From Psychrobacter okhotskensis (lineage in GTDB: Bacteria > Pseudomonadota > Gammaproteobacteria > Pseudomonadales > Moraxellaceae), in contig NZ_JABRVQ010000004.1 of the NCBI RefSeq assembly GCF_013248965.1, forward strand, positions 62,001 through 126,000: a stretch of DNA of 64,000 bases. The letters are read 5' to 3'. This document shows, piece after piece, positions 1 through 64,000 of the stretch (positions within the stretch are counted from its first letter, which is position 1; every line of letters begins with the position of its first letter). The notes under the pieces were generated by a model that did not search any database, was not told where the DNA came from, and saw only the letters and a program-made list of their open reading frames with translations. A program made the position numbers and the translations under genes.

Positions 1-1
1 G

Positions 2-1267
2 CAATTACAGTCCGAGCGTAGTGAGCTCGCCCGCACACGTCAGGCAGATGATGACGCTTGGCAAGCACTACAGCTTCGTATTCAGCAAGGTGAGATGCGC
101 TTAGAGCATAGCGCTAGTAGTCTTGCACGGGCAACTGCGCAGCATGAAAAATCGCTACAAAGCGAGCAAAGTCTAAAGGCGCGTCATGAGCAGCAGCAAA
201 GTAAACTGCCCGCACTACAAGCAGCATTGCAAACAGCACAGAAAGCACGCGATGAGCAGCAAGTAGTATTAACAACACGCGAGGCAGCATTAACGGCGCT
301 TAAAGGGGAATATAGTCAGCAGCAGAATGAATTAGATACGCTGCAAAATACTCTGCAAACACAACAAAGTGAGCTTGCACGTCTTGCCACCGAGCTGGCA
401 TTAAGCGCGGCACGTCTAGAAGATGCCAGTACTCATACGCAAGAGGCTTTAGAAGCTTACTATGGCATTAGGCATAGATATAAAACTGATGAAGAGTTAC
501 CACAGCAACCGATTAGTGTCTCAAATTTATTAGCGGATTTTATAGCCCATGATCGCCGTATACGTCCAGATAAAATCGCAGAATTAGAATCTGAGCGCGC
601 AAAGCTTGAGCAGCAGCTCAGTAAAATTGGCGCGGTCAATCTCGCTGCAGTAGCAGAATTGGCAGAAGTTAATGAGCGCTTAGAGCCACTGGCGCAGCAG
701 ACAGCAGACATTGCTGCTAGTATGGAGACGTTAACGGAGGCGATTGCCTCGATTGATGAAACCACCAAGACGCTATTTATGCAGACACTTGAGGCGGTCA
801 ATAGCGAGCTTGCCAACTTATTTGCCAAAGTCTTTGGTGGCGGGCAAGCAAGCTTAACGCTAAATACTGACGATATGCCTGCTAATGCGCCAAAGTCAGA
901 GCAGTGGCGGGCAGGGCTAACCTTAATGGCGCAACCAAAGGGCAAGCGCAATAGTCGCCTTGCTGTGCTGTCAGGTGGTGAAAAAACCTTGACCGCGCTA
1001 AGCTTAATTTTTGCGATATTTAAGCAGCATCCAGCGCCGTTCTGCGTGCTTGATGAAGTTGATGCGCCACTTGATGATGCCAACGTTGCTCGCTTTACCA
1101 GTCTGATTCATGAGTTGGCAGACGATTTGCAGTTTATTTTTATCAGCCATAATAAGCTGACGATGCAGATTGCTGATGAGCTAAAAGGTATTACCATGCC
1201 AAACGCAGGTATTTCGACTTTAGTCAGTGTTTCACTTGATGAAGCGGTGCGTTATGTAGAAAGTTAA
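2..1267 (+). CDS. smc: Chromosome segregation ATPase SMC, C-terminal part
   Basis: The reading frame is open from base 2, so the gene begins outside the window; about 421 residues are visible. The first half is Gln/Glu/Ala-rich heptad sequence typical of the returning coiled coil of SMC. The C-terminal head follows: the ABC signature LSGGEKTLTAL near base 968, then the Walker B region FCVLDEVDAPLDD and the D-loop, and finally FIFISHNKLTM, all diagnostic of the SMC head domain. SMC dimers with kleisin ScpA/ScpB load near the origin and compact and separate chromosomes. The next recognised gene is zipA, an arrangement common in Moraxellaceae and Pseudomonas. RecN and SbcC are alternatives, but the head sequence and the zipA-ligA context favour SMC. 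Confidence 0.95.
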   Translation, partial: QLQSERSELARTRQADDDAWQALQLRIQQGEMRLEHSASSLARATAQHEKSLQSEQSLKARHEQQQSKLPALQAALQTAQKARDEQQVVLTTREAALTALKGEYSQQQNELDTLQNTLQTQQSELARLATELALSAARLEDASTHTQEALEAYYGIRHRYKTDEELPQQPISVSNLLADFIAHDRRIRPDKIAELESERAKLEQQLSKIGAVNLAAVAELAEVNERLEPLAQQTADIAASMETLTEAIASIDETTKTLFMQTLEAVNSELANLFAKVFGGGQASLTLNTDDMPANAPKSEQWRAGLTLMAQPKGKRNSRLAVLSGGEKTLTALSLIFAIFKQHPAPFCVLDEVDAPLDDANVARFTSLIHELADDLQFIFISHNKLTMQIADELKGITMPNAGISTLVSVSLDEAVRYVES

Positions 1268-1293
1268 GACTAAACAAGTTAACATTGAACAAA

Positions 1294-1392
1294 ATGATGT
1301 TGACGCTACTATTAGCATGGTCACTGATAGCAGTGTTACTGATTGGCTATAATAAAATTGCACGCCACAATCGTTGCAAACGACTCAAATAA
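1294..1392 (+). CDS. Possible 32-residue single-span membrane peptide
   Basis: A short open frame in the smc-zipA spacer starts at ATG 1294 (a second ATG follows directly) and stops with TAA at 1390-1392. The peptide has a hydrophobic run at residues 3-18 (LTLLLAWSLIAVLLIG), then YNKIARHNR and a basic tail. This is the layout of a small inner-membrane protein with its C-terminus inside. The YNK...NR stretch after the hydrophobic run loosely resembles the N-terminus of LemA proteins, so it could also be a LemA remnant. No strong ribosome site precedes it. A TATAAT-like hexamer lies inside it at 1348-1353 and may instead serve zipA. Whether it is translated is unknown. Confidence 0.3.
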   Translation: MMLTLLLAWSLIAVLLIGYNKIARHNRCKRLK

Positions 1393-1510
1393 AGCTTGCT
1401 GACTATAAAATACACAATGTGGTGACGACATGGGTCAGCCATGCTAGAATATTGCCATTTATGCCTTCTTATGTATTCCCTTTTATCATAGTTATTAGGA
1501 TATATTTCTC

Positions 1511-2527
1511 ATGACCGCTATTCAGTTTATATTGATTGCCATTGCCGCGTTTATCGTGCTCGCAGGGCTGTTTATGGTCATTCGCAGCTTTAAGCGCCGC
1601 AAAACGGCTGAGGCTGCCGCGGTCAATTATGATAAAAACGGTATTCCTATCATACCGCGCCACGAGCGTAATATCGTCGATGAGCCAGACTTAGAAGATA
1701 CCGTCGCTGGCGAGACTAGCATCGGTCCTGATCGCAGTTATTTGGATGCCGTCGTCGAAGAAGAACCTTTGACCCAGACGCATACCACTGTCGATACGCA
1801 GTTGACCGTTGGGCGTGGTGAGACTAATGACGTTAATCATGACGTGATGGCTGATACCGATTATGCGCGCTGGCAGGACGAACAACAGCGTAGCGATAAT
1901 AGCGAGTTTGCAGAAACGGCGCAGCAGATGCAAATCGAGCAAGAGCCTGATGCCTTTTCTAGCCTGATGTCGGCGACTGACAATTTGATGCCGTCGATTG
2001 ATACGGCAGAAGAGCCAAGCTTTGATAATAATAGTCCGATATTGGATCAGCATCTGTCAGAGCCTGTTGATGAAGCGCAAAACGGTCCATTGATTAATGC
2101 CAAAGACAATATCAATATCACTATTTTGCCGCATCAATACCGTGACCGTCCAACAGCAGTGATACGTGGTCGCGATTTATTGGCGTTAATCGATAAATAT
2201 GGCTTACGCTATGGGGCGATGAATATGTTCCATCGCTACGAGCAAAAAGACGGCACTGGCATGCTGTGGTTTAGTATGATGGGCATTACTGATAGTGGTA
2301 TCGCGCCTTTTGACCCGCATAGCGTCGCGACCAATACTTATAACGGCGTGGTGGTTTTCTTATCCTTGCCACATCCACAAGCGCTGCGTAGTTTCGATAG
2401 TATGATGAGCATCGCCTATATGATGGCAAGTGATTTGGACGCCGTTATGCTCGATGAAGAGAACGAACCAATCACCCCTGAATACAAGCAGCAATTGCGT
2501 AACCAAGTTCGCGATTATGAAGGTTAG
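1511..2527 (+). CDS. zipA: Cell division protein ZipA
   Basis: This 338-residue protein fits ZipA, the bitopic inner-membrane protein that tethers FtsZ to the membrane at the septum. An N-terminal transmembrane segment at residues 4-24 is followed by a basic stop (RSFKRRK), then a long acidic low-complexity linker (about residues 40-195). A folded C-terminal domain runs from about residue 200 to 330, containing the family pattern LWFSMMGITDSGIAPFDP and a final helix region. The C-terminal domain binds the conserved FtsZ tail. The start is supported by AGGA about 12 bases upstream. It lies between smc and ligA, the usual zipA-ligA neighbourhood in gammaproteobacteria, and a strong hairpin terminator follows. 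Confidence 0.93.
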   Translation: MTAIQFILIAIAAFIVLAGLFMVIRSFKRRKTAEAAAVNYDKNGIPIIPRHERNIVDEPDLEDTVAGETSIGPDRSYLDAVVEEEPLTQTHTTVDTQLTVGRGETNDVNHDVMADTDYARWQDEQQRSDNSEFAETAQQMQIEQEPDAFSSLMSATDNLMPSIDTAEEPSFDNNSPILDQHLSEPVDEAQNGPLINAKDNINITILPHQYRDRPTAVIRGRDLLALIDKYGLRYGAMNMFHRYEQKDGTGMLWFSMMGITDSGIAPFDPHSVATNTYNGVVVFLSLPHPQALRSFDSMMSIAYMMASDLDAVMLDEENEPITPEYKQQLRNQVRDYEG

Positions 2528-2583
2528 TTTTAACTGATTAATATAAGCTAATTAATACAGGCTGATAATATTAGTAGCAGTAT

Positions 2584-2620
2584 AAAAGGCAAATAGCGCT
2601 TGACGTTATTTGCCTTTTTT
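2584..2620 (+). terminator. Rho-independent terminator after zipA
   Basis: A 12-base stem (AAAAGGCAAATA pairing with TATTTGCCTTTT) closes an 11-base loop and ends in a run of T. It lies 57 bases after the zipA stop and separates zipA from ligA. Confidence 0.85.
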
Positions 2621-2745
2621 AATGGGCTATAGTTTCCGAAAAGTGCTAACCATAGTAGACTGAGCGAGCCTAACACAGTATCTGATTTATATAGGATTGA
2701 CTATACCGAGCTTCCTACAAACTTGTTATCATATCAACATCTTGA

Positions 2746-4890
<2,145 letters not shown>

Positions 4891-4950
4891 GGCAAGTCCT
4901 TGCCATTAAAAGAGCAAAAAGACAGAAAAGAAAAAGCATGGCCTCAGCAT

Positions 4951-4958
4951 CGCTGGCT
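4951..4958. repeat. Target-site duplication, left copy
   Basis: CGCTGGCT abuts the outer end of the left inverted repeat and is repeated exactly at 6261-6268. An 8-bp duplication is the expected footprint of IS256-family transposition. Confidence 0.9.
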
Positions 4959-4986
4959 GAGCCTTTCCTAAAAACTGTGTAACTGC
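4959..4986 (+). repeat. IS left inverted repeat
   Basis: These 28 bases, read outward to inward, match the reverse complement of 6233-6260 apart from about seven mismatches; the inner 12 bases CTGTGTAACTGC are identical. Confidence 0.88.
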
Positions 4987-5014
4987 TTATAATCCACTAA
5001 CTGGAGAATAAGCA

Positions 5015-6229
5015 ATGACTACTCAATCTGACATTAAAAAACTAGCCGAGCAAATGGCTGGTAGCATGAAAAGCTTTGATGACATCAAAGACTTCCAAAA
5101 GCAGCTCATGCAATCCTTTATTGATACTGCCTTAGAAGCTGAGATGGAAGACCATCTTGGCTACCCTAAACATGAGAAGGCGGATAAACCTAATAAGCGT
5201 AACGGGCACACTAAAAAGACCGTCCGCAGTGACACAGGCGATCTTGAAATCTCTACCCCAAGAGACCGTGATAGCAGCTTTGAGCCTGTACTCGTTAGTA
5301 AGCATCAAACCCGTATCTCAGGTCTCGATGATAAAATCATATTCCTTTACGCCAAGGGTCAAACCACCACTGAGATCGTAGAGAGCATTAAAGAGCTCTA
5401 CGATGTCGACATCTCAAGCTCTCTTGTCTCAAGAGTCACCGATAACATATTAGAGGACATCACCGCTTGGCAGAACAGACCGCTGAGCAGCATCTATCCT
5501 ATTGTCTACCTAGACTGCATTGTCGTCAAAGTACGTCAAGACAAGCAGATCATCAACAAGGCTATCTATCTAGCGCTAGGTGTTGCTCTTAACGGTAAAA
5601 AAGAGCTGCTTGGTATGTGGTTATCAGAGAATGAGGGCGCTAAGTTCTGGCTAGGTGTTCTTACCGAGCTTCAAAACCGTGGCGTACAAGACATCTTAAT
5701 CGCTTGTGTTGACGGTCTAAAGGGCTTCCCTGATGCCATTAACACCGTCTATCCAAAGGCACAGGTTCAGCTGTGTATCGTACACATGGTGCGCTATTCA
5801 ATGAAGTTTGTGCCGTGGACGGATAAGAAGGCCGTAGCGGCTGATTTAAAGGCCATCTACGGTGCTGATACCCTTGAGATAGCAGAGGCTAACCTTGAAC
5901 ACTTTGATGAGACTTGGGGCACAGAGTACCCGCATGTCATCAAGTCTTGGCGCAATAACTGGGAGGGCTTAACGGTGTTCTTTGAGTATCCGAAAGACAT
6001 CAGAAAAGTGATTTATACCACCAATGCGATAGAGTCGCTAAACAGTGTGATTCGGACGGCAGTGAATAAGCGTAAGGTGTTCCCATCTGATCAGGCAGCA
6101 TTCAAAGTGGTGTACTTAGCCACCCAGCAGGCGTCTAAAAAGTGGTCGATGCCAATCCGTAACTGGACGTCTGCTCTGAATCGTTTTATGATTATGTTTG
6201 ATGACCGTATCAGTAAGCATTTAATCTAA
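5015..6229 (+). CDS. IS256-family (mutator-type) transposase
   Basis: The 404-residue DDE transposase moves the surrounding insertion sequence. Features of the family are visible: an N-terminal region with MEDHLGY and RNGHTKKTV (residues 43-70), catalytic D167 in VYLDCIVVKV, D233 in ACVDGLKGFPD, the C/H motif CIVHMVR (254-260), and catalytic E340 in TTNAIESLN. All three acidic residues are present and the frame is uninterrupted, so activity is plausible. The start ATG has GGAG about 9 bases upstream. The stop lies 4 bases inside the right inverted repeat boundary, the compact arrangement typical of these elements. Confidence 0.96.
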   Translation: MTTQSDIKKLAEQMAGSMKSFDDIKDFQKQLMQSFIDTALEAEMEDHLGYPKHEKADKPNKRNGHTKKTVRSDTGDLEISTPRDRDSSFEPVLVSKHQTRISGLDDKIIFLYAKGQTTTEIVESIKELYDVDISSSLVSRVTDNILEDITAWQNRPLSSIYPIVYLDCIVVKVRQDKQIINKAIYLALGVALNGKKELLGMWLSENEGAKFWLGVLTELQNRGVQDILIACVDGLKGFPDAINTVYPKAQVQLCIVHMVRYSMKFVPWTDKKAVAADLKAIYGADTLEIAEANLEHFDETWGTEYPHVIKSWRNNWEGLTVFFEYPKDIRKVIYTTNAIESLNSVIRTAVNKRKVFPSDQAAFKVVYLATQQASKKWSMPIRNWTSALNRFMIMFDDRISKHLI

Positions 6230-6232
6230 ATG

Positions 6233-6260
6233 GCAGTTACACAGAATCTGGGATGGGCTC
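6233..6260 (-). repeat. IS right inverted repeat
   Basis: The reverse complement of this 28-base block pairs with the left end; both start GAGCC and share CTGTGTAACTGC. Confidence 0.88.
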
Positions 6261-6268
6261 CGCTGGCT
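6261..6268. repeat. Target-site duplication, right copy
   Basis: CGCTGGCT directly follows the right inverted repeat and is identical to 4951-4958. Confidence 0.9.
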
Positions 6269-6424
6269 TTAATAGTGGGCAAATATGCGGGTCATGAGCC
6301 GTCTTTCTTTAATGATTTACTCGGCGCTCGTCCCTTGCGCACAGTCTTCCTGTTATGTTCGAGCTTCGTATTGACATTTTGTTATTCACTCGCGCAAGAT
6401 AAAACTTTGGATATAAAAGTGTAG
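6261..6424 (+). pseudogene. 3' part of a small frame split by the IS
   Basis: Removing the IS and one copy of the duplication joins ATG at 4938 to this segment in one continuous 58-codon frame ending at TAG 6422-6424. The first part encodes MASASLA. The second has a hydrophobic stretch (TVFLLCSSFVLTFCYSLA). I recognise no family. The purine-rich stretch before ATG 4938 could act as a weak ribosome site. The frame may be fortuitous, since it runs into a dispersed-looking GC-rich hairpin. It is recorded because the insertion interrupts it. Confidence 0.25.
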
Positions 6425-6441
6425 GGTGCGCCCCGCGCACC
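6425..6441. repeat. GC-rich perfect hairpin in AT-rich spacer
   Basis: GGTGCGC-CCC-GCGCACC is a 7-bp perfect stem with a 3-base loop, followed by TTT. It stands out from the surrounding AT-rich DNA. It could be a terminator or a dispersed intergenic repeat. The rest of the 6442-6607 spacer holds nothing I can identify. Confidence 0.45.
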
Positions 6442-6607
6442 TTTAAGAAACGGATTTTAAATTTATGTGTATTATTTGAGAAATACCTAAAACATAAAAT
6501 CATCTATATGATGAAGTGGTTTTAATTCGTTCTTTATGTATTATACTTTGGTATGCTAGCCAGCCGCACCTTTGTATCTTGACAAGATTATTAAACAATC
6601 CTAGAAT

Positions 6608-7873
6608 TTATTTAAAAAGATTAGGGTTGTTAATTAAAACATCTTTAGCGATTGCTTTTACTACTGGTACACTAACTGCATTACCTAGCTGTTTGTAAGC
6701 AAAGTTATCTTTAGGATGCAATACATATGAATCGGGAAAACCTTGTAGTCTTGCACACTCTCTAGGAGTTAGACGACGTACACGTCCATTATGATAAACT
6801 CCTAATCTGTTGGAATCAGACGCTGTTAAAGTTATTGAGATACTATCTGGATCAAGGAATTTGAATACTTCGAACGACATGTTTCCTGCGACCAAATTGT
6901 ACAAACCATCTTTTTCTTTAATATAACGCTTTTGTAGTAGCGATTTGATAACCAAATCAATGTCATCATATGGATAGAAAGTTGCAATCTGAGCTTTACT
7001 CAATGCTTTTCCATCCTGATGTGTACCGAAAATATTTTTTCGACGATTAGCAATTAACAGATCCATAAATTCAATTTCATGTTTGGTACATTCACCTCGT
7101 AATCCTAGATCCCACGAGTGTATAGAATTTCCCCCACGACTATCTATAAGACGTATACCATGTAACTTATCTAAATCTCCTTTCAATACTTTTTTTAATT
7201 GAGCTGTAAAATCTTCAGAGCAGTCATAATGTGCACTGGGATTTGATTCTAAAATGTCTTTAACTAGTGCTGATTGCTTTTCGTCAAATAAATCATTATT
7301 CATCAAATTTTCTTTGAATGCATGAGAATCTACAGCCCCAACATCATTTGGCAACGTAACTTTAAGAGTAGGGTTTTTGACTGCCACTATATAAATCCGC
7401 ACACGATTCTGCGCTACGTTATAGTTGCTTGAGTTAAGTAATCTATATTCAAGCTGGTAACCCAAATCATTTAAGACATTTTTAATAGTAGTAAATGTTT
7501 GACCTTTATTGTGATTTACCAATCCTCGAACGTTCTCAAGTATACATAAGGCAGGCTGATTGCTTTCGATTAAACGCGCTACATCGAAGAACAGAGTACC
7601 TCTCGTATCTTCAAAACCTAATCTTTTGCCAGCAGAAGAAAAAGCTTGACACGGAAATCCTGCTAATAATACATCGAATTCTTTTACATTATATAGCTGC
7701 GTAATATCACAGTATGGATTCTCACCAAAATTTTCTTCATAAGTTTTACATGCTTCTTTGTCTATTTCAGCACTGAGCACGCATTCGGATTTTATATTTA
7801 ACTCATCTAAAGCTTGTTCGAAACCAAGTCGGATGCCACCTGTTCCAGCGAATAAATCAATAAATCTAATCAT
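6608..7873 (-). CDS. Type II DNA (cytosine-5-)-methyltransferase
   Basis: The 421-residue enzyme transfers a methyl group from S-adenosylmethionine to C5 of cytosine, protecting DNA from the partner endonuclease. The canonical motifs occur in order: motif I DLFAGTGGIRLGFE (6-19), motif IV GFPCQAFSSAGKR with catalytic C75, motif VI ENVRG (113-117), motif VIII QNRVRIYIVA (155-164), a large target-recognition region (about 170-355), motif IX RLTPRECARLQGFP (367-380) and motif X GNAVSVPVV (397-405). Its ATG overlaps the endonuclease stop by one base, implying coupled translation. The ribosome site inside the upstream gene is weak. Recognition sequence cannot be read from the sequence; sizes resemble BanI/HgiCI-type pairs, which is only a hint. 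Composition is AT-richer than neighbours, suggesting transfer. Confidence 0.95.
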   Translation of the reverse strand: MIRFIDLFAGTGGIRLGFEQALDELNIKSECVLSAEIDKEACKTYEENFGENPYCDITQLYNVKEFDVLLAGFPCQAFSSAGKRLGFEDTRGTLFFDVARLIESNQPALCILENVRGLVNHNKGQTFTTIKNVLNDLGYQLEYRLLNSSNYNVAQNRVRIYIVAVKNPTLKVTLPNDVGAVDSHAFKENLMNNDLFDEKQSALVKDILESNPSAHYDCSEDFTAQLKKVLKGDLDKLHGIRLIDSRGGNSIHSWDLGLRGECTKHEIEFMDLLIANRRKNIFGTHQDGKALSKAQIATFYPYDDIDLVIKSLLQKRYIKEKDGLYNLVAGNMSFEVFKFLDPDSISITLTASDSNRLGVYHNGRVRRLTPRECARLQGFPDSYVLHPKDNFAYKQLGNAVSVPVVKAIAKDVLINNPNLFK

Positions 7874-8889
7874 TAAATATTATCTTTTATGTAATTAACC
7901 ATTTGCAGTAATCCAGTATCAGAAAAATTTACAGTACAATCACTATAATTTAATATGTTTTGTATAGCACTCTTCCTTTGAAAGTTACCTGAACCATCTA
8001 TTATATAACCAACTTTATGATTGTGCTGATGTGCAATTTGCTGTCTGTTATTAGCATTCTGTGCTTTTCTCTCAATTACAGAGTTAGTAGTAACTTGGAA
8101 GCTAACTTCTATACCGATAGAACGATTAGTTCTTGGATTAGAAACTACTAGATCAAATTTAGTTAGCTCTGTATCATTTAAGGTAACATTTACTAAGGTA
8201 TGTCCATTAAAACTATAGTAATCAGGCAGCATTTCCTCGAGTCTTCTTTTAACATAAGCTTCGCAAATATAACCAAGATCATTAGCTGTAGAACCACCAA
8301 TCTGACGGCTAACAAACAGATAGCGCTCTTTAACATATTTTTCTAATTTCTCAGGACTTCCGATCATACTACCAATAATAGCTTTTTCCAAAATCTCATC
8401 TGGTAATTTAGAAGGGTCTGTAGTGTTTGCTCCCCAAATCAATAACATGCAAACATCGAGCATATCATTGTTAAACGTTTGACGGTTTTCAAGTAATAGA
8501 GACTTTTCAACCCTTAGTTTCTTATTATTCCAAATACGTTTTTCAGTTTTACTGAATTTGTAGGTATGGACAACGTTATCAAATGCAAATTCTAACTTCT
8601 GTTTGGGAAAGAGCTGGAAAAAATCTTTTGAGTAACGTTGTAAACGTTCTCCACCAATATCTGTAAGTACCATGAGGTGCTTTAGAAAAAGATTGGCTGA
8701 TAATGCTTTGTTTTGAATAAGCGCCTCTTTCCACGCATAAGGACTAGCATCAGCCACTTTCAAAAGATTTAAAAAAGTATCTTGTGTCTCAAGAAGAGGA
8801 ATTAGAGTGCTTTTATCAGCCGCCTCTTTTACTAAATCTGATGGCCAGTAATTGCATGCATCTTTAGCGAGTTCATCAACAGTTTGCAT
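7873..8889 (-). CDS. Probable type II restriction endonuclease
   Basis: This 338-residue protein is upstream of and overlaps the methyltransferase by one base, the usual place for its cognate endonuclease. I do not recognise the family with certainty. A PD-(D/E)xK-like core is visible near the C-terminus: D246 in TKFDLVVSN, then E261-V-S-F-Q in IGIEVSFQ, followed by VIERK (271-275). The usual ExK lysine is replaced by serine at the expected position, with Q265 or K275 as candidate substitutes. The first two thirds are helical and charged. The upstream ribosome site is poor. No controller (C-protein) gene or C-box is seen. The strongly AT-rich composition supports horizontal acquisition with the methyltransferase. 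Confidence 0.75.
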   Translation of the reverse strand: MQTVDELAKDACNYWPSDLVKEAADKSTLIPLLETQDTFLNLLKVADASPYAWKEALIQNKALSANLFLKHLMVLTDIGGERLQRYSKDFFQLFPKQKLEFAFDNVVHTYKFSKTEKRIWNNKKLRVEKSLLLENRQTFNNDMLDVCMLLIWGANTTDPSKLPDEILEKAIIGSMIGSPEKLEKYVKERYLFVSRQIGGSTANDLGYICEAYVKRRLEEMLPDYYSFNGHTLVNVTLNDTELTKFDLVVSNPRTNRSIGIEVSFQVTTNSVIERKAQNANNRQQIAHQHNHKVGYIIDGSGNFQRKSAIQNILNYSDCTVNFSDTGLLQMVNYIKDNI

Positions 8890-9056
8890 ATAAGGGTATA
8901 TTCTTAGTTAAAATAAAGATGAATTTTAGCATTAAACTTACTAGGTGGGGACGAGTTATAAGTATATCAGTACAACTATATTACTCGCTTAAAACTGAGC
9001 ATAGATAATAGGTCATATTCTACGAACTACTTCAGTAACTTCCACGCTATTAATTC

Positions 9057-9608
9057 CTACTCCGCCATCTCTCCATGTGCCTTCACATCACCTTTCTTAC
9101 CATCTGGCTGAATCACGATAGGTAGTACCAGCCCTTTGGCAAAGTCATCAGACAGCACATAATCATAGCGACTGGCAGCGACATCAGGCGTGGTATGAAT
9201 GATAAGCGTCATTTCATTGCCATCGGTTACCTCATGTGAGACATAGGTCTCACTCAACTGATCCAAGGCTTTCGATAGTGCCTCGTTACTGGCCATGCTG
9301 ATGGTTAGATTGTGCTGTGCGGTCGCAGCGTCCACCTTGAAATAATCCGCATAATCACGGACGTTTTGACTATCCAGTGCAAACGGATACTGATAGTTGG
9401 TGGGGTCAGCAGGCTTTTCACCACTGTCTACCAATGACCAGTCTATCGTACCGACTGCTGATTCGCCTTTTGGCGTCGATGAATCTGCTGCTGTCGCCGC
9501 TGCCTCAGGGGTTTGGTCAGTAGCATCAACAGAATCGGCAGCGTTATTGCAGCCTGTCAGCGCCCATATACTTGCAATTGCCATCATACTTATTAGACGC
9601 TTAGCCAT
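9057..9608 (-). CDS. Putative lipoprotein of unknown function
   Basis: I favour the start at 9608, giving MAKRLISMMAIASIWALTGC with lipobox cysteine C20; AAAGGA lies 8 bases upstream. An in-frame ATG nine codons earlier has no comparable ribosome site. The mature 164-residue chain begins with an Ala/Thr/Ser/Asp-rich linker and ends in a charged folded region with VRDYADYFKVDAATAQHN and SRYDYVLSDDFAKG. The protein should be acylated and held in the periplasm or outer membrane. I cannot name a family. It is a single gene in the same direction as the next lipoprotein. Confidence 0.75.
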   Translation of the reverse strand: MAKRLISMMAIASIWALTGCNNAADSVDATDQTPEAAATAADSSTPKGESAVGTIDWSLVDSGEKPADPTNYQYPFALDSQNVRDYADYFKVDAATAQHNLTISMASNEALSKALDQLSETYVSHEVTDGNEMTLIIHTTPDVAASRYDYVLSDDFAKGLVLPIVIQPDGKKGDVKAHGEMAE

Positions 9609-9763
9609 CGAGTTATCCTTTTTATTATTGGTCATGATTAATATGCTCTAGTTTGACAGCTTTCTTTACGGTTCTCTAGCGAAATGGAGGAAACAAGCGC
9701 CTGTTGTAAAAATATTGAATATGAAAATATCGAAGCAACTGGCATATTCTTAAAAAATGAACA

Positions 9764-9794
9764 CAAAAAAACAGCCACCATATGATGACTGTTT
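9764..9794 (-). terminator. Terminator for the MliC-like lipoprotein gene
   Basis: On the minus strand an 11-bp stem with a G-T pair (AAACAGTCATC with GGTGGCTGTTT) and 4-base loop is followed by seven T. It lies 65 bases after the stop at 9859. Confidence 0.7.
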
Positions 9795-9858
9795 ATAGTA
9801 TTGCTCAGTTTAATAATTGTAGGTTTATCATTATTAATGAACGATTAAACCAAAATTA

Positions 9859-10278
9859 TTATCGGCCTATCTGACAGTTTACTTGATATTCTTTACCGTC
9901 AGCCCACTTCATGGCAAGGATACCTTTATCGCCTTTCATATGCCATGCATAGACCACTTCTGGATTTGACTCATTGACATAGCTTGCCGTATCACCTTGG
10001 ACGCCGCCATTTAAGATGATAGGTTGGTCGGCCCAGTTTACTTTAGGTAAGGTCGCATTTAGCATCACTTGTTTTTTATTGATTGACTGTTTTGCCATGA
10101 TGGTGCTGTCGTCAGTACAGGTATAAGGTGCTGGTGCCATACGGTCATAAGCGGCGTTAGTGACGCTTTCTGAAGCAGGCGTATTTGATGACTCTGGCGT
10201 AGTAGGCGCGGTGGTGGCACAAGCGCTTAATAAAGCAAGGGCAGGTAGGGCAGTCGCGAATTTAGTTAAAGTGTGCAT
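9859..10278 (-). CDS. Lipoprotein resembling the MliC lysozyme-inhibitor family
   Basis: The start at 10278 is preceded by GGAGAG at good spacing; an in-frame TTG four codons earlier is less likely. The 139-residue product has a signal peptide ending LLSAC with acylated C20, then a Thr/Pro/Ser linker. The domain from residue about 50 has YTCTDDSTIMAKQ, VMLNATLPKV and a closing YQVNCQ, so two cysteines could form a disulfide. This layout resembles the MliC/PliC C-type lysozyme inhibitor fold, in which an outer-membrane lipoprotein protects peptidoglycan from host or environmental lysozyme. The similarity is by eye and moderate. A terminator follows. Confidence 0.65.
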   Translation of the reverse strand: MHTLTKFATALPALALLSACATTAPTTPESSNTPASESVTNAAYDRMAPAPYTCTDDSTIMAKQSINKKQVMLNATLPKVNWADQPIILNGGVQGDTASYVNESNPEVVYAWHMKGDKGILAMKWADGKEYQVNCQIGR

Positions 10279-10493
10279 GGTTCTCTCCAAAAGTAGCTAT
10301 TATGATAATTTGTCTAGGGTTATTTATTTGTTCTTAATAATGCGTTAAGCATATGACGTCATGGTAGCGAAAACGTGGTCAGAGCGGTGTTAGAAATTGT
10401 TTGTTACCTGTTAGCTTTCTTACTTAACCGATGACTAATGTAATTTATAATCTGAGTCGTCCGTTATTTAGATAATTGAGTAACCTAGCCAAT

Positions 10494-10533
10494 AAAAATC
10501 GCCCATCAACGATTAAGCTGATGGGCGATTTTT
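10494..10533. terminator. Strong bidirectional terminator downstream of ygiQ
   Basis: A perfect 15-bp stem (AAAAATCGCCCATCA with its complement) closes a 10-base loop and has A/T runs on both sides. It lies 65 bases beyond the ygiQ stop, on its downstream side. The rest of the 10279-10598 spacer shows only the lipoprotein promoter region. Confidence 0.9.
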
Positions 10534-10598
10534 ATTAATAACGAGCGTTGAGCTGTTGCCAACCAAGCTTAGTTTATAACCTTGGTTTGCTAATATAA

Positions 10599-13019
10599 TT
10601 ATTTTGTTTTGCGCGGTGGCAGACCCGTATGCTGCGTTTGGAAGTTGCCTTTGCTCACTTGCTTCTTGGTGTTTTTTACAGCGCTCGAGCTATTGTTGGT
10701 GCGCTTCACCGAATCATTACCTAGGCGGCTGTTCTTTTTACGCGCTGATTGATAGCTGTCTTGTGCCGCATCACGACCTTCTAAGCTGGCGTTAAAGGGC
10801 GGAATCAAGCAGCCACGGTTTTTGCCAATCAAGTCACTACGTCCCATGTCTTGCAGTGCTTTACGCAATAATACCCAGTTCTTTGGATCATGAAAGCGCA
10901 AGAACGCTTTGTGCAATTTTCGCTGCTTGCCCGACTTGACGATATCCATGTCACCTTCACTGCGGCTAATCTTATGCAGCGGATCTTTATGCGTATGATA
11001 CATGGTGGTCGCCGTTGCCATCGGACTCGGATAGAACGCCTGCACTTGGTCAGCGCGATAGCCATGACTTTTTAGCCAAAGCGCAAGATTCATCATGTCT
11101 TCATCTTTGGTGCCCGGATGGGCGGCGATGAAGTAAGGAATCAGATATTGCTCTTTGCCTGCCTCTTGGCTGTACTGCTCAAACATGGCTTTGAATTTAT
11201 CATAGCTACCCATGCCCGGCTTCATCATCTTTGATAGCACGCCTTCTTCTGAGTGCTCAGGCGCGATTTTTAGATAACCACCGACATGATGACTGACCAA
11301 TTCTTTGACATATTCAGGGTCTTTTACTGCCAAGTCATAACGCAAGCCAGAAGCGATAAGGATTTTTTTCACGCCTTTGATATCACGCGCTTTACGGTAT
11401 AGCTTGGTCAAATTACTGTGATCGGTGATCAGGTTTTCGCAGACGTCAGGATAGACACAAGACGGCTTGCGGCAGTTCTTTTCAATGGTCTCGTCTTTAC
11501 AGTTTAGACGATACATATTAGCCGTGGGTCCACCAAGATCCGATATCACCCCAGTGAAGTTGGGTGCGGTATCACGAATCGCTTCCACTTCACGCAAGAT
11601 AGACTCTTCTGAGCGGTTTTGGATAATGCGGCCTTCGTGCTCAGTGATCGAGCAGAAGGTACAACCACCAAAGCAGCCACGCATGATATTGACCGAAAAC
11701 TTAATCATGTCATAAGCAGGAATGCGCGCGTCGCCATAGCTCGGATGTGGTAGGCGTGCATATGGCAAGTCAAATACGTAATCCATCTCTTCGGTTGAGA
11801 GCGGAATCGGTGGTGGATTGAGCCAAACGTCAATAGAGGTGTGTGAGTTGCCAGCGCCGCTACTATGACGCTGCACCAGTGCGCGCGCGTTGCCCGGATT
11901 GGTCTCCAAATGTAAGATACGACTCGCATGAGCATAGAGCACAGGGTCAGATTTGACGTGCTCATAATCAGGCAGACGAATCACGGTTTGCTCACGCGGC
12001 GGCATTTTAAGTTTATGCTTGCGTGCTGTCATCGGCTTATTAAAGCCACGCATTTGCACGACTTGCGTTTCTTCATCGACTTGATGCGCATTGATAATTT
12101 TATTGGTAACTGGTTCAGACACAAAGCCGGGATACTGTGAAGCCATTCCTGACAGCGCTTGCCCAACGGGCGAGTCGCTCGGCTTTTCTTGCTCGATTGA
12201 GCATTGATCCACGTCTTCGGTCATGACGTATGGGTTGATAATCGGATCAACACGGCCGACAGTATCGACATCATTACTGGCAACCTCGGTCATATCCGCT
12301 TGCCAATGGCGGCGCGTCGGGGTCAACAGATAGGACGTACCACGCAATTTGCTCATTTGCTCAAAGCTATAGCCTTTCGACAGACCATGTACCACATCGA
12401 CGATGGCACGCTCAGCATTACCATACAATAAGACATCGGCACGGGCATCGAGCAATATGCTGCGGCGAACTTTATCTGACCAATAGTCATAGTGGGCGAT
12501 ACGGCGTAAGCTACCTTCGATACCGCCTAAGATAATCGGCACATCAGGATACGCTTCGCGGCAGCGCTGGCTATAGACGATAGCAGCGCGGTCAGGGCGT
12601 TTATTGGCGACGTTGCCTGGAGAGTACGCATCATCGCTACGAATCTTGCGATCAGCGGTATAACGGTTAATCATGCTGTCCATATTGCCCGCCGTCACAC
12701 CATAAGCATAGACAGGTTTGCCCAGTTCCATAAAGGCATCTTTGCTCTTCCAGTCTGGCTGGGCAATGATACCGACGCGGAAGCCTTGTGCTTCTAATAA
12801 GCGGCCGATAATCGCCATGCCAAAGCTTGGATGGTCGACATAGGCATCGCCTGAGATGATGATGACGTCACAAGCGTCCCAGCCCAAATCATCCATTTCT
12901 TTACGGCTCATCGGCAGATAAGGCGCAGGCTCGTAGCAGCTCGCCCAGTGTTTGTCGTAGTCGTAAAGTGGCTTGGTGCCTTGTTTAAAGGCGGTGCGGG
13001 CGATGGTATCGGCAGACAT
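10599..13019 (-). CDS. ygiQ: YgiQ-family radical SAM protein
   Basis: The 806-residue protein belongs to the YgiQ (UPF0313) radical SAM family, large iron-sulfur proteins of unresolved substrate. The 4Fe-4S/SAM motif CxxxCxxC is C449, C453 and C456 in [11 protein letters not shown]. The N-terminal part holds conserved runs such as [11 protein letters not shown] (57-67) and [18 protein letters not shown]. After the radical SAM barrel, a second cysteine set ([13 protein letters not shown]) may bind another cluster. The C-terminal YgiQ region ends with a basic Lys/Ser/Asn-rich tail of about 60 residues. It is monocistronic, divergent from amt, and followed by a strong terminator. Confidence 0.95.
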
Positions 13020-13468
13020 GGGCAGACCTGTTAATTAAAAAGTGGCACTAAAAATAAGCCGTTATTGTTATTCATTAACAACGGCTCATTTAAAAGCGCT
13101 CATTTTAACATGAATCGCACTCATGATGCGACCTATTCTATGATGGGCGATTAATGATAAGTTATTGATAGCGCGAGATAAACTGCTTATGCAAAGTGAG
13201 CGACTAGCCTAGCAAAATAATGGCAAAAATGGTTTAAGCAGAACCGTCTATCTTCGCAAACATGGTTGTTAAAGTACAGTTATCAAAGTATGGGTTTGGT
13301 CAGTACTAATCATTTGTTTTCTCATGTTTTGTTAGCCGTTCTGATTTTCATCCATAACTTTTGGCATAGCTTTTGCTCCAACCCCGTTAGGGCTTATTTG
13401 TGTGCATTCATGAGTGAAAATGGTGCACCGATAAAAATTGAACGGATAGATAAGTGTTTGGAGATAAA
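13020..13468. other. 449-bp divergent promoter region between ygiQ and amt
   Basis: This gene-free region drives ygiQ leftward and amt rightward. It contains an interrupted hairpin at 13057-13086 (AGCCGTT/AACGGCT outer stem, GTTA/TAAC inner stem) in the presumed ygiQ leader and a sigma-54-type promoter at 13361-13377. I did not find a convincing NtrC site (TGCACC-N5-GGTGCA), although GGTGCA occurs downstream at 13422-13427. Confidence 0.6.
13361..13377 (+). promoter_or_regulatory. Sigma-54 (RpoN) type -24/-12 promoter for amt
   Basis: TTGGCATAGCTTTTGCT carries GG (13363-13364) and GC (13375-13376) separated by exactly 10 bases, the invariant sigma-54 spacing, with TGGCA and TTGC boxes both matching the consensus. 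Transcription would start near 13387, leaving a leader of about 80 bases before amt. Nitrogen-controlled sigma-54 promoters are well known for ammonium transporters. Confidence 0.7.
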
Positions 13469-14848
13469 ATGAGAACATCATCTGTTGGGCTGGATGCGAT
13501 AAAAGGGCTACTAAGAACATTACTGCACAAGATACTTATGCTGGGGACGCTACTGTTTGGCACGATAGCTAGTGCACAAGCGGCCGCGGCTGACACATTG
13601 ACGGTGGCGCAGCTACTCGAATATCAAAATATCGCTTGGATTATCTGGGGCGGGGTTCTGGTGTTCTTTATGCAGGCAGGTTTTGCGCTACTTGAGAGCG
13701 GATCGGTACGCGCAAAGAACGCCGTCAATGTGATGATGAAAAACTATACCGATATGTGTATCGGTGGTCTGGCGTTTTATTTGGTGGGTTTTGGGTTGAT
13801 GATGGGTACTAATCATTCGGGGTTTGTCGGTACCGATCATTTTATGCCAGTCAATCTATCCAATATGGACTGGGCACTGATGTTCTTTCAGATGATGTTT
13901 GCGGCGACAGCGGTGACCATCGCGAGTGGTGCCATGGCAGAGCGTGTCTCGTTTATCGGCTATGCAGTCGCCGCCTGTTTGATCTGTCTATTTATCTATC
14001 CTGTGTTTGCCAGTTGGGTGTGGGGTGGGTATTTCGGCGGAACAGGGTGGCTGACCGAGCTTGGTTTTATTGATTTTGCTGGTTCGACCGTCGTGCATTC
14101 TATCGGGGGCTGGTTGGCACTGGCAGGTGTTTTAGTTATCGGACCGAGACTGGGCCGCTTTGCACCCGATGGGACGCCAAGACTCATCGCAGGTCACAAC
14201 ATGACGCTATTGGCGCTTGGCGGGTTTATCTTATGGTTTGGTTGGTTTGGCTTCAATGCTGGATCGACATTATCTATCACTGGAAATATTGGCTTGATTG
14301 CCGTCAATACTTTTATCGCTGCGGTCAGTGCGGTGGTGAGCTACATGCTGATTGCTCGGACAATGAACAAAGCAATCTTGCTCAGTGATAGTGTCAATGC
14401 CAGTTTGATCGGACTCGTGTCTATCACGGCAGGCTGTGCCACAACGACGCCTTTATTTTCTATTATTATCGGTGGGGTTGCTGCCGTGGTCTATATATTG
14501 TCTACGCAGGCGCTACTAAAGCTCAAAATAGACGACGTGGTTTCAGCAGTGGCCGTACATGGCTTTGGTGGTGTGTGGGGTACACTTGCGGCTGGGCTAT
14601 TTTATACAGGGGATTTATTTAATTTATCACGGCTGGGCGTGCAGGCGCTGGGCGTCGGTGTAGCTTTGGTATGGGCACTAGGTCTGGGTCTTATTATGTA
14701 TAAGCTGATTGATCTGAGCTTTGGGTTAAAGGCGAGCCGGTTACACGAGCAGCGTGGCCTTGACTATACCGAGCATGCAGAGCTGGGTTACCCTGAGTTT
14801 CAAAAGCAAATGTTCGATGCTAAAAGTCTAACAGAGCGTCACTTATAG
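13469..14848 (+). CDS. amt: Ammonium transporter Amt
   Basis: The 459-residue protein is an Amt/MEP/Rh channel importing ammonium across the inner membrane. The start ATG at 13469 has GGAG 6 bases upstream; an earlier in-frame GTG overlaps that site. A cleavable signal peptide is likely, ending in AQAAAAD near residue 35, as in other Amt proteins. About eleven transmembrane helices follow. The conserved pore twin histidines are H210 (STVVHSIGGW) and H364 (AVHGFGGVWGT), with MAERVSF and FNAGSTL also matching. A cytoplasmic tail follows the last helix. It is led by a sigma-54-type promoter and followed after 10 bases by an unknown gene instead of the frequent partner glnK. Confidence 0.96.
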   Translation: MRTSSVGLDAIKGLLRTLLHKILMLGTLLFGTIASAQAAAADTLTVAQLLEYQNIAWIIWGGVLVFFMQAGFALLESGSVRAKNAVNVMMKNYTDMCIGGLAFYLVGFGLMMGTNHSGFVGTDHFMPVNLSNMDWALMFFQMMFAATAVTIASGAMAERVSFIGYAVAACLICLFIYPVFASWVWGGYFGGTGWLTELGFIDFAGSTVVHSIGGWLALAGVLVIGPRLGRFAPDGTPRLIAGHNMTLLALGGFILWFGWFGFNAGSTLSITGNIGLIAVNTFIAAVSAVVSYMLIARTMNKAILLSDSVNASLIGLVSITAGCATTTPLFSIIIGGVAAVVYILSTQALLKLKIDDVVSAVAVHGFGGVWGTLAAGLFYTGDLFNLSRLGVQALGVGVALVWALGLGLIMYKLIDLSFGLKASRLHEQRGLDYTEHAELGYPEFQKQMFDAKSLTERHL

Positions 14849-14858
14849 GAGAGAGCTG

Positions 14859-15491
14859 ATGAATACTGATACTCAATCCGTAGACCAAACGGTATCCGCG
14901 ATGGCAGAGGTACTGGCAAAATACTTACATCCTGAGGAAGTACGACTGCTCAAGACCCAATGGCTACAGTACTCGGCGGTCTCTGTCAGGATGATGCAGC
15001 AATGCATCTTGGATGCGACAAGGCGCTATCCTGAACTACAAGATCACAAATCTGAAATTCGTAAAGGCTTTTGGGCTACGTTGCAAGTGGATAGTCAGCA
15101 GACAGTGGAGTCTGACAGTCACAATGGCCATAACGAGACAATCAATGCACCCGTACCTATCTCTGAGCCCGTTCTCGCATTTTATACCGTGATAGAAGCG
15201 CTGCGCAGTCAGCTAACGGCAGCAGACAGTCGCAGCTTTTTTCATAGTATGCACCAAACTGTTTCGCAAGAACGCACCTTCAAAGGGCATCACATCAATA
15301 TCAATCAGTTTTTGGAAGGTAATCGTCCACCTGTACCGGACAATGAGCACCTGTTAAACAATCTGATGCAACTTGCCTACGTGTGCTTGTGCGATATTAC
15401 TGGTCCTGTAGAGGCAGATGAGATACTGTTTCAAGCAGCACAAACGGCCAAGCAAAGTTATCCAAAAGCCGTCGTCGAAAAATTATTTTAA
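14859..15491 (+). CDS. Unknown 210-residue protein co-transcribed with amt
   Basis: I do not recognise this gene. It starts 10 bases after the amt stop with GGAGAG as ribosome site, so it is almost certainly translated from the amt message. The product is soluble, acidic and largely helical, without signal peptide or membrane span. Two blocks are separated by a polar linker (about residues 85-105): an N-terminal block with HPEEVRLLKTQW and a C-terminal block with FKGHHININQFLEGNRPP and GPVEADEILFQAAQ. It has no PII features (no T-loop tyrosine region, no PII signature), so it is not GlnK. Its position suggests a role in ammonium uptake or nitrogen sensing, which is inference only. Confidence 0.85.
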   Translation: MNTDTQSVDQTVSAMAEVLAKYLHPEEVRLLKTQWLQYSAVSVRMMQQCILDATRRYPELQDHKSEIRKGFWATLQVDSQQTVESDSHNGHNETINAPVPISEPVLAFYTVIEALRSQLTAADSRSFFHSMHQTVSQERTFKGHHININQFLEGNRPPVPDNEHLLNNLMQLAYVCLCDITGPVEADEILFQAAQTAKQSYPKAVVEKLF

Positions 15492-15505
15492 CCTATCAAG
15501 TGAGC

Positions 15506-15541
15506 ACGTTACGAGCAAGTACGGATATCGCCTCGTAACGT
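15506..15541. repeat. Perfect 10-bp inverted repeat between convergent genes
   Basis: ACGTTACGAG (15506-15515) and CTCGTAACGT (15532-15541) can pair around a 16-base loop. It lies in the 92-bp gap between the convergent amt operon and lipoprotein gene. There is no T run, so it is a candidate factor-dependent terminator or protein site rather than a classic terminator. Confidence 0.5.
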
Positions 15542-15583
15542 ACCTTATGGTTTCAGGTGAGTCAGTGCGCTGTCTGATAGCTT

Positions 15584-16342
15584 TTAATTATCTAATAATT
15601 GAAATGGGAAAGTAACCACGTCAAAAGCTAAGGCAAAGGGCAATAAGACCAATTTTTGCGCCGTATTTGCGCCACGACGAGACACTTGATTTTGCTGGCT
15701 TTGTGTATAAAAACTGACCGTATAAGGTTTGCTCAAGGCGCGATAATTCGACTGAATTAGGCTTAAATTGCTGACTTGTGGATAGATAGCGCCTTTGACA
15801 GGGATACTAAAACAAAAGCGCTGAGCATTGATACGCAGATCGCTGGCGGAGGTGCATTCGCGGCCACTATTTTGTAAAAAGAACTGATAGTCAGAACGCT
15901 TAAATTCATCCTTTAATTTGGCGTAAGACAGCTTCATCTCTCCCTGAAAATACCCATCATTATTGGGCACAGCAAAGCTCATGTCATTATCGACTTGGAT
16001 GTTCTTTGGCGTCAGATTGGTGAGCAAATTGACCATTTCTGTCCCGCCTTGGGTCAGCACGTAGCTGTTCTTTTCACCGACGATCACCATGGTCGCATTT
16101 GGCGTTTTTGGCAATGCTTGCGCAGGACGACCAAAAGCCACGATTTGGTCTTCAGACAACACACTCTTAGTCGTGGTTGTGCTGACACGGTTATTGTCTT
16201 CTAACAATGAACTGGTGGCACAGCCTGAGCTGGCGAGCAATGCCGCGAGCGACGCCCCTGTTATCACTGTTTTAAAACTTAATGCTTTTAGTGCTGGATT
16301 ATCACTTTCTTCTTTTTTAAGGGCACGGGTACTTTTAGTCAT
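15584..16342 (-). CDS. Putative lipoprotein of unknown function
   Basis: The 252-residue protein has a strong ribosome site (AAGGAAG) and a cytoplasmic N-terminal tail of about 20 residues before the hydrophobic stretch TVITGASLAALLASSGC, where C41 would be the acylated cysteine. The lipobox is imperfect (S at -3). The mature region has two cysteines (RECTS, RFCFS) that could form a disulfide. The C-terminal segment LVLLPFALAFDVVTFPFQLL resembles the end of YceK-type (DUF1375) envelope lipoproteins. No function can be assigned. It converges with the amt operon. Confidence 0.75.
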   Translation of the reverse strand: MTKSTRALKKEESDNPALKALSFKTVITGASLAALLASSGCATSSLLEDNNRVSTTTTKSVLSEDQIVAFGRPAQALPKTPNATMVIVGEKNSYVLTQGGTEMVNLLTNLTPKNIQVDNDMSFAVPNNDGYFQGEMKLSYAKLKDEFKRSDYQFFLQNSGRECTSASDLRINAQRFCFSIPVKGAIYPQVSNLSLIQSNYRALSKPYTVSFYTQSQQNQVSRRGANTAQKLVLLPFALAFDVVTFPFQLLDN

Positions 16343-16485
16343 ACTACGACTTCCTTGTCTACTGTCAATGGACTATTGAGGTGGCAATTATTGTTTACTG
16401 CCAGACTTTCGTTGATATCGTACCTTTTTTAGTAGTAACTTATCTACTTTTAATTAACTCAATAAACCAATGCTTGTTGAGATTG

Positions 16486-16953
16486 CTAATCAAGCAAAAT
16501 CTTTGTCCCACTTTTAGTAAAATTCATCACAAATTGGCTTTTAAAGTTGCGTACATTGTTCTCATAGGTGAGCAGACCAGTCGTGAATCGATGATAATCG
16601 CTCATATTTCTGGCATTGACCATCAACATAAAATCCGCATCACCGGACACTTCATAGCAGCTCATCACTTGTGGCTGCGCATTCATCAAGCGCTCAAATC
16701 GATGTTGCATCGAGGTATTTGAGCGCGCCATCTCTATCATTACCACGGCAGTCAGGCCGTAGCCAACCTTATTTGGATCCACGATAGCGACTTGCTTAGT
16801 AATGACGCCATTGCTTATTAATGCTTGGATGCGGCGTTGGGCAGTAGCGATAGACACATGCACTTGTTCTGCCACCGTTTTTAATGGCAAGGTCGCATCA
16901 TCTTGTAGCAAATTTAAAATCGCTTTATCGATATCATCTAAAATTTGGCTCAT
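16486..16953 (-). CDS. Lrp/AsnC-family transcriptional regulator
   Basis: The 155-residue protein has the Lrp/AsnC architecture: an N-terminal winged helix-turn-helix (LDDIDKAILNLLQDDATLP, then KTVAEQVHVSIATAQRRIQAL as two recognition elements) joined to a RAM ligand-binding domain with VMIEMARSN and VMSCYEVSGDADFML. Such proteins form octamers and respond to amino acids or related metabolites. It is transcribed divergently from the RarD-like permease gene across a 259-bp AT-rich spacer, the classic layout for a regulator and its transporter target. Global Lrp is usually longer and lies elsewhere, so this is probably a local regulator. Confidence 0.93.
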   Translation of the reverse strand: MSQILDDIDKAILNLLQDDATLPLKTVAEQVHVSIATAQRRIQALISNGVITKQVAIVDPNKVGYGLTAVVMIEMARSNTSMQHRFERLMNAQPQVMSCYEVSGDADFMLMVNARNMSDYHRFTTGLLTYENNVRNFKSQFVMNFTKSGTKILLD

Positions 16954-17212
16954 TGTATGCTCTCTTCTAAAAAGTACTTTTGTTAAAGATTTTTATAATT
17001 ATTATCACTATAAGTCAAAATTTAAGAAAATATTTGGTTTTGAGCGTCATAAAAGATAAATTTATTTATGAATAGCTTTATTTGGAGATAATTTATCAAT
17101 ACCGTTCAGTAAAATAGACACCACTAATCAAAGCTTGGCAAACAAAGCCTAGTAATCAAAGCTTAGCCATAATAAATACAGGCTAATAGCAGGTTTTCTA
17201 AAATCTATTTAC

Positions 17213-18250
17213 ATGTACGGTGTCTTTATGTCTATCTTAATGCTATCTAACGTATTCGCTAATACACTCGCAACGACTGTCTCGCGCTTGCCACTGGCTA
17301 CAATCTGGACAGCAGGCAGCACACAGCAACGTACGTTAATCATGGGCGTGGCCTTAGCAGTATTGTCGAATTTGTTGTTTGGCGTACTTTATGCCTACAG
17401 CAGCTTTTTAGCACCATTGTCAGGTACGCAAATCTTTATTTGGCGTATGCTAGCGATGTGGGCGGCACTGGTAGGCTATTTGCTGATTAGTGGACGCATA
17501 GGTATCCATATTGATAAGTTAAAAGCGCTAGGTACTGTGAAGCAGTGGGTGTGGTTGTTATTACCCACACCGATATTTCTCAGTCAGTTTTGGTTATTTA
17601 TGTGGGCACCGGTCAATGGGCAGGGCGTTCAAACCGCAATGGGTTATTTCTTATTCCCACTAATGATGGTTATATTTGGCTGCGTCTTTTTTGGCGAAAA
17701 GTTAAGCCGTCTGCAATGGTTGGCGGTTGCCTTTGCCGCTGTCGGCGTCGGTAGTGAAATTGTACGTACGCACAGTGTTTCTTGGGCCACGCTTTGGGTC
17801 TGTGGCACGTATCCTATTTATTATATTTTGCGTCGTCTGCAAGGGATTGGCGCGGTGACTGGACTATTGGTTGATTTAACGATATTCGCGCCATTTGCCT
17901 TGGTTTATTTATTTTTATTCGCGCCGAGCAGTTTGAGCGTGGTAAGTGGTTCTGGTTTCTTTATCATGATGCTGGTAGGGTTGGGTGTACTTAGTGTGCT
18001 GGCTATGAAAACCAACGTCGATGCCAGTCAAATGCTACCCGTCAATGTCTACGGTATGATGAGCTATATAGAGCCAGCTTTATTATTTATCTTGGCCATT
18101 ACGATATTGGGCAATCCTTTTGAATCAGCGATGATTTATAGCTATGGTTTGATATGGCTGGGTATAGCTTGCTTAATTGTGCATGGTATCCGTCAATTAC
18201 GCCGCGCTCAAAAAGAGTCGAAGATCAATAAAATAGCTCAAGCAATCTGA
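17213..18250 (+). CDS. RarD-like EamA-family permease
   Basis: The 345-residue membrane protein has about ten hydrophobic helices in two halves, the drug/metabolite transporter (EamA) pattern. Runs such as LLFGVLYAYSSFLAPLSG, FIWRMLAMW, NGQGVQTAMGYFLFPL and MLPVNVYGMMSYIEPALLF match the RarD subgroup. Substrates of this subgroup are not established; related proteins export amino acids or metabolites. The start may be ATG 17213 or ATG 17228, neither with a strong ribosome site. The N-terminus before the first helix is unusually long (about 45 residues). Divergent pairing with the lrp-type gene suggests amino-acid-responsive control. Confidence 0.85.
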   Translation: MYGVFMSILMLSNVFANTLATTVSRLPLATIWTAGSTQQRTLIMGVALAVLSNLLFGVLYAYSSFLAPLSGTQIFIWRMLAMWAALVGYLLISGRIGIHIDKLKALGTVKQWVWLLLPTPIFLSQFWLFMWAPVNGQGVQTAMGYFLFPLMMVIFGCVFFGEKLSRLQWLAVAFAAVGVGSEIVRTHSVSWATLWVCGTYPIYYILRRLQGIGAVTGLLVDLTIFAPFALVYLFLFAPSSLSVVSGSGFFIMMLVGLGVLSVLAMKTNVDASQMLPVNVYGMMSYIEPALLFILAITILGNPFESAMIYSYGLIWLGIACLIVHGIRQLRRAQKESKINKIAQAI

Positions 18251-18297
18251 TTTTTAACAATGCAGCTCAGTCTTATCAAGACGCTATTTTTTCAAAT

Positions 18298-18338
18298 AAA
18301 AAAGGACGATTCAACAGTATGCTGAATCGTCCTTTTTA
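18298..18338. terminator. Bidirectional terminator between permease gene and smpB
   Basis: A perfect 14-bp stem (AAAAGGACGATTCA with TGAATCGTCCTTTT) closes a 9-base loop, flanked by A and T runs. It serves both convergent genes. Confidence 0.92.
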
Positions 18339-18371
18339 CGTTAGAGTAAAGTGAATGGTTTCATCCATCTA

Positions 18372-18848
18372 TTAATCTAAATGCTGTTTAAAGCCGCGCT
18401 GCTTATCACGTTCCCAATCACGGTCTTTTAGCGTTTTGCGTTTATCATGTTGCTTTTTACCCAGTGCCAAGCCAATTTGACATTTAACCAGCGAGTTTTT
18501 CCAATAACAAGACAACGGTACGCAAGCATAGCCCTTTTGATTGACAGCGCCAAACAGCTTTTCAATCTCGCGGCGATTGAGGAGTAGCTTACGGGTACGA
18601 ATGCTATCAGGACTCACATGCGTTGAGCTAGATAACAATGGCTGGATATGCGCGCCAAATAAGAAGGCTTCATTATTGCGGAAGATGACATAGGCTTCAG
18701 TAATCGTCATTTTACCTGCACGAATGGCTTTGACTTCCCAGCCTTGTAGCGCCAGACCTGCTTCAAAGGTTTCTTCGATGAAGTACTCGTGGCGCGCCTT
18801 TTTGTTGGCACAAATTTGATTGTCCGGTTTTCTTGATTTTTTTGACAT
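18372..18848 (-). CDS. smpB: SsrA-binding protein SmpB
   Basis: The 158-residue basic protein binds tmRNA and brings it to stalled ribosomes for trans-translation. Typical sequence is visible: [41 protein letters not shown] and the basic tail [20 protein letters not shown] that enters the mRNA channel. Length matches the family. GGAG lies 5 bases before the start. No tmRNA gene was found in the window. Confidence 0.97.
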
Positions 18849-19057
18849 AATTTCTCCATAAGGGCTGCAAAATATATTGCCCTTGTCTAACAGTCCTCAT
18901 CCGAACCCTTTAATATGGATTGTCTTTTATTATAAATAATAAGAGGGATGAGTCGAACCGCCTATTGTAGCAAAGCAGTTCACAAAAATGTAAGTCGGCT
19001 GTTAGGACAAATGTAGCAGATGAGTATTAAGTTTGGGCAAAATTTGCTAGCATATAG

Positions 19058-19606
<549 letters not shown>

Positions 19607-19660
19607 ACATAGTATTTATTGACGACTATTCGCTGGAACCGTCAAAACGGCCAGTCTTGA

Positions 19661-19939
<279 letters not shown>

Positions 19940-19982
19940 TGCGTTGCCAATCGTGCCTTTGAGTTAATAGTTATTTTAAAAT

Positions 19983-20012
19983 AAAATCGATACGTTAAAA
20001 ATCGATACATTA
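19983..20012. repeat. 15-bp tandem duplication upstream of bioA
   Basis: AAAATCGATACGTTA is followed directly by AAAATCGATACATTA (one mismatch). It lies in the 276-bp spacer before bioA. No BirA-type operator was recognised there. Confidence 0.5.
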
Positions 20013-20215
20013 ATAGATAGGTGCGATTGGTATAAACTTCCTTTGCTTGCTGTTATCACAGAGGCTACGAAAAACTCATCCCAGTCGCACTGTATTTTTT
20101 TAAAGTAAATCCACTATATAGAAATGCTAAAAACTAGGAATAATATGACGAATACGGATATTCAAATGGTAGTACGCTTTTTTAAAAATAAATGCTTGTC
20201 GTTTGAGAGCGTACT

Positions 20216-21520
20216 ATGAGTGTCGATGCTGCTACCAGTGATTTTGATCAACAGCACCTTTGGCATCCCTACGCCAGCCTGCCGCCCACCTATCCAAATA
20301 TCGTTATTGATCATGCAGAAGGCATTTATATTGTCACGCAAGATGGTACGCGTCTGATTGACGGCATGTCATCTTGGTGGGCGAGTGTCCATGGTTATAA
20401 TCATCCAACGCTCAATGCCGCGATGATTGAACAATTGGGCAAAATGGCGCATGTGATGTTTGGCGGCTTGACCCATCAGCCAGCGATAGATTTAGGCAAA
20501 AAGCTGCTAGCTATTGTACCTGCTGGACTCGATGCGATATTTTATGCCGATAGCGGCAGTATCGCGGTAGAAGTAGCGCTAAAAATGGCATTGCAATATC
20601 AAATTGCCACTGCGCGTCCGCAAAAGTGCCAGTTTGCCTCAACGCACTCTGGCTATTATGGCGACACGTGGCATGCGATGAGTGTTTGTGATCCTGTTAA
20701 TGGCATGCACAGCCTGTATGGTAAACAATTACCGATGCAGCACTTTGTGTCTGCGCCGCCTTTAGGATTTGAGCGCGAGCTAAATCAAAATACACGTGAT
20801 GAATTAATAGTGTTTTTTGCTAAAAATAGCGATCAACTTGCCGGATTTATCATTGAGCCTATTATTCAAGGCGCAGGCGGTATGCGCTTTTATAGCCCTG
20901 AGTATTTACAACTACTGCGTCAGCTATGTGATGAGCATAACGTGCTGCTCATTGCTGATGAAATCGCCACAGGCTTTGGGCGTAGTGGCAAGCTGTTTGC
21001 TTGCGAGCATGCCTATATTAGTCCTGATATTATGACCATTGGCAAAGCACTGACGGGCGGTTATATGACCTTTGCCGCGACTTTATGTACGCGCCATATT
21101 GCTGACACCATCAGCCAAAGTGATTATCCAGCCCTGATGCATGGCCCGACCTTTATGGGAAATCCGCTGGCTTGTGCGGTCGCTTCTGCATCGATTGATT
21201 TAATTTTGTCCTATGATATCGAAGCTCGTACGGCAAATATGCAAACCGTAATGGAACAACAACTCGCGCCTGCAGCGACGTTAGCTGGCGTTGAAGAAGT
21301 ACGTTGTTTGGGGGCGGTAGCCGTCATTGAGCTTAATGACGCGGTTAATATGCCAGTATTTCAATCTTTACTTATTGAACACGGCATCTGGGTACGACCT
21401 TTTGGTAAGTTGGTTTATATCATGCCGCCCTATATGACTACTGACACTGAATTAGTAACGTTATGTCAGTCATTGTTAACGGTGGTTCGTGTTTATTTAA
21501 CAAAGCAAGGTCAACTATGA
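20216..21520 (+). CDS. bioA: Adenosylmethionine-8-amino-7-oxononanoate aminotransferase
   Basis: The 434-residue class III aminotransferase makes 7,8-diaminopelargonate using S-adenosylmethionine as amino donor, the antepenultimate biotin step. Visible features include LWHPYASL near the N-terminus, GMSSWWASVHGYNHP, DSGSIAVEVALKMA for the phosphate loop, LIADEIATGFGRSG, and the PLP lysine K277 in IGKALTGG. Length matches the family. Its TGA overlaps the bioD ATG (ATGA), so the two are translationally coupled. The other biotin genes are not in the window. Confidence 0.96.
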   Translation: MSVDAATSDFDQQHLWHPYASLPPTYPNIVIDHAEGIYIVTQDGTRLIDGMSSWWASVHGYNHPTLNAAMIEQLGKMAHVMFGGLTHQPAIDLGKKLLAIVPAGLDAIFYADSGSIAVEVALKMALQYQIATARPQKCQFASTHSGYYGDTWHAMSVCDPVNGMHSLYGKQLPMQHFVSAPPLGFERELNQNTRDELIVFFAKNSDQLAGFIIEPIIQGAGGMRFYSPEYLQLLRQLCDEHNVLLIADEIATGFGRSGKLFACEHAYISPDIMTIGKALTGGYMTFAATLCTRHIADTISQSDYPALMHGPTFMGNPLACAVASASIDLILSYDIEARTANMQTVMEQQLAPAATLAGVEEVRCLGAVAVIELNDAVNMPVFQSLLIEHGIWVRPFGKLVYIMPPYMTTDTELVTLCQSLLTVVRVYLTKQGQL

Positions 21521-22236
21521 GCGTGCTATTTATCTCTGGTATCGATACCGATATTGGCAAGACTTACGCTACCGGCATGATAGCAAAGGCGCTGATGCAT
21601 CAAGGTGCTAACGTCATCACTCAAAAGTTGGTACAAACAGGCGTTAGCGTCAATTGTGATACTGGTGAGATGAATGTTGCCGATGATATTGTCACTCATC
21701 GTCAATTGATGAATATGCCGTTGCAGCCGTGTGATGTTGACTTTACCACGTGTCCGTTTCGCTATGAGAAACCTGCGTCACCGCATTTATCTGCTGCGCT
21801 TGCTAATGCCGTTCTAGACCCTGAAATCATCACCAAGTTTACGCAGCAATTGCAACAAAGCTACGATATAGTGCTATTAGAAGGCGCAGGCGGATTGCTT
21901 GTACCGATCACTGAGCAATTATTAACCTTGGATTATATTGCCACTCAAGGTTATCCGGTCACTTTAGTCACATCAGGGCGGCTTGGTAGTATTAATCATA
22001 CTTTGCTGAGTTTAGAGGCGATTAAAGCGCGTGGTTTGACGGTACATAGCGTCATTTATAACCATATTCATGACAGTGCTGCCCAGACGGATAAGCAAAT
22101 AGCTGATAGCACGATTGATTATTTAAAAAACTACTTAGCGCAAAATTATCCAAACACACATTGGCTACAGCTGTCACGCCAAGATAAAGACCAGAAGAAT
22201 GACAATGATTTAATATTACCGCTGAACTTTCTTTAG
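21517..22236 (+). CDS. bioD: Dethiobiotin synthetase
   Basis: The chosen start (ATG 21517) overlaps the bioA stop by four bases and has AAGG upstream; an earlier in-frame start lies inside bioA. The 239-residue enzyme closes the ureido ring of dethiobiotin from diaminopelargonate, CO2 and ATP. The P-loop is GIDTDIGKT (8-16, K15), followed by the conserved KLVQTG (a variant of KPVQTG) and LEGAGGLLVP. The C-terminal third is more divergent and polar. It is the last gene before rnpB. Confidence 0.95.
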   Translation: MSVLFISGIDTDIGKTYATGMIAKALMHQGANVITQKLVQTGVSVNCDTGEMNVADDIVTHRQLMNMPLQPCDVDFTTCPFRYEKPASPHLSAALANAVLDPEIITKFTQQLQQSYDIVLLEGAGGLLVPITEQLLTLDYIATQGYPVTLVTSGRLGSINHTLLSLEAIKARGLTVHSVIYNHIHDSAAQTDKQIADSTIDYLKNYLAQNYPNTHWLQLSRQDKDQKNDNDLILPLNFL

Positions 22237-22309
22237 ATCCTGATTCAAGTCATTTGGTAAAAAAGTGAAATAAACGCAAAAGATATTCCTAGACAGCCAT
22301 TAGTTTTGC

Positions 22310-22315
22310 TATACT
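22310..22315 (+). promoter_or_regulatory. -10 element for RNase P RNA
   Basis: TATACT lies 7 bases before the predicted 5' end of rnpB. The -35 region is poor (TTCCTA at 22286-22291). Confidence 0.6.
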
Positions 22316-22321
22316 AGCGCG

Positions 22322-22677
<356 letters not shown>

Positions 22678-22769
22678 TTTTATTGTTCGTTTTTATCGTT
22701 AGTGCTATACATATTTGCTATTAATTTGAATTAAATTCCTATTTTTTGCAGATAAACGATAATTAGGGG

Positions 22770-22798
22770 TTGACGACAGTCGTCTCTATCGGTATTAT
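22770..22798 (+). promoter_or_regulatory. Sigma-70 promoter for the tRNA gene
   Basis: TTGACG (22770-22775) and TATTAT (22793-22798) are separated by 17 bases, an almost ideal housekeeping promoter, 14 bases before the mature tRNA. Confidence 0.85.
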
Positions 22799-22812
22799 AC
22801 CGAGCCTTAAAT

Positions 22813-22889
22813 GGCGATGTAGCTCAGCTGGTTAGAGCGCATGACTCATAATCGTGAGGTCAAGAGTTCAAGTCTCTTCATCGCCACCA
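22813..22889 (+). tRNA. tRNA with anticodon CAT, probably elongator tRNA-Met
   Basis: The 77-base sequence folds as a cloverleaf: acceptor GGCGATG/CATCGCC, D arm GCTC/GAGC, anticodon CAT at 22847-22849 in loop CTCATAA, T arm AAGAG/CTCTT with TTCAAGT, and an encoded CCA end. The body resembles elongator methionine tRNA; the lysidine-modified isoleucine tRNA also carries CAT and is the alternative. It lacks the initiator features (C-A mismatch at the acceptor end, GGG/CCC anticodon stem). Confidence 0.93.
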
Positions 22890-22919
22890 TTTATAGTAAG
22901 AATAGCAGTACGAAAGAAG

Positions 22920-22946
22920 CCAATCCTTTGTGATTGGTTTTTTTTT
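22920..22946 (+). terminator. Terminator after tRNA
   Basis: CCAATC pairs with GATTGG around a 6-base loop and is followed by nine T, 30 bases after the tRNA. Confidence 0.85.
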
Positions 22947-23124
22947 GGCTAAAAAACCCAATGAAGACAATATTCTAAAGTCAGTTAGATAAATAACCGC
23001 TTATATTTACTTGCTGTTTTCTTGCTAAATCATAGGTTTATCTGTTTAGACACAGATTAATTCTTGTAACTTATGTCCCGCTTACTTATCATAGGGGCTG
23101 TTTTCGGTAAAGTCCTGTAACGCT

Positions 23125-23937
23125 ATGTCTGTACAATTACCTCCTTATCGTCCTATTAAGCACCGTAGTGGACTGAAAGTCATGGGTGCGGCATTCCATG
23201 CATTGCTCATGCGTGAGTTGCAAACGCGTTTTGGTGGTTATCGCTTGGGCTATCTATGGGCACCGCTAGAAATCATTTTTCAAATGCTTATATTTTTAGT
23301 GATCTTTGGTGTGGTTATAGAGCGAGCTGTACCAGGAATGAGTTTCCCACTGTTTCTAGTGGCAGGAATGGTTCCCTTTCGTATGTTTCAGACTATTGCG
23401 ACTAGAGCATTAGGAGCGGTTGAAGCAAATCAAGGACTGTTGATGTATAGATCAATTCGTCATATTGATGTCATAATTGCTCGCTCAGCTTTAGAGTTCA
23501 TTATTTACTTTGTTACTTTAGTTATCTTATTAACCGGACTTGCTTTTTTCGGTGATTATGCCAGTTTAGCAAATCTACATGTCGTACTATTTTGTTGGAT
23601 TACTTTGTTTTTATTTAGTTTTGGTGTTGCTTTAATCATGATGGTTGTCGGTTTTTATGGTGGTGAAATCAGTAAAATTATTGCCATACTATTTACTATA
23701 CTTTACTTCACCTCGGGTATTATTTATCCCATTCATATTATTCCAGAGCCATACTTTAGTTATTTACTCTATAATCCTTTTATCCATAATATTGAGTTAA
23801 TACGTCACGCTTTTGCACCTGCTTATCCTGCTTATCATATAGATATAACGTATTTTCTGAAGTGGACGGTTGCAGTAAATTTCTTAGGTCTTCTCATGTA
23901 TAAAGCAGTAGAAAGAGACTTAATACGTTCTAAATAA
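23125..23937 (+). CDS. kpsM: Capsular polysaccharide ABC exporter, permease KpsM
   Basis: The 270-residue inner-membrane protein is the permease of a group 2 capsule exporter (KpsM/CtrC/BexB, ABC-2 type). About six transmembrane helices are visible. Conserved segments include LMRELQTRFGGYRLGYLW near the N-terminus, LFLVAGMVPFRMFQ, and TSGIIYPIHIIPEPY in the last periplasmic loop. With KpsT it moves lipid-linked polysaccharide across the inner membrane. It is first in a six-gene run in the usual export order. No ops/JUMPstart sequence was recognised upstream, and the ribosome site is weak. Confidence 0.95.
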   Translation: MSVQLPPYRPIKHRSGLKVMGAAFHALLMRELQTRFGGYRLGYLWAPLEIIFQMLIFLVIFGVVIERAVPGMSFPLFLVAGMVPFRMFQTIATRALGAVEANQGLLMYRSIRHIDVIIARSALEFIIYFVTLVILLTGLAFFGDYASLANLHVVLFCWITLFLFSFGVALIMMVVGFYGGEISKIIAILFTILYFTSGIIYPIHIIPEPYFSYLLYNPFIHNIELIRHAFAPAYPAYHIDITYFLKWTVAVNFLGLLMYKAVERDLIRSK

Positions 23938-23977
23938 CTCATAAAGTGTGATACCAGTTTCAACTTAGGGCAAACAA

Positions 23978-24649
23978 ATGATTGAAATTAAAAATGTTTC
24001 TAAGTCATTTATGACCAAACAGGGTAGGCATTATCTATTTAAAGATTTGAATCTGACCATTGGTGATAAGCAAAGCGTCGGTCTACTTGGCCGTAATGGT
24101 GCGGGCAAATCAACACTATTGCGCATTATCTGTGGACTAGACAAGCCCGATCATGGAGAGATTATTACTGATTCCACTATTTCATGGCCCGTTGGTGTAG
24201 CAGGTGGATTCCAAGGTAGCTTGACGGGTCGTCAAAACGTCCGTTTTGTTTGTCGGCTTTATTCAAGCGGTCCTTATATTGATGAGAAAATTCGTTTCGT
24301 CGAAGAGTTTGCAGATATCGGAAACTATTTTGATATGCCAGTTAAAAGCTATTCTTCAGGTATGCGCGCGCGCTTAACCTTCGGCTTAAGCTTGGCATTT
24401 GATTTTGATTATTATATGTTAGATGAAGCCGGTGCCGTTGGTGATGCCGCTTTTCGTAAGCGTAGTGAAGAGATTTTAGCAGCGCGCCGTCAGCAAGCCG
24501 GGTTTTTAATTGTATCGCATAACATCGGTGATATTAAGCGTAATTGCGATATTGGTATTGTGCTAATGGATCAAACAGCACACGTCTTTGATGACACAAC
24601 AGAAGCGATTGAGGTTTATGAAAAGCATGTCCACAAAGCGAAAAAATAA
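23978..24649 (+). CDS. kpsT: Capsular polysaccharide ABC exporter, ATPase KpsT
   Basis: The 223-residue ATPase powers export with KpsM. Walker A is GRNGAGKS (38-45), the ABC signature YSSGMRARLTFG, Walker B YYMLDEAGAVGD, and the switch histidine VSHNIGDI. The short length and DEAGAVGD (where most exporters have DE then a different run) match the KpsT/CtrD subfamily. It starts 40 bases after kpsM with AGGG as ribosome site, and its end overlaps the start of kpsE. Confidence 0.96.
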   Translation: MIEIKNVSKSFMTKQGRHYLFKDLNLTIGDKQSVGLLGRNGAGKSTLLRIICGLDKPDHGEIITDSTISWPVGVAGGFQGSLTGRQNVRFVCRLYSSGPYIDEKIRFVEEFADIGNYFDMPVKSYSSGMRARLTFGLSLAFDFDYYMLDEAGAVGDAAFRKRSEEILAARRQQAGFLIVSHNIGDIKRNCDIGIVLMDQTAHVFDDTTEAIEVYEKHVHKAKK

Positions 24650-25733
24650 GATAATTGACTTCTCGCTGTTCATTGGCTTGGTGATCCTCCCTTGGGTGTT
24701 GGTGATCTTTTATGTCATGACCCTTGCACATCCGCGCTTTATTTCGACAGCTGATGTGGTCGTGAAACAAGTGAGCGAATCTAGCGTACCTTCTGGTGGC
24801 GGTCTATCGGCCTTGTTAGGTGTGAATAGCACCAGTAAAGAAGATGCAACCTATCTGACTGAATATATATTGTCCAATGATATGGTGAAGCGACTCGATA
24901 GTAAGTTTAAGTTCCGAGACGCTTACTATGTTGATGGTTCTGATCCTATTTATGAAATCGATCCTGATGCAACCCAAGAAGATTTGCTTGAATACTTCAA
25001 AAAACGGGTTCACATTGATCTTGATGAGCAGAGCTATGTGCTTTCGGTATCAACAGAAGGCTTTGACTCAAAGTATGCTTTTGAGCTGAACAAAGCTATC
25101 TTAGGTGAGTCTGAGCGTTTTGTGAACCGCATTTCACAGGAAGTGGCTCGTGATCAATTGGCGTTTGCAGAAACTCAGTTAGACGAGTCAGAAGAGCGTT
25201 TAAATGATGCCAAAGAGCAGTTATTAAACTATCAGAATGAAAACGAAATCTATGACCCACAAGCCAATGCGCAAATCGTCAATCAGTTGATTGGCAGCTT
25301 GCAAGCGCAATTAAGCTCGTTGCGTACCGAAGAGCGTCAGTTACTCAGTTATCTAAATCCAGATGCGCCGCAAGTGGTGTCGTTAAGAAGTCAGATTAAG
25401 GCAGTTGAAGAGCAAATTGCTCAGGAACAAACCAAACTAACCTCACCAAATACCACCAAATTGAACCGTCAAGCCGTACAGTTTGAGACGATTAAAGCCG
25501 ATGTTGAGTTTGCCACTGAGTTATATAAGTTGTCACTATCATCGCTTGAAAAGGCCCGTTTAGAAGCCTTTAAGAAGATGAAAAATTTGATTGTAATCTC
25601 AACTCCTTATGAAGCTGAAGAAGCATCCTATCCGCGTCACATTTATATTATTTGGACATCGCTGGCATTGCTTTTGATGCTTTATGGCTTTGTACGTCTA
25701 GTAATGGCAGTGGTTCGTGACCATCGCAGCTAA
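24618..25733 (+). CDS. kpsE: Capsule export inner-membrane protein KpsE
   Basis: This polysaccharide copolymerase-type protein (KpsE/CtrB/BexC) spans the periplasm and links KpsMT to the outer-membrane channel. It has a transmembrane helix near residue 15-35 (FSLFIGLVILPWVLVIFY), a large periplasmic part with a long coiled coil (about 170-300, Glu/Gln/Leu-rich), and a second helix at the C-terminus (IYIIWTSLALLLMLYGFV). The start is uncertain: ATG 24618 or ATG 24627, both overlapping the end of kpsT, with GAGG at imperfect spacing. Length is close to the family. Confidence 0.93.
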   Translation: MKSMSTKRKNKIIDFSLFIGLVILPWVLVIFYVMTLAHPRFISTADVVVKQVSESSVPSGGGLSALLGVNSTSKEDATYLTEYILSNDMVKRLDSKFKFRDAYYVDGSDPIYEIDPDATQEDLLEYFKKRVHIDLDEQSYVLSVSTEGFDSKYAFELNKAILGESERFVNRISQEVARDQLAFAETQLDESEERLNDAKEQLLNYQNENEIYDPQANAQIVNQLIGSLQAQLSSLRTEERQLLSYLNPDAPQVVSLRSQIKAVEEQIAQEQTKLTSPNTTKLNRQAVQFETIKADVEFATELYKLSLSSLEKARLEAFKKMKNLIVISTPYEAEEASYPRHIYIIWTSLALLLMLYGFVRLVMAVVRDHRS

Positions 25734-25871
25734 CTTTGGATTGTCTTACAGGGTAAGTTTTAAAATTTTTACCCTGTAAAAAGCTAAAGATTTGATGCGC
25801 TTGGCAATCGCGAACGATTTGCCAAACCAAATACCAGTAATGATCGATAGATCTGCAAAGGAATACAACGC

Positions 25872-27653
25872 ATGAACATGAAACCACGTCCTATCGTGAC
25901 CATGATTAAGGTAATCAGCTTGACGATGGCTGCGACCAGCATCTCGGCAATAGCAGCGACCAGTTATGCGGATCAAATAGCAGGGTCTAGCTTTGGTACT
26001 AGTAGCAATAGCATGAGTCAAGACCAAAACCGCAGTAACATTAATGTCTCAACGCAAGCTTTCGCTGGTGGGGTTCCGGGTCAAGCAACGACTCAAGAAG
26101 CTGTCAATGCCGCAAGCTTACCCAGTCAGTCAGTGATTAATACCACGCGTCCTTATCAAGATATCGATACTCAAGATTTAATGTTTGGTGAGCAGCTATT
26201 TCGCGGTGCGTTTTCGACGACTTCTGGTTCTACCTTTAACGACAGCTATGTGATTAATCCTGGTGATAATGTACAAGTACGAATGTGGGGCGCCTATCAA
26301 TATGCCGCGACCACGACTGTAGATCCGCAAGGTAATATTTTCTTACCGAATGTTGGTCCAGTCCGTATCTCTGGTGTGCAAAATGGCAGTCTACAAAACG
26401 TGGTCAAAAGTGCGGTCAGTCGTATTTATCGCTCGAACGTCGGCGTTTATGCGTCATTAGAGCAAGCACAGCCAGTGAAAGTTTTCGTGACTGGCTTTGT
26501 CAAACAACCCGGTTATTATGGTGGGCTTGCAGCAGATTCAGTATTGTCCTATTTAGACCGTGCGGGCGGCGTTGATCCAACCCGCGGCAGTTATATTGAT
26601 ATCCAAATCAAACGTAATGGTCAGATGTTGCAGCAAGTCAATTTATATGATTTTTTATTGGCGGGTAAATTACAGTCATTTGCATTCCGTGATGGTGACG
26701 TCATTACTGTTGCCCCACAGAAAAAAACCTTTCAAGTGGGCGGGGAAGTTCAGAACGAATACACCTTTGAGTTTGATGTAAACGACCTAACCATCGGTGA
26801 TGTACTGCAAGTGGCTAGTCCCGCAGCTAAAGCTACCAACGTTAGCATCACTCGCAGTGCAGGACGCGCGCAAACCGCAGAATATTACTCCCTTGCAGAA
26901 GCGCAGAATGTTCCTGTCTATAATGGCGATCAGATGGTGGTTACCTCAGATCGTTATGCCGGCACCATCGCCGTACAAGTTAAAGGCGCACATACGGGTA
27001 ATGGTGCCATGGTTGTGCCTTATGGTGCTCGTCTAAAAGACATCGTCCCCCAGCTGCAACCAAGCCCATTGGCGAAGCTGACGCATTTAACGATTTATCG
27101 TGAGTCTGTTGCTGAACAGCAAAAACGCATGATTAACGAATCGCTGGATCGTTTGGAAGAATTGACGCTTGCCAGTCAATCGACGACGCGTGAAGAGGCG
27201 GCATTGCGTCAAGACGATGCCAATTTGGTTAAGCAGTTTGTCGCCAAAGCCCGTAATGTTAAAACCACTGGTCAAATCGTCGTCGTACCGAATTCGTGGC
27301 AGGATATTATTCTGCAGCAAGGTGATATTATTGAGATACCGGCGCAAACTTCCGTTATTACGGTTAACGGTCAAGTACGAGCACAAGGGGCGCTAACCTT
27401 TAACCCAGATTATACGGTTGGTGATTATGTTGCCAATTCAGGCGGTTTCTCTGACAATGCTGATGTTAAAGAGATCTTAGTTGTTCATCAAAATGGGGCC
27501 AGTGAAGTGGTTAATACCGCTTACCGTATTCAACAGGGTGATGAGATCATGGTATTACCGAAAGTCAAAACCAAACGTGTAGAAATCGCCCGTGGTTTAT
27601 CGCAAATACTTTATCAGTTAGCCATTGCAGCCAAAGTTGTACTAGATTTATAG
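25872..27653 (+). CDS. kpsD: Polysaccharide export protein KpsD (Wza/SLBB type)
   Basis: The 593-residue exported protein is the periplasmic/outer-membrane part of the capsule conduit. A signal peptide covers about residues 1-33 (ending SYADQ region); there is no lipobox cysteine, as in E. coli KpsD. The poly-export domain begins at SYVINPGDNVQVRMWG (about 120-135). Several SLBB beta-grasp repeats follow, for example VKVFVTGFVKQPGYYGG and ITVNGQVRAQGALTF. AAGGA lies 9 bases before the start. It follows kpsE after 138 bases. Confidence 0.93.
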   Translation: MNMKPRPIVTMIKVISLTMAATSISAIAATSYADQIAGSSFGTSSNSMSQDQNRSNINVSTQAFAGGVPGQATTQEAVNAASLPSQSVINTTRPYQDIDTQDLMFGEQLFRGAFSTTSGSTFNDSYVINPGDNVQVRMWGAYQYAATTTVDPQGNIFLPNVGPVRISGVQNGSLQNVVKSAVSRIYRSNVGVYASLEQAQPVKVFVTGFVKQPGYYGGLAADSVLSYLDRAGGVDPTRGSYIDIQIKRNGQMLQQVNLYDFLLAGKLQSFAFRDGDVITVAPQKKTFQVGGEVQNEYTFEFDVNDLTIGDVLQVASPAAKATNVSITRSAGRAQTAEYYSLAEAQNVPVYNGDQMVVTSDRYAGTIAVQVKGAHTGNGAMVVPYGARLKDIVPQLQPSPLAKLTHLTIYRESVAEQQKRMINESLDRLEELTLASQSTTREEAALRQDDANLVKQFVAKARNVKTTGQIVVVPNSWQDIILQQGDIIEIPAQTSVITVNGQVRAQGALTFNPDYTVGDYVANSGGFSDNADVKEILVVHQNGASEVVNTAYRIQQGDEIMVLPKVKTKRVEIARGLSQILYQLAIAAKVVLDL

Positions 27654-27686
27654 TCACTCCTATATAACTTGAATAAGGTATCGAAA

Positions 27687-30275
27687 ATGGCAAAAAGTGT
27701 GATAAATAAGGATAAGATGCCGCTGGCGTCACCCTTTATTGACGCACTATTTTTGCCATCAATGAAATCTAATTTATTGCCATCTAATTTATTAAAACCT
27801 GAATGGTTGGAATCTAACGCACCCAAACGTCTGGCGGTAGTCGGCAAAGGGATGCGCCGTAACAACCTTTTACTTTCAGACGTCTTACGAGCAGACCTAC
27901 AGCGTTGGTATCCTTGGTCAGCTTTACAACAGCGCTTTAACGTAGGGTCTGAAACCCCGGATGCTTTTATCGGTTGGGGTCACAAAAAAAGCTATCAACG
28001 AGCAAAGAGCGCCGCCAACCGGCAAGGGCTTCCGACATTGAGTATTGAAGATGGCTTCTTACGTTCGCTAGATTCGGGGCTCAATAGCCGCTATGGATTA
28101 AGCGTCGTTATTGATGATATCGGTATCTACTTTGATTCAACGCAGCGCTCACGCCTTGAACAGTTGATTATTCAACGTGCTCATGATTATTCAAATGCGC
28201 ACGATCTATTGTCAGACAACAAGCGCGCGCAAGCCTTAATGGCGCGTATTTGCAACGCTAAATTAAGCAAATACAACGCAGTGATTGTAAGCCCATCACT
28301 GGATCATTTAGTAATGGAGGAAGAGGGTAATACAGCGTCCACTGCTCCAAAAACACATGTGTTGCTAATTGATCAAGTCGTTGGTGATGCCTCTATCAAA
28401 GGGGCGGGCGCTGATGGTAAGCAGTTCAAGCGCATGTTAAAAGCTGCTTGCCGTAATCACCCTCATGCTCATATTTGGATCAAAGCCCATCCTGCGGCAA
28501 AATCAGGATACCTGACCAGCTTAAAACGACCTAAAAACGTTCGACTATTAACCCAAGCGCTTAATCCTATCGAGTTGTTGGCGCAAGTTAGCGATGTTTA
28601 TACCGTCAGCTCGCACATGGGTTTTGAGGCACTAATGCTCGGCAAGACAGTGCATTGTTTTGGCGTTAATTGGTATAGTGGTTGGGGCCTGACCGATGAC
28701 AGCGGTGCACCAAAGCGCTTGCTTAAAGTAGTAAAGAAGCGCCGTCAAGCGTTTGCTGCTGCCATGCTGCCGCCTGAAAAATTAACAGAATCAGGGCGAC
28801 TTTCTAAGTTATTGGCAAAACCATGGAAAATACCTGAACGCCTGCCTAACCAGCGAAACAAACAATCCTCTAATAGCCTTACGGTTACGTTAGAAAGCTT
28901 ATTTTATAGTGCTTATATCGATTATAGTGCCTATGTAGATCCAGCCACCAAGCAAGCCTGCGAGATTGATACCGCCATTGAGTGGTTAATCACCAATCGT
29001 TATTGGCAAGGACGTCTTGAGGGTAATTTAACGGTATATGAGTTTAGCCGTTGGAAACTGCCCTTTGTGAAAGCTTTTGTCCATCTACCTCGTACCACTT
29101 TATTTGTAAAACCCAAGCCACGCCTCAAAAATTTACTGCATCCTAATCACTTGCGTGTTAATTATCAGCAGCCGCTACTGGTATGGGGCCTAGCCAAGCG
29201 CCAGCAAGTACAAAAGAAACGACAAAGTAAATTGGCTGAGCAACGTTCAGATATTCCAGCTATTTACTGTATGGAAGATGGGTTTATTCGCTCAAATGGT
29301 TTGGGGGCTACCTTATTAGCACCGTTGTCTGTCGTTATAGACAAGCAAGGCATTTATTATGATGCAACGCGGCCGTCAGATTTGGAAGCGCTATTACGTC
29401 ACTGTGAGGCCTTGACGCCAAAGCAGTGTGCACGAGTAGAGTCACTGCGAGGCAAGCTGCTGACTCAGCGGGTCAGCAAGTACAATGTTGGCATGAATGT
29501 AGATGGCGCTGATGATCAACAGATCTCTTGGATGCAAGACGCTAAGCTATCTGGGAAATCCCGTGTTCTTATTATCGGGCAAGTAGAAGACGACTTATCG
29601 GTACAGTATTGTGGTTCAACGATTAAAACCAACAGTGGTTTGATTGAGCGTGTACGCCAAGACAATCCTGATGCTTATCTGATTTATAAGCCGCATCCAG
29701 ATGTTGAGGCGGGATTACGTGCAGGGAAGGTAACCGCCGCGCATCTAAAACAGGTACAAGCGGTCGCTTATGATACCGCAGTGCCGGACTGTTTAGAGAG
29801 TGTTGATGAGGTGCATACTATTAGCTCATTGACAGGTTTTGAAGCCTTGCTTCGTGGTTTAGACGTTACTTGTTACGGCTTACCGTTTTACGCCGGCTGG
29901 GGTTTAACGACAGATATGGATGCCCAATTATCACCGAAAGCTGACTATTTAGAGAGACGAAAACGACAGACGTCGTTGACGCTTGAACAACTGCTACACT
30001 GTACGTTAATAGACTACCCTTTGTATCGCCTTCCCAATGGTTATGGACTGGCGCAAGTCGAGCAAGTGATTGACTATTTGTATCCACCGAAAAATAACGA
30101 TCTTGCCGCAAAGCAAAACCAGATAAATAATGCTTCGGTGAAGACAAGTGCCACGTCAAAAAAACCTTTAGCCATAATCAGCCAGATACCTAGCCAATTT
30201 AAGCGTCGTGCTGCCACGCATTTTATGCAACAGCGTCATCAATGGCAGCAGCGCTTACGTAAATTATCTCGTTAA
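27687..30275 (+). CDS. kpsC: Capsule Kdo-linker glycosyltransferase KpsC
   Basis: The start at ATG 27687 has AAGG 9 bases upstream; an in-frame TTG six codons earlier is unlikely. KpsC adds beta-Kdo residues to lyso-phosphatidylglycerol to form the linker of group 2 capsules. The 862-residue chain holds two similar transferase halves: the first ends with MGFEALMLGKTVHCFG and WYSGWGLTDD, the second with TGFEALLRGLDVTCYG and FYAGWGLTTD. Each half also has the acidic SIEDGFLRS / CMEDGFIRS segment. It is longer than E. coli KpsC (675), with extra N- and C-terminal basic regions. Confidence 0.94.
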   Translation: MAKSVINKDKMPLASPFIDALFLPSMKSNLLPSNLLKPEWLESNAPKRLAVVGKGMRRNNLLLSDVLRADLQRWYPWSALQQRFNVGSETPDAFIGWGHKKSYQRAKSAANRQGLPTLSIEDGFLRSLDSGLNSRYGLSVVIDDIGIYFDSTQRSRLEQLIIQRAHDYSNAHDLLSDNKRAQALMARICNAKLSKYNAVIVSPSLDHLVMEEEGNTASTAPKTHVLLIDQVVGDASIKGAGADGKQFKRMLKAACRNHPHAHIWIKAHPAAKSGYLTSLKRPKNVRLLTQALNPIELLAQVSDVYTVSSHMGFEALMLGKTVHCFGVNWYSGWGLTDDSGAPKRLLKVVKKRRQAFAAAMLPPEKLTESGRLSKLLAKPWKIPERLPNQRNKQSSNSLTVTLESLFYSAYIDYSAYVDPATKQACEIDTAIEWLITNRYWQGRLEGNLTVYEFSRWKLPFVKAFVHLPRTTLFVKPKPRLKNLLHPNHLRVNYQQPLLVWGLAKRQQVQKKRQSKLAEQRSDIPAIYCMEDGFIRSNGLGATLLAPLSVVIDKQGIYYDATRPSDLEALLRHCEALTPKQCARVESLRGKLLTQRVSKYNVGMNVDGADDQQISWMQDAKLSGKSRVLIIGQVEDDLSVQYCGSTIKTNSGLIERVRQDNPDAYLIYKPHPDVEAGLRAGKVTAAHLKQVQAVAYDTAVPDCLESVDEVHTISSLTGFEALLRGLDVTCYGLPFYAGWGLTTDMDAQLSPKADYLERRKRQTSLTLEQLLHCTLIDYPLYRLPNGYGLAQVEQVIDYLYPPKNNDLAAKQNQINNASVKTSATSKKPLAIISQIPSQFKRRAATHFMQQRHQWQQRLRKLSR

Positions 30276-30416
30276 TAAACGCCAAGTACCTCTTATAAAT
30301 CCATTGCGACAAGCAAGGGTTTTTTCGGTATAATTGTTTGTCATTTAGGGTTATTTACTCAATCCCTTTGCCTCTCTTTTGTCTGTCTATTCTTCAATCA
30401 ATGGTAATCTAATACT

Positions 30417-31646
30417 ATGGCAGCTTCGATGTCTCATTTGCTTACTCATCGACACGTCTTGCTGTTACAGGGAAAGATGGGCGGCTTTTTCAATCGCTTT
30501 TCTACATTTTTGCAGACTCAAAATATTCAAGTAAGTAAAATCAACTTTAATGCCGGTGATGCGTTTTTTTATAGCCATCCTAATACACATGAGTACACAG
30601 GTACTTTGGCGCAGTTTTCGTCTTGGCTGCAGGCCTTTATTAGCGAGCATAATATTGATGCGATTGTGTGTTTTGGTGACTGCCGCCCGCATCATACACA
30701 AGCGTCGTGCATCAGTGAAAAGTTAGGCATTTCATTTTTTGTGTTCGAAGAAGGCTATTTGCGACCCGATTATATTACCTTGCAGGAGTACGGTATTAAT
30801 GGTAATTCGCGGTTAAAAATTGCCGATATTAAAGCGTTGAATAAAGCCAATGATAAGCCGTTATATACGCACAATCGCTTTTATCGCTTGAGTATCGCCG
30901 CCATCGTTTACTACATTATTGCTTGGCTATACAAGAGTCGCTATCCACATTATTCGCATTACCGAGGTATGACAGCGTGGCAAGAGGCAATAGCATGGTT
31001 AAAAGCGCCATGGCGTAAGCTGCGCGGCTATGTACCTGACAAACAACTACAAAAGAGACTGACCAAACAAGAAAGTGATAATTACTTCTTGATTAGCCTA
31101 CAAGTACACAATGACTCGCAGATTACTCATCACAGTGATTATCGTGATGTGGTGCAGTTCATTGACGAAGCCATCGCAAGCTTTGCAGGTCATGCTCATG
31201 AGGCGCATTTATTGGTATTTAAGCACCATCCGTTAGATCGCGGTCATCGAGATTATCGAGAATTGGTCTGCAGTTTGGCTGCGCGCTATCAGGTCAGTCA
31301 TCGCGTTTTTTATGGCTGCGATATGCATCTGCCAACCTTGATGAAGCATAGTATTGGTATGGTGACGATTAATAGTACGACAGGGCTACAGTCGGTATAT
31401 CACAAAAAACCTACCAAGGTTATAGGTCGCGCGATTTACGACACCCCAAAACTGACAGACCCAAAGCCGCTTGATGATTTTTGGCGGCATCCCAAAAGCC
31501 CAGATAATGAGTTTTATTTAAGGTTTCGTGAATATCTGATTGAACAGACGCAAATCAATGGCGCTTTTTATGGCAAATCACCCTGGATGTATAAGTATTT
31601 AAAGCCAACGGATGCCACTAGCATAAGTTCTGATACCGCTAAATAA
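30417..31646 (+). CDS. kpsS: Capsule Kdo-linker glycosyltransferase KpsS
   Basis: The 409-residue protein is KpsS, which adds the first Kdo to the lipid anchor before KpsC extends it. Typical features are LLLQGKMGGFFNRFSTFL at the N-terminus, VFEEGYLRPDYIT, LLVFKHHPLDRGHRDY, and NSTTGLQSVYHKKPT toward the C-terminus. The start is ATG 30417 or ATG 30429, with no strong ribosome site. It closes the kps cassette, 141 bases after kpsC; lepA follows in the same direction. Confidence 0.93.
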   Translation: MAASMSHLLTHRHVLLLQGKMGGFFNRFSTFLQTQNIQVSKINFNAGDAFFYSHPNTHEYTGTLAQFSSWLQAFISEHNIDAIVCFGDCRPHHTQASCISEKLGISFFVFEEGYLRPDYITLQEYGINGNSRLKIADIKALNKANDKPLYTHNRFYRLSIAAIVYYIIAWLYKSRYPHYSHYRGMTAWQEAIAWLKAPWRKLRGYVPDKQLQKRLTKQESDNYFLISLQVHNDSQITHHSDYRDVVQFIDEAIASFAGHAHEAHLLVFKHHPLDRGHRDYRELVCSLAARYQVSHRVFYGCDMHLPTLMKHSIGMVTINSTTGLQSVYHKKPTKVIGRAIYDTPKLTDPKPLDDFWRHPKSPDNEFYLRFREYLIEQTQINGAFYGKSPWMYKYLKPTDATSISSDTAK

Positions 31647-31917
31647 CTTATCAGACAGAGCCAGCCAATGATGTCTTGGTTAAATTAAAGCCATTAATAT
31701 TGCGTTGTAAAATGTTAATCTAAGCACTTATTTAATCGTTAACACTACTCAGTCGTTAATGTCAGTAGCCATTCCAATCCCTGCTAATAAAATCGCCTTA
31801 CTTTACAGTGGAAAACTGCTAGAATACCTGCATACATCGGTACGCTTTAGCAATGGCTATTATTACCATTGTGCGAACCGATCATTACTCCAACATCCAT
31901 TATTTAGTAGGCGCTTT

Positions 31918-33714
31918 GTGACTGCATTAGCCAATATTCGTAACTTTTCTATTATTGCCCACATTGATCATGGCAAATCGACCCTTGCCGATCGTTTTAT
32001 TCAGATGTGTGGCGCGCTGCAAGATCGCGAGATGCAGGCGCAAGTCCTTGATTCCATGGATATTGAGCGTGAGCGCGGTATCACGATTAAAGCACAGTCG
32101 GTGACGCTGTATTATGATCATCCAAACGGTGAGCGCTATCAGCTAAACTTTATTGATACCCCGGGTCACGTCGATTTCTCTTATGAAGTCTCACGCTCAC
32201 TAGCGGCTTGTGAAGGCGCACTATTGGTTGTAGATGCGGCTCAGGGCGTGGAGGCACAATCGGTCGCCAACTGTTATACCGCAGTGGATCAAGGTTTAGA
32301 GGTGATGGCAGTCTTAAATAAGATTGATCTACCACAAGTTGAGCCTGAGCGCGTCATTCAAGAGATTGAAGATATCATTGGCATCGATGCCGTTGATGCG
32401 CCGCGCGTGTCGGCGAAATCAGGTCTTGGCGTTGATAAGTTACTTGAGGCATTGGTTGAGTTTATTCCTGCGCCAACGGGTGACCGTGACGCACCGCTAC
32501 AAGCGTTAATTATCGATTCATGGTTTGATAATTATTTGGGCGTCGTATCACTAGTACGTGTCCGCCAAGGCACCATAAAAAAAGGTGACAAACTTTATAT
32601 TAAATCGACCAAAGATGCGCATTTGGTCGGATCCATTGGTGTATTTACCCCAAAACCATTAGATACAGGTATCTTACAAGCGGGTGAAGTTGGCTTTATT
32701 ATTGCGGGTATCAAGGATATTGCTGGCGCGCCAGTGGGTGATACGATTACGCATGCCAGTACGCCAGATGTTGATCGTATTCCTGGATTTAAACAGATTA
32801 CCCCGCAAGTATATGCCGGTATGTTCCCTGTTGAATCGACGGATTTTGAAAAGTTCCGTGAAGCGCTGCAAAAATTGCAAATTAATGATGCGTCATTGTT
32901 TTTTGAGCCAGACACTTCTGATGCACTAGGTTTTGGTTTCCGTTGTGGCTTCCTCGGCATGCTGCATATGGAGATTATCCAAGAGCGTTTAGAGCGCGAA
33001 TATGACTTGGATTTGATTACCACTGCGCCGTCAGTTATCTACGAGATTGTAAAAAAAGATGGCAGTATTATTTACGTTGATAACCCATCAAGATTGCCCG
33101 AACCGAATAATATCGAAGAGTTCCGTGAGCCGATTGCCCGCTGTCAGATTTTAGTACCGCAGGATTATCTCGGTAACGTGATGACGCTTTGTATTGAGCG
33201 CCGCGGCGTACAGGTAGATATGCGCTTTATGGGTCGTCAAGTACAGCTAATCTTTGATATTCCGATGGGGGAGGTGGTCATGGACTTCTTTGACCGTCTA
33301 AAATCAGTATCGCGTGGTTTTGCGTCACTTGATTATAATTTTGAGCGTTATCAAGTGGATAAATTGGTTAAGGTAGATGTATTAATCAATGGTGAGAAAG
33401 TCGATGCACTTGCCATGATTGTGCACGAAACCCAATCGCGTTACCGTGGTAATGCGCTCGTTGGTAAGATGAAAGAGCTGATCCCACGTCAGATGTTTGA
33501 TGTCGCTATTCAAGCGGCAATTGGTAGCCAAATTATTGGACGTAGTACCGTAAAAGCCATGCGTAAAGACGTCTTGGCTAAATGTTATGGCGGTGATGTG
33601 TCGCGTAAGAAAAAGCTGCTCTCAAAACAGAAAGCCGGTAAAAAACGCATGAAGCAAGTGGGTAATGTCGAGATTCCACAAGAAGCCTTCTTAGCGGTAC
33701 TACAGGTAGATTAG
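31918..33714 (+). CDS. lepA: Translation elongation factor 4 (LepA)
   Basis: I place the start at GTG 31918, giving 598 residues, the family length, and beginning [18 protein letters not shown]. An in-frame ATG at 31759 would add 53 residues unlike any LepA. LepA is a ribosome-bound GTPase that back-translocates or remodels stalled elongation complexes. G motifs: AHIDHGKS (14-21), DTPGH, NKID. The C-terminal domain ends with the basic [17 protein letters not shown]. lepB follows after 78 bases, the standard lepA-lepB pair. Confidence 0.96.
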
Positions 33715-33792
33715 ATTATTAATAGACGAATATCATGGCTGGTTTTACCGATATCATCGTTGGATAAGTAGCTCGCTAATAGGCAATTAAGT

Positions 33793-34695
33793 ATGGATTT
33801 TGATTTTAATTTGATTTTAGTGCCATTAACTATTGGCTTGGGTATTATTTGGCTATTGGATAAGCTGGCGCTAAAACAGCGTAAAACACGTGGCCGCGGC
33901 CAAGAGAGCTTACTGGTACGTTGGGCCTATGATTTTTTCCCCGTATTGGCAGTAGTATTAATAGTTCGCTCATTTTTAATTGAGCCTTTTAATATTCCGT
34001 CCTCATCCATGGTACCAACTTTATATACTGGCGATTTTATTGCCGTCAATAAATATGCTTATGGAGTGCGCCTGCCGCTGACTTACAATAAGGTATTGGA
34101 TACTGGCGAGCCGGAACATGGCGATGTGGCGGTCTTTCGCTACCCTGAAAACCCTAGTATTTATTATATCAAACGTGTCATTGGCTTGCCGGGTGACACA
34201 GTCAGCTATGATCAAGGTACGCTTGCTATCAATAATGTGCCTGTAACAACCAAATCTATTGATTTTGATGCCAATGCTGAGCTAACTGCACAGCTGTACC
34301 CTGCCGGACAAGTTGCCCCAGGACAAGTGCTGACGGAAGAAAATGCGGCAGCAATGGGTCAGCAAGAAGAGGGTGAAGCGCAGTATTTTCAAGAAACGCA
34401 GGGTGAGCATGAGCATCTCGTTCGTTACTTGAAAGGCATGAATAGCTCACAGTATGCGCCCTTTTTGCAGCAACAAGCACCAGAAGTGGTTAGCTCAGAG
34501 GGTAACGAGTGGCGTATTAAAGTTCCTGAAGGTAATTATTTTGTGATGGGTGATAACCGTGATCGCAGTGCCGACGGCCGTTTTTGGGGCTTTGTCCCTG
34601 ATGAAAACCTAGCAGGCAAGGCTGTTTATATTTGGATGCATAAGCCACCAGGTCTCAATTTGCCCACCTTTGCACGTAACGGCGCTATTGATTAA
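33793..34695 (+). CDS. lepB: Signal peptidase I
   Basis: The 300-residue membrane protease removes signal peptides from secreted proteins. Two N-terminal membrane segments (about 5-24 and 47-62) precede the periplasmic catalytic domain. The nucleophile is S72 in IPSSSMVPTL and the general base K127 in YIKRVIGLPGD; box E is GDNRDRSADGRFWGFV. Between the beta-hairpin and box E there is an acidic Gln/Glu-rich segment (about residues 150-225) that lengthens the loop relative to short homologues. It lies in the lepA-lepB-DUF4845-rnc-era-recO run. Confidence 0.97.
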   Translation: MDFDFNLILVPLTIGLGIIWLLDKLALKQRKTRGRGQESLLVRWAYDFFPVLAVVLIVRSFLIEPFNIPSSSMVPTLYTGDFIAVNKYAYGVRLPLTYNKVLDTGEPEHGDVAVFRYPENPSIYYIKRVIGLPGDTVSYDQGTLAINNVPVTTKSIDFDANAELTAQLYPAGQVAPGQVLTEENAAAMGQQEEGEAQYFQETQGEHEHLVRYLKGMNSSQYAPFLQQQAPEVVSSEGNEWRIKVPEGNYFVMGDNRDRSADGRFWGFVPDENLAGKAVYIWMHKPPGLNLPTFARNGAID

Positions 34696-34706
34696 AGTTC
34701 TGAAGC

Positions 34707-34740
34707 GATTAAATTTATAAAGTGATTAAATTTATAAAGC
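34707..34740. repeat. 17-bp tandem duplication after lepB
   Basis: GATTAAATTTATAAAGT is followed at once by GATTAAATTTATAAAGC (16 of 17 identical) in the AT-rich lepB-DUF4845 spacer. Confidence 0.7.
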
Positions 34741-34880
34741 AATAGCGGCTTGATGCGTCGGTCGTAGGCTGACTTATCAATAATAGTTTCGTGCTAATAT
34801 TATGACTATCGATTGAATTGAGGGCATGCTGTAGTTAAGTGCTCAATAATAATATAATAATTTACCCGTTGAGAGGTGTT

Positions 34881-35276
34881 ATGGTGCAGCAGTTATCTGG
34901 TTTGTCAACCCAGCGCGGAGCTAGTGTGACTAGCATTGTTTTATTCATCATTGTTCTCGGTATTGCCGTCAAATTGATAATTGCTATTGTACCGGCACAG
35001 ATTGGTGATTATCAGCTGACCAAGCTTTTAGGAATGGAGCTTAAAGAAGCCAATGACAAAGGTGAGACGGCCAAGCAATTCGTCGAGCGTGTGAATCGGC
35101 AGCTATCTATCAATGCTGATTATGATACCAATGCAGAAGAGGTGTTTACTTTCACCAACAAAAAAACCGGTCAGTTGGCTATTTATAAGAAATATGAAGA
35201 AACCAACAACCTTTTCGGTAACGTCGATATTGTCAATCGCTTTGAAGGTGACATTGACGCAACCGTGACAGAGTAA
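34881..35276 (+). CDS. DUF4845 family membrane protein
   Basis: The start at ATG 34881 has GAGAGG 6 bases upstream and gives 131 residues; an upstream in-frame start lacks support. One membrane segment (about residues 17-40, VTSIVLFIIVLGIAVKLIIA) is followed by a polar domain with GETAKQFVERVNRQL and INADYDTNAEEVF. This matches the DUF4845 proteins typically encoded between lepB and rnc in Gammaproteobacteria. Their function is unknown. Confidence 0.85.
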   Translation: MVQQLSGLSTQRGASVTSIVLFIIVLGIAVKLIIAIVPAQIGDYQLTKLLGMELKEANDKGETAKQFVERVNRQLSINADYDTNAEEVFTFTNKKTGQLAIYKKYEETNNLFGNVDIVNRFEGDIDATVTE

Positions 35277-35430
35277 CCTGAATAGGCAGAGTGCTTATCT
35301 GTTATTTATTTAGCAAAAATTATTTACTTTTATATTTTTTAATAGCGATTAGTTATTAACTAATCACTATTAACCAGTCATTATTGACCAATTACTTCAG
35401 TAAAACAAAAGGGATAACCACAAGCCTCGC

Positions 35431-36228
35431 ATGAAACCAACTTCGCAGCACTCTCAGGCGCTTCCTACCTCCCAAACAAATGACCCGTCTGTTGACACGC
35501 TTATTGTTAGCTCAGAATTCATCCAACGCCTAGCGATATTAACGCGCAAACTGGGTTATGTGTTTAATAACCTTACGCTTCCCAAGCTGGCACTGACTCA
35601 TCGCTCGTTCGATAGCAAAAAAAACTACGAGCGTTTAGAGTTTTTGGGCGATGCGCTATTGGGTATGATTGTGGGTGAGGCTTTATACCATCGTTATCCC
35701 AGTCAAAACGAAGGGCGATTGACGCGTATGCGTGCCACCTTAGTACGTCAAGAGTCACTGGTCATCATTGCTCAAAACTTAGAGCTTTCCAACCACCTCA
35801 TATTAGGGGTAGGTGAGCGCAAGGGTGGCGGTCGTAATCGCGCCTCTATACTAGCCGATGCTGTAGAGTCGCTGATTGGCGCTATCTATCTAGACAGTCA
35901 GGATATGACTATTACTCGTGATTGCGTGCTCTCATGGTATGGCGATCTGATCGATAATGTCAACGACCAAAAAGCCCTAAAAGATGCTAAGAGCCGCTTG
36001 CAAGAATGGCTGCAATCTAAACAATTCGATTTGCCACATTATGAGCTGATGGAAACGCGTGGCAATGCACCACACCAAATTTTTGTGGTGCGCTGTCAGG
36101 TAAATATTAGTAATTGTCCTGATATTACTGAATCGGGTGAGAGTCGCCGTATTGCTGAGCAAAAAGCAGCAGAGCTAATGATTAACCAGTTACATAAACT
36201 GCCAAGCTTGCCAAAAACTCGCTCATAA
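35431..36228 (+). CDS. rnc: Ribonuclease III
   Basis: The 265-residue endonuclease cuts double-stranded RNA in rRNA processing and gene control. The signature is ERLEFLGDALLG (67-78), with catalytic E70 and D74; the second catalytic set is in LADAVESLIGAIYLD. A double-stranded-RNA-binding domain follows (DAKSRLQEWLQSK to EQKAAELMI). About 30 Ser/Thr-rich N-terminal residues make it longer than the E. coli enzyme (226). The start ATG lacks a good ribosome site, so the true start could be a little downstream. Upstream of era, as usual. Confidence 0.96.
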   Translation: MKPTSQHSQALPTSQTNDPSVDTLIVSSEFIQRLAILTRKLGYVFNNLTLPKLALTHRSFDSKKNYERLEFLGDALLGMIVGEALYHRYPSQNEGRLTRMRATLVRQESLVIIAQNLELSNHLILGVGERKGGGRNRASILADAVESLIGAIYLDSQDMTITRDCVLSWYGDLIDNVNDQKALKDAKSRLQEWLQSKQFDLPHYELMETRGNAPHQIFVVRCQVNISNCPDITESGESRRIAEQKAAELMINQLHKLPSLPKTRS

Positions 36229-36422
36229 TCTAAATCTTAAAGCCATATTTTATAAAACAATAAATTTACATTTTTTTAAGTAAGGGTTATTTCTAAATAA
36301 TACTTATTTTAAAACCGCAAATATCTCAAGCCAAGCATGGTGCTGCTATCTTATTTACTACTACTTTATTGTAGATAGCAGTAGAACTGCTGAGCTAATG
36401 ATAAACCCCACAGGATAAATCT

Positions 36423-37541
36423 ATGAGCAATCGTACTGACTTGCCATCAAATAATGAAGATAATACCGACGCTATGACCCAAAAAACAGACGTAAAACCA
36501 ACGCCAGAAATCGCTGAATCAAAAAGTGCTGAATTAAATTCCGAGCACTCAGAAAACAACGATGCAGAAAATGATATAGCCATCGAAGAGTTTTTTTCGC
36601 CAAATAATAATGCGCGTATGGCTGAGGATTTTAAAGCAGGTTATGTGGCAATCGTTGGACGTCCAAACGTGGGTAAGTCAACCTTGATGAACCATTTATT
36701 GGGTCAGAAGTTATCTATTACGTCACGTAAACCGCAAACGACCCGTCATCGTATCCACGGTATTTTGTCCAATCATGAAATGCAAGCGGTGTTCGTTGAT
36801 ACGCCAGGTATTCATCGTAATGAAGTGCGAGCTATCAATGAGCGTATGAATAAGGCTGCCGTATCGGCACTGGTTGATGTCGATTTAGTTCTGTTTGTCG
36901 TCGACTCAGATCAGTGGCGTGACGATGATTTACTGGTTTTACAAAAGCTTGGCGATACTAATCTAACAGTAGTTTTAGTGATTAATAAAGCGGATACCTT
37001 AAAAGACAAAGGCAGCGTTTTACCATTAATCGAAACCTTTAGTGATAGCTTTGATTTCGCTGATATCGTTCCAGTTTCTGCATTAAAAAATCAAAACTTA
37101 GATCGTCTGCAAGAAGTTATTGCTTCGCATCTGCCTATTGCTGCGCCTATCTATGACACTGAGCAAATTACCGATCGTTCAGAGCGTTTCTTAGCCAGTG
37201 AAATTATCCGTGAAAAAATCATGCGCAGCGCGGGTGATGAAGTACCCTATGACTTAACGGTACAGATTGATGGCTTCAAAGACGAACCTGCGCATACCGA
37301 TCCAAAGACGGGCCGCCCACGTAAAGCTTGTACCTTTATCGATGCGACGATCTACGTCGAGCGTAGTGGTCAAAAGGCAATTGTCATCGGTGATAAAGGT
37401 CAACGTATTAAACAAGTGGGTATGGATGCACGTAAGGATATGGAGCAGCTGTTTGATAAAAAAATCATGCTAACGCTTTGGGTAAAAGTGAAACGTGGTT
37501 GGTCTGATGACGAACGTGCATTGACCAGCTTGGGCTATTAA
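36423..37541 (+). CDS. era: GTPase Era with long acidic N-terminal extension
   Basis: Era binds the 3' end of 16S rRNA and helps 30S maturation. The G domain starts near residue 73: P-loop GRPNVGKS (79-86), DTPGIHR, NKAD. The C-terminal KH domain includes GQKAIVIGDKGQRIKQVG. The protein is 372 residues, about 70 longer than E. coli Era, because of an Asp/Glu/Asn-rich N-terminal extension (residues 1-70). The start has AGGA at fair spacing. An internal start at M66 (MAEDFKAGYVAIVG) would give a standard Era and cannot be excluded. Confidence 0.96.
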   Translation: MSNRTDLPSNNEDNTDAMTQKTDVKPTPEIAESKSAELNSEHSENNDAENDIAIEEFFSPNNNARMAEDFKAGYVAIVGRPNVGKSTLMNHLLGQKLSITSRKPQTTRHRIHGILSNHEMQAVFVDTPGIHRNEVRAINERMNKAAVSALVDVDLVLFVVDSDQWRDDDLLVLQKLGDTNLTVVLVINKADTLKDKGSVLPLIETFSDSFDFADIVPVSALKNQNLDRLQEVIASHLPIAAPIYDTEQITDRSERFLASEIIREKIMRSAGDEVPYDLTVQIDGFKDEPAHTDPKTGRPRKACTFIDATIYVERSGQKAIVIGDKGQRIKQVGMDARKDMEQLFDKKIMLTLWVKVKRGWSDDERALTSLGY

Positions 37542-37601
37542 CAGTGATTTAAGAATAGCATCTTTGAGTGCATTTTATGATCAGCGCTGAGGTAATGATA
37601 A

Positions 37602-38372
37602 ATGCGTAATGAAGCATTGATTGGTTATTTGTTACACCAGCGCCCTTACCAAGAAAAACGCGCTTTATATTACCTATTCTCTCAGCAGCATGGGGTCATA
37701 CATGGTATTGGTAAAAAAGGCGCGCCCTTATTTATGCCCTTGCAATTGTTTGCTACGGGTAAGCGGGATTTAAAGACATTCAGCCAGATTAATATCGCAC
37801 CTCAGTACGTCGTACAAACAGATGTGCTTCTAGAAGACGCTACCGCGAAAACACTCACAGCCATTCCTTACGAAAACATCACTGGTCAACAGCAATACGC
37901 TGCCTTGTATCTAAATGAGATACTCTGGCGCTTATTGCCCACTGAAGATCCGATGCCAATCTTATGGCAGCATTATCAAGACAGTTTAGATAGGCTTAAA
38001 CAGCCCTTGTCTGCTAATGAGCTGCGCTTGTGTTTGCGGCAATTTGAACAGTATCTATTTAACGAGTTGGGTTTTGCCCTGACGTTAACGCATGACAATG
38101 TTCAAGATAGCATTGAGCCTCACAGTGTCTATCGGTTCTTACCTGATGTCGGTTTGGTCCCCATTGTACAAGCTGAGTTTTTAGACAGTGCTAGCCTAGG
38201 GCGAACGGTTTTTGAGGGCAACGAGATAGTGCTGATGGTAGAGCAGGGAATAAGTGATGTCACACTTAATGCTTGGTCGCGTTTACATCGGCAACTGATT
38301 GACCATCTCTTAGATTATCAGCCGCTTCAAAGTCGCTTGCTTTGGCAACAGCAACAGCGTTATCAGTTATAG
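37602..38372 (+). CDS. recO: DNA repair protein RecO
   Basis: The 256-residue protein loads RecA on SSB-coated DNA with RecR in gap repair. The N-terminal OB-fold region begins EALIGYLLHQRPYQEKRAL, the family pattern, with HGVIHGIGKKG; the rest is helical and divergent, as is common for RecO. The zinc cysteines of some RecO proteins are absent. GAGG lies 9 bases before the start. It closes the rnc-era-recO set and converges with the pseudopilin gene. Confidence 0.93.
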   Translation: MRNEALIGYLLHQRPYQEKRALYYLFSQQHGVIHGIGKKGAPLFMPLQLFATGKRDLKTFSQINIAPQYVVQTDVLLEDATAKTLTAIPYENITGQQQYAALYLNEILWRLLPTEDPMPILWQHYQDSLDRLKQPLSANELRLCLRQFEQYLFNELGFALTLTHDNVQDSIEPHSVYRFLPDVGLVPIVQAEFLDSASLGRTVFEGNEIVLMVEQGISDVTLNAWSRLHRQLIDHLLDYQPLQSRLLWQQQQRYQL

Positions 38373-38414
38373 CTAAGGCATGAAAAAATTTAAAAGCTTT
38401 AACCTCAAAGCATG

Positions 38415-39140
38415 TTAGTCACCACAATCAGTAGGATGACTGTCATTAGGTTTAAAACTAATATTAGCGCCTTGACTGAATGATATTTGATACATCGCCT
38501 GACTGTATACTGAGCTTGGACAATACTTAAAGTGGCCAAAATGTCCGCGTGGCATACCGCTATCGCCATAGAATCTGACGTAACGACGTCTTCCTGCACG
38601 CAGATGTAGGGTGCCATATTTAGGGTTTAGGGTTTGTTCTTGTAATAAGTCATCTGTGTCGCTATCGAAATGCTGATTATCGTTGTTATCTACGAATAGC
38701 AACAAGGTTTTATTGCTGTTCTTATCGCAGCGACCATTGCTATCTGACAAACATACCAATATATTTTGACGGCGAATAAGACTCTCTACTTTCGCGAGCT
38801 TTAGCGTATCTGTTAAGCCATGCCTGATACGTTTGGCTTCCATGCTTGCTAATTGCGTCAAAATAGCTGGCGCAGCAATCGTTGTGATAATCGCGAGTAT
38901 TGCAACGGTGACAATCAGCTCTACCAGCGTAAAACCATTTTGACTTGAAAACTTATAAGCGTATTTATCGTCGGTGGCATTCTGATTTAGAATCGTTTGT
39001 TTATGATTTATAGAAGAGATTTGAGACGTATAAATAAATATGATTGTACGGGCAAGCTTATTCTTAGCTAAGAGCAACTTAAGTAAAATAAATACAGATA
39101 GTTGTTGGCAATTTGACGATATTATATGTAATATAGCCAT
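38415..39140 (-). CDS. GspH/FimT-type pseudopilin
   Basis: The prepilin motif NGFTLVELIVTVAILAII lies at about residues 68-85, with cleavage between G and F and the required glutamate at mature position 5. The C-terminal part has the GspH pattern, with cysteines in LVCLSDSNGRCDK, an EQTL-type strand, and FYGDSGMPRG. Such minor pilins prime type IV pili or type II secretion pseudopili. The leader before the motif is about 68 residues, far longer than usual; no ATG, GTG or TTG lies close to the motif, so the start is uncertain. It is alone, with no other pilin genes near. Confidence 0.85.
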   Translation of the reverse strand: MAILHIISSNCQQLSVFILLKLLLAKNKLARTIIFIYTSQISSINHKQTILNQNATDDKYAYKFSSQNGFTLVELIVTVAILAIITTIAAPAILTQLASMEAKRIRHGLTDTLKLAKVESLIRRQNILVCLSDSNGRCDKNSNKTLLLFVDNNDNQHFDSDTDDLLQEQTLNPKYGTLHLRAGRRRYVRFYGDSGMPRGHFGHFKYCPSSVYSQAMYQISFSQGANISFKPNDSHPTDCGD

Positions 39141-39722
39141 ACGAGTATTACCTGTAACAAATTATGTATTTGATGCTATATTGATATGCCTATGATCACT
39201 ATCACTCATTCTTGTCCGTAAACATGCAAGTTAATAACATTTAAGTTTTTGAGATAATCATCACTCTATACACGTATCATTATCGATCAGATATTCATAA
39301 TGGATTAATGTTGGTTATTACAATATAAACAGAATATATGTCTACTGTCAAAAAATGTTTCAATTAGTGAATAGATAGTTTTAACAATAGAGAAAAAATA
39401 CTAGTTGTATTAAAATACCCTCAACCAACAGATACGCTTCGGTTTAGAATCTATTGCGGACTCATACACAAAAGGTAAAAATCGTAAGGTGTGTTAGTCC
39501 TCAGTAACTTAAGCTGGTCATTGTGTTTTAGTTACGACATTATCGTGTAATAATGTGTAGCTCGTTAACGAAAAAAGTTGTAAACTGAACTGATAATCGC
39601 TAAGCTACTTCTAAATTAGTTTTGCTTTGTAATTTAAAATTCGTAAAAGATGTCTATTTCGTAGCATCTTGAGAAGTAGTTTTGCTTAACGCATCACTAA
39701 AATTATCCTTTGGAGGAAGTCC
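39141..39722. other. 582-bp AT-rich spacer upstream of ompA
   Basis: This divergent region separates the pseudopilin gene from ompA. I see no coding frame with support. A hairpin (AAGATG/CATCTT near 39646-39672) lies in the presumed ompA leader, and GGAGG precedes the ompA start. Several TATAAT-like hexamers are present but none stands out. Confidence 0.5.
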
Positions 39723-41018
39723 ATGAAATTGAATAAAATTGCTCTAGCTCTGGTAGCTGTAGCGGCTGCACCTTTGGCAGCTAACGCTGGTGTTACTATT
39801 AGCCCATTGTTACTTGGTTATCATGTAACTGAGGATATCAGTGACACAGCTGACAAACAGCGTGAAGTGCTTACTACTGGTAAGAATTTACAAAACAACA
39901 CTGATCGTGTAGGTAATCCTAACGGTGGCGTAGCTAAAGAAAGCAGCCTATATACTGGTGCTGCACTAGGTATCGAGCTAACTCCTTCTACTCAGTTCCA
40001 AGTAGAGTATGGTGTGTCTAATGCTAATGGTGAAGCTTCTGAAGCTTCTGCTGATTCAGGCGTTAACCGTTTTGATGTTGAACAAACTATGATTTCTGGT
40101 AACTTCTTAATCGGTACTGAAGAATTTACTGGTTACACTGATAGCCCGTTCAAACCATATGTTCTAATTGGTGCTGGTCAATCTAAGATTGAAGTTGAGA
40201 ACCAAGAAGCTTATACAGCTACTTCAGACGTAGCCGGTTATGAAACAGGCGAAACTGTAGCAGCTGGTACTGAAGTATCAAACTCTAAAGACACTATCGG
40301 TAACCTAGGTCTAGGTGCTATGTATCGCATCAATGACGCGCTAAGCCTACGTGGTGAAGCTCGTGCGATTCATAACTTTGATAACAACTGGTGGGAAGGT
40401 ATGGCTCTAGCTGGTCTAGAAGTCGTACTAGGTGGTCACTTAGCTCCTACTGTTGCTGTACCGCCAATGAAAGAGCCATTAGTTGATACTGCTCCAGTAA
40501 TACTCGTTGAGTCTGATCTTGACTCTGACGGTGATGGTGTACCTGATAGCATCGATGCATGCCCAGGCACTCCAATGAACAAGGTTGTTGATGAGCGTGG
40601 TTGCCCAGTTGAAGTCGTCGTTAGTGATGAGCTGAAAATGGAATTGCGTGTATTCTTTGATAACGATAAATCAGCTATCAAAAACCAATACAAGCCTGAA
40701 ATCGCTAAAGTAGCAGAGAAGATGCGTGAGTATCCTAACTCTACAGCACGTGTAGAAGGTCATGCATCTAAAACTGGCCCATCAGCACGTTACAACCAAC
40801 GTCTATCTGAAGCTCGTGCCGTTGCTGTTAAATCTATGTTGACCAACGAATTTGGTATTGCTCCAAACCGTCTATCAACTGTTGGTTATGGCTACGATGT
40901 ACCAATCGCACCAAACGATACTGAAGAAGGTCGTGCTATGAACCGTCGTGTTTATGCCATCATCACTGGTGACAAAACTATGACTGTTGAACAAACTAAA
41001 GATATGGTTGTTCAGTAA
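39723..41018 (+). CDS. OmpA-family outer-membrane protein
   Basis: The 431-residue protein has a signal peptide (1-22, ending ANA), an N-terminal beta-barrel-type region (about 25-245), and a calcium-binding thrombospondin type 3-like linker DSDGDGVPDSIDACPG (about 267-282). The C-terminal OmpA peptidoglycan-binding domain (about 300-415) includes FFDNDKSAIK, VEGHASKTGP and NRRVYAII. It anchors the outer membrane to peptidoglycan and is probably very abundant: the ribosome site GGAGG is ideal, codon use looks strongly biased, and a strong terminator follows. It resembles the OprF/OmpA38 group. Confidence 0.93.
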   Translation: MKLNKIALALVAVAAAPLAANAGVTISPLLLGYHVTEDISDTADKQREVLTTGKNLQNNTDRVGNPNGGVAKESSLYTGAALGIELTPSTQFQVEYGVSNANGEASEASADSGVNRFDVEQTMISGNFLIGTEEFTGYTDSPFKPYVLIGAGQSKIEVENQEAYTATSDVAGYETGETVAAGTEVSNSKDTIGNLGLGAMYRINDALSLRGEARAIHNFDNNWWEGMALAGLEVVLGGHLAPTVAVPPMKEPLVDTAPVILVESDLDSDGDGVPDSIDACPGTPMNKVVDERGCPVEVVVSDELKMELRVFFDNDKSAIKNQYKPEIAKVAEKMREYPNSTARVEGHASKTGPSARYNQRLSEARAVAVKSMLTNEFGIAPNRLSTVGYGYDVPIAPNDTEEGRAMNRRVYAIITGDKTMTVEQTKDMVVQ

Positions 41019-41060
41019 ATAATAGTTAGATAGCTAACTTCTAAGTTATATCGTTACAAA

Positions 41061-41089
41061 AAAAGCCGCCCAATGGGTGGCTTTTTTTT
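41061..41089 (+). terminator. Terminator after the ompA-family gene
   Basis: AGCCGCCC pairs with GGGTGGCT (one G-T pair) around a 3-base loop, with an A run before and eight T after, 45 bases after the stop. Confidence 0.92.
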
Positions 41090-41142
41090 ATTTATGTACT
41101 GAGAAAAGTAAGTTATTACATAAATTTATCGTGCAATAATGT

Positions 41143-41182
41143 TATACTAGCGACCCAAACACTTTGTAGATTAACAAAGTGT
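41143..41182 (+). promoter_or_regulatory. Probable typA promoter -10 with 9-bp palindrome
   Basis: TATACT (41143-41148) would start transcription near 41155. ACACTTTGT (41159-41167) and ACAAAGTGT (41174-41182) form a perfect inverted repeat just after that point. It could be an operator or a hairpin at the 5' end of a leader of about 220 bases. Confidence 0.5.
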
Positions 41183-41374
41183 ACATTAGCATAGCTATCT
41201 GTACGATGGATTTTCCAGCATAGGTATTTGATTTTATTACTATTAATTAAATGATTCTACCAATTGTGTAATCATTTAAGAGTCAAATAATCATATCTTT
41301 CTGGTTGATGGTAAAAGTTTATCCAGCGGTGCTTACTGCTACTGCATTTTTTTAAGACGAAAAGAGCATTCTAT

Positions 41375-43225
41375 ATGGCGAACGATATCAAACACCTGCG
41401 TAACATCGCAATTATTGCCCACGTTGATCACGGTAAGACAACTTTGGTTGATAAACTATTACATCAATCTGGCACTTTTGGCGACCGTGCAAACATTGCT
41501 GAACGTGCAATGGATTCAGGTGATATTGAGCAAGAGCGTGGCATTACTATTTTGGCTAAAAATACAGCCATCCGATGGACAGACAGCACTGACGATACCG
41601 AATATCGTATCAACATCGTTGATACCCCAGGTCACGCCGACTTTGGTGGAGAAGTTGAGCGTGTTATGTCGATGGTAGACTGCGTGCTTTTGGTCGTTGA
41701 TGCTGTTGATGGACCAATGCCACAGACTCGTTTTGTGACACAAAAAGCCTTTGAACAAGGTTTGAAACCAATTGTCGTTATCAATAAAATTGACCGTCCT
41801 GGTTCGCGCCCTGATTGGGTTATGGATCAAATCTTTGATTTGTTTGATAACCTTGGTGCCACAGATGAGCAGTTAGATTTTCCAGTGGTTTATGCTTCGG
41901 CATTGAACGGTGTTGCTGGTCTAGAAGCCGATAGCTTGGCTGATGACATGACACCACTTTTCAAAACTATCGTTGACGTTGTGCAGCCACCACAAGTGGA
42001 TGCAGATGCGCCTTTCCGTATGCAAATCTCAAGCCTTGATTTTAATAGCTTTGTTGGTGTTATTGGTATTGGTCGTATTCAACGCGGTAAGATTAAAACA
42101 AATACTCAAGTAACGATCATTGATAAGCACGGTAACACGCGTAATGGTCGTATCTTAAAAATCATGGGCTATCATGGCCTTGATCGTATCGAAGTAGAAG
42201 ATGCACAAGCAGGTGATATCGTTTGTATCACTGGTATTGACGCGCTTAATATCTCAGATACTATTTGTGATCCGAACAACGTTGAAGCCTTACCAGCATT
42301 GACGGTTGATGAACCAACGGTATCAATGAACTTCCAAGTAAACAACTCACCATTCGCAGGTCGTGAAGGTAAGTTTGTGACCTCACGTAATATTCGTGAG
42401 CGTCTTGAGCGTGAGTTGATTCATAACGTGGCTTTGCGTGTAGAAGACACTGAGTCCCCTGATAAATTCAAAGTATCAGGTCGTGGTGAGCTACATTTAT
42501 CGGTGTTGATCGAAAACATGCGCCGTGAAGGTTTTGAGATGGGTGTATCTGGCCCAGAAGTTATCGTTAAAGAAGTTGATGGCAAGCTACAAGAGCCGTA
42601 TGAAAATGTTGTCTTTGATATTGAAGAAGAGCATCAGGGTCCAATCATGGAGCAAATCGGCTTACGTAAAGGCGAGATGACTAACATGGAGCTTGATGGT
42701 AAAGGTCGTATGCGTATTGAAGCGACTATGCCAGCGCGTGGCTTGATTGGTTTCCGTTCTGAGTTTTTAACATTGACTTCAGGTACTGGTATCATGACGT
42801 CAAGCTTCTCACATTATGGACCACAAAAAATTGGTGATGTGGGTGGTCGCTCTAATGGTGTATTGGTCTCTATGACCAAAGGTGTTTGTCTAGGCTTTGC
42901 TCTGTTTAATCTACAAAAGCGTGGCAAACTATTTGCTGAGCCACAGCTTGAAGTTTATGAAGGTATGATCGTTGGACTTAATTCACGTAACGATGATATG
43001 GCGGTGAACCCAACAACTGGCAAGCAGTTGACTAACGTTCGTGCTAGTGGTACGGATGAAGCGTTGACGTTAACACCAGCTGTCAAGTTTACTCTTGAGC
43101 AAGCGCTTGAATTTATTCAAGATGATGAATTGGTTGAAGTAACACCAAAAGCGATACGTATCCGTAAGCGCTACTTAACTGAAAGTGAACGTAAGCGTCA
43201 TGGTCGTAGCAAGAAAGGTGCTTAA
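41375..43225 (+). CDS. typA: Ribosome-associated GTPase TypA/BipA
   Basis: The 616-residue translational GTPase helps 50S assembly and stress and cold responses. G motifs: AHVDHGKTT (near residue 15-23), DTPGHAD, NKIDRPG. After domains II and III comes the BipA-specific C-terminal region with MLITRNDD-equivalent [14 protein letters not shown] and the tail [14 protein letters not shown]. Length matches the family. A leader of about 220 bases precedes it, and a hairpin terminator lies 31 bases after the stop. Confidence 0.97.
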
Positions 43226-43256
43226 TAGCTTATATTAATACCAATAAATATTTAAG

Positions 43257-43285
43257 AAAAGGCTAACACTATGTTAGCCTTTTTT
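43257..43285 (+). terminator. Terminator after typA
   Basis: AAAAGGCTAAC and GTTAGCCTTTT form an 11-bp perfect stem around loop ACTAT, followed by T. The same stem recurs at 44081-44107. Confidence 0.9.
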
Positions 43286-43330
43286 GCATTTTGCTATTAT
43301 ACCCATAATAAATGCATGAAATTTTCCTTA

Positions 43331-43357
43331 TAATACCCAAATAATACCCAAATAATG
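43331..43357. repeat. 11-bp tandem duplication upstream of mscL
   Basis: TAATACCCAAA occurs twice in tandem and is followed by a partial third copy beginning TAAT. It lies in the typA-mscL spacer, about 80 bases before mscL. Confidence 0.55.
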
Positions 43358-43432
43358 CCTATTGTCTGATACTTCGTCGTATACTAAATGGGCTATAGTA
43401 TAATCCAAAAATATTTTTTAGGAGGACACATT

Positions 43433-43879
43433 ATGAGTATGGTATCTGAGTTTAAAGAGTTTGCTTTAAAAGGTAATGTGATGGATTTAGCGGTCGGTGT
43501 CATCATCGGTGGTGCTTTCGCAACCATTACCACCTCGTTGGTTGAAGACATTATTATGCCGATCGTCGCCTTTATCTTTGGCGGTGAGATTAACTTTAAA
43601 AATATGTTTCTCATCTTGGGTGATGCCCCTGAAGGTATCGCGATGACTTATGATGCCCTTAAAAAAGCTGGCGTCCCTGTATTAGCGTACGGTAGCTTTA
43701 TTACAGTGCTTATCAACTTTTTAATTTTGGCCTTTATCATTTTTATGATGGTTAAAATGGTCAATAACATGCGTCGTGCTGACGAAGTAGAAGAAGTGGC
43801 GGTAGAGGAGCCTTCAGAAGAAGTGCAATTGCTTCGTGAAATTAGTGCAAAGCTTAGCAATACCAATATTGTTAAATAA
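43433..43879 (+). CDS. mscL: Large-conductance mechanosensitive channel MscL
   Basis: The chosen start (ATG 43433) follows an ideal AGGAGG at 7 bases; the in-frame upstream start is spurious. The 148-residue protein has the N-terminal amphipathic segment [20 protein letters not shown], first helix [20 protein letters not shown], a periplasmic loop, second helix [19 protein letters not shown], and the cytoplasmic bundle LLREISAKL. The pentameric channel releases solutes on osmotic downshock. A TATAAT at 43399-43404 is a likely -10. Confidence 0.97.
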
Positions 43880-43895
43880 ACGCATATCATTTGGC

Positions 43896-43943
43896 TAGGG
43901 TATGTCTTCAATTCACTCTATAGTCATCTAAATGGGCTAAAAA
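43896..43943 (+). repeat. 48-bp dispersed repeat, copy A
   Basis: This block begins TAGGG, contains TGTCTTCAATT and ends ATCTAAATGGGCTAAAAA. It matches the reverse complement of 52373-52420 at 44 of 48 positions. It lies in the 305-bp gene-free stretch after mscL. It may be the end of an insertion element or a small non-autonomous element. Confidence 0.8.
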
Positions 43944-44078
43944 TGGCTAAATCTTGCCAAACATCGTCAAATAGCTGGTCAATATCCCGATATTATCTAC
44001 GCTATTTTTCTTGTCTGACGGCAATTTATCTTATTTTTATCACCATTTTTGAAATGAAGACGCACCCTAGTAGAATAC

Positions 44079-44109
44079 AAAAAAGGCTAACGCGATGTTA
44101 GCCTTTTTT
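44079..44109. terminator. Bidirectional terminator between mscL and the secreted protein gene
   Basis: AAAAGGCTAAC and GTTAGCCTTTT form an 11-bp perfect stem around loop GCGAT, with A and T runs. It serves the convergent genes on each side and has the same stem as the typA terminator. Confidence 0.88.
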
Positions 44110-44184
44110 ATTGTTAGTTCATAAATTCGTTAGTATGAGGGGATGACTTAATAGTTAGACCGTATTTAAAAAGATTTGTATATT

Positions 44185-44625
44185 TTACGGTCTTACTATC
44201 ACGTAGTCATTGGTATTGATTAAAATCTCTGATGGCTGATCGACGATGATACGCACGACATTGTTATCAGTGACTTGCGACTTATAATAGTTGTCTTCGG
44301 CAACGGTACAGCCCAAGCAACGTCCCATCGCATCCCACGGCTCTACAAATAACTTCTGCTGCGCTTGATCGGCGTTACCACCGATAAGAGAGAAGGGTAG
44401 GCTGACAATATACGCTGCCGTACCTGCAATGGCAGTTACTAAACCCAAAGGTTTACCAACGATGGTATCGGCTGCCATTGTGCCATAAGAAGGCCCAAAA
44501 TCATTTTCATCAATTTCTATCGCTGCCAAAGCAGGCTGCATACTGGCCACAATTAAGCTTAGGCTGGCAATCATGGTGAAAATTTTGCGCTTAACGGTGC
44601 GTTGTGTATTGGCCTTAACAGTCAT
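44185..44625 (-). CDS. Secreted protein of unknown function
   Basis: The 146-residue protein has a signal peptide of about 34 residues ending PALA. The mature part contains a hydrophobic stretch VGKPLGLVTAIAGTAAYIVSLP (too long to be soluble throughout) and a conserved-looking FVEPWDAMGRCLGC with two cysteines. The C-terminal part is polar. Similar short envelope proteins occur in Pseudomonas and Acinetobacter, from memory, with no known role. AGGATA precedes the start at good spacing. It converges with mscL. Confidence 0.8.
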   Translation of the reverse strand: MTVKANTQRTVKRKIFTMIASLSLIVASMQPALAAIEIDENDFGPSYGTMAADTIVGKPLGLVTAIAGTAAYIVSLPFSLIGGNADQAQQKLFVEPWDAMGRCLGCTVAEDNYYKSQVTDNNVVRIIVDQPSEILINTNDYVIVRP

Positions 44626-44947
44626 GGTGATATCCTAAAACTCGTAAGCAGTATGATGAATGGCTGCTGCTATTTTCACACAGAGACAATTTCCCTATAT
44701 AAGCAATGCGGCAACGATAAATAGATTGATTATTACAGATAAATAAATGCTTTGCACTATTTATGTAAGCTCTTTTACTATTAAAGCAAGATGTGCGTCA
44801 ATAAGCAACAAAAATGCGTGCGATATAATCGCCTTAGCGACAAACCTTACTATCATCAAACGACGGGCAGATTATCGCTATATCGGTGCTGGCTTACAGC
44901 ATAGATATACAGAATTGATATCATAAAGCCTAACCATAGCAGTAGAC
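44626..44947. other. 322-bp spacer with no identified gene
   Basis: AT-rich DNA between the secreted-protein gene and the 3' end of mutM. It should hold the promoter of the former on the minus strand. I see no RNA gene, repeat or supported frame. Confidence 0.5.
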
Positions 44948-45898
44948 TTATTTTAGTGGCTGGCAATCGGGGCAGTATACGCTAGCTCGTCCATTCAGCT
45001 TAATATTCTCGAGTGCTGTATGACAGTATGGACAAGCTTCACCTTGTCGACCGTAGACATTTAATGTCTGTTGGAAATATCCGGTTTGTCCGCTAGCGAC
45101 CGTGAAGTCTCGTAAGGTCGATCCGCCCAGTTCTATCGCTTTTTGTAGAATCATTTTAATATGTTCGACCAAAATTACAATATCATCATACGATAATAGG
45201 TGAGCGAGGGTAGCTGGATGTATTTTGGATAGATACAGACTTTCAGTCGCATAAATATTGCCAACGCCAACCACGACTTGCTGCTCCATAATGACGGACT
45301 TGATGGCTCGGGTCATTGGCTGTTTTTTAGGTTTTGCTTTACTCGCTATTGTTTTACCAGCTGTGGTTTTGAGCGTTGTTTTATCAGATAGATCCATGCG
45401 TTGGATTAGCTGATATAAGTAATCTGCAGTGAAGGACTTTGATAATGGCTCAGGACCCAAATGGTCTAGGAGCTTAGGACCATAGTCTTCATACCACAAT
45501 ACCGAGCCAAAGCGTCTAGGGTCATGATAGTGTAATTGTGTTGGCACATTATCAGCATTGTTAAACCCTATCACTAAATGGTCATGTTTACGCTTCTCAG
45601 TGCCAGCGCTATGCTGTTGCAAGCTACCCGACATGCCTAAATGAATGAGAAGTTGGCGCGGTGCTAATGTGGTATATCCAGTCGTGATGCTACTGTTAGG
45701 TAAGGGTGGTAAAAAATTCAATATCAAATACTTTGCTCGGCGCTCGACACTATCCAAAGTGCAATCAATCAATTGAGTCAAGTCATCAGGCATCGACCAA
45801 CGTAGTTTTGGTTGGAAGACTTTAACATTGGTTACTTGCTGACCTAATAGCGGCGCAAGGCTGGTTTTGGTGGTTTCTACTTCGGGTAACTCAGGCAT
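44948..45898 (-). CDS. mutM: Formamidopyrimidine-DNA glycosylase
   Basis: The 316-residue enzyme removes oxidised purines such as 8-oxoguanine and nicks the site. It begins PELPEVETT after the initiator Met, with catalytic P2 and E3. Other features are the helix-two-turn-helix region with VVVGVGNIYATESLY and a C-terminal zinc finger with CPYCH and CPDC. It is about 45 residues longer than E. coli MutM because of a basic Lys/Thr-rich insertion (about residues 180-200) before the VIMEQ helix. relA lies 66 bases upstream on the same strand. Confidence 0.97.
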   Translation of the reverse strand: MPELPEVETTKTSLAPLLGQQVTNVKVFQPKLRWSMPDDLTQLIDCTLDSVERRAKYLILNFLPPLPNSSITTGYTTLAPRQLLIHLGMSGSLQQHSAGTEKRKHDHLVIGFNNADNVPTQLHYHDPRRFGSVLWYEDYGPKLLDHLGPEPLSKSFTADYLYQLIQRMDLSDKTTLKTTAGKTIASKAKPKKQPMTRAIKSVIMEQQVVVGVGNIYATESLYLSKIHPATLAHLLSYDDIVILVEHIKMILQKAIELGGSTLRDFTVASGQTGYFQQTLNVYGRQGEACPYCHTALENIKLNGRASVYCPDCQPLK

Positions 45899-45964
45899 AG
45901 TATTTCTTATGAAAACTCTATTATGGATTAAATATATTCTCGGGAAATTGTGCTAGCTTAATAA

Positions 45965-48517
45965 TCAGGCAACCGCACGTCGAGCATGTAAAATGCCATG
46001 CTGCTGCTCAAGCTTGGCTAAGAGCTTGGATAAATGTGCCAATCCTGACACTTCAATATGAAACTTTAAAAAGGCAATATTATCGTCATTGCTAAGAGTC
46101 TCAACTTGACGAATATTGACATTTTCTTTGTCGATAATTTGGGTTAAGTCGCGCAACAATCCACGTCTGTCATAAGCTTCCACATGAATATCGACAGGTT
46201 GATAGCGACCTGATTTTACGCGCCAAGCGGCATCGATTTGACGCTCAGGGTCACGTTCAATGAGGCGCAAATATTCTGGGCAGCCCCGATTATGCACGCT
46301 AACGCCGCGTGACAAAGTGATATAACCGGCAATAGGCTCACCATGTACTGGGTGGCAGCAGCCTGCTAAGTTGATCTCAATATTGTCTAGACCATCGATA
46401 TGGATTTTATACGCATCAAGCTTGCCCGCGTCTCTGGCATCGACGCTGGGTGTGAAGTCTTCCTCTGGTCTCTCTGGCTCTAAGTGTAGCTGACGAGAAA
46501 TATGGCTGGTTAGCTGGTTTAAGCCAATCTCACCTGTGACCAAACCGACAACGATATCGTCCGTATTATTAACGTGAAAAAACTGCGTGTAATCGTTAAG
46601 ATCAATACTGTTGGGGTGGACGGATAAACGCTCAAGCTCTTTACTAAGCATGTGCCGACCAATCTCAATGTTTTTGTCACGGTCTTGTTTATTAAACCAT
46701 TGACGCAGTTTTGAGCGCGCCCGATTGGTATGAATATAACCGAGTGAGGCAACCAGCCAATCACGATTAGGCTCGCGGGACGCTTTGGTAATAATCTCCA
46801 CTTGTTCGCCAGTTTTTAGCTGATAAGTGAGTGGTACATAGCGTTGATTGACACGTGCAGCTTGGGCACGGTTACCGACTTGCGTATGCACGTAATAAGC
46901 AAAATCAAGGACGGTGGCGCCTTTTGGAAGTTCGGTAATGTCACCATCACGACTAAAGATATAAATACGCTCGAGCTCATCAAAATCAACCAGTTGTTCT
47001 TCTTCGTCAAACTCAATTTCGTCTAGCTCATCGCCGTCCAATATCGCCGAACGTGGTTGATTGCGTGTTTCATTATTAATAGAAAGCAGTTGACGCAGCG
47101 AGCTGATTTTTTGATTGAGATAATTGTCTTTTTTATTCTTTAGTCCTTCTTTGTAATTGACATGAGCGCACATGCCAAGCTCAGCCTCAAAGTGCATTTC
47201 ATGGGTACGAATCTGTACTTCGAGCGATTTGTTTTCGGCAATGACCGCCGTATGTAGCGAGCGATAGCCGTTAGATTTAGGATTGGTAATATAGTCATCA
47301 AACTGCTCAGGAATATAGCGCCACAGACCGTGTACCAGTCCAAGAACATGGTAACAGTCGGAAGGATTGGTCACCAAAACGCGCAGCGCACGGATATCAT
47401 AAAGCTGGTCAAACGATAAGCCTTTGAGCTTCATTTTTCGATAGATAGAATAGATGTGCTTGACGCGCCCCGACACTTCACCAGCGATATCAGCTTCTGC
47501 CAGCGCCTCATTGAGCTTATCTTGTACGCGCTCGATATAAGACTCACGCTCACTGCGTTTTTCAGACAATAGCTTGGCAATCTCTTTATAACGCTCAGGA
47601 GCGAGATAACGAAAGGCGAGGTCTTCAAGCTCCCATTTAAGTTGGGCAATCCCTAATCTATGGGCCAGTGGGGCATAAATCGTCATGACCTCACGCGCCA
47701 CCCGGTTTTGCCGCTCTAGATGAGAAAAGGTCAATTCGCGCATGGCAAAGGTACGTTCAGCCAGCTTAATCAGCACCACACGCACGTCATTGGTGACGGA
47801 GATGAGCATGCTATAAATATTCGATAGCTGATCACGCTGATTGTTGACGAAGTGGTCTTCTAAGCGTTTGTTACTTTCGATGATTTCCGACAGTTTCCCC
47901 ATCGCCAAGGTATCTTTGACCAAGGTGGAGATATCCTTGCCAAATTTTTGCTCAATTTCACCCAGACTGATGATTGATTTTCGGGCACTGCGATAGAGCA
48001 TCGCAGCCACGAGTGCATCTTCGTCTTGATAAAGATAGGTTAAAATATCGGTCATGCCAATACCAGTAACATAGGCACCAGAGCGTTCAGATTCGCTAGT
48101 ATTCATATGACTACGGATAAAATTACAGGCAGCGCTAAGGTTGGGGACAGACTCTTGCCCGATACGCTTGGCCACATTATCTAACCATGCCGGCACATCA
48201 ATATTGGCATTATTTAGATCAATCTCTTCAAGCTCCTCTTCTGAGAGAATATGAGCATCGTCTAAAAGCTGATTGTCCAAATATTCGTTTTTGAGATTTG
48301 GGTCATGACTGTGGTAAGCGTGTTGTGCAGAGCGATCAAAAGTCGTGTGCAGCTTATGGGTGGCCAGTTGGTATTTGATATCGAGTGGAATTTGAGCATA
48401 GCTGTTGGCAGACTGGTGAGAGCGTTGGCTCGCTACCAGTTGTGCCGCTAATGTCGCACTATCGGCTTGTGTGGTCTGTCCATCTACCAACGGTAACCCT
48501 TCACGAATTTTTACCAT
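45965..48517 (-). CDS. relA: GTP pyrophosphokinase RelA
   Basis: The 850-residue protein makes (p)ppGpp on ribosomes with uncharged tRNA. The N-terminal hydrolase-like domain has lost the HD pair (AAMLYRSARKSI at that place), as in RelA but not SpoT. The synthetase domain shows IYSIYRKMKLKG, YDIRALRVLV and FDDYITNPKSNGYRSLHT. A TGS domain (IYIFSRDGDITELPKGAT), a zinc-finger-like region (INLAGCCHPVHGEP) and a C-terminal ACT domain follow. It is longer than E. coli RelA (744), mainly from an N-terminal Gln/Ser/His-rich stretch of about 70 residues and an acidic insert. AGAGGAG is a strong ribosome site. Confidence 0.95.
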   Translation of the reverse strand: MVKIREGLPLVDGQTTQADSATLAAQLVASQRSHQSANSYAQIPLDIKYQLATHKLHTTFDRSAQHAYHSHDPNLKNEYLDNQLLDDAHILSEEELEEIDLNNANIDVPAWLDNVAKRIGQESVPNLSAACNFIRSHMNTSESERSGAYVTGIGMTDILTYLYQDEDALVAAMLYRSARKSIISLGEIEQKFGKDISTLVKDTLAMGKLSEIIESNKRLEDHFVNNQRDQLSNIYSMLISVTNDVRVVLIKLAERTFAMRELTFSHLERQNRVAREVMTIYAPLAHRLGIAQLKWELEDLAFRYLAPERYKEIAKLLSEKRSERESYIERVQDKLNEALAEADIAGEVSGRVKHIYSIYRKMKLKGLSFDQLYDIRALRVLVTNPSDCYHVLGLVHGLWRYIPEQFDDYITNPKSNGYRSLHTAVIAENKSLEVQIRTHEMHFEAELGMCAHVNYKEGLKNKKDNYLNQKISSLRQLLSINNETRNQPRSAILDGDELDEIEFDEEEQLVDFDELERIYIFSRDGDITELPKGATVLDFAYYVHTQVGNRAQAARVNQRYVPLTYQLKTGEQVEIITKASREPNRDWLVASLGYIHTNRARSKLRQWFNKQDRDKNIEIGRHMLSKELERLSVHPNSIDLNDYTQFFHVNNTDDIVVGLVTGEIGLNQLTSHISRQLHLEPERPEEDFTPSVDARDAGKLDAYKIHIDGLDNIEINLAGCCHPVHGEPIAGYITLSRGVSVHNRGCPEYLRLIERDPERQIDAAWRVKSGRYQPVDIHVEAYDRRGLLRDLTQIIDKENVNIRQVETLSNDDNIAFLKFHIEVSGLAHLSKLLAKLEQQHGILHARRAVA

Positions 48518-48904
48518 AGCCGACTCCTCTTAGCTATTTTGAATTGATTATAATCTTATTGACTGCGTACGGAACTCAAACTTATACAACGCATAAGTAG
48601 GTAGCTCAAAATCAATACAGCTGCTAAAAGTCCATTTTTAGCAGCCATAGAGTTGTACAAAAAATGTCTAAGATTATGAGTACTAATATCCGCTATATGC
48701 CGATTAAACAGGCATAAGAAGATCACCCGTTATTATCTCACTTTAATATGACAAATCAAGAGAGGCTCTGTAATGCTGATTTCAGTCAGGTTAACATAGC
48801 GGTCATTTCAATAGGATGAATCTACTCTCATTTATAAATAGGTGTTAAGTGTCAATAGTAAAGCTAACGCCATTATATATGGAAATACATAAGCAAAATC
48901 ATTG
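48518..48904. other. 387-bp spacer between rlmD and relA
   Basis: Both flanking genes are on the minus strand, so this is the relA leader and promoter region. It contains a perfect 10-bp hairpin, GCTGCTAAAA (48620-48629) with TTTTAGCAGC (48636-48645), about 100 bases before the relA start. No supported coding frame is seen. Confidence 0.5.
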
Positions 48905-50446
48905 CTAAGCAGGTGTCTTTTCAAAGCGCGCAATGGACTCGACGTGCCCAGTATGACAAAACATATCCATCACGCCAGCATGAGTCAGGCGATAGCCTTG
49001 TTCCAATAATGCCTTTGTATCACGGGCTAGCGTTGCCGGATTGCAAGAGACATATACAATACGCTCGGCATTAAATTTCGGCAAATACTGCATAATCTCC
49101 CACGCACCAGAGCGAGGTGGGTCGATAAGTAATGCATCAAAGCCCTGATTGGCCCAAGGCTTGTCAGTGCAATCTTGAGTCAAGTCTTGGCTATAGAATT
49201 CGGTGTTATTGATACCATTACGACGTGCATTATCGGCGGCGCGTGCGGTCATTGCCTCACTACCTTCAACCCCGACGACAGAACCCGTTTCACCAACTAA
49301 GCGTGCTAGTGGCAAGCTAAAGTTACCTAAACCACTGAACAAATCGAGTACCCGTTCACCCGCTTTTAGGTCTAATAAATCACAAGCAAGCTTGGTCATC
49401 TGACGGTTCACCGACAGATTGACTTGGGTAAAATCTGTTGGGATAAATTCAAAAGTAAGGTCATATTCTGGAAGTTGGTAATATAAACGACCAAACTGCT
49501 CACTCAGGTCATCAGCCTCTGTCAAAGCAATACGCTGAATGCTGTCAACACCTTTCGACTGTAAGTACAATTGCCAATTGCGCGCGGCAAAAAACACCTT
49601 TAGCTTCTCTACATCAGCGTCTGATAACGGCGCTAAGTTGCGCACAATAAGAGCAACTGGTTGATTACCATCTGGTAGCTCTGGCATCGCTTCACCCATC
49701 GCCAACTCAAGCTGGGCAATCTTGTCACGGCTCTCTAAAGTACTTATAAGGGTTTTTAAGTTCTCGATCTCAAAGCCAATACGGGGATCTAGGATATGAC
49801 ACTCATTTAGCTCAGCCAAAAAGTTACTTGAGCGCTCACGAAAGCCCACCAAAGCCGTTTCTTTTTTGACCACATAACGCACACCCATTCGTGCTTTGGT
49901 ACGATAACCAAGGCGATCGCCGACCACAGGGGCAAGCCAATGCTCAGGCTCAGCATTGGCTTGGTGCATCAGCATTTCAGCAAGGACAGATTGTTTAAAG
50001 TTAATCTGAGCATCTGGCTGCCAATGCTGTAAGTTACAACCACCGCAGACACCGAAGTGCGGGCAGGGCGGTACCACGCGCTCAGGATTTGGGTTGGCAG
50101 TGATGCTGATCGCGTCACCTTCTTCAAAGCTGGTTCGACTATTAGTGAGTTTGACCACAGCGCTTTCACCCGGTAAAGCAAAGCTAACAAAGACTTTTTT
50201 GCCATGTTTGTCTACGGCATGACCGTCTTCTTCACTGAAGCCATTGCCATATACTGCCACTCCGCGACCATCATGCGACAGCCCGTCAATAGTAAACGGT
50301 AAGGGTTCAGCCTCTTTCAGACGGCGACGAGTCTTTGACGACGGTTTGGATTTTTTCTTGTTTGGTGGAATAGTAATGGTCTTGGTGTCGTTCACTTGCG
50401 GCGTCGCATCAGCTGCGGTAGATGTTTTTGAATCGGTGGGTTGCAT
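48905..50446 (-). CDS. rlmD: 23S rRNA (uracil-1939-C5)-methyltransferase RlmD
   Basis: The 513-residue enzyme methylates U1939 of 23S rRNA using SAM. An Lys/Thr/Ser-rich N-terminal extension (about 45 residues) precedes the TRAM domain. The 4Fe-4S ligands are C128, C134 and C137 ([12 protein letters not shown]) plus a later cysteine in [11 protein letters not shown] motifs include [16 protein letters not shown], and the catalytic cysteine lies in [12 protein letters not shown], with PPRSGA just before. Ribosome site AAGG/AGG is present. This is the RumA type rather than RlmC or TrmA. Confidence 0.95.
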
Positions 50447-50513
50447 AAACCTGCCTTAAATAAATAATAAATAACTAAAAGGTGAGTACAGATATTAGTA
50501 CAAAGAATAATTT

Positions 50514-51338
50514 TTATACGGGCGGCGTAAATGACCAATCAGCGATGAATTCTTGATGACGGGCACTACCATCGGCTTGCGTGTAATTGGTTAGATAATC
50601 ATGGCTTTGCTGCTGCCAAGTATCAAAATCTTGTGAAGACAATTGACCAGTCAAACGCAGCCAGCGTAGATAGATTAGCCAGGTATTCATCACATCAGAC
50701 TCGCAGTAAATAGACAGTGTCTGCCAGTCATCATTGCTCACGAGATCGCCAACCATACTGCCGTCGACACTGGTTTTGCCCGGCAGTCCGTAGAGGCTGG
50801 CGACGATATCCATCGCTTCACGGCGACTGGCACCGTATTGGCTAAATCTGTCCATCAAATCAAGGTGACGAGTATGAAAACGATTGACATAATTATCGAA
50901 GCGCATGTTTTTGATGCGTGCGCCTTCTTCAAACAGCCAAGGCGCTGACAGATCATATTGCATGGCGCGGTAAATCAATACCGGAATATCGAAACCTGAG
51001 CCATTCCAGCTGATGAGCTGTGGTAATTTTTCAATGTCACTAAAGGCTCGAAAGAATTTAACGAGAATGTCTTTTTCGCTAAACTTATCTGCGGTCAACG
51101 AAAACAACGATAACTTACCATCTTTAATATATAACGCCGAAATACAAACAATACGTTGCAACGGTAAGCGCATAAAATCATGCCCAGCTTCTTGTATACG
51201 TAACGCCGTCAATGCGCTCAGGGCATCCGCATCATTGAGATCCGCCAATTGTGGATAAATACGGCGAGCCGCCGCTGTATCCGCAACGGTTTCAATATCA
51301 AAGACCAATATAGGGTCAGAGGGTAGGGCATGTGACAT
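50514..51338 (-). CDS. Predicted 3'-5' exonuclease (PolB-like, DEDD)
   Basis: The 274-residue protein has a DEDD-type exonuclease fold. Exo I is VFDIETVAD with D14 and E16; Exo II is SWNGSGFDIPVL; Exo III is CESDVMNTWLIYLRW. It matches the predicted polymerase-B-like exonuclease family (DNA_pol_B_exo2), seen in many proteobacteria beside rlmD or cysM. The substrate is unknown; DNA or RNA proofreading-like trimming is plausible. It sits 24 bases after cysM in the same direction and may share its transcript. Confidence 0.88.
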   Translation of the reverse strand: MSHALPSDPILVFDIETVADTAAARRIYPQLADLNDADALSALTALRIQEAGHDFMRLPLQRIVCISALYIKDGKLSLFSLTADKFSEKDILVKFFRAFSDIEKLPQLISWNGSGFDIPVLIYRAMQYDLSAPWLFEEGARIKNMRFDNYVNRFHTRHLDLMDRFSQYGASRREAMDIVASLYGLPGKTSVDGSMVGDLVSNDDWQTLSIYCESDVMNTWLIYLRWLRLTGQLSSQDFDTWQQQSHDYLTNYTQADGSARHQEFIADWSFTPPV

Positions 51339-51362
51339 AGATAAACCTAATTAATTTTGAAA

Positions 51363-52322
51363 TTATGGTGCTGCATGGTCTATGCTGTCATCAACGTTAT
51401 ATAAGCCTGTCGATAGATAGCGATCACCACGATCGCAGACAATAAAGGCGATAACGGCATCAGGGTTTTCTTTAGCCACTTGTACGGCAGCCCATGCAGC
51501 GGCACCTGAAGATACGCCCGCGAAAATACCTTCGGTTTTGGCCAGTTTGCGCATATATACTTCAGCGATATGTTGGTCAATATCCATCACTTCATCGACC
51601 AAATTTGCATCAAAAATACCCGGCATATAAGCGGCAGGCCAACGGCGGATACCCGCAATAGAAGCTTCCTCGTCAGGCTGCAATCCGATAATTTTAATCG
51701 CTGGGTTTTGCTCTTTTAAGTATTGTGAGACACCGGTAATAGTACCAGTCGTACCCATCGAGCTAATAAAGTGGGTAATTTTACCGTCAGTTTGCGCCCA
51801 TAGCTCAGGCCCAGTCGTTAGATAATGCGCTTGTCTGTTATCAGGATTATTAAACTGATCTAAGACGATACCTTTGCCATCGGCTTGCATCTGCAATGCC
51901 AAATCACGTGCCGCTTCCATACCTTCGTCCACTTCGATCAACGTCGCGCCATAAGCCATCATGGCGTCTTTGCGCTCTTGGGTCGAGTTGGTTGGCATCA
52001 ATAGCGTCATTGGATAACCACGCATCGCTGCGACCATAGCCAAGGCAATGCCAGTATTGCCGCTGGTTGCTTCAATCAGCATATCACCAGGCTTGATATC
52101 ACCGCGCTGTTCTGCCTGATAAATCATATTAAAGGCCGGACGGTCTTTGACAGAACCAGCAGGGTTATTGCCCTCAAGTTTGGCGAGCAGTACGGCACCG
52201 TTAGTAATATGTTCTTGCTCAGGCAGACGATGCAATTTGACTAAAGGCGTCTGACCTACGCAGTCGGCAAGATCTGTTACTTGAGTGATAAAGTTGGCGT
52301 TTGCCATGGCCGTAGTGGACAT
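51363..52322 (-). CDS. cysM: Cysteine synthase B (O-acetylserine sulfhydrylase)
   Basis: The 319-residue PLP enzyme makes cysteine from O-acetylserine and sulfide or thiosulfate. PLP lysine K59 lies in NNPAGSVKDRPAF; the phosphate loop is SGNTGIA, and SSMGTTGTI completes the site. The CysM subtype is indicated by PAGSVKDRPAFNMI and the C-terminal IVCDRGDRYLSTGLY. AAGGATA lies close to ATG 52322; ATG 52307 is a weaker alternative. Order cysM, exonuclease, rlmD, relA on the minus strand resembles other gammaproteobacteria. Confidence 0.96.
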   Translation of the reverse strand: MSTTAMANANFITQVTDLADCVGQTPLVKLHRLPEQEHITNGAVLLAKLEGNNPAGSVKDRPAFNMIYQAEQRGDIKPGDMLIEATSGNTGIALAMVAAMRGYPMTLLMPTNSTQERKDAMMAYGATLIEVDEGMEAARDLALQMQADGKGIVLDQFNNPDNRQAHYLTTGPELWAQTDGKITHFISSMGTTGTITGVSQYLKEQNPAIKIIGLQPDEEASIAGIRRWPAAYMPGIFDANLVDEVMDIDQHIAEVYMRKLAKTEGIFAGVSSGAAAWAAVQVAKENPDAVIAFIVCDRGDRYLSTGLYNVDDSIDHAAP

Positions 52323-52372
52323 AAGGTATCCTTATTGGTTTTTTAGAGGACAATTTATTTAATAATATGTGC

Positions 52373-52420
52373 TTTTTAGCCCATTTAGATGACTATCGAG
52401 TTAATTGAAGACAGGCCCTA
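52373..52420 (-). repeat. 48-bp dispersed repeat, copy B
   Basis: The reverse complement begins TAGGGCC, contains TGTCTTCAATT and ends ATCTAAATGGGCTAAAAA. It matches 43896-43943 at 44 of 48 positions. It lies about 50 bases upstream of cysM, between it and its likely promoter. Confidence 0.8.
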
Positions 52421-52823
52421 ATTAATACACTATTTTTATCATTTAATAAAAGCTTGAGACCATCAGCGTAAATTCTGAAACCGTCATGATAAATCTTGTC
52501 CTATGACAAGGTATTGATGGTGACAGATAAAAAGTTGCGTCATTATATCATTTTGTTTTCAGCCGCGCTGATGACATCAGATATTATTGGTAAATGTCTT
52601 GCTAACAAAATGAATCGTTTAAACCTTGCAGACGTCAGTGTTATCAATGAGCGATGTTTCTCTTATAAGCGTTATAAAGGTTAAGATAAGCGCTATGAAT
52701 GTTTAACAGCCATTCATAAAATCCTGTTAAGATAATCTCGAGCGTCAGTGATAGGCTGCGGCGTAATAAGTGAAAACAGCATACGTATTTATTGTAAAAA
52801 TATCAGTGGAGAGTCAACCCAGC
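52421..52823. other. Spacer between repeat B and gacS
   Basis: This stretch holds the promoters for cysM (minus) and gacS (plus). A 55-62 codon frame at about 52496-52684 has no good ribosome site or recognisable product and is not called. Nothing else stands out. Confidence 0.4.
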
Positions 52824-55800
52824 ATGGCATACAAAAAACGTTTTGATACCAGTAGCGCCTATGGCCAGCTGATTATATTGGTGTTTTTACCGATCTGTTT
52901 ATTAGCAGCGGTTGGCGGTACTCTGGTATTTTATGAGACGATGCGTGCCAGCAACTCAGAGCAAGAAGCATTGGCAGAGGCGGTGCTCATCCGCTATACA
53001 CCCACGATTGCTGAGCGTATTCCTGAATTATTGGAGCAGCGCCAACAAGCAGCCAGTAAGGTCAATGCTGGCAATGCAGATCAAGCATCGCAAAGAGCTG
53101 CCACTACGCTCGGTGGTATCCAAGAGAGGCTTGGGCGTATACAGTCTGAGCAGCATGTCCAGCGTATTGCTATTATTAATCAGGACAATCAAGTACTCGC
53201 AACGGTAGGTTATGGCGTTGAAGAAGTGTGGCCTATGATCGAAACGACCGGCAAGTTTTTATCGCAAAAGCCAACACCTATCGGTAACGCCTATGGCAGT
53301 ATGCTTGGGGATTTTGACGGTCAGCAACTCTGGCTAATGATTGATATGGACAATGAGCCGCTTTATATTGCTCGGTATCGTATTGCCATGGCGCTAGTCA
53401 TCACGGGCTTGTTCACTATTTTGATATTACTGCTGAGTTTGAATATTTACTCAAAACGTTGGATTGCACCGATTTATGAGTTGCGCTTGCAGTTACAACG
53501 TACCCATGTTGACAATCTCTACCAACCTATTCCGGTTGAGTCAAATGGCGAGCTGAATTTGTTGCAACAGGATTTAGTCAGGACGTTGCGCCGCTTACAT
53601 GGTAGCTTTCAAGAGCTTAAAGACCACGCCGAGCAGACCGAAGATGACTTGCGTTTGGCGTTTGATGAGATGGAAATGCAAAACATCTCTATAAGAAACG
53701 CACGTGATGCCGCTATTTCAACCAGCCAAGCCAAATCTGCGTTTTTGGCCAATATCAGCCATGAGTTACGCACGCCGCTCAACAGTATTGACGGCTTTAT
53801 TAATTTGCTGGCGCGTCATGGTGAGCTCAATCCTGAACAAGACTTATATGTGCAAACCATACGCAAATCGTCGGCACACTTGCTCGCTTTAGTGAACGAT
53901 GTGTTAGATTTTTCTAAAATCGAAGCGGGCAAATTGGTGCTCGATCGCCATGAGTTTGACTTGTATGACACCATTTATGATGTGGTCGACATGCTGTCAC
54001 CGGTATCCTCAGAAAAGGGGCTACGCATGGCGGTCCTGTTCTATAATGATGTGCCCATGCGCGTCAATGGCGATGCTTTGCGTCTCAAACAAGTACTGAC
54101 TAACATCGTGGGCAATGCCATTAAGTTTACGGACAGTGGTGATGTGGTGGTGCGCGTCAGCTTAGATGACCATCGCGACAATTACTTGATGATTAGCGTG
54201 CAAGATAGCGGCAAAGGTATTTCTTTAGCTGATCAAAAAATGCTGTTCCAAAGCTTTAGTCAAGGCGATCCGTCAATCACTCGCCAGTATGGTGGTACAG
54301 GGCTGGGTTTGGTTATCTCCAAGCAATTAACCCGTTTGATGGGCGGCGATATTGGTTTTTATGATAATGCACAAGAAAACATCGCCAATCAAGGCGCGAC
54401 GTTCTGGTTTCGGATGCCAGCTCATGTCGATGTGCTAGAAGCCGCTACTGGTCAGACCATTGCGCTACCCGTGTTAGCGCCGCTGGCAAGTGCCACAGAT
54501 GAGTTTAATGTGTTGGTATGGATCAATCATACGGCGTCCATCCAAGTGCTCAAAGCCAGCTTGCAATACCTACCAATTAAGCTGACCCAAGCCAACTCAT
54601 TACCCGGTGTACTTGAGTCGTTAAAAGAGCGCGGTAACTATTGGGATTGGGTCATCGTCGATGATGACACCCAAGACGATATGATGGCATTACTCAAACA
54701 GATCCGCCTCCATTACCAAGGCAAGCTGGCGGTATTTGGCTATCAAGTTGCCGCTGATCAAGCGCTACTCAACCGCTATCATGCCAATATATTGTATGAG
54801 CCATTAGACAAGCGCCAGCTCTATGCCATGCTCGATACGCAAAAACGCAGGGCCCCTAAAGACATGCAAGAGCCGCGCTGGAAGGGCGTGACCGTGCTGG
54901 CAGTCGATGATCATTTGCCCAACCTGCTGGTGCTCGATGCCTTGCTCAGCGAGCTTGGCATTCAGGTGATTACGGCCAATAGTGGTTTTGAAGCCATAGA
55001 GCTCATCAGCAAACAACAAACCAAAAATATCAAAACAGCCAAAGCTGATAAGCAAAGTTTATCCAAAAAGACCCAAATCTCAAAAGCCGAAACCCGTGAC
55101 GAAGTGGGTAAAGCCACGAGCAGTTCTGGGTATTCTGAAGAGGCTAATGAAGACAAAGGCAGCAATCAGGATAAAACCAATAATCAGGATAAAAACAGTA
55201 TTGACTTGATATTTATGGACATACAAATGCCACGGATGTCAGGGCATGAAGCGGCTCGACAAATTCGTAATATCGAAAATGCTGATAATCGTATTCCTAT
55301 TATTGCCTTGACCGCCCATGGCTTGGCTGACGAGCGTGACAAGCTGATGGCGAGCGGTATCAATGATTATGTGGGTAAGCCTATTAGCCAACCACAGTTG
55401 CTACAAGTGCTGCAAAAGTGGCTAGGACGCACGACGACCGTGCCGCAATTAACCGCTATGCCAGAAGCCCATGCACAACAAGGTACTGATGCTCAAGATT
55501 TTAATTCGCAAGATTTTGATGCGCGAAATCATCCTTTAGGCTTGCTGCCAGATGATATATCGCCTGCTTATCCGCTAGTTAAGGGTAATGACGATAATCG
55601 TGATCAGGCGTCCGAGGGTATCAATCAGCAAAAAATTACTCGCCCTTTATCATTGAAAAAAATCCGTGATGACTACTTACGAGACAGCCAGCCTCGTGAT
55701 GACTATAGACGAGAAACGCTGCGCGAAACTCAGCCACGTTATGCAAGTTTGCGCTATCAACAACAACGCCAAGCGTCGTTATTGTATCCTCCTTACCAAG

Positions 55801-56303
55801 TGTCAAGCGACACAGATGAAGAGATGTCGGCAAGCACGCAGGCCAAATTGGACGACGACATAAACCTCGACCTAAGCGTTAATGATACGAGCAGCTCCCA
55901 TATCTTAGACTGGCAAGATGCGCTGACTCGTTCAGCCAATAAACCAGATCTCGCAGCCAAGCTTATTATTATGATGATTGATACGATCAATGAGGAAAAA
56001 CGCGCCCTCACTCAAGCGTGGGATGCCCGTGACCGTAGTGCCCTTGCGCAAATTGCCCATCGTATCTTAGGTGGTAGCCGCTATACTGGTGTGCCGCAGT
56101 TGCGTCAGGCCAGCCAAGATTTGGAAGACAAGTGCTTATTGAATGTCCAACATACCACGCCCGCCCAGTTTGCAATGCTTGAACCCTATTATGACGCATT
56201 GCTAAGCGCGTTAAGTAATTTACAAGCGCTAGATTTATCGGCTTATCCGCAGCTGAATTATCATCGTTTGAGTGAAAATGATATGACATGGAAAATGATT
56301 TAA
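52824..56303 (+). CDS. gacS: Hybrid sensor histidine kinase, BarA/GacS type
   Basis: I use ATG 52824 (MAYKKRF), giving 1159 residues; in-frame GTG codons upstream lack ribosome sites. The order is transmembrane helix (about 16-36), periplasmic sensor, second helix (about 190-213), HAMP, kinase with H313 in NISHELRTPLNS, N and G boxes (NIVGNAIKF, DSGKGIS, GGTGLGLVIS), a degenerate receiver-like region (about 565-675) and a true receiver with VLAVDDH and phosphorylated D799 in LIFMDIQMPRMSG. The HPt domain has H1079 in IAHRILGGSRYTG. It would phosphorylate a GacA/UvrY-type regulator. A hydrophilic insert of about 60 residues (730-791) splits the receiver, and a charged linker of about 150 residues precedes HPt. 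Confidence 0.93.
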   Translation: MAYKKRFDTSSAYGQLIILVFLPICLLAAVGGTLVFYETMRASNSEQEALAEAVLIRYTPTIAERIPELLEQRQQAASKVNAGNADQASQRAATTLGGIQERLGRIQSEQHVQRIAIINQDNQVLATVGYGVEEVWPMIETTGKFLSQKPTPIGNAYGSMLGDFDGQQLWLMIDMDNEPLYIARYRIAMALVITGLFTILILLLSLNIYSKRWIAPIYELRLQLQRTHVDNLYQPIPVESNGELNLLQQDLVRTLRRLHGSFQELKDHAEQTEDDLRLAFDEMEMQNISIRNARDAAISTSQAKSAFLANISHELRTPLNSIDGFINLLARHGELNPEQDLYVQTIRKSSAHLLALVNDVLDFSKIEAGKLVLDRHEFDLYDTIYDVVDMLSPVSSEKGLRMAVLFYNDVPMRVNGDALRLKQVLTNIVGNAIKFTDSGDVVVRVSLDDHRDNYLMISVQDSGKGISLADQKMLFQSFSQGDPSITRQYGGTGLGLVISKQLTRLMGGDIGFYDNAQENIANQGATFWFRMPAHVDVLEAATGQTIALPVLAPLASATDEFNVLVWINHTASIQVLKASLQYLPIKLTQANSLPGVLESLKERGNYWDWVIVDDDTQDDMMALLKQIRLHYQGKLAVFGYQVAADQALLNRYHANILYEPLDKRQLYAMLDTQKRRAPKDMQEPRWKGVTVLAVDDHLPNLLVLDALLSELGIQVITANSGFEAIELISKQQTKNIKTAKADKQSLSKKTQISKAETRDEVGKATSSSGYSEEANEDKGSNQDKTNNQDKNSIDLIFMDIQMPRMSGHEAARQIRNIENADNRIPIIALTAHGLADERDKLMASGINDYVGKPISQPQLLQVLQKWLGRTTTVPQLTAMPEAHAQQGTDAQDFNSQDFDARNHPLGLLPDDISPAYPLVKGNDDNRDQASEGINQQKITRPLSLKKIRDDYLRDSQPRDDYRRETLRETQPRYASLRYQQQRQASLLYPPYQVSSDTDEEMSASTQAKLDDDINLDLSVNDTSSSHILDWQDALTRSANKPDLAAKLIIMMIDTINEEKRALTQAWDARDRSALAQIAHRILGGSRYTGVPQLRQASQDLEDKCLLNVQHTTPAQFAMLEPYYDALLSALSNLQALDLSAYPQLNYHRLSENDMTWKMI

Positions 56304-56472
56304 GACAGCTATAGCCTGCTGGATTTATGGGCCAAGTTGGCTGTCATTTATTGATCGATAAAAGGGGTCATATATCCTGACAGTCAGTTATTCATAGGGT
56401 ATGGTAGATATAACCCTGTTAATATTGGCCTCATTAGCAGGATATTTATTTTATTTATTAATAAGGATTGTT

Positions 56473-57285
56473 ATGAACGCGATTGCCACTTATCAGTATA
56501 AGACCTTACAAGTGAGCGTGACTGACCACATTCTCACCGTTACCTTAAACCGTCCTGAGAAAAAAAACGCCATGAGCTTTCAGGTGGTCGATGAGTTGAT
56601 CAAAGTAGCGGGTCGCATCAGTAAAGATAAGACGATACGTGCGGTGATTTTAAATGGTGCCGAAGGGACGTTTTGTGCCGGTATCGATTTGGGTGATTTA
56701 AACCATCCAAAAAACCAAGCATTTGCCCTTTGGGAGTTGGTAAAACCTTGGCAGAGCCTTTTTCAGCGTGTCTGTTTGGTTTGGCGTGATGTGCCTGTCC
56801 CTGTTATTGCGGTACTAGAAGGCTACTGTATCGGTGCAGGGCTACAACTGGCGCTGGCTTGCGATGTTCGTATCAGTCATCCTGATTGCAAGTTGTCTAT
56901 TATGGAAGCCAAGTGGGGACTCGTGCCAGATATGGGATTGACTCAATCGGCGTTGGGTGTGGTTCGCGCTGATGTCCTAAAAGAGCTGGCGATGAGTGCG
57001 CGTACGATTGATGCAACCGAAGGTAAAGAGTTAGGTCTCGTCAGTCATTGTAGCGAGACACCTTTAGAGCAAGCACAACAGCTCGCTGCTGAATTTGCAG
57101 AGCGTTCACCAGATGCGGTATTGGCCAGTAAGCGGGTCATTAATGCGATGTATGAACAATCAGCGTTGACGTTATATCAAGAAAAAGTCTGGCAGTTAAA
57201 GATGATGTTTGGTCGTAACCGTAAGCTTGCGCTCAGAAAATCCAAGCAAGCCAGTACCGTATTCGCTAAGCGCCAATTCCGTTAA
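56473..57285 (+). CDS. Enoyl-CoA hydratase/isomerase (crotonase) family protein
   Basis: The start at ATG 56473 has AAGGA 7 bases upstream and gives 270 residues; the upstream in-frame start would add a hydrophobic stretch of 24 residues. The crotonase fold shows LNRPEKKNAMSFQ, the oxyanion-hole segment GTFCAGIDLGDL, VLEGYCIGAGLQLALACDVR and IMEAKWGLVPDMG. The acidic residue in the last motif (D rather than the common second Glu) is typical of dienoyl-CoA isomerase-like or uncharacterised members. It probably acts on acyl-CoA in fatty acid breakdown. It stands alone, so the substrate is unknown. Confidence 0.9.
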   Translation: MNAIATYQYKTLQVSVTDHILTVTLNRPEKKNAMSFQVVDELIKVAGRISKDKTIRAVILNGAEGTFCAGIDLGDLNHPKNQAFALWELVKPWQSLFQRVCLVWRDVPVPVIAVLEGYCIGAGLQLALACDVRISHPDCKLSIMEAKWGLVPDMGLTQSALGVVRADVLKELAMSARTIDATEGKELGLVSHCSETPLEQAQQLAAEFAERSPDAVLASKRVINAMYEQSALTLYQEKVWQLKMMFGRNRKLALRKSKQASTVFAKRQFR

Positions 57286-57296
57286 AAAGTATTAGT

Positions 57297-57318
57297 ACTC
57301 TCTTGATAGAGTGTTTTT
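57297..57318 (+). terminator. Weak terminator after the crotonase gene
   Basis: ACTCT pairs with AGAGT around a 6-base loop and is followed by GTTTTT, 12 bases after the stop. The stem is short. Confidence 0.45.
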
Positions 57319-57552
57319 GTTGTTAGCGTTTGTTTTATTAACGTCACATGGCTATTGAAATACATGCAGATAGTAAGATATAACACTGTCTGCTTGTGTA
57401 GCTGCGCATAACTTGTTTACCTGTGCATAAATAGGCATTATTATTTTTGCTACCAGTTGTTTTTATTCTTAGTGTTGTTGTCTCAAATAAAAGCTGGTAC
57501 CAAGCAAAGCGTGAGTAATAAAATAATAACCATCATAAAAAACGGTCTAACT

Positions 57553-58812
57553 ATGTCTGCTCCAAAGTCTTCCTTGCCCAATAAACCGCTTGCCTCTGAA
57601 CGCGTGCGCTCTGCTGATTTGCCTGTTGCTTGGATTATGATGCTCGGGCTCATTGTGGCGATAGGGCCGCTGTCCATTGATATGTATCTGCCAGCATTAC
57701 CCGAGATGGGTAAGAGCTTCGGCGTATCGACCGCGTTTATGGCCAACTCGGTGCCAGCGTATTTCTTAGGTTTGGTCTTTGGGCAACTGGTCTATGGCCC
57801 TCTAAGTGATCGTATTGGCCGCGTCAAACCGCTATATTTTGGTATGACCCTCTATGTTATCGCCTCGATTGTCTGTGCGACGACGGATAATGAATATGTG
57901 CTGTTTGCAGGACGTACCTTTCAGGCCCTCGGAGGTTGTGTGGGGGCAGTGGTTACCCGTGCGGCGATTCGTGATCGCCTGACTGCCAAGCAAACTGCCA
58001 AAGCTTTTTCTATCATGATATTGGTGATGGGCTTAGCGCCGATATTAGCACCATCACTGGGTGCGCTATTTTTGCGCTTCTTTAGCTGGCACTCTATTTT
58101 TTGGTTTTTGGCCGCTTTTGGTACGCTTAACCTGTTGCTCACCAAATTTTTCTTTTTTGAAACGTTGACTGAAGAAAACCGCAATGTACGCCCTGCCAAA
58201 GAAGTCTTGAGTCAGTATTGGGATTTATTAAAAGACCCTACCTTTAATTATCCCGCGATTGGCGGCGGTCTCTTGATGGGAGCGATGTTTGTTTATATTA
58301 GCTCGGCCTCTGAGCTAATCATGGATACTTATGGAGTGTCAGCAACCCATTTCGGCTGGTTATTTGGTATGAATGCAGCCGGTTTTGTCGCTTTAACCCA
58401 GCTAAACCAATGGCTGACCAATCGCTTTCGTATCCTAAGTATTTTGCGTTTTGGGGCGATGATGCAGGTTATCTCTGCAGGTATTTTGTTTGTGGTAGGG
58501 ATTATCTTTGGGGTAGAGGCGTGGCTGCCTTTGGTATTGGCCTGTATTTTCTTTTGTATTGCTGGTCTTGGTTTGACTCAGCCAAATGCCTCCGCAATTG
58601 CATTAGCCTTTCAAAAACGCCGCGCAGGTATGGCAAGTGCGCTACAAGGCTCGCTCATGTTTTCAGTAGGTATTTTTGGCGGTTTGTTATTAAATCTATT
58701 TCCAGTCAATCCGGTACTTAAGATTGGTATCGCCCTGTTTTCTCTAATGAGTCTTGGTTGCTTTTTAATCTGGCAGATAGACCGCAATCTAAATCTTGAT
58801 GATGCGGAGTAG
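57553..58812 (+). CDS. Bcr/CflA-family multidrug efflux MFS transporter
   Basis: The start at ATG 57553 gives 419 residues with a normal short cytoplasmic N-terminus; an in-frame earlier start would add 32 residues. Twelve transmembrane helices are visible. The subfamily pattern includes GPLSIDMYLPALPEM in the first helix, the loop motif GPLSDRIGRVKPL, and TRAAIRDRL after helix 4. Members export bicyclomycin, chloramphenicol or other compounds by proton antiport. The actual substrate here is unknown. It is a single-gene unit. Confidence 0.92.
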   Translation: MSAPKSSLPNKPLASERVRSADLPVAWIMMLGLIVAIGPLSIDMYLPALPEMGKSFGVSTAFMANSVPAYFLGLVFGQLVYGPLSDRIGRVKPLYFGMTLYVIASIVCATTDNEYVLFAGRTFQALGGCVGAVVTRAAIRDRLTAKQTAKAFSIMILVMGLAPILAPSLGALFLRFFSWHSIFWFLAAFGTLNLLLTKFFFFETLTEENRNVRPAKEVLSQYWDLLKDPTFNYPAIGGGLLMGAMFVYISSASELIMDTYGVSATHFGWLFGMNAAGFVALTQLNQWLTNRFRILSILRFGAMMQVISAGILFVVGIIFGVEAWLPLVLACIFFCIAGLGLTQPNASAIALAFQKRRAGMASALQGSLMFSVGIFGGLLLNLFPVNPVLKIGIALFSLMSLGCFLIWQIDRNLNLDDAE

Positions 58813-59129
58813 TTAGGCAATAGCACGGTATAATAATAGTGGGAATTACTCTAACTTTTATGATAAAATACAGCGCAGCTATTTATATAGCTCGCTATAT
58901 AGATTGGATCTAGGTATTTTTTTTACATCTGATCATAGCTCATTTTTTAAACCAACCCATCAACCAATGACACACACATCATGGCAAAAAATTGCTGGGT
59001 GTTTGGCGACTTGATTAATTTGCAAAAAGTTAGTGCGATATTTATCAGCACTAATCATTAGCAAATGCGTGTCGCTAGATAGGCAGTTTTTGTGATGTGG
59101 AGGCATAACCCAACCACTAGGAATTTCAC
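58813..59129 (+). promoter_or_regulatory. rpsB promoter and leader region
   Basis: This 317-bp gene-free region precedes rpsB. In gammaproteobacteria rpsB carries a structured leader through which S2 represses its own synthesis. The last 40 bases (GATGTGGAGG through ACTAGGAATTTCAC) are GC-richer than the rest and could form it. The fold was not computed. Confidence 0.4.
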
Positions 59130-59939
59130 ATGGCTACAAAGAATCCAACCAAAATCGAAATGCGCGACCTACTACAAGCCGGCGCTCACTTTGGTCACCA
59201 AACACGTTTTTGGAATCCAAAAATGGGACCATATATCTTTGGTGCCCGTAACAAGATTCACATCATCAACTTAGAGCACACGGTAAAAGCGTTTAACGAA
59301 GCATTGACTTACGTAAACGGCTTAGCTGCTAAGAAAAATAAAGTATTGTTCGTTGGTACTAAACGCGCTGCTAGCGGTATCATCCGTGAACAAGCTGCCC
59401 GCGCTGGTATGCCATACGTTGACCATCGCTGGTTAGGTGGTATGCTTACCAACTGGAAAACCCTTCGCCAGTCAATCAACCGTCTAAAAGAGCTAGAAAA
59501 ACAAGCAGAAGACGGTACTTTCGCTAAGCTTACTAAGCGTGAAGCATTAGAGCGTACTCGCGATATGGAGAAACTTGAGCGTTCATTAGGCGGTATCAAA
59601 GACATGGGCGGCCTACCTGACGCAATCTTCGTTGTAGACGTGGATCATGAAGCGATCGCGATTAAAGAAGCTAAGAACCTAGGTATCCCAGTTATCGGTA
59701 TCGTTGATACCAACTCTAACCCTGATAACGTTGATTACATCATTCCAGCAAACGATGATGCTATCCGTGCCGTGACTTTGTATGTAACTTCTATGGCTGA
59801 TGCGATTATTGCTGGTAAAGAATACGCACAGACTCAAGCAGGCGGCAAAGCTGATCAAGAGCAACCTGTAGAGCAAGCAGCTACTGAAGCAGCACCAGCT
59901 GAAGCGGCTACCGAAGAAGCAGCCACTCCAGCAGAATAA
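59130..59939 (+). CDS. rpsB: 30S ribosomal protein S2
   Basis: The 269-residue ribosomal protein starts [15 protein letters not shown], with [28 protein letters not shown] and [13 protein letters not shown], all characteristic. The C-terminal tail (about 240-269) is Ala/Glu-rich and longer than in E. coli S2 (241). AGGAA lies before the start. Codon use appears highly biased. It precedes tsf, as in most bacteria, but with an unusually long spacer. Confidence 0.98.
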
Positions 59940-60331
59940 ATAGCTGACCCAAAAGGTTTACCTTTGTAAGGATATCTTGATAGTGACTCTGTCAGCATCC
60001 ATATAAAGATATTAACAGCGTATAAGCTCACAATAGGCATGATGTAGTTCTACTCGTCATGCCTTGTTGTTGATGAATTGCTCGTTATTAGGTGAGTATT
60101 ATCGCTTATAGTTGGACTCGTGATACTCAGTGTCTGCTATCACAATGACTTCAGTTGTCACGATCAACGATGTGCACTTTCATCACCACAAGAGCAATAT
60201 AGTATTGATAAACAGTACTTATAAAATACAGTATCTGTAAACAATATTTATAAACAGTATAAAAATATTGAATAGAAGTTAAGCACTCACATACATAACA
60301 ATACTCACATACATAATAAAAGGTAACTCTT
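59940..60331. other. 392-bp rpsB-tsf spacer rich in short repeats
   Basis: The spacer is very AT-rich in its second half. ATAAACAGTA occurs at 60208-60217 and 60250-60259. An 18-bp period tandem repeat follows at 60285-60316. No terminator with a strong stem and no supported coding frame is seen, so readthrough from rpsB is possible. Confidence 0.5.
60285..60320. repeat. 18-bp-period tandem duplication just before tsf
   Basis: ACTCACATACATAA occurs at 60285-60298 and again at 60303-60316, each followed by a 4-base A-rich filler. The second copy ends a few bases before the tsf ribosome site AAAGG. Confidence 0.75.
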
Positions 60332-61216
60332 ATGTCAGAAGTAAAAGTATCTGCCAAAATGGTAAAAGAATTGCGCGACCGTACTGGTCTTGGCATGATG
60401 GAATGTAAAAAAGCGTTGGAAGAATCAAACGGTGATGTCGAAACTGCCATTGATAACCTACGTAAGTCTGGTCAAGCCAAAGCCGCTAAAAAAGCGGGTA
60501 ACATTGCAGCTGACGGCGCTATCATCATCGCTCAAGGCGAAAACAAAGCATTCTTGTTAGAAGTTAACTGCCAGACTGATTTCGTTGCAAAAGATGACAG
60601 CTTCAATGCATTTGCAGAAAAAGTGGCTAGCATTGCTCTAGAGAACAACGTGACTGACGTTGCTGCTATCGCTGAATTACCATATGGCGATGGTCAAACC
60701 GTTGAAGAAGCACGTGTATCATTGGTACAAAAAATCGGTGAAAATATCCAGATTCGCCGTGTTGAAGTACTTGAAGGCGCTAACATCGCTGCATACCGTC
60801 ATGGCCTGCGTATCGGTGTAGTGGTATCTTATGAAGGCGGCAGCGCAGACACTGGCAAAAACCTTGCCATGCATATCGCTGCGTTTAACCCAGTTGCCGT
60901 CGATGACGAAAACGTCGCTGCTGATGTACTAGCGCGCGAAAAAGACATCATCGAAGCCAAAGCCAAAGAATCTGGCAAACCTGACAACATCGTTGAAAAA
61001 ATGATCGAAGGTGGCCTACGTAAGTACCTAGACGAAGTAACGTTATTGCGTCAGCCATACGTCATGGACAACGAGAAAAAAGTTGGTGACGTATTGAAAG
61101 CTGAAGGCGTAAAAGTACTTGGCTTTAAACGTCTAGAAGTTGGTGAAGGCATTGAGAAGAAGCAAGAAGATTTCGCTGCTGAAGTTGCTGCAACTCAAGC
61201 ACTAGCTAATAAGTAA
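60332..61216 (+). CDS. tsf: Elongation factor Ts
   Basis: The 294-residue guanine nucleotide exchange factor recycles EF-Tu. It starts with a UBA-like domain containing [16 protein letters not shown] (the family signature) and [16 protein letters not shown]. The core has [16 protein letters not shown], the residues that touch EF-Tu, and the end has [21 protein letters not shown] lies 9 bases before the start, and a strong terminator follows. Confidence 0.98.
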
Positions 61217-61294
61217 GTTTTAAAATGCAGTAAGTGCTGAGTTTGTTTTTGCTCAGTACTTATAGATTGTTTGACATAAGAAGCAATCAAGCAC

Positions 61295-61327
61295 AAAAAA
61301 GCCCGTTATTTATTAACGGGCTTTTTT
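61295..61327 (+). terminator. Terminator after tsf
   Basis: A 14-bp stem (AAAAAAGCCCGTTA with its complement) closes a 5-base loop and ends in six T, about 80 bases after the stop. Confidence 0.93.
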
Positions 61328-61392
61328 GTGTCTGCTGATTTAGTTATATCATTAACAGTTATAGTCAAAACATCCTAAAAACGCGACAGTAT

Positions 61393-61460
61393 TGCTGATA
61401 TCAATTTTTTGCATCCTCTGTCTGCGCAGGCACAGCAAGCAAGAAAAATTGATATCAGCA
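61393..61460. repeat. Inverted repeat with perfect 17-bp arms
   Basis: TGCTGATATCAATTTTT (61393-61409) is repeated in reverse complement at 61444-61460, enclosing 34 bases with the small palindrome CTGCGCAG. It lies between the tsf terminator and the lytic transglycosylase stop. It could be a small non-autonomous element or a structured intergenic repeat. Confidence 0.8.
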
Positions 61461-61508
61461 GTGCGTGATGTATTGATATTACTTTTCGCTGATCATTATG
61501 TCACTATA

Positions 61509-62330
61509 TTAACGTAAGGCCGCATACGCTGAATTGGCATAACTGGCGCTATTGGTATTGCTGCTAGTGCCATAACTGACTTTTTGCATGCCATTACTAG
61601 CAGTGGTATTGCTGTTGCTGGCGCTCATGCTACTACCAGACAAACCTGAGTCATTTTTATATAAGCTGTGATAGCGGCTCATGACGCTTTTGACATAGTT
61701 GCGAGTTTCTTTAAACGGCGGGATGCCACCATATTTATCGACGTTACCTTCACCCGCATTATAACCGGCCACCGCATGTTCGACGTTATTATTAAAGCGA
61801 CGCATCAACCAAGCGATATATTTAGCAGACCCTTCGATATTGTCGGCAGGATTCCAAGGATTGCTCACTTTGAAGCGGCGGGCAGTGGCTGGCATTAGCT
61901 GCATTAGGCCTTGAGCACCCACAGGCGAGCGCGCGTTGGGATTGAATGCGGATTCGGTATGCATCATGGCTTTCATGAGTGCAGGATCTACACCATTACG
62001 CTCGGCAGAAGCGCGAATATAACTGTCATAAGCGTTGCGGCTACCGCTACTACTTGCTGTGCTGTTACCATAATCACTACCGCTGCTATTACTGCCATCA
62101 TACATCTTAGAGTCTTTGTAGTAAGTCACTTTCACTTTTTTGGTAAATTTATCAAAGTTGCCACTAGGATTGACATTGGTGAGCAGTACTTGTCCGCCTT
62201 TGTCTTTATAGATATACATATTGCCTGCGTGAGCAGTCATCGAAAGCGTGGAGAAGGCAAGTGTACTAGCAATGGTGCTGAGTAAAAGCGGAGACAAACA
62301 GCGGGTAATCAAAGGGGAGATATTTATCAT
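61509..62330 (-). CDS. Lytic transglycosylase (SLT domain)
   Basis: I place the start at 62330, giving 273 residues with a signal peptide of 35 residues ending AHA; longer in-frame starts add an unlikely 39 residues. Following MYIYKDKGGQVLLTN (DUF4124-like) and a Ser/Gly-rich linker, the SLT domain spans about 100-215. Catalytic E126 lies in MMHTESAFNP; GAQGLMQLMPATA and AVAGYNAGEGNV are the other conserved motifs. The enzyme cleaves peptidoglycan with 1,6-anhydro product formation in the periplasm. The C-terminal tail is Ser/Asn-rich low complexity. Confidence 0.92.
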   Translation of the reverse strand: MINISPLITRCLSPLLLSTIASTLAFSTLSMTAHAGNMYIYKDKGGQVLLTNVNPSGNFDKFTKKVKVTYYKDSKMYDGSNSSGSDYGNSTASSSGSRNAYDSYIRASAERNGVDPALMKAMMHTESAFNPNARSPVGAQGLMQLMPATARRFKVSNPWNPADNIEGSAKYIAWLMRRFNNNVEHAVAGYNAGEGNVDKYGGIPPFKETRNYVKSVMSRYHSLYKNDSGLSGSSMSASNSNTTASNGMQKVSYGTSSNTNSASYANSAYAALR

Positions 62331-62737
62331 AGAGATATCACTTTTTATCGAATAATAGCAAATTGTTTTGCCTATAGGCGCGTCATGTTGCGCGTTAAAG
62401 CGGTTACCGTGTTTGTAGGATTTTATAGCTATAAAGAAGATAGCCACCTAGCAATAACCACGCTTAACAAGAAACCACTTGCGATAGATACAAAAAATAA
62501 TAGTTGCTTACTATAACATATAATAACTTTTTAGCGCATAGGATTAGCAGAACAAAGCACAAAAGCCGCCTTTAATTTGTAAAAAAATCAACACACTAAG
62601 GGTTTTAAGCGCATCGATTGCATACTTGCTTCAGTGTTTTTAAGTTGATACAAACGCCTCAATAGACGGACTGCGACGGTAAATGATCAGTAAAGACGAA
62701 AAATTGGCCACAATAGTGATGGGTTTTCTAAACGCTC
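62331..62737. other. 407-bp spacer before the transglycosylase gene
   Basis: This AT-rich stretch holds the transglycosylase promoter on the minus strand and the 3' end region of the lrgAB unit. I see no terminator, repeat or supported coding frame in it. Confidence 0.45.
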
Positions 62738-63427
62738 TTAAACGGAAAAGGCACTGATAAAAATAGGTACCCACACGGCAGTGACCAAACCATTGACCGC
62801 CAGACCAAAGGCTGCATAACGACCGGCAGTGTGGCTAATTTGCCAAGCTTCTACCGTGCCGAAAGCATGAGCAGCCAAGCCAAGTGCCAAACCTTTAGCA
62901 CGATCATCATCGATACTGCGAAACAAAAAGCGCGCTAGAGTACCACCGATTAGACCTGAGACAATAATAATCAAGTTAGCCATGGCCAGTGGCGCTTTAA
63001 TCAAATCGGCGACGCTCAAACCAATGGGTGTAGTGACTGAACGGGTGGCAAACGCCAATATAGTGTCATGACTTAAGGAAAACAGGTACGCCAATGACAT
63101 GGGTAGTAACGCACCAATAACGCTGGCCATGGCTACAATTAAGGTCAGCTTCTTGACTGGTAAGCCTTTAAAATTCATCGCCGCTAATGGCACGGCTAAC
63201 AGTACCGTTACATACCCTAATAGATGGTCAAATACGGGCTTGGCAACGCTATAATAATTATTGTAATCCCATTGCAGGATGAATAAGAATAAAAGGACAA
63301 GCCCCAAAGCGGTAATCACCATCGGTAGCCACGATAGCTTACGTGCCAGTACGCGGGCAATAACGTGTGCTGCTAAGGTCAATAATATCGCTGCAAGGGT
63401 CGCCATCCATACACTATCAAAAGTCAT
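62738..63427 (-). CDS. LrgB/CidB-family membrane protein
   Basis: The 229-residue protein has six or seven hydrophobic helices. It shows the LrgB pattern: PVFDHLLGYVTVLLAVPLA, LSHDTILAFATRSVTTPIGL and GLAAHAFGTVEAWQ. Such proteins act with an LrgA partner in holin-like control of murein hydrolases or in metabolite (glycolate, pyruvate) transport. AAGGAG is close to the start. It lies 22 bases after the LrgA-type gene, so the two form an operon. Confidence 0.92.
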   Translation of the reverse strand: MTFDSVWMATLAAILLTLAAHVIARVLARKLSWLPMVITALGLVLLFLFILQWDYNNYYSVAKPVFDHLLGYVTVLLAVPLAAMNFKGLPVKKLTLIVAMASVIGALLPMSLAYLFSLSHDTILAFATRSVTTPIGLSVADLIKAPLAMANLIIIVSGLIGGTLARFLFRSIDDDRAKGLALGLAAHAFGTVEAWQISHTAGRYAAFGLAVNGLVTAVWVPIFISAFSV

Positions 63428-63449
63428 TACATCTCCTTGGTCACACAGC

Positions 63450-63878
63450 TCAAGGCTGCTGTTCTTGCTTATGAGTAGTATTGGTATTTGCGCTATTGCT
63501 TAGCCAGTGATTGGCAAGGATAGCAAGTCCCCATAGCGGAATGAGCGTACTGATCAACATAGTCAGCATCACACCCCAAAACTCATCCCCTAAGGCAAAT
63601 AGCAGCAAGCCTGCTCCAGCTGACACGGGCAAAAAAGCAAAGCCACTATCGACCAATAAAGTGTTGCTGGCTTGGGTGAGCCAACTGGGCAGACCTTTGA
63701 GTAATCGCCATACCATCAAAATAAGGAACATGGCGACTAGGCCAACGATATTGGCCGCTTTTTCGATACCTGCCCACTGACAGATAATAACGGCAGATTC
63801 GCGGACAAAGATGACCATGATCAATGTTAGGATGACGGACATCCATAGGGGCATACGCGAGGAATGAGTGGACTTCAT
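63450..63878 (-). CDS. LrgA/CidA-family holin-like protein
   Basis: The 142-residue product from ATG 63878 has four hydrophobic helices and typical LrgA elements: LLVDSGFAFLPVSAGAGLLL and the polar tail. Starts at 63971 (173 residues) or 63854 are possible; none has a good ribosome site, and 63878 gives the usual length. It precedes lrgB with 22 bases between, the classic order. The last 30 bases of the window beyond it hold no feature. Confidence 0.85.
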   Translation of the reverse strand: MKSTHSSRMPLWMSVILTLIMVIFVRESAVIICQWAGIEKAANIVGLVAMFLILMVWRLLKGLPSWLTQASNTLLVDSGFAFLPVSAGAGLLLFALGDEFWGVMLTMLISTLIPLWGLAILANHWLSNSANTNTTHKQEQQP

Positions 63879-64000
63879 AAGCAGTTTTGGCCAATTCAGA
63901 GAGAGTGTATTTATAAGCGCGAGTCGGCATAGAGCCACGAGCATGGCAGAAAAGAATATTTTTGCTAACATTGATAGTAGTCTTGAGCACTCAGCATTTT

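Follow-up and report, generated by a model that had tools for sequence, protein, structure and literature searches.

A helical companion protein paired with a sensor-type Amt in Gammaproteobacteria: candidate half of a split ammonium receptor

Results

Organization of the amt-companion locus

We have analysed a 64-kb stretch of DNA, referred to as the window, in which a gene encoding a sensor-type Amt is followed directly by a second gene, termed the companion. The features of the locus are:

13362..13377, + strand: promoter motif of the RpoN (sigma-54) -24/-12 type, TGGCATAGCTTTTGCT
13469..14848, + strand: amt, sensor-type ammonium channel (PF00909/TIGR00836, PDB matches, tree, site residues)
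14847..14851, + strand: Shine-Dalgarno sequence AGGAG, read directly and overlapping the amt stop codon
14859..15491, + strand: companion gene, encoding a 210-aa helical protein of an undescribed family (ORF, ATG start, family searches, model, dN/dS)
15378..15419, + strand: family signature in the C-terminal block, Y-x3-C-[DE]-x2-G-P-x2-A-D, residues 174-187 (52 members)
15506..15541, no strand assigned: perfect inverted repeat of 10 nt immediately downstream of the companion, a possible transcript end (sequence)

The amt product matches PF00909 at 5e-105 and TIGR00836 over its cut-off. Two starts are available, ATG 13469 and GTG 13454, the latter reported by the ORF lister; the ATG is the likelier since GGAG stands just before it, and residue numbers of the window Amt given here count from GTG 13454. 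The amt stop codon, TAG, occupies 14846-14848 and is separated from the companion ATG by a spacer of 10 nt, in agreement with the sequence-only reading of this DNA, which had described the ORF at 14859-15491 as starting 10 bp after amt behind a ribosome site. The same spacer is observed in 25/25 own-genus loci of the single-sequence family survey, as is the TAGGAG layout in which stop codon and Shine-Dalgarno sequence are combined. No T-run follows the inverted repeat at 15506..15541, which is the reason it is listed only as a possible transcript end.

The -24/-12 motif begins 107 nt before the amt ATG. TGGCAYNNNNNTTGCW was matched once in the window, a result that carries little weight alone since 0.39 matches are expected by chance. 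Motifs of this type are found upstream of amt in 28/28 family loci (25 from the own genus, counting that of the window, and 3 from a second genus), with inner letters that have diverged among them, and in 29/60 other loci, some of them close relatives; the expectation in both sets is 0.08 per 480 bp. This distribution suggests RpoN, hence nitrogen, control of the amt-companion transcript.

Comparison with six relatives gave companion dN/dS values of 0.09-0.13, which indicate a real gene under purifying selection, more than a chance ORF; the values for amt in the same six comparisons are 0.02-0.06. Kyte-Doolittle means over 19 residues peak at 1.2 in the companion and its net charge is -8, so that it is probably cytoplasmic; a mean of 1.6 is reached in 13/208 linked loci, repeats counted. 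Over 52 members the signature residue D187 is invariant and Y174, C178, G182 and P183 are conserved in at least 90%. C178 is not absolute, being replaced by A in L058, which speaks against cysteine-based chemistry. The linker of one relative (L137:976-1872, +) contains a long run of repeated N-D-V triplets, suggesting that the region between the two blocks of the protein tolerates expansion.

Elsewhere in the window, at 5015-8889, a transposase-like gene (5015-6229) was noted by eye next to a gene resembling a cytosine-5 DNA methyltransferase, with a partner ORF (6608-7873 and 7873-8889, minus strand), the latter two perhaps forming a restriction-modification pair.

The companion family and its predicted fold

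No Pfam or NCBIfam family matched the companion above cut-off in hmmscan searches up to E 10, the best being DUF4559 at E 0.11, and neither PII (PF00543) nor GGDEF was matched. Among 52 diverse relatives no Pfam or NCBIfam family was matched consistently, PF00543 being absent from the 25 families listed of 42 matched. DUF4559, TipAS, DUF2267, HBM and others were each rejected as the family, having been matched in ≤3/23 or ≤2/52 members. The companion contains no recognisable output motif and no known interaction motif. A mobile gene was also considered and set aside, tblastn giving no match in plasmids with the companion protein or in phages with the L045 protein. As far as Pfam, NCBIfam and the open-access literature go, the family is undescribed; no publication on the companion was found in the open-access literature, judged by titles and abstract openings.

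AlphaFold models of the window companion (mean pLDDT 78.8, pTM 0.51) and of a Zhongshania relative (82.8 and 0.55) consist of helices only, with no strand, arranged in two blocks joined by a low-confidence linker. The blocks do not appear to be an internal duplication (hhalign probability 1.6%). The PII fold is alpha/beta ferredoxin-like with a T-loop, and an alpha/beta fold of this type is absent from both predictions. Foldseek returned no PDB match at E 0.001 or better for either model, and the best VIA-align Z scores against the PDB, 6.5 and 5.2, lie within the tool's stated chance range. The absence of a convincing PDB match among these predicted structures does not make the fold new. The earlier description of a helical two-block protein with no PII features and no recognised family is borne out by these models and searches, in which no clear match to an unrelated function appeared; the fold search it had proposed, carried out with Foldseek on predicted structure, ended without a convincing match.

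Linkage of the companion to amt

Linkage was surveyed at several taxonomic depths. A single-protein search of 199 family genomes matched 37, and in 37/37 the companion lies directly 3' of amt, a linkage that holds even at about 20% companion identity. A profile search of 390 order genomes identified 61 distinct genes in 54 genomes (63 rows, two genes each being in two pieces), of which 58 are directly 3' of amt. All 29 loci of a named collection are linked, the hosts including Zhongshania, Pseudomonas of the oleovorans/chengduensis/composti kind, Alkanindiges, Fluviicoccus and a Marinicella bin. At class level 14/369 genomes matched, with 13 of the 14 distinct genes besides the window's linked, and at phylum level 7/398, all of the same class, with six linked and one weak, unrelated-looking match (L251, 4e-5, apparently secreted, no amt). 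A single family includes relatives with identities as low as ~13%, and in these surveys it was confined to Gammaproteobacteria. The sequence-only reading had proposed a linkage survey of Moraxellaceae, and the mostly unlinked distribution that would have spoken against it did not appear.

Four unlinked cases were encountered in the four main surveys: one stub, one fragment and two weak matches. L092 is a C-terminal fragment in G405 with no amt within the 5.5 kb fetched, L096 is a weak match (9e-5) that disappeared on rescoring, and L139 comprises the N-block only (1.7e-5) with no amt. The stub, L090, retains only the 3' end of the companion (E 1e-8) in G015, beside the two genes that adjoin the intact pair in L027. 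Since these neighbours are kept with no amt near, amt and companion were apparently lost together in G015.

The companion start ranges from an overlap with the amt stop, typically 4 nt, as in many loci, and up to 19 nt (a maximum that depends on the script's choice of start), to some tens of nt after it, with larger gaps in one genus (about 107 nt) and in L062 (128 nt). In the window and the linked loci the companion is a separate ORF at or after the amt stop. Two candidate Amt-companion fusions were rejected, the 671-aa frame of L060 overlapping amt out of frame and the companion of L080, where the long frame had 424 aa, starting at the amt stop with a 4-nt overlap. No third gene recurs beyond close relatives in 15 neighbourhoods with flanks of mostly 4 kb, the other shared groups being either shadow frames (antisense or off-frame) or genes adjoining the pair in close relatives.

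Surveys led by the companion are biased, and the reverse count therefore matters more. With the window Amt as query, 54/54 Amts listed at ≥55% identity in the family set (199 genomes) are followed by the companion, and the listed identities then drop from this tier to 42%. Both genes occur in 25/66 own-genus genomes; the other 41 have no companion by single-sequence search and no listed Amt of the subtype. In the order set 59/61 Amt rows listed at ≥53% identity (59 full length, 2 fragments) have a companion, and the two lacking it are cut off, with a contig end at most 32 nt away. Neither Amt listing would show small fragments that fall below the E-value limits. Five genomes (G321, G366, G386, G424 and G443) contain two such Amts each, every copy with its own companion. 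The Amt-led check also recovered companions missed by sequence search: that of G209 (48.9 bits), missed by the profile, and 14 further family-set companions plus three of genus g7, missed by the single-sequence search. Full-length companions were not found away from this Amt subtype in these surveys. Dedicated one-to-one pairing is strongly supported by these counts, which also indicate that the pair has long been co-inherited.

A sensor-type Amt

The best PDB match of the window Amt is Ks-Amt5 (6EU6, E 1e-93), the Amt module of an ammonium-sensing kinase from Kuenenia, followed by an Amt-diguanylate cyclase (8QJ3/8QPF, E 8e-82) in which the search located a GGDEF domain at 461-629. Weaker matches are 2B2F (5e-53) and 'ammonia channel' entries (3e-33), which we take to be E. 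coli AmtB. In the order search, 48/49 rows listed next after the companion tier, at 39-47% identity and setting aside a G424 fragment, lie in frames of 700-1190 aa. Thirteen of these long frames were examined and all carry signalling modules: six are Amt-MCP, six Amt-PAS-GGDEF-EAL and one Amt-histidine kinase.

Maximum-likelihood analysis of 49 rows, with AfAmt1 as root and companion Amts thinned to 19 plus the window's, placed the companion Amts in one clade (bootstrap/SH-aLRT 99/99). The fused sensors, 6EU6, 8QJ3 and the unfused L223 form another (95/86), sister to the first (96/81), and PII-linked Amts and kin constitute a third (100/97). The window Amt thus groups with the fused sensors and away from PII-linked Amts. 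Six rows were left out of this tree, L225 (the kinase fusion), L232b and the remote Amts L231 and L239-L241; in a quick 72-row tree including all six, labelled companion Amts again form one clade (99), and SH-aLRT support for the joint sensor group is 84, its basal member 6EU6 having a long branch. Searches revealed no companion beside the fused sister Amts.

Several sister-clade architectures are worth recording in their own right. In six order genomes (L213-L218) the Amt is fused to a methyl-accepting chemotaxis signalling domain, an arrangement suggestive of a channel-based ammonium chemoreceptor and for which no paper was found in the open-access literature. The six PAS-GGDEF-EAL frames tested (L219, L220, L221, L222, L224 and L229) suggest ammonium control of cyclic-di-GMP, and such fusions are probably frequent, since frames of this length occur in many order-set rows. 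In L223:3-2198 (-) the unfused Amt is followed after about 15 nt by a HAMP + PAS frame with a weak dCache match, possibly another split sensor.

Ammonium site, pore and C-tail

Ks-Amt5 binds two ammonium ions among Q24, E31, N47, D50, T51, T109 and T112, and its pore is closed with the help of F27, Y30 and F34, according to the published account (PMC5764959). In the window Amt five of the seven site residues are identical (Q74, E81, N97, D100 and T155), T112 is replaced by S158 and T51 by M101; the 13 fused rows and 8QJ3 likewise lack T51. By alignment, Q24, E31, N47, D50 and T109 are kept in 134/134 distinct companion Amts and 13/13 fused Amts. The seven Amts for which the fetched piece includes a PII gene invariably have A in place of Q24, L in place of D50 and S in place of T109, with E31 and N47 also present. 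Twelve further Amts, including one companion-clade Amt at a contig end (L211), have Q24 in 2, T109 in 2, D50 in 6, N47 in 7 and E31 in 11.

Few exceptions were seen to conservation of the selectivity-filter, Phe-gate and twin-His positions. Among the pore closers F77 is retained, as F also is in the seven PII-linked Amts, but Y30 is replaced by L80 and F34 by S84. Since two of the three Ks-Amt5 pore-closing residues are not kept, transport through the window Amt is possible. The C-tail residues Q433, D437, E443 and YPEF 446-449 are nearly invariant in 135 companion Amts, making this cytoplasmic tail a candidate docking site; it is lost or changed in fused Amts, and D437 and YPEF, but neither Q433 nor E443, recur in the seven PII-linked Amts.

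PII in companion genomes

The window genome encodes its own glnK at another site, 5' of a second amtB, and PII is encoded in 20/20 companion genomes chosen for the test. Replacement of a missing PII was rejected on this basis. The earlier proposal that the companion takes the glnK position does not stand, as a glnK-amtB pair is kept elsewhere and the Amt is of a different, sensor-type clade; 'glnK position after amt' was also loose wording since the real glnK precedes the second amtB.

Discussion

Because the companion is paired one for one with the Amts closest to fused ammonium sensors, it is probably the cytoplasmic half, so far missing, of a pair that senses ammonium. The explanation we favour, with somewhat better than even confidence, is that it is the dedicated cytoplasmic partner of a sensor-type Amt, the two together forming a split ammonium receptor, for which binding and signalling are proposed. 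Linkage that is one-to-one and nearly exclusive throughout the Amt clade gives good support to the earlier suggestion of a new Amt partner; its alternative, a nitrogen-state sensor, survives in part, the clade placing sensing mainly in the Amt, with the companion itself rather likely an output or regulator.

As judged from motif and spacing, nitrogen limitation would lead to RpoN-dependent transcription of both genes as one transcript, with coupled translation. The Amt trimer carries the residues of a Ks-Amt5-like intramembrane site and would take NH4+ there, occupancy altering the cytoplasmic face and conserved C-tail such that the helical companion is bound or released. The companion may then pass the signal on or gate the channel, standing where the sister clade has a covalently fused MCP, GGDEF-EAL or histidine-kinase output. 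Several observations count against a split receptor. C-tail D437 and YPEF are common to companion and PII-linked Amts and absent in fused ones, which fits a gated transporter equally; Y30, F34 and T51 are changed to L80, S84 and M101; E31 and N47 occur in the seven PII-linked Amts as well; and the companion has no output motif or confident fold (pTM 0.51 and 0.55).

The main rival, which we consider unlikely, makes the companion a PII-like gate, docking on the cytoplasmic face of the Amt and blocking or opening transport by nitrogen state with no onward signal. Dedicated pairing, the strongly kept C-tail, the RpoN-type motif and the possible transport through a pore with two closing residues replaced are all consistent with such a gate, but the Amt has a sensor-type site and groups with fused sensors, the companion has neither PII fold nor family match, and PII is still encoded in every one of the 20 genomes tested. 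A factor serving the assembly, stability or quality control of this type of Amt would fit the one-to-one pairing, and likely coupled translation, with 4-nt overlaps in many loci, fits production in equal amounts; such a factor is nonetheless improbable, as the sister Amts have different, fused domains and no companion was detected beside them, leaving a single clade in need of a private chaperone. Least probable of all is a nitrogen-starvation protein with its own function that merely shares the amt transcript, a view consistent with the shared RpoN-type motif and the lack of a known interaction motif and opposed by the apparent co-loss and by the surveys, in which no full-length copies were found apart from the Amt subtype.

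Should the split receptor be correct, culturable Gammaproteobacteria would offer a simpler, two-gene version of the sensor in which Amt and output could be removed, mixed and titrated independently, and the normal glnK-amtB pair in the same cell would provide a built-in control. The system bears on whether Amt proteins themselves sense ammonium, and by what output, and would provide a function lead for a family of unknown proteins present in many genomes. We advance more tentatively, at rather less than an even chance, the view that a sensor-type Amt with a freestanding helical effector of a new family constitutes a third bacterial ammonium-signalling architecture beside GlnK-AmtB and fused Amt transducers, extending across Gammaproteobacteria including Moraxellaceae, Pseudomonas and Zhongshania.

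The amt-companion system is a variant of Amt-based sensing, not a new kind of system. GlnK(PII)-AmtB likewise combines an Amt with a small soluble protein encoded beside it, probably with nitrogen control, but the companion is helical rather than PII-folded with no PII family match, its Amt belongs to another clade, and the glnK of the window genome precedes its amtB elsewhere. The Amt-diguanylate cyclase (8QJ3/8QPF), second-best PDB match and a member of the clade sister to companion Amts, differs in carrying a fused second-messenger enzyme, whereas the companion has no GGDEF match. Ks-Amt5 (6EU6), described as a characterised ammonium sensor and anammox fusion protein with, as its paper states, no glnK near its gene (PMC5764959), is the best PDB match and shares five of seven site residues, with one further conservative change. 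Its output is a fused histidine kinase, in contrast to the separate gene of a new family found here, and two of its three pore-closing residues are changed in the window Amt.
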